This document shows, in pieces, positions 1-7,294 of a DNA stretch of 7,294 bases (position 1 is its first letter; the number at the start of each line of letters is the position of its first letter). The stretch comes from an uncultured Anaerosolibacter sp. (lineage in GTDB: Bacteria; Bacillota_A; Clostridia; Peptostreptococcales; Thermotaleaceae), in assembly GCA_937948705.1 (NCBI GenBank), contig CALECF010000092.1:1-7294 (forward strand). The letters run 5' to 3'. A program made the translations under genes and the position numbers. The notes below the pieces were generated by a model. The model ran no database searches and had not been told where the DNA came from. It was given only the letters and a program-made list of their open reading frames with translations.

Positions 1-615
1 GGTGATGAAGATATATGGAATCTTGGAAAACGGCTGCTTCGAGATGATTTAGACAGGCTTCAGCATATGGAAAGCTGTAGTTATATTGTGTTTCATCCAG
101 GAAGCCATGTTCAGAAGGGGATAGATTTTGGGATTAACCGAATTGCCGAAGGCTTAAATGCTATTCTAACCAGTGGGGAGAATACTAAGATTCTACTGGA
201 GGGCATGGCAGGTAAAGGATCTGAGATAGGCAGCCGATTTGAAGAGCTTGGAGCAATCATAGAACGGATAGATCATAAAGACCAAGTTGGCGTCTGTTTA
301 GATAGTTGTCATTTGTACAGTGCCGGCTATGACATCGTCAACAATTTAGAGGGCGTGCTAATGGAATTCGATAGAATTGTAGGTCTATCTAAGCTAAAGG
401 CAGTTCATCTCAATGACAGCATGATGCCTTTTGCCAGCCATAAGGATCGCCATGCAAAGATTGGTGAAGGTACAATTGGACTTAAGGCGATTGTAGCCTT
501 TATGAAACATCCTTCTGTGAAGGATTTGCCATTCTTTCTAGAAACCCCCAACGAGGTGGAAGGATACAGGGATGAGATCAAGCTGCTGCGTCGTGAGATG
601 AATAAAGAATCATGA
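1..615 (+). CDS. nfo: Endonuclease IV (AP endonuclease), 3' part; start lies before the window
   Basis: Endonuclease IV cleaves DNA 5' of abasic sites in base excision repair, using a three-zinc TIM-barrel active site. The reading frame is open from base 1, so the gene begins upstream and only about the last 204 residues of a usual 275-285 are present. Visible metal ligands, with window residue numbers and E. coli equivalents, are: H32 in VFHPGSH (H109), E67 in LLEGMAGKG (E145), D101 and H104 in CLDSCH (D179, H182), H136 in VHLND (H216), D149 and H151 in KDRHAKIGEG (D229, H231), and E181 in FFLETP (E261). Every ligand downstream of the missing N-terminal histidine is intact, so the enzyme should be active. 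The ATG at 67 lies inside the barrel (just before the VFHPGSH strand) and is not the real start. An intrinsic terminator follows directly, so this gene ends its transcription unit. Confidence 0.96.
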   Translation, partial: GDEDIWNLGKRLLRDDLDRLQHMESCSYIVFHPGSHVQKGIDFGINRIAEGLNAILTSGENTKILLEGMAGKGSEIGSRFEELGAIIERIDHKDQVGVCLDSCHLYSAGYDIVNNLEGVLMEFDRIVGLSKLKAVHLNDSMMPFASHKDRHAKIGEGTIGLKAIVAFMKHPSVKDLPFFLETPNEVEGYRDEIKLLRREMNKES

Positions 616-647
616 GAAGAGTAAGGGATGCCTTATTCTTTTTTTAT
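615..647 (+). terminator. Intrinsic terminator after nfo
   Basis: The arm AAGAGTAAGG (617-626) pairs with CCTTATTCTT (631-640) around a GATG loop, with one G-T wobble. A run of seven or more T follows. It starts at the nfo stop codon and separates nfo from the transporter gene. Confidence 0.85.
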
Positions 648-663
648 GGGATTTTATAAGAGA

Positions 664-692
664 ATGACATACCCATAATCGCAAATAATAAT
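664..692 (+). promoter_or_regulatory. Probable sigma-A promoter of the ZIP transporter gene
   Basis: ATGACA (664-669, five of six to TTGACA) is followed after exactly 17 bp by AATAAT (687-692, five of six to TATAAT). Transcription would start near 699, leaving a leader of about 48 bases before the GTG start at 747. It lies between the nfo terminator and the transporter, which fits an independent unit. Confidence 0.5.
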
Positions 693-746
693 AGAAGAAT
701 GTTTAGTAATAGATACGTAAAGAATAGAAAGGAAGGAGTGGGTTGG

Positions 747-1490
747 GTGAACGGTTATATCGCGAGCATACTGGCTGGTGCATGTACAGGCATCGGTGCG
801 CTGCCTCTTATTTTTGTAAAGAAAATAACAAAAAAATTTGAAGATCTCATCTTAGGATTTGCTGCAGGCATCATGTTGTTTGCAGCATCCTTTAGCCTTG
901 TTCTGCCCGCCCTGAAAATGGGGGGAATCATGCAGGTTACAACAGGTCTATTATGCGGGGCCATCGTCTTGGCTATTATTGAAAAAATTATACCCAATAT
1001 CAATATGGGCCAGGTTCGGGGAACTGACTTTAATAGCAAAGGGTTGAAAAAGACTATTATGATGACGGCCGCCATCGCCATACACAATATCCCCGAGGGC
1101 TTTGCCATTGGCGTGGGTTACGCTTCAGGGGAAGAAAACATGGGGCTTATACTAGCCATGGCCATTGGCATTCAAAATGCACCAGAGGGTTTGGTTGTGG
1201 CCGCACCATTAATAGAAAAAGGTTATTCCAAATTTAAGGCAATTGCTTTTGCCTTCTTTGCTGGAATTGGAGAACCTATAGCAGCCGCTGTAGGAATTTT
1301 GGCCGGGGGAGCCATACGACCCTATATGCCGTTTACACTGGCAGTGGCCGCTGGCGCAATGTATTATGTGGTATCCCATGAATTAATCCCCGAGAGCCAC
1401 TGTCATGGAAATCAGATGAGTGCTACCTTTGGTGTAATTATTGGTTTTATAGGGATGCTCATCATTGAATATAGAATAAAAGGGTTTTAA
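747..1490 (+). CDS. ZIP family divalent metal transporter, GufA-like
   Basis: An integral membrane transporter of the ZIP family (zinc or other divalent cations, toward the cytoplasm) with about eight hydrophobic segments and 247 residues. The metal-site motifs are visible: HNIPEG at residues 113-118 in TM4, QNAPEG at 143-148 in TM5, a GEP (E176) in the next helix, and HELIPESH at 211-218. The HN/QN pairing in TM4 and TM5 is typical of the GufA/ZIP11 branch. An in-frame ATG at 699 would add 16 polar residues, but it has no good ribosome binding site and falls at the predicted transcription start. The GTG at 747 has GGAAGGAG (731-738) eight bases ahead and begins right before TM1, so I choose it. 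The 3' end overlaps the convergent RusA-like gene by 4 bp, and I see no clear terminator there. The metal transported cannot be read from the sequence. Confidence 0.93.
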   Translation: MNGYIASILAGACTGIGALPLIFVKKITKKFEDLILGFAAGIMLFAASFSLVLPALKMGGIMQVTTGLLCGAIVLAIIEKIIPNINMGQVRGTDFNSKGLKKTIMMTAAIAIHNIPEGFAIGVGYASGEENMGLILAMAIGIQNAPEGLVVAAPLIEKGYSKFKAIAFAFFAGIGEPIAAAVGILAGGAIRPYMPFTLAVAAGAMYYVVSHELIPESHCHGNQMSATFGVIIGFIGMLIIEYRIKGF

Positions 1491-1900
1491 GGCACCTGCT
1501 TTGGGTCGATCGTGTACTGTATGTTGTATTTGCTGCTCTCATACAATTCGATTTCAATTCGAGGATATTCTTTATCAATATAGTCGAATATAAGAACGGG
1601 TTTTAACTGCTTATCATTTTGAATAACTCCACTTTTTTCAATCCCATCGCAAATGCTTTTTGGATAGTTATGAATATCACCTATTTGGCGGTTAGTAAAA
1701 AATAGCTTGATAATGGTAATCACACTGCCTTCTAGTGGAGGTCCATCGTATTGTTGATTGATATGACCAGCAATGGTGTTTTCATAAGCAATATATTTGC
1801 TATGCTTACCCTGTCTTGGCATCCAAAACTGACCATGGATATTCTGCAGTTTAAAATTCGATTTAGTAATGGGTTTTCCTGGTACGATTATTTTGATCAT
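1487..1900 (-). CDS. RusA-like Holliday junction resolvase (crossover junction endodeoxyribonuclease)
   Basis: A 137-residue protein of the RusA family, which cuts four-way DNA junctions as a Mg-dependent dimer. Such genes are common in prophages and are also found alone in Firmicutes chromosomes. The N-terminus IIVPGKPITK matches the family's opening strand. The core runs from GDIHNYPKSICDG to NDKQL. Against E. coli RusA (D70, D72, K76, D91) the spacing is exact: D75, H77, K81, D96. Thus one catalytic aspartate is replaced by histidine. The length is near the usual 120-140. The start is ATG (1898-1900 on the complement) with GGAGGTG six bases ahead. It is convergent with the ZIP gene, overlapping it by 4 bp, and divergent from the signal peptidase gene. 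No other phage genes are nearby, so this is either a domesticated resolvase or a phage remnant. Resolvase activity is inferred from family only. Confidence 0.88.
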   Translation of the reverse strand: MIKIIVPGKPITKSNFKLQNIHGQFWMPRQGKHSKYIAYENTIAGHINQQYDGPPLEGSVITIIKLFFTNRQIGDIHNYPKSICDGIEKSGVIQNDKQLKPVLIFDYIDKEYPRIEIELYESSKYNIQYTIDPKQVP

Positions 1901-1905
1901 TTTTA

Positions 1906-1912
1906 CACCTCC
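1906..1912 (-). promoter_or_regulatory. Ribosome binding site of the RusA-like gene
   Basis: On the complement strand GGAGGTG ends five bases before the ATG. It is close to the anti-Shine-Dalgarno consensus and fixes the start. A little upstream, TGCTAGAAT (complement of 1919-1927) resembles an extended -10. It would start transcription almost at the ribosome binding site, so I do not call it as a promoter. Confidence 0.85.
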
Positions 1913-2015
1913 AGAAATATTCTAGCACACCCTGAGCATATAATAAATTGATTCATTGTTTCTCTATAAAATGTATTTGTTCCCTCGGTTATAAAAAGCT
2001 GGGTGAAGGGAGACA

Positions 2016-2042
2016 ATGAATAAAAAGAGATATAGGGTGTGA
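2016..2042 (+). CDS. Possible 8-codon leader minicistron before the signal peptidase gene
   Basis: ATG at 2016 opens a frame reading MNKKRYRV and stops with TGA at 2040-2042, four bases before the ATG of the signal peptidase gene. It is preceded by GAAGGGAG (2005-2012), a better Shine-Dalgarno than the AGGGTG (2034-2039) in front of the signal peptidase itself. If translated, ribosomes ending here could re-initiate on the downstream gene. A frame this short occurs easily by chance, so the call rests only on the ribosome binding site and the position. Confidence 0.22.
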
Positions 2043-2046
2043 TGAG

Positions 2047-2580
2047 ATGTTAGACAAAATAATAGGTATTCTAAAGAACATCTTAATAGCTATTTTCATT
2101 GCCATCATCATAGAAGAGTGTATTTTTGGTTTTACTGTGGTACAAGGTGAGTCTATGGCACCTACTGTAAAAGATCGAGATAAGCTTTTTGTGAATAAGA
2201 TATGCTATCTACTTGACAAACCTAAGGTTGGAGATATTATTATTTTCCATCCACCCATGGAGGAAAGAAGGAAGGAATTTTTCATCAAAAGAGTTATTGC
2301 AATGGAAAATGACGAGTTCTTGATTGAGGATGGAAAGGTATTTATTAATGGCAAGAAGATTAAAGAAAATTACATTGCGAAAGAGCAGTATATAGATAGG
2401 GCTTTTGATATGGACAAAGGAAAAGTACCCAAAGGTATGATGTTTGTCATGGGAGATAACAGAAATGACAGCAATGATAGCCGATATTTCGGATATGTAC
2501 CTATAAAAAATATTGAAGGAAAAGCACATTTGCGACTATGGCCTTTTGACGAAGTTAAGGCCTTTACCGCAGATTATTAA
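2047..2580 (+). CDS. lepB: Signal peptidase I
   Basis: A membrane-anchored serine protease (family S26) that removes signal peptides from secreted proteins on the outer face of the membrane. There are 177 residues, the usual size of Gram-positive (SipS-like) enzymes. One hydrophobic anchor spans about residues 8-29. The catalytic Ser36 lies in GESMAPT, followed by box C-like KVGDIIIF (60-67). The catalytic Lys81 is in FFIKRVIA, and the conserved box [13 protein letters not shown] spans 135-146, with YFGYVP after it. All active-site elements are present. The start at ATG 2047 has the modest site AGGGTG seven bases ahead. No alternative in-frame start fits better, because the ATG at 2042 is out of frame. 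The gene stands alone, with a terminator right after the stop. I found no convincing promoter in 1913-2046; a perfect TATAAT at 1939-1944 lacks a -35 partner. Confidence 0.96.
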
Positions 2581-2610
2581 AAAGGATTGGGGAATACTCA
2601 ATTCTTTTTT
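2581..2610 (+). terminator. Intrinsic terminator after the signal peptidase gene
   Basis: AAAGGATTGGG (2581-2591) pairs with CTCAATTCTTT (2597-2607) around the loop GAATA, with two G-T wobbles. The T run continues to 2610. It begins on the base after the stop codon. Confidence 0.8.
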
Positions 2611-2648
2611 AATATCCAGAAAATTATGGTCAGTCAATTTTGATATTA

Positions 2649-2657
2649 TGATATAAT
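2649..2657 (+). promoter_or_regulatory. Extended -10 promoter of the queG unit
   Basis: TGATATAAT is a perfect extended -10 (TG, one base, TATAAT at 2652-2657). No good -35 box is seen at 16-18 bp; GTCAGT (2629-2634) is poor. Extended -10 promoters can do without a -35. The predicted start near 2664 gives a leader of about 33 bases before the ATG at 2697. Confidence 0.6.
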
Positions 2658-2696
2658 TTTAGAAAGTGTTCTCTTTATATCTAGGAGATGATGTTC

Positions 2697-3797
2697 ATGA
2701 AGTTAGAGGATAAAATTAGAAGCTACGGTAAATCCATTGGAATTGATTTGATTGGATTTGCAACGACGGAACCCTTTGTAAGAATTGGGGAAGCGCAACG
2801 CGCAAGACAGGAGAAGGGATATCTGTCAGGCTTTGAAGAGCAGGATATTGCCAAACGGACAGATCCTTTGCATATCATGGACAATGCAAAATCCATGATT
2901 GCTATTGGGATAGGATATTATCATAGGGATGAAAGCTTTGTGGAAGAGCCCCATGGGGAAATAGCTCGAACAGCTTGGGGTAAAGATTACCATGATGTTC
3001 TGAGAGAGAAACTCTTACGCTTGATGGATTATATAAAAGAAATTGTAGGGAATTTTGATTATAAAGTATTTGTAGATACAGGGCCTTTATCTGATCGGGA
3101 AGTGGCTTATAGAGCAGGTCTTGGATGGTTTGGAAAGAATAACATGTTTATAACAAAAGACTTTGGATCTTGGGTCTTTTTAGGATATGCACTGACCAGC
3201 CTCCTATTATTGGCTGATCAACCCATGGAGAAAGAGTGCTTGGGGTGTAATCTGTGCATTGAAGCATGTCCAGGTGGGGCATTAGAAAATGGTTATAGTA
3301 TGAATGCACGAAAGTGCCTGTCTTACATAACCCAGACCAAAGAAGAAATCGATGAAGTGGTAAGAGAAAAAATGGGAAATGCCATCTATGGCTGCGATGT
3401 TTGTCAGAATGTGTGCCCCCATAATGCCCATGCTCCCCCTAAGTCGGAAGGCGATTTTATACCAACAAGAAGAACACACCGACCACCTATCGGGAAATTG
3501 ATTCAAATGTCTAACAAAGAGTTTAAAGAATTGTATAAGGGCACTGCAGCTGGATGGCGAGGCAAAAACAATCTAAGACGTAATGCGATCATTGCAGCAG
3601 GAAATACGCAAGATATAAGACTGCTGCCATATCTCACCGAAGCTTTAGGTGATGATAGCATGATGATAAGAAGATATGCAGTATGGGCCATTCATAAAAT
3701 AGGCGGAGAAGGCAAAACTATCTTAAAGAACCATTTGATACGAGAGAAAGAACAAGAAATCATAGAAGAGATCAACAAATATTTAGAGGGTGAATAG
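2697..3797 (+). CDS. queG: Epoxyqueuosine reductase QueG
   Basis: A cytoplasmic, cobalamin-dependent iron-sulfur enzyme. It reduces epoxyqueuosine to queuosine at position 34 of tRNAs for Asp, Asn, His and Tyr, the last step of queuosine synthesis. There are 366 residues. The proposed catalytic aspartate is D133 in DTGPLSDREVA. Two 4Fe-4S motifs are complete: C181, C184, C187, C191 (CLGCNLCIEACP) and C207 with C233, C236, C240 (CDVCQNVCP). A C-terminal HEAT-like helical repeat (about 289-335, RRNAIIAAGN to WAIHKIGG) is typical of the longer QueG form. Three in-frame ATGs lie at 2688, 2691 and 2697. AGGAG (2683-2687) touches the first but sits nine bases before the third, so 2697 is chosen. 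The stop codon directly abuts the next gene's ATG, indicating one operon. No other queuosine genes are in the window. Confidence 0.96.
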   Translation: MKLEDKIRSYGKSIGIDLIGFATTEPFVRIGEAQRARQEKGYLSGFEEQDIAKRTDPLHIMDNAKSMIAIGIGYYHRDESFVEEPHGEIARTAWGKDYHDVLREKLLRLMDYIKEIVGNFDYKVFVDTGPLSDREVAYRAGLGWFGKNNMFITKDFGSWVFLGYALTSLLLLADQPMEKECLGCNLCIEACPGGALENGYSMNARKCLSYITQTKEEIDEVVREKMGNAIYGCDVCQNVCPHNAHAPPKSEGDFIPTRRTHRPPIGKLIQMSNKEFKELYKGTAAGWRGKNNLRRNAIIAAGNTQDIRLLPYLTEALGDDSMMIRRYAVWAIHKIGGEGKTILKNHLIREKEQEIIEEINKYLEGE

Positions 3798-4283
3798 ATG
3801 CGGGTAGCTGTTATGGCTGATACTCATTTGAAAAATAACAAATTAAATCTGCCTCAAGTGGTAATGAAACATTTAGAGGGAATAGATAGAATTATCCATT
3901 GCGGAGATGTGAAAGAAAAAGGATTACTGGATGTATTGGAAACCTATGCCCCTGTATTTTCCGTCTATGGCAACGGGGATGAGGAAGGGCTTCAATGTGA
4001 GTTAAAGGAAAAACTGATTCTCAACCTGGGAAATTACAAGATCGGTGTTGTCCATGGTCATGGGGAGAAAGGCAAAACAGCAGATCGAGCCTTAGAAGCC
4101 TTTCGGGATATGGATATAGATATGATACTCTTTGGCCATAGCCATCAACCGCTGCTTCAGACGAAGAAGGGTGTCTTGATGATAAACCCGGGATCGCCTA
4201 CTGTAAAAAGGCAAGAGAAAAAGCATTCGATGGTGATCTTAAATCTAGAAGAGGATTTGCACTGTGAATTTATATTTTTCTGA
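3798..4283 (+). CDS. YfcE/MJ0936-family metallophosphoesterase
   Basis: A small two-metal phosphodiesterase of the calcineurin-like superfamily. E. coli YfcE and archaeal MJ0936 hydrolyse artificial phosphodiesters, and the natural substrate is unknown. With 161 residues it has the usual family size. All metal-binding motifs are visible: D8 and H10 in ADTH, D37 in CGDV, N59 and D61 in GNGDE, H86 in VVHGHG, and H114 and H116 in FGHSH. INPGSPTVKR near residues 149-158 is the family's conserved C-terminal signature. The ATG follows the queG TAG with no gap, and its ribosome binding site GAGGGTGA (3786-3793) lies inside the end of queG. The two genes are therefore very likely translationally coupled. 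A role in tRNA modification is only a guess from position. No terminator follows directly; the next one is at 4552. Confidence 0.93.
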   Translation: MRVAVMADTHLKNNKLNLPQVVMKHLEGIDRIIHCGDVKEKGLLDVLETYAPVFSVYGNGDEEGLQCELKEKLILNLGNYKIGVVHGHGEKGKTADRALEAFRDMDIDMILFGHSHQPLLQTKKGVLMINPGSPTVKRQEKKHSMVILNLEEDLHCEFIFF

Positions 4284-4361
4284 CATACATAAAGCAGGAC
4301 ATAGGAAATTATTTCAAGTTTTATTCAAAGGACGAAGATATTATAATGGAGAAGAGATACG

Positions 4362-4390
4362 TTGAATCACAAGAGGAATATAGATAGGAT
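4362..4390 (+). promoter_or_regulatory. Weak promoter candidate for the intergenic transcript
   Basis: TTGAAT (4362-4367) and TAGGAT (4385-4390) are 17 bp apart, each four of six to consensus. An overlapping TACAAT (4390-4395) is better but has no -35. A start near 4397 would give a transcript of about 190 bases ending at the terminator at 4552-4590. Confidence 0.3.
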
Positions 4391-4422
4391 ACAATAATCT
4401 TTAATCTAGAAAGAGTGAGACT

Positions 4423-4566
4423 ATGAAAATTTTTAAACTGCTGCTATCGAAGTTTATAATCAAAAAAGACATGCCAAAAGGGAATTTATCCTCCCATCTT
4501 TTGTTGTCTAATACAATTATTACGACTGTCCATAACAGATCCCGTCGTTTTAACCTTAAGTTCTAA
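4423..4566 (+). CDS. Hypothetical 47-residue small ORF, unrecognised
   Basis: The frame runs from ATG 4423 to TAA 4564 and begins MKIFKLLLSKFIIKKDMPKG. It is basic, with ten Lys and three Arg, and has a short hydrophobic stretch near the start but no full membrane span. I recognise no family. The upstream AAAGAGTGAG (4410-4419) is a mediocre ribosome binding site. The stop codon falls in the loop of the following terminator hairpin, which is compact but unusual because a ribosome reaching the stop would cover the hairpin. It may be a real small protein, a leader peptide, or a chance frame over a non-coding RNA. The last is at least as likely. Confidence 0.22.
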   Translation: MKIFKLLLSKFIIKKDMPKGNLSSHLLLSNTIITTVHNRSRRFNLKF

Positions 4567-4590
4567 GCTTAAGGTTTTTCTTTTTTTTGA
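4552..4590 (+). terminator. Strong intrinsic terminator in the intergenic region
   Basis: AACCTTAAG (4552-4560) pairs perfectly with CTTAAGGTT (4568-4576) around a 7-base loop TTCTAAG. The T-rich tail after it is interrupted by a single C and a final G. It either ends the queG-phosphoesterase unit after a 270-base trailer or ends a separate short transcript. It also insulates the protease gene from upstream reading. Confidence 0.88.
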
Positions 4591-4704
4591 TCTAATAAAG
4601 TGTTTCGTTGAAATGAAAGTTGTTATCCTTTGAAAAATATTGGAGAGATGGACGAGGCAGATGAATAGAATGGATTAAAGAGTGCCCATGTATAAGGACA
4701 GGAT

Positions 4705-4710
4705 AGGAGG
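4705..4710 (+). promoter_or_regulatory. Ribosome binding site of the Lon-like protease gene
   Basis: AGGAGG lies eight bases before ATG 4719. This favours that ATG over the in-frame TTG at 4716, which is only five bases away. Confidence 0.85.
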
Positions 4711-4718
4711 AATCATTG

Positions 4719-7115
4719 ATGGCAAGGTATAAAGAGATTCCATATACAAAACTCAAAAGATTTTGCAACCCCAATCAATTTGAGTTCAGAACCACAGAAG
4801 ATCTGATTTTTAATGACAATATTATCGGTCAAGACCGAGCGGTAAGAGCTATGGAATTTGGACTACAAGTAAAAAGCTCCCACTATAATATATTTATTAC
4901 AGGATCAAAGGGCACTGGAAAGACCAGTTATGCTCAGCGAATGATATCGGAGAAAGCGAAGGATGAGAATGTGCCTGATGATTGGTGTTATGTATATAAT
5001 TTTGAAAGCCCTAGTGTACCTCTGGCTTTGAATGTACCTCCCGGTATGGGTAAAATTTTAGTTGAGGATATGGATATTCTAGTACAGGATTTATTGACAG
5101 AAATCCCCAAAACCTTCCATGGAGAAGATTATGAGAAACGAAAAACTGAAATTGTAAAGAAATATAAGGATGAAAGAAATCGCCTTATCGAAGAGTTAAC
5201 GGAGTATAGCAAAGAGCAGGGCTTTAAAATCAAAAATACAAGCACTGGATTTGCCTTGGCTCCTTTGGTCAATGGAGAGGTCATCAGTGATAGCGAATAT
5301 AGTGCATTGGAAGAAGAAGAAAGAATGGCTATTGAAGCTAAAGCAGAAGACATACAGGATATGGCAGTTGAAATTTTAAGGGAAATTAAGGAAATAGAAA
5401 GACAGGCAAAGAAAAAGGTAGTAGACCTAGACAGCACCATAGGGTTATTTGTGGTAGAACCCTTAATGGATGAATTATTTGATAAATATAAAGATCATAT
5501 CAAAATTATTGAATACTTAAAAAATGTGCAAAATGACGTCATCGAACAAATTTATGATTTCGATCTGTCTGAAGAAGAACAGGATGAGCTGGTTGTTAAG
5601 AAAACAGAAAGCAATTTTGTGAAAAAATATAAGGTGAATTTGTTTATCGATAACAGCAATACCACAGGTGCACCCATTGTGATGGAATGCAATCCTACCT
5701 ATAATAATTTAGTAGGTAGGATAGAGTATGAAAATGAGCAAGGTGCTTTGAAGACGGACTTCACCATGATCAAGCCGGGTGCTATTCATAGGGCAAATGG
5801 AGGGTATTTGATTTTACAAGCCAATCAAGTCCTAACCAACCCCCAATCCTGGGAGTTACTTAAGAGAACCATTGAAACAGGAGAAATCAGCATAGAGAAT
5901 TTGCGGGCGCAGTTGAGCATCGTGGAGATCACTACCTTGAAGCCAGAGCCAATTCCTGTAGATATTAAGGTTATTTTGATAGGAAATCCATACTTATATC
6001 AGTTGCTTTATAACTATGATGAGGAATTTGAGAAACTTTTTAAAATAAAAGTTGACTTTGATTCTGTAATGAACACCAACAAGGACAATGAGTTAAAAGT
6101 TGCAAATTTCATCAGCGATTACTGTGATCGAAAGGGATTAAAGCATTTGAATCGGGAAGCAGTGGCCAAGGTGATCGAGTACAGTCATAGGATTGCAGGA
6201 AGTCAGAAAAAACTTTCTACCCGATTCAACAAAATTATCGAGCTTCTCATAGAAGCAGATGTGTGGGCAGATTTGGATCAAAGTGAATTTGTCCGCAAAG
6301 ACCATATTGACAAGGCCTATGATGAGAAACAGTATCGGAACAATCGAATTGAAGAGAAGCTGGATGAGATGTACGAAACAGGAAAAATAATTATTGATCT
6401 TAAGGGAAGAAAGGTTGGAAGGATCAATGGCCTTTCAGTCATGGATGTGGGTGATCATTCTTTTGGAAAGCCCGCAGTCATCACAGTAACCACCTTTGCG
6501 GGAAACAGAGGCATTGTCAATATTGAGCGAGAAGTAAAAATGAGCGGGAAAATTCATGATAAGGGTGTCATGATATTAGAGGGCTACCTCAGCGAAAAAT
6601 TTGGTCAGGAATATCCTGTTACCCTAACGGCTAAAATATGCTTCGAACAATCCTATAGTGGCGTGGATGGGGATAGTGCATCTAGTACAGAGTTATATGG
6701 ACTACTATCTAGTTTAAGTGATATACCTTTAAAACAGTATATTGCAGTGACCGGTTCAGTAAATCAGAAGGGCGAGATACAGCCCGTCGGTGGCGTAACA
6801 GAAAAAATAGAAGGTGTGTTCAGCCTATGCAAATATTTTGGGTTGACGGGAGATCAAGGGGTAATCATCCCCCATCAAAATGTAGATGACTTGGTTCTGA
6901 GGGATGAAATTATTCAAGCCGTGAGAGATGGAAAGTTTCATATATATCCCGTTAGTTCAGTGGAAGAAGGGATAGAGATATTAACAGACCAGCCTTTCCA
7001 GAAAGTATATCAGGCAGTGATGGAGAAGCTCAATAAGTTTACAATGATTGTTCGAAAGGATGAAGACCCAGATCATAAAAAAGGCTTTAGATATAGACCT
7101 TTCAAAGGACGATGA
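4719..7115 (+). CDS. Lon-like ATP-dependent protease (AAA_32 plus Lon_C type)
   Basis: A cytoplasmic AAA+ serine protease of the Lon-like family with an AAA_32 ATPase part (E. coli YcbZ type), 798 residues, the usual family size. The N-terminal region contains NNIIGQDRAVRAMEFG-like helices (33-48) and a Walker A GSKGTGKT at 62-69. A long charged, helical insertion follows (about 125-300, many Glu and Lys, coiled-coil-like). Next comes HRANGGYLIL at 357-366, which takes the place of a standard Walker B; a Gln follows where other AAA+ proteins have an acidic pair. A sensor/lid region with SHRIAGSQKKLSTRF comes before the Lon protease domain (about 570-770). The catalytic dyad is Ser653 in DGDSASS and Lys696 in VTEKIEG, spaced 43 residues as in E. 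coli Lon (S679, K722). The gene is monocistronic between two terminators. It probably degrades damaged or regulatory proteins; the substrate is not readable from sequence. It is not canonical Lon, because the N-terminal LAN domain is absent. Confidence 0.93.
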   Translation: MARYKEIPYTKLKRFCNPNQFEFRTTEDLIFNDNIIGQDRAVRAMEFGLQVKSSHYNIFITGSKGTGKTSYAQRMISEKAKDENVPDDWCYVYNFESPSVPLALNVPPGMGKILVEDMDILVQDLLTEIPKTFHGEDYEKRKTEIVKKYKDERNRLIEELTEYSKEQGFKIKNTSTGFALAPLVNGEVISDSEYSALEEEERMAIEAKAEDIQDMAVEILREIKEIERQAKKKVVDLDSTIGLFVVEPLMDELFDKYKDHIKIIEYLKNVQNDVIEQIYDFDLSEEEQDELVVKKTESNFVKKYKVNLFIDNSNTTGAPIVMECNPTYNNLVGRIEYENEQGALKTDFTMIKPGAIHRANGGYLILQANQVLTNPQSWELLKRTIETGEISIENLRAQLSIVEITTLKPEPIPVDIKVILIGNPYLYQLLYNYDEEFEKLFKIKVDFDSVMNTNKDNELKVANFISDYCDRKGLKHLNREAVAKVIEYSHRIAGSQKKLSTRFNKIIELLIEADVWADLDQSEFVRKDHIDKAYDEKQYRNNRIEEKLDEMYETGKIIIDLKGRKVGRINGLSVMDVGDHSFGKPAVITVTTFAGNRGIVNIEREVKMSGKIHDKGVMILEGYLSEKFGQEYPVTLTAKICFEQSYSGVDGDSASSTELYGLLSSLSDIPLKQYIAVTGSVNQKGEIQPVGGVTEKIEGVFSLCKYFGLTGDQGVIIPHQNVDDLVLRDEIIQAVRDGKFHIYPVSSVEEGIEILTDQPFQKVYQAVMEKLNKFTMIVRKDEDPDHKKGFRYRPFKGR

Positions 7116-7125
7116 TAGGATGTTC

Positions 7126-7152
7126 AAGGCAGCGGATGTATCCGCTGCTTTT
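7126..7152 (+). terminator. GC-rich intrinsic terminator after the Lon-like gene
   Basis: GCAGCGGA (7129-7136) pairs perfectly with TCCGCTGC (7141-7148) around a TGTA loop. The stem is extended by AAG (7126-7128) against TTT (7149-7151). A short T run follows. This is the strongest hairpin in the window and lies a few bases before the intron-like sequence. Confidence 0.9.
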
Positions 7153-7155
7153 ACT

Positions 7156-7294
7156 GTTTGCGAGGCATGTTGCCGAGCCGATGGTTTGAAAGATAACCTG
7201 TCACCTAGCTAATGGGAAGACAAGCTGTAAGCAAGGGCGTTTTCGGCGACGAAAGGGTCTGAAGGAAGCTGATGGCGGTTGTTGGAACGAAACG
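7156..7294 (+). mobile_element. Group II intron, class C (IIC): 5' end, cut by the window edge
   Basis: Group II introns are self-splicing retroelement RNAs. The visible 139 bases resemble domain I of the Oceanobacillus iheyensis IIC intron as I remember it. GTTTGCG (7156-7162) matches the intron start GUGUGCC in five of seven positions. GGTT, TGAAAGAT, AACC (7183-7198) corresponds to a hairpin closed by GGG/CCC. GCAAGGGCG (7231-7239) matches GCAAGGGUG. TTTTCG (7240-7245) and CGAAAG (7250-7255) close a GCGA tetraloop, as in the O. iheyensis intron. TCTGAAGGAAGC (7258-7269) is identical to a conserved domain I stretch. IIC introns insert just downstream of rho-independent terminators, and the strong terminator ending at 7152 fits this. 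The exact boundary (7153-7158) is uncertain, since GTTTG departs from the GUGYG consensus. Whether an encoded reverse transcriptase follows cannot be seen. Confidence 0.82.

Follow-up and report, generated by a model that had tools for sequence, protein, structure and literature searches.

Comparison with relatives points to the 5' end of a mobile IIC-like group II intron, probably of variety g6, behind a protease gene terminator in Anaerosolibacter

Introduction

What lies behind the last gene at the right edge of this stretch of Anaerosolibacter DNA? The 7,294 nucleotides that were analysed, referred to here as the window, end in 139 bases that a preliminary description, made from the letters alone, took to be non-coding and to be the start of a group IIC intron set closely behind a strong terminator. 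Our comparison of these bases with related copies in other genomes indicates that positions 7156-7294 are very probably the 5' end of a mobile IIC-like group II intron, probably of variety g6, located just behind the terminator of a LonB/LonC-like protease gene. This reading draws on sequence comparison throughout, namely on the identity of the intron, its 5' boundary, the empty site in relatives, the hairpins of the exons, the co-variation of EBS1 with IBS1, and the maturase and domain V of full copies.

Results and Discussion

The protease gene and its terminator

The last gene of the window (4716..7115, + strand; 799 amino acids, with a TTG start as listed) encodes a LonB/LonC-like ATP-dependent protease that carries the Pfam domains PF13654, PF20436, PF20437 and PF05362 and shares 88-89% amino acid identity with its counterparts in two Anaerosolibacter genomes, which makes the host a probable relative of that genus. 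It is followed on the same strand by an intrinsic terminator, a hairpin of 11 bp (7126-7136/7141-7151) that overlaps a run of T at 7149-7152 and that was obtained both from the fold of 7110-7294 and from the fold of the 45-nt exon. When the 45 nt before position 7156 were compared with random 45-mers drawn from the window (at most 300), none of these folded as stably. The last G-C pair of the hairpin is at 7148 and the last A-T pair at 7151, so that the intron starts 7 or 4 bases behind it, respectively, within the range of 3-8 bases that had been claimed.

In genome G117, the protease counterpart (locus L148, G117:C1:5141900-5148000) is split by ~3.6 kb at about 1361-4949, and this insert, which carries genes for a large serine recombinase (Resolvase, Recombinase and Zn_ribbon_recom domains) and a sodium:alanine symporter, looks like a site-specific element in the protease gene. 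In the window itself, a gene of the RusA-family endodeoxyribonucleases (PF05866) is present at 1487-1900 on the - strand, as a lone gene whose direction converges with that of a ZIP transporter gene. Genes of this family are usually phage or prophage genes.

The intron start inside the window

No open reading frame of at least 80 amino acids is found in the last 139 bases, in agreement with their description as non-coding. The 5' intron boundary, GTTTGCGAGGCATGT, occupies positions 7156..7170 of the + strand. The boundaries of class C introns have been published as GUNYGCCNRGCAUGG (5') and CCUACYCGAU (3') (PMC4028801), and the 15-mer at 7156 agrees with this 5' consensus at 11 of the 13 specified positions, the best score on the + strand of the window (the runner-up scores 10). 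The GTTTG at its beginning fits the class C form GUNYG and not the general form GUGYG (PMC4028801).

The domain I core follows at 7231..7269 (+ strand) and consists of GCAAGGGCG at 7231-7239, a stem formed by 7240-7245 and 7250-7255 around a GCGA loop (7246-7249), and TCTGAAGGAAGC at 7258-7269. Direct reading of the sequence finds these three motifs where the preliminary description had placed them. In an alignment of four class C copies, L145 and L146 have GCAAGGGTG and TCTGAAGGAAGC on either side of a GTGA loop, and L153 and L155 show looser forms of the motifs. RNAalifold predicted 39 pairs for the first 139 nt of 14 copies (the window and 13 relatives), and for nine of these, at least one sequence has both bases of the pair changed. 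The GCGA-closed stem accounts for four of the nine, which make up four of its six pairs and derive mostly from L126 and L127. Since most of the double changes come from these two related copies, the covariation in domain I is taken as supporting, and not as decisive, evidence.

Copies in other genomes and the empty site

A search with window positions 7140-7294 against 393 genomes of the same order detected matches in 21 genomes at E up to 0.001. The best match, copy L113 in genome G117, is 100% identical over window positions 7155-7294, with 139 of 139 positions of the intron start identical (E = 6.2e-68). We annotate 7156..7294 (+ strand) as the first 139 nt, part of domain I, of an IIC-like and probably g6-type group II intron that is cut by the window end. 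Twenty longer loci were fetched for comparison, some of them chosen on weak matches, and in 16 of the 20 the aligned part begins at position 1 or 2 of the intron and reaches at least position 82. Fourteen copies match over at least 117 nt, twelve at 89-100% identity and two (L126 and L127) at 78%; L128 shows 77% identity over 116 nt. The copies that match from position 1 have a common left edge, GTTTG, with differing sequence to its left (L128 starts with ATTTG and has one common exon with L124). An edge this sharp, kept while the exons differ, is what an insertion leaves, and it lies at window position 7156. Phages gave no DNA match, and plasmids gave two distant ones, one of which is an intron from Vibrio (L081). 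Beside a weak intron-start match in genome G131, we also detected a Clostridiales-2 RNA (RF02937, 91 bits; L132 331-413), ~100 nt upstream of it.

Rfam, suggested as a check in the preliminary description, gave a weak answer for the window alone: RF02001 was matched at 7240-7294, covering model positions 1-53 of 170 and cut by the window end, with a score of 17.7 bits (E = 3.5) that is below the gathering score of 32 bits. In longer copies, the same stretch opens RF02001 matches of 44-74 bits. The lack of significance for the window alone would suit another structured RNA, or intergenic sequence that resembles the intron motifs by chance. This reading, whose probability we consider negligible, is already refuted by the database matches, with complete identity to a copy that has domain V and with a 5' edge common to 14 copies whose exons differ.

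The comparison with relatives that lack the insertion also speaks for an intron start at this place, since the orthologous site is empty in the Anaerosolibacter loci L001 and L002. There, direct reading shows that the protease gene is followed by a hairpin and a T-rich tail that continues, with no intron, toward the next gene, which is alcohol/threonine dehydrogenase-like as judged from its sequence. A whole-genome search of both Anaerosolibacter relatives gave no intron match. When the 139 nt were compared by BLAST with 92 protease loci, several of which end soon after the gene, no intron was found behind it; the sole match was of 22 nt in L042, upstream of the protease gene of that locus.

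Domain V, maturase and 3' end of complete copies

RF02001 (group-II-D1D4-3, domain I) was matched in 14 of the 20 fetched loci and gave no match in the other 6, and RF00029 (domain V/VI) was matched in 11 of the 20 at E up to 0.01, and 7 of these 11 reach the gathering score. Among the loci without Rfam matches, some are truncated and others had been fetched for weak matches. Complete copies measure ~2.08 kb (2,084-2,087 nt in L115, L117, L120 and L121). The maturase of L117 (P0001, 421 amino acids), encoded between domain I and domain V, matches TIGR04416 (group_II_RT_mat) at 416 bits, with a cut-off of 300, and also PF00078 (RVT_1) and PF08388 (GIIM); its domain matches include no endonuclease domain. 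Among solved structures, P0001 scores 290 bits with GsI-IIC and 288 with 7uim, 156 with 6me0 and 137 with LtrA. We take 7uim and 7uin to be the cryo-EM structure of a IIC intron with its maturase that serves for comparison below. An RT/maturase, as predicted in the preliminary description for the sequence further right, is intact in the relatives L115, L117, L119, L120 and L122. The intron ends in GCTACTCGAT in 9 of the 15 family copies examined, 8 of them with an intact domain V in front of it. Automatic placement of the 3' end was wrong or doubtful for L116, L119, L122, L123, L126, L127 and L129, and the 3' ends were taken from a separate examination of the copies.

Target recognition by EBS1 and IBS1

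All 18 exons compared (those of 17 relatives and of the window, with one common exon counted twice, in L124 and L128) have a hairpin whose last pair is 0-6 nt away from the intron start. As a median over the exons, a fraction of 0.012 of the random local 45-mers is equally stable. The hairpins of L114 (0.60) and L122 (0.41) are no more stable than ordinary sequence, and that of L119 is middling (0.17).

To the presence of a hairpin is added a pairing between intron and exon. In a blind scan of 14 copies, in which intron segments were ranked by their pairing with the exon ends compared with randomly dealt exons, intron positions 180-185 formed the top segment at every length from 4 to 7 nt. Three copies (L120, L126 and L127) have the segment at 182 instead, and L129, which carries a deletion, has it at 107. 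For the 6-nt pairing with exon positions -1 to -6, 81 of 84 cells pair, compared with 67.5 expected, and 0 of 100,000 shuffles were as good; the same holds when the 12 distinct rows only are used (69 of 72 cells; 0 of 100,000 shuffles). Position by position, the covariation at -2 was reached by 0 of 20,000 shuffles and that at -3 by 228 of 20,000, with weaker values at -1 (1,383 of 20,000) and -4 (2,866 of 20,000). Exon positions -5 and -6 pair with EBS1 but do not co-vary with it. An EBS1-IBS1 pairing of 6 bp, unlike that of IIC introns, was considered and dropped, since co-variation is found only at -1 to -4. On the evidence of this co-variation, the pairing of intron positions ~180-185 with the exon end is the EBS1-IBS1 interaction of the relatives, with a core of 4 nt.

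A scan for EBS2 (5-nt segments, exon to -17 against the aligned first 330 nt, pairings of at least 85%, 14 sequences) gave no second signal. Class C introns are described, in passages of PMC7923331, as having a short EBS1-IBS1 of 3-4 bp and no EBS2; the relatives, too, show a short EBS1-IBS1 without EBS2, and they are inserted, as class C introns are, behind a stem-loop that is usually an intrinsic terminator. The location is also alike, as EBS1 is found at 184-188 in the solved class C intron (PMC10190682) and at about 180-185 in the relatives. For the window copy, the pairing in the 14 relatives points to the last six bases of the 5' exon, TTTACT (7150..7155, + strand), as the putative IBS1. 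An exon with this end predicts RGTRRR at about intron positions 180-185, which would be 41-46 bases to the right of the window end, with AGTAAA as the version in which every pair is Watson-Crick.

By analogy with class C introns, as treated in parts of PMC10190682 and PMC4424553, the intron RNA and its bound maturase would recognise the terminator as a DNA stem-loop. The EBS1 loop would pair with the last few bases of the T-run, which serve as IBS1, and the intron RNA would reverse-splice into the DNA at that point. In the proposed mechanism, the maturase would then copy the intron from replication-fork primers, because it has no endonuclease domain.

Defective copies and spread of the intron

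Several relatives have lost parts of the element. The closest copy, L113 in G117, is 1,277 nt long and lacks the middle, and thereby most, of the RT; L118 in G007 is 634 nt long, with an RT that is broken or missing, as it also is in L123. L124 and L128 match the first 116-117 nt only and then diverge, and in L125 a match of 82 nt is followed directly by sequence from further along the intron and by the 3' end. L129 (G039:C2, 502 onwards) has lost ~73 nt of domain I and has a normal start, the EBS1 AAAAAG and a matching exon. L113 and L118 keep both intron ends and domain V, with most or all of the RT gone, and, if they are mobile, these copies would need a maturase from elsewhere.

The early breaks or deletions in L124, L125, L128 and L129, together with the broken or missing RT of L113, L118 and L123, raise the alternative that what lies in the window is just an immobile remnant of this intron, shortened by truncation or by internal deletion. 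We regard such a remnant as rather unlikely, since the window matches its best relative to the last base without a mismatch, and hence beyond the break points of L124, L125 and L128, and since its 5' boundary and target are intact. Judging from the relatives, it is likely that the window copy is the beginning of a mobile intron that continues to a maturase and domain V; this prediction is not certain, because some relatives are internally deleted or truncated. The window copy would also be expected to splice.

The protease of G117 shows 68-70% protein identity and 69-70% DNA identity to that of the window, and the intron start is identical over 139 nt. This suggests a recent transfer of the intron between genera, to be read with the caution that domain I is conserved and that 139 nt is a short stretch. 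In one draft genome, two contigs stop at an identical point in the intron, ~133 when counted as in the window copy, which ends at 139 (G074:C9:44445-44582 and G074:C12:1-138). A multi-copy element may explain the right edge of the window, if that edge is a contig end.

Relation to class C and to g6

The RNA family, the boundaries, the short EBS1 and the terminator target of the intron are all IIC-like. With class C, as represented by the GsI-IIC RT (6ar1) and the cryo-EM structure of a IIC intron with its maturase (PMC10190682), the family shares RF02001, a short maturase, a stem-loop target and class C-like ends. The family differs in its start, which is GTTTG, whereas three of the four class C copies start with GTGCG and the fourth with GTACG. 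It also differs in its maturases, as the class C RTs share ~37-47% identity with P0001 and make up a clade of their own, and in the catalytic triad of domain V, which is AGC instead of CGC.

Phylogenetic analysis of the RTs was based on the best matches listed (at most 30 loci per search) and 12 others with an RT match, a sample in which other lineages are thinly covered. Before the larger tree was built, L173 was dropped as too short, L168, L175 and L192 as duplicates, and L082 as having no RT match. In the resulting tree of 55 rows, the family maturases fall outside the class C clade (34 rows, support 100/100) that holds GsI-IIC and 7uim, and there are separate branches for the family (support 93/95, recovered in 91% of 200 bootstrap trees), for class C and for the other RTs (98/91). 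A first tree of 21 rows had joined the family and class C at 92/86. Because the trees are unrooted and the sister pair depends on the root, they were used only for the statement that the family lies outside class C. In the larger tree, L154 joins the frameshifted L161, a grouping that is surely a long-branch error; we take L154 to be an RmInt1-like (class D) intron.

The domain V triad separates the same groups. Among the matches listed, domain V was found in 13 family loci, all of them relatives, and in 33 class C loci (30 after removal of identical RTs); the former have AGC in every case and the latter CGC in every case. AGC was also found in three more distant introns, and no domain V was found in 7 of 56 loci by a script that accepted AGC or CGC only. 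In passages of PMC7923331, the CGC triad in domain V is given as a feature of class C; judged in the relatives, neither this triad nor a maturase inside the class C clade is present. The RF02001 scores differ likewise, with 44-74 bits in the family and 110-151 bits in four class C copies.

A bona fide class C (IIC) intron, belonging to the GsI-IIC/7uim clade and not to g6, would account for the RF02001 matches, the 11 of 13 consensus positions at the 5' end, the class C-like 3' end, the terminator target and the 4-nt core of EBS1. It would leave unexplained why the family maturases fall outside a clade with 100/100 support, why the triads of the listed matches divide without exception, and why the RF02001 scores stay so far below those of the four class C copies, and we consider it very improbable. 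What stands of the group IIC intron start proposed at 7156 is thus the group II intron with its IIC-like domain I and target, and not the class C membership of its relatives.

A variety of intron with such features has been reported. The g6 introns, described in 2014, have RTs from clostridia and gammaproteobacteria that lie outside the monophyletic class C, combined with class C-like intron RNA, and their members include Al.or.I2, Pe.th.I1, D.p.I1, Na.th.I1, Tc.po.I1 and Al.ma.I1 (PMC4244168). According to a 2022 survey, almost half of the introns that have g6 or certain unclassified IEPs lie immediately behind rho-independent terminators (PMC8919778). The relatives of the window intron agree with this account in their position outside the class C clade, their class C-like RNA and their terminator target, and the family is clostridial, with a gammaproteobacterial Vibrio plasmid intron among its near relatives. 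That intron, on plasmid pC1579 of Vibrio alginolyticus (NZ_MN865127.1, L081), has on direct reading a GTTTG start behind a hairpin, together with an RF02001 match of 49 bits, an AGC domain V and an RT 48.6% identical to P0001; it differs in that it comes from another phylum and shows 77.5% DNA identity over 48% of the query only. We infer membership from the published description of g6, and not from the named g6 sequences. The position outside the class C clade, the AGC triad and the match to that description together place the window intron, by comparison with its relatives, as IIC-like and probably of IEP variety g6. The literature passages covered were not found to state an AGC/CGC split for g6, and we make no claim that it is unpublished.

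Implications

The window intron adds a further copy to a retroelement lineage that is already known, at a site of the kind usual for it. As closely related copies occur at different terminators, the pairing between exon and intron can be read from the sequence alone. The AGC/CGC split offers a simple marker for whether terminator targeting arose once or twice. We propose tentatively, as a possibility that falls somewhat short of an even chance, that the triad cleanly splits two terminator-targeting lineages, one AGC and g6-like and the other CGC and class C, and that, if these are sisters, stem-loop targeting and a compact IIC-like domain I predate the CGC triad. The class C-like RNA of g6 would then reflect shared ancestry rather than the convergence or reshuffling of RNA and protein that has been proposed for it in passages of PMC4244168.
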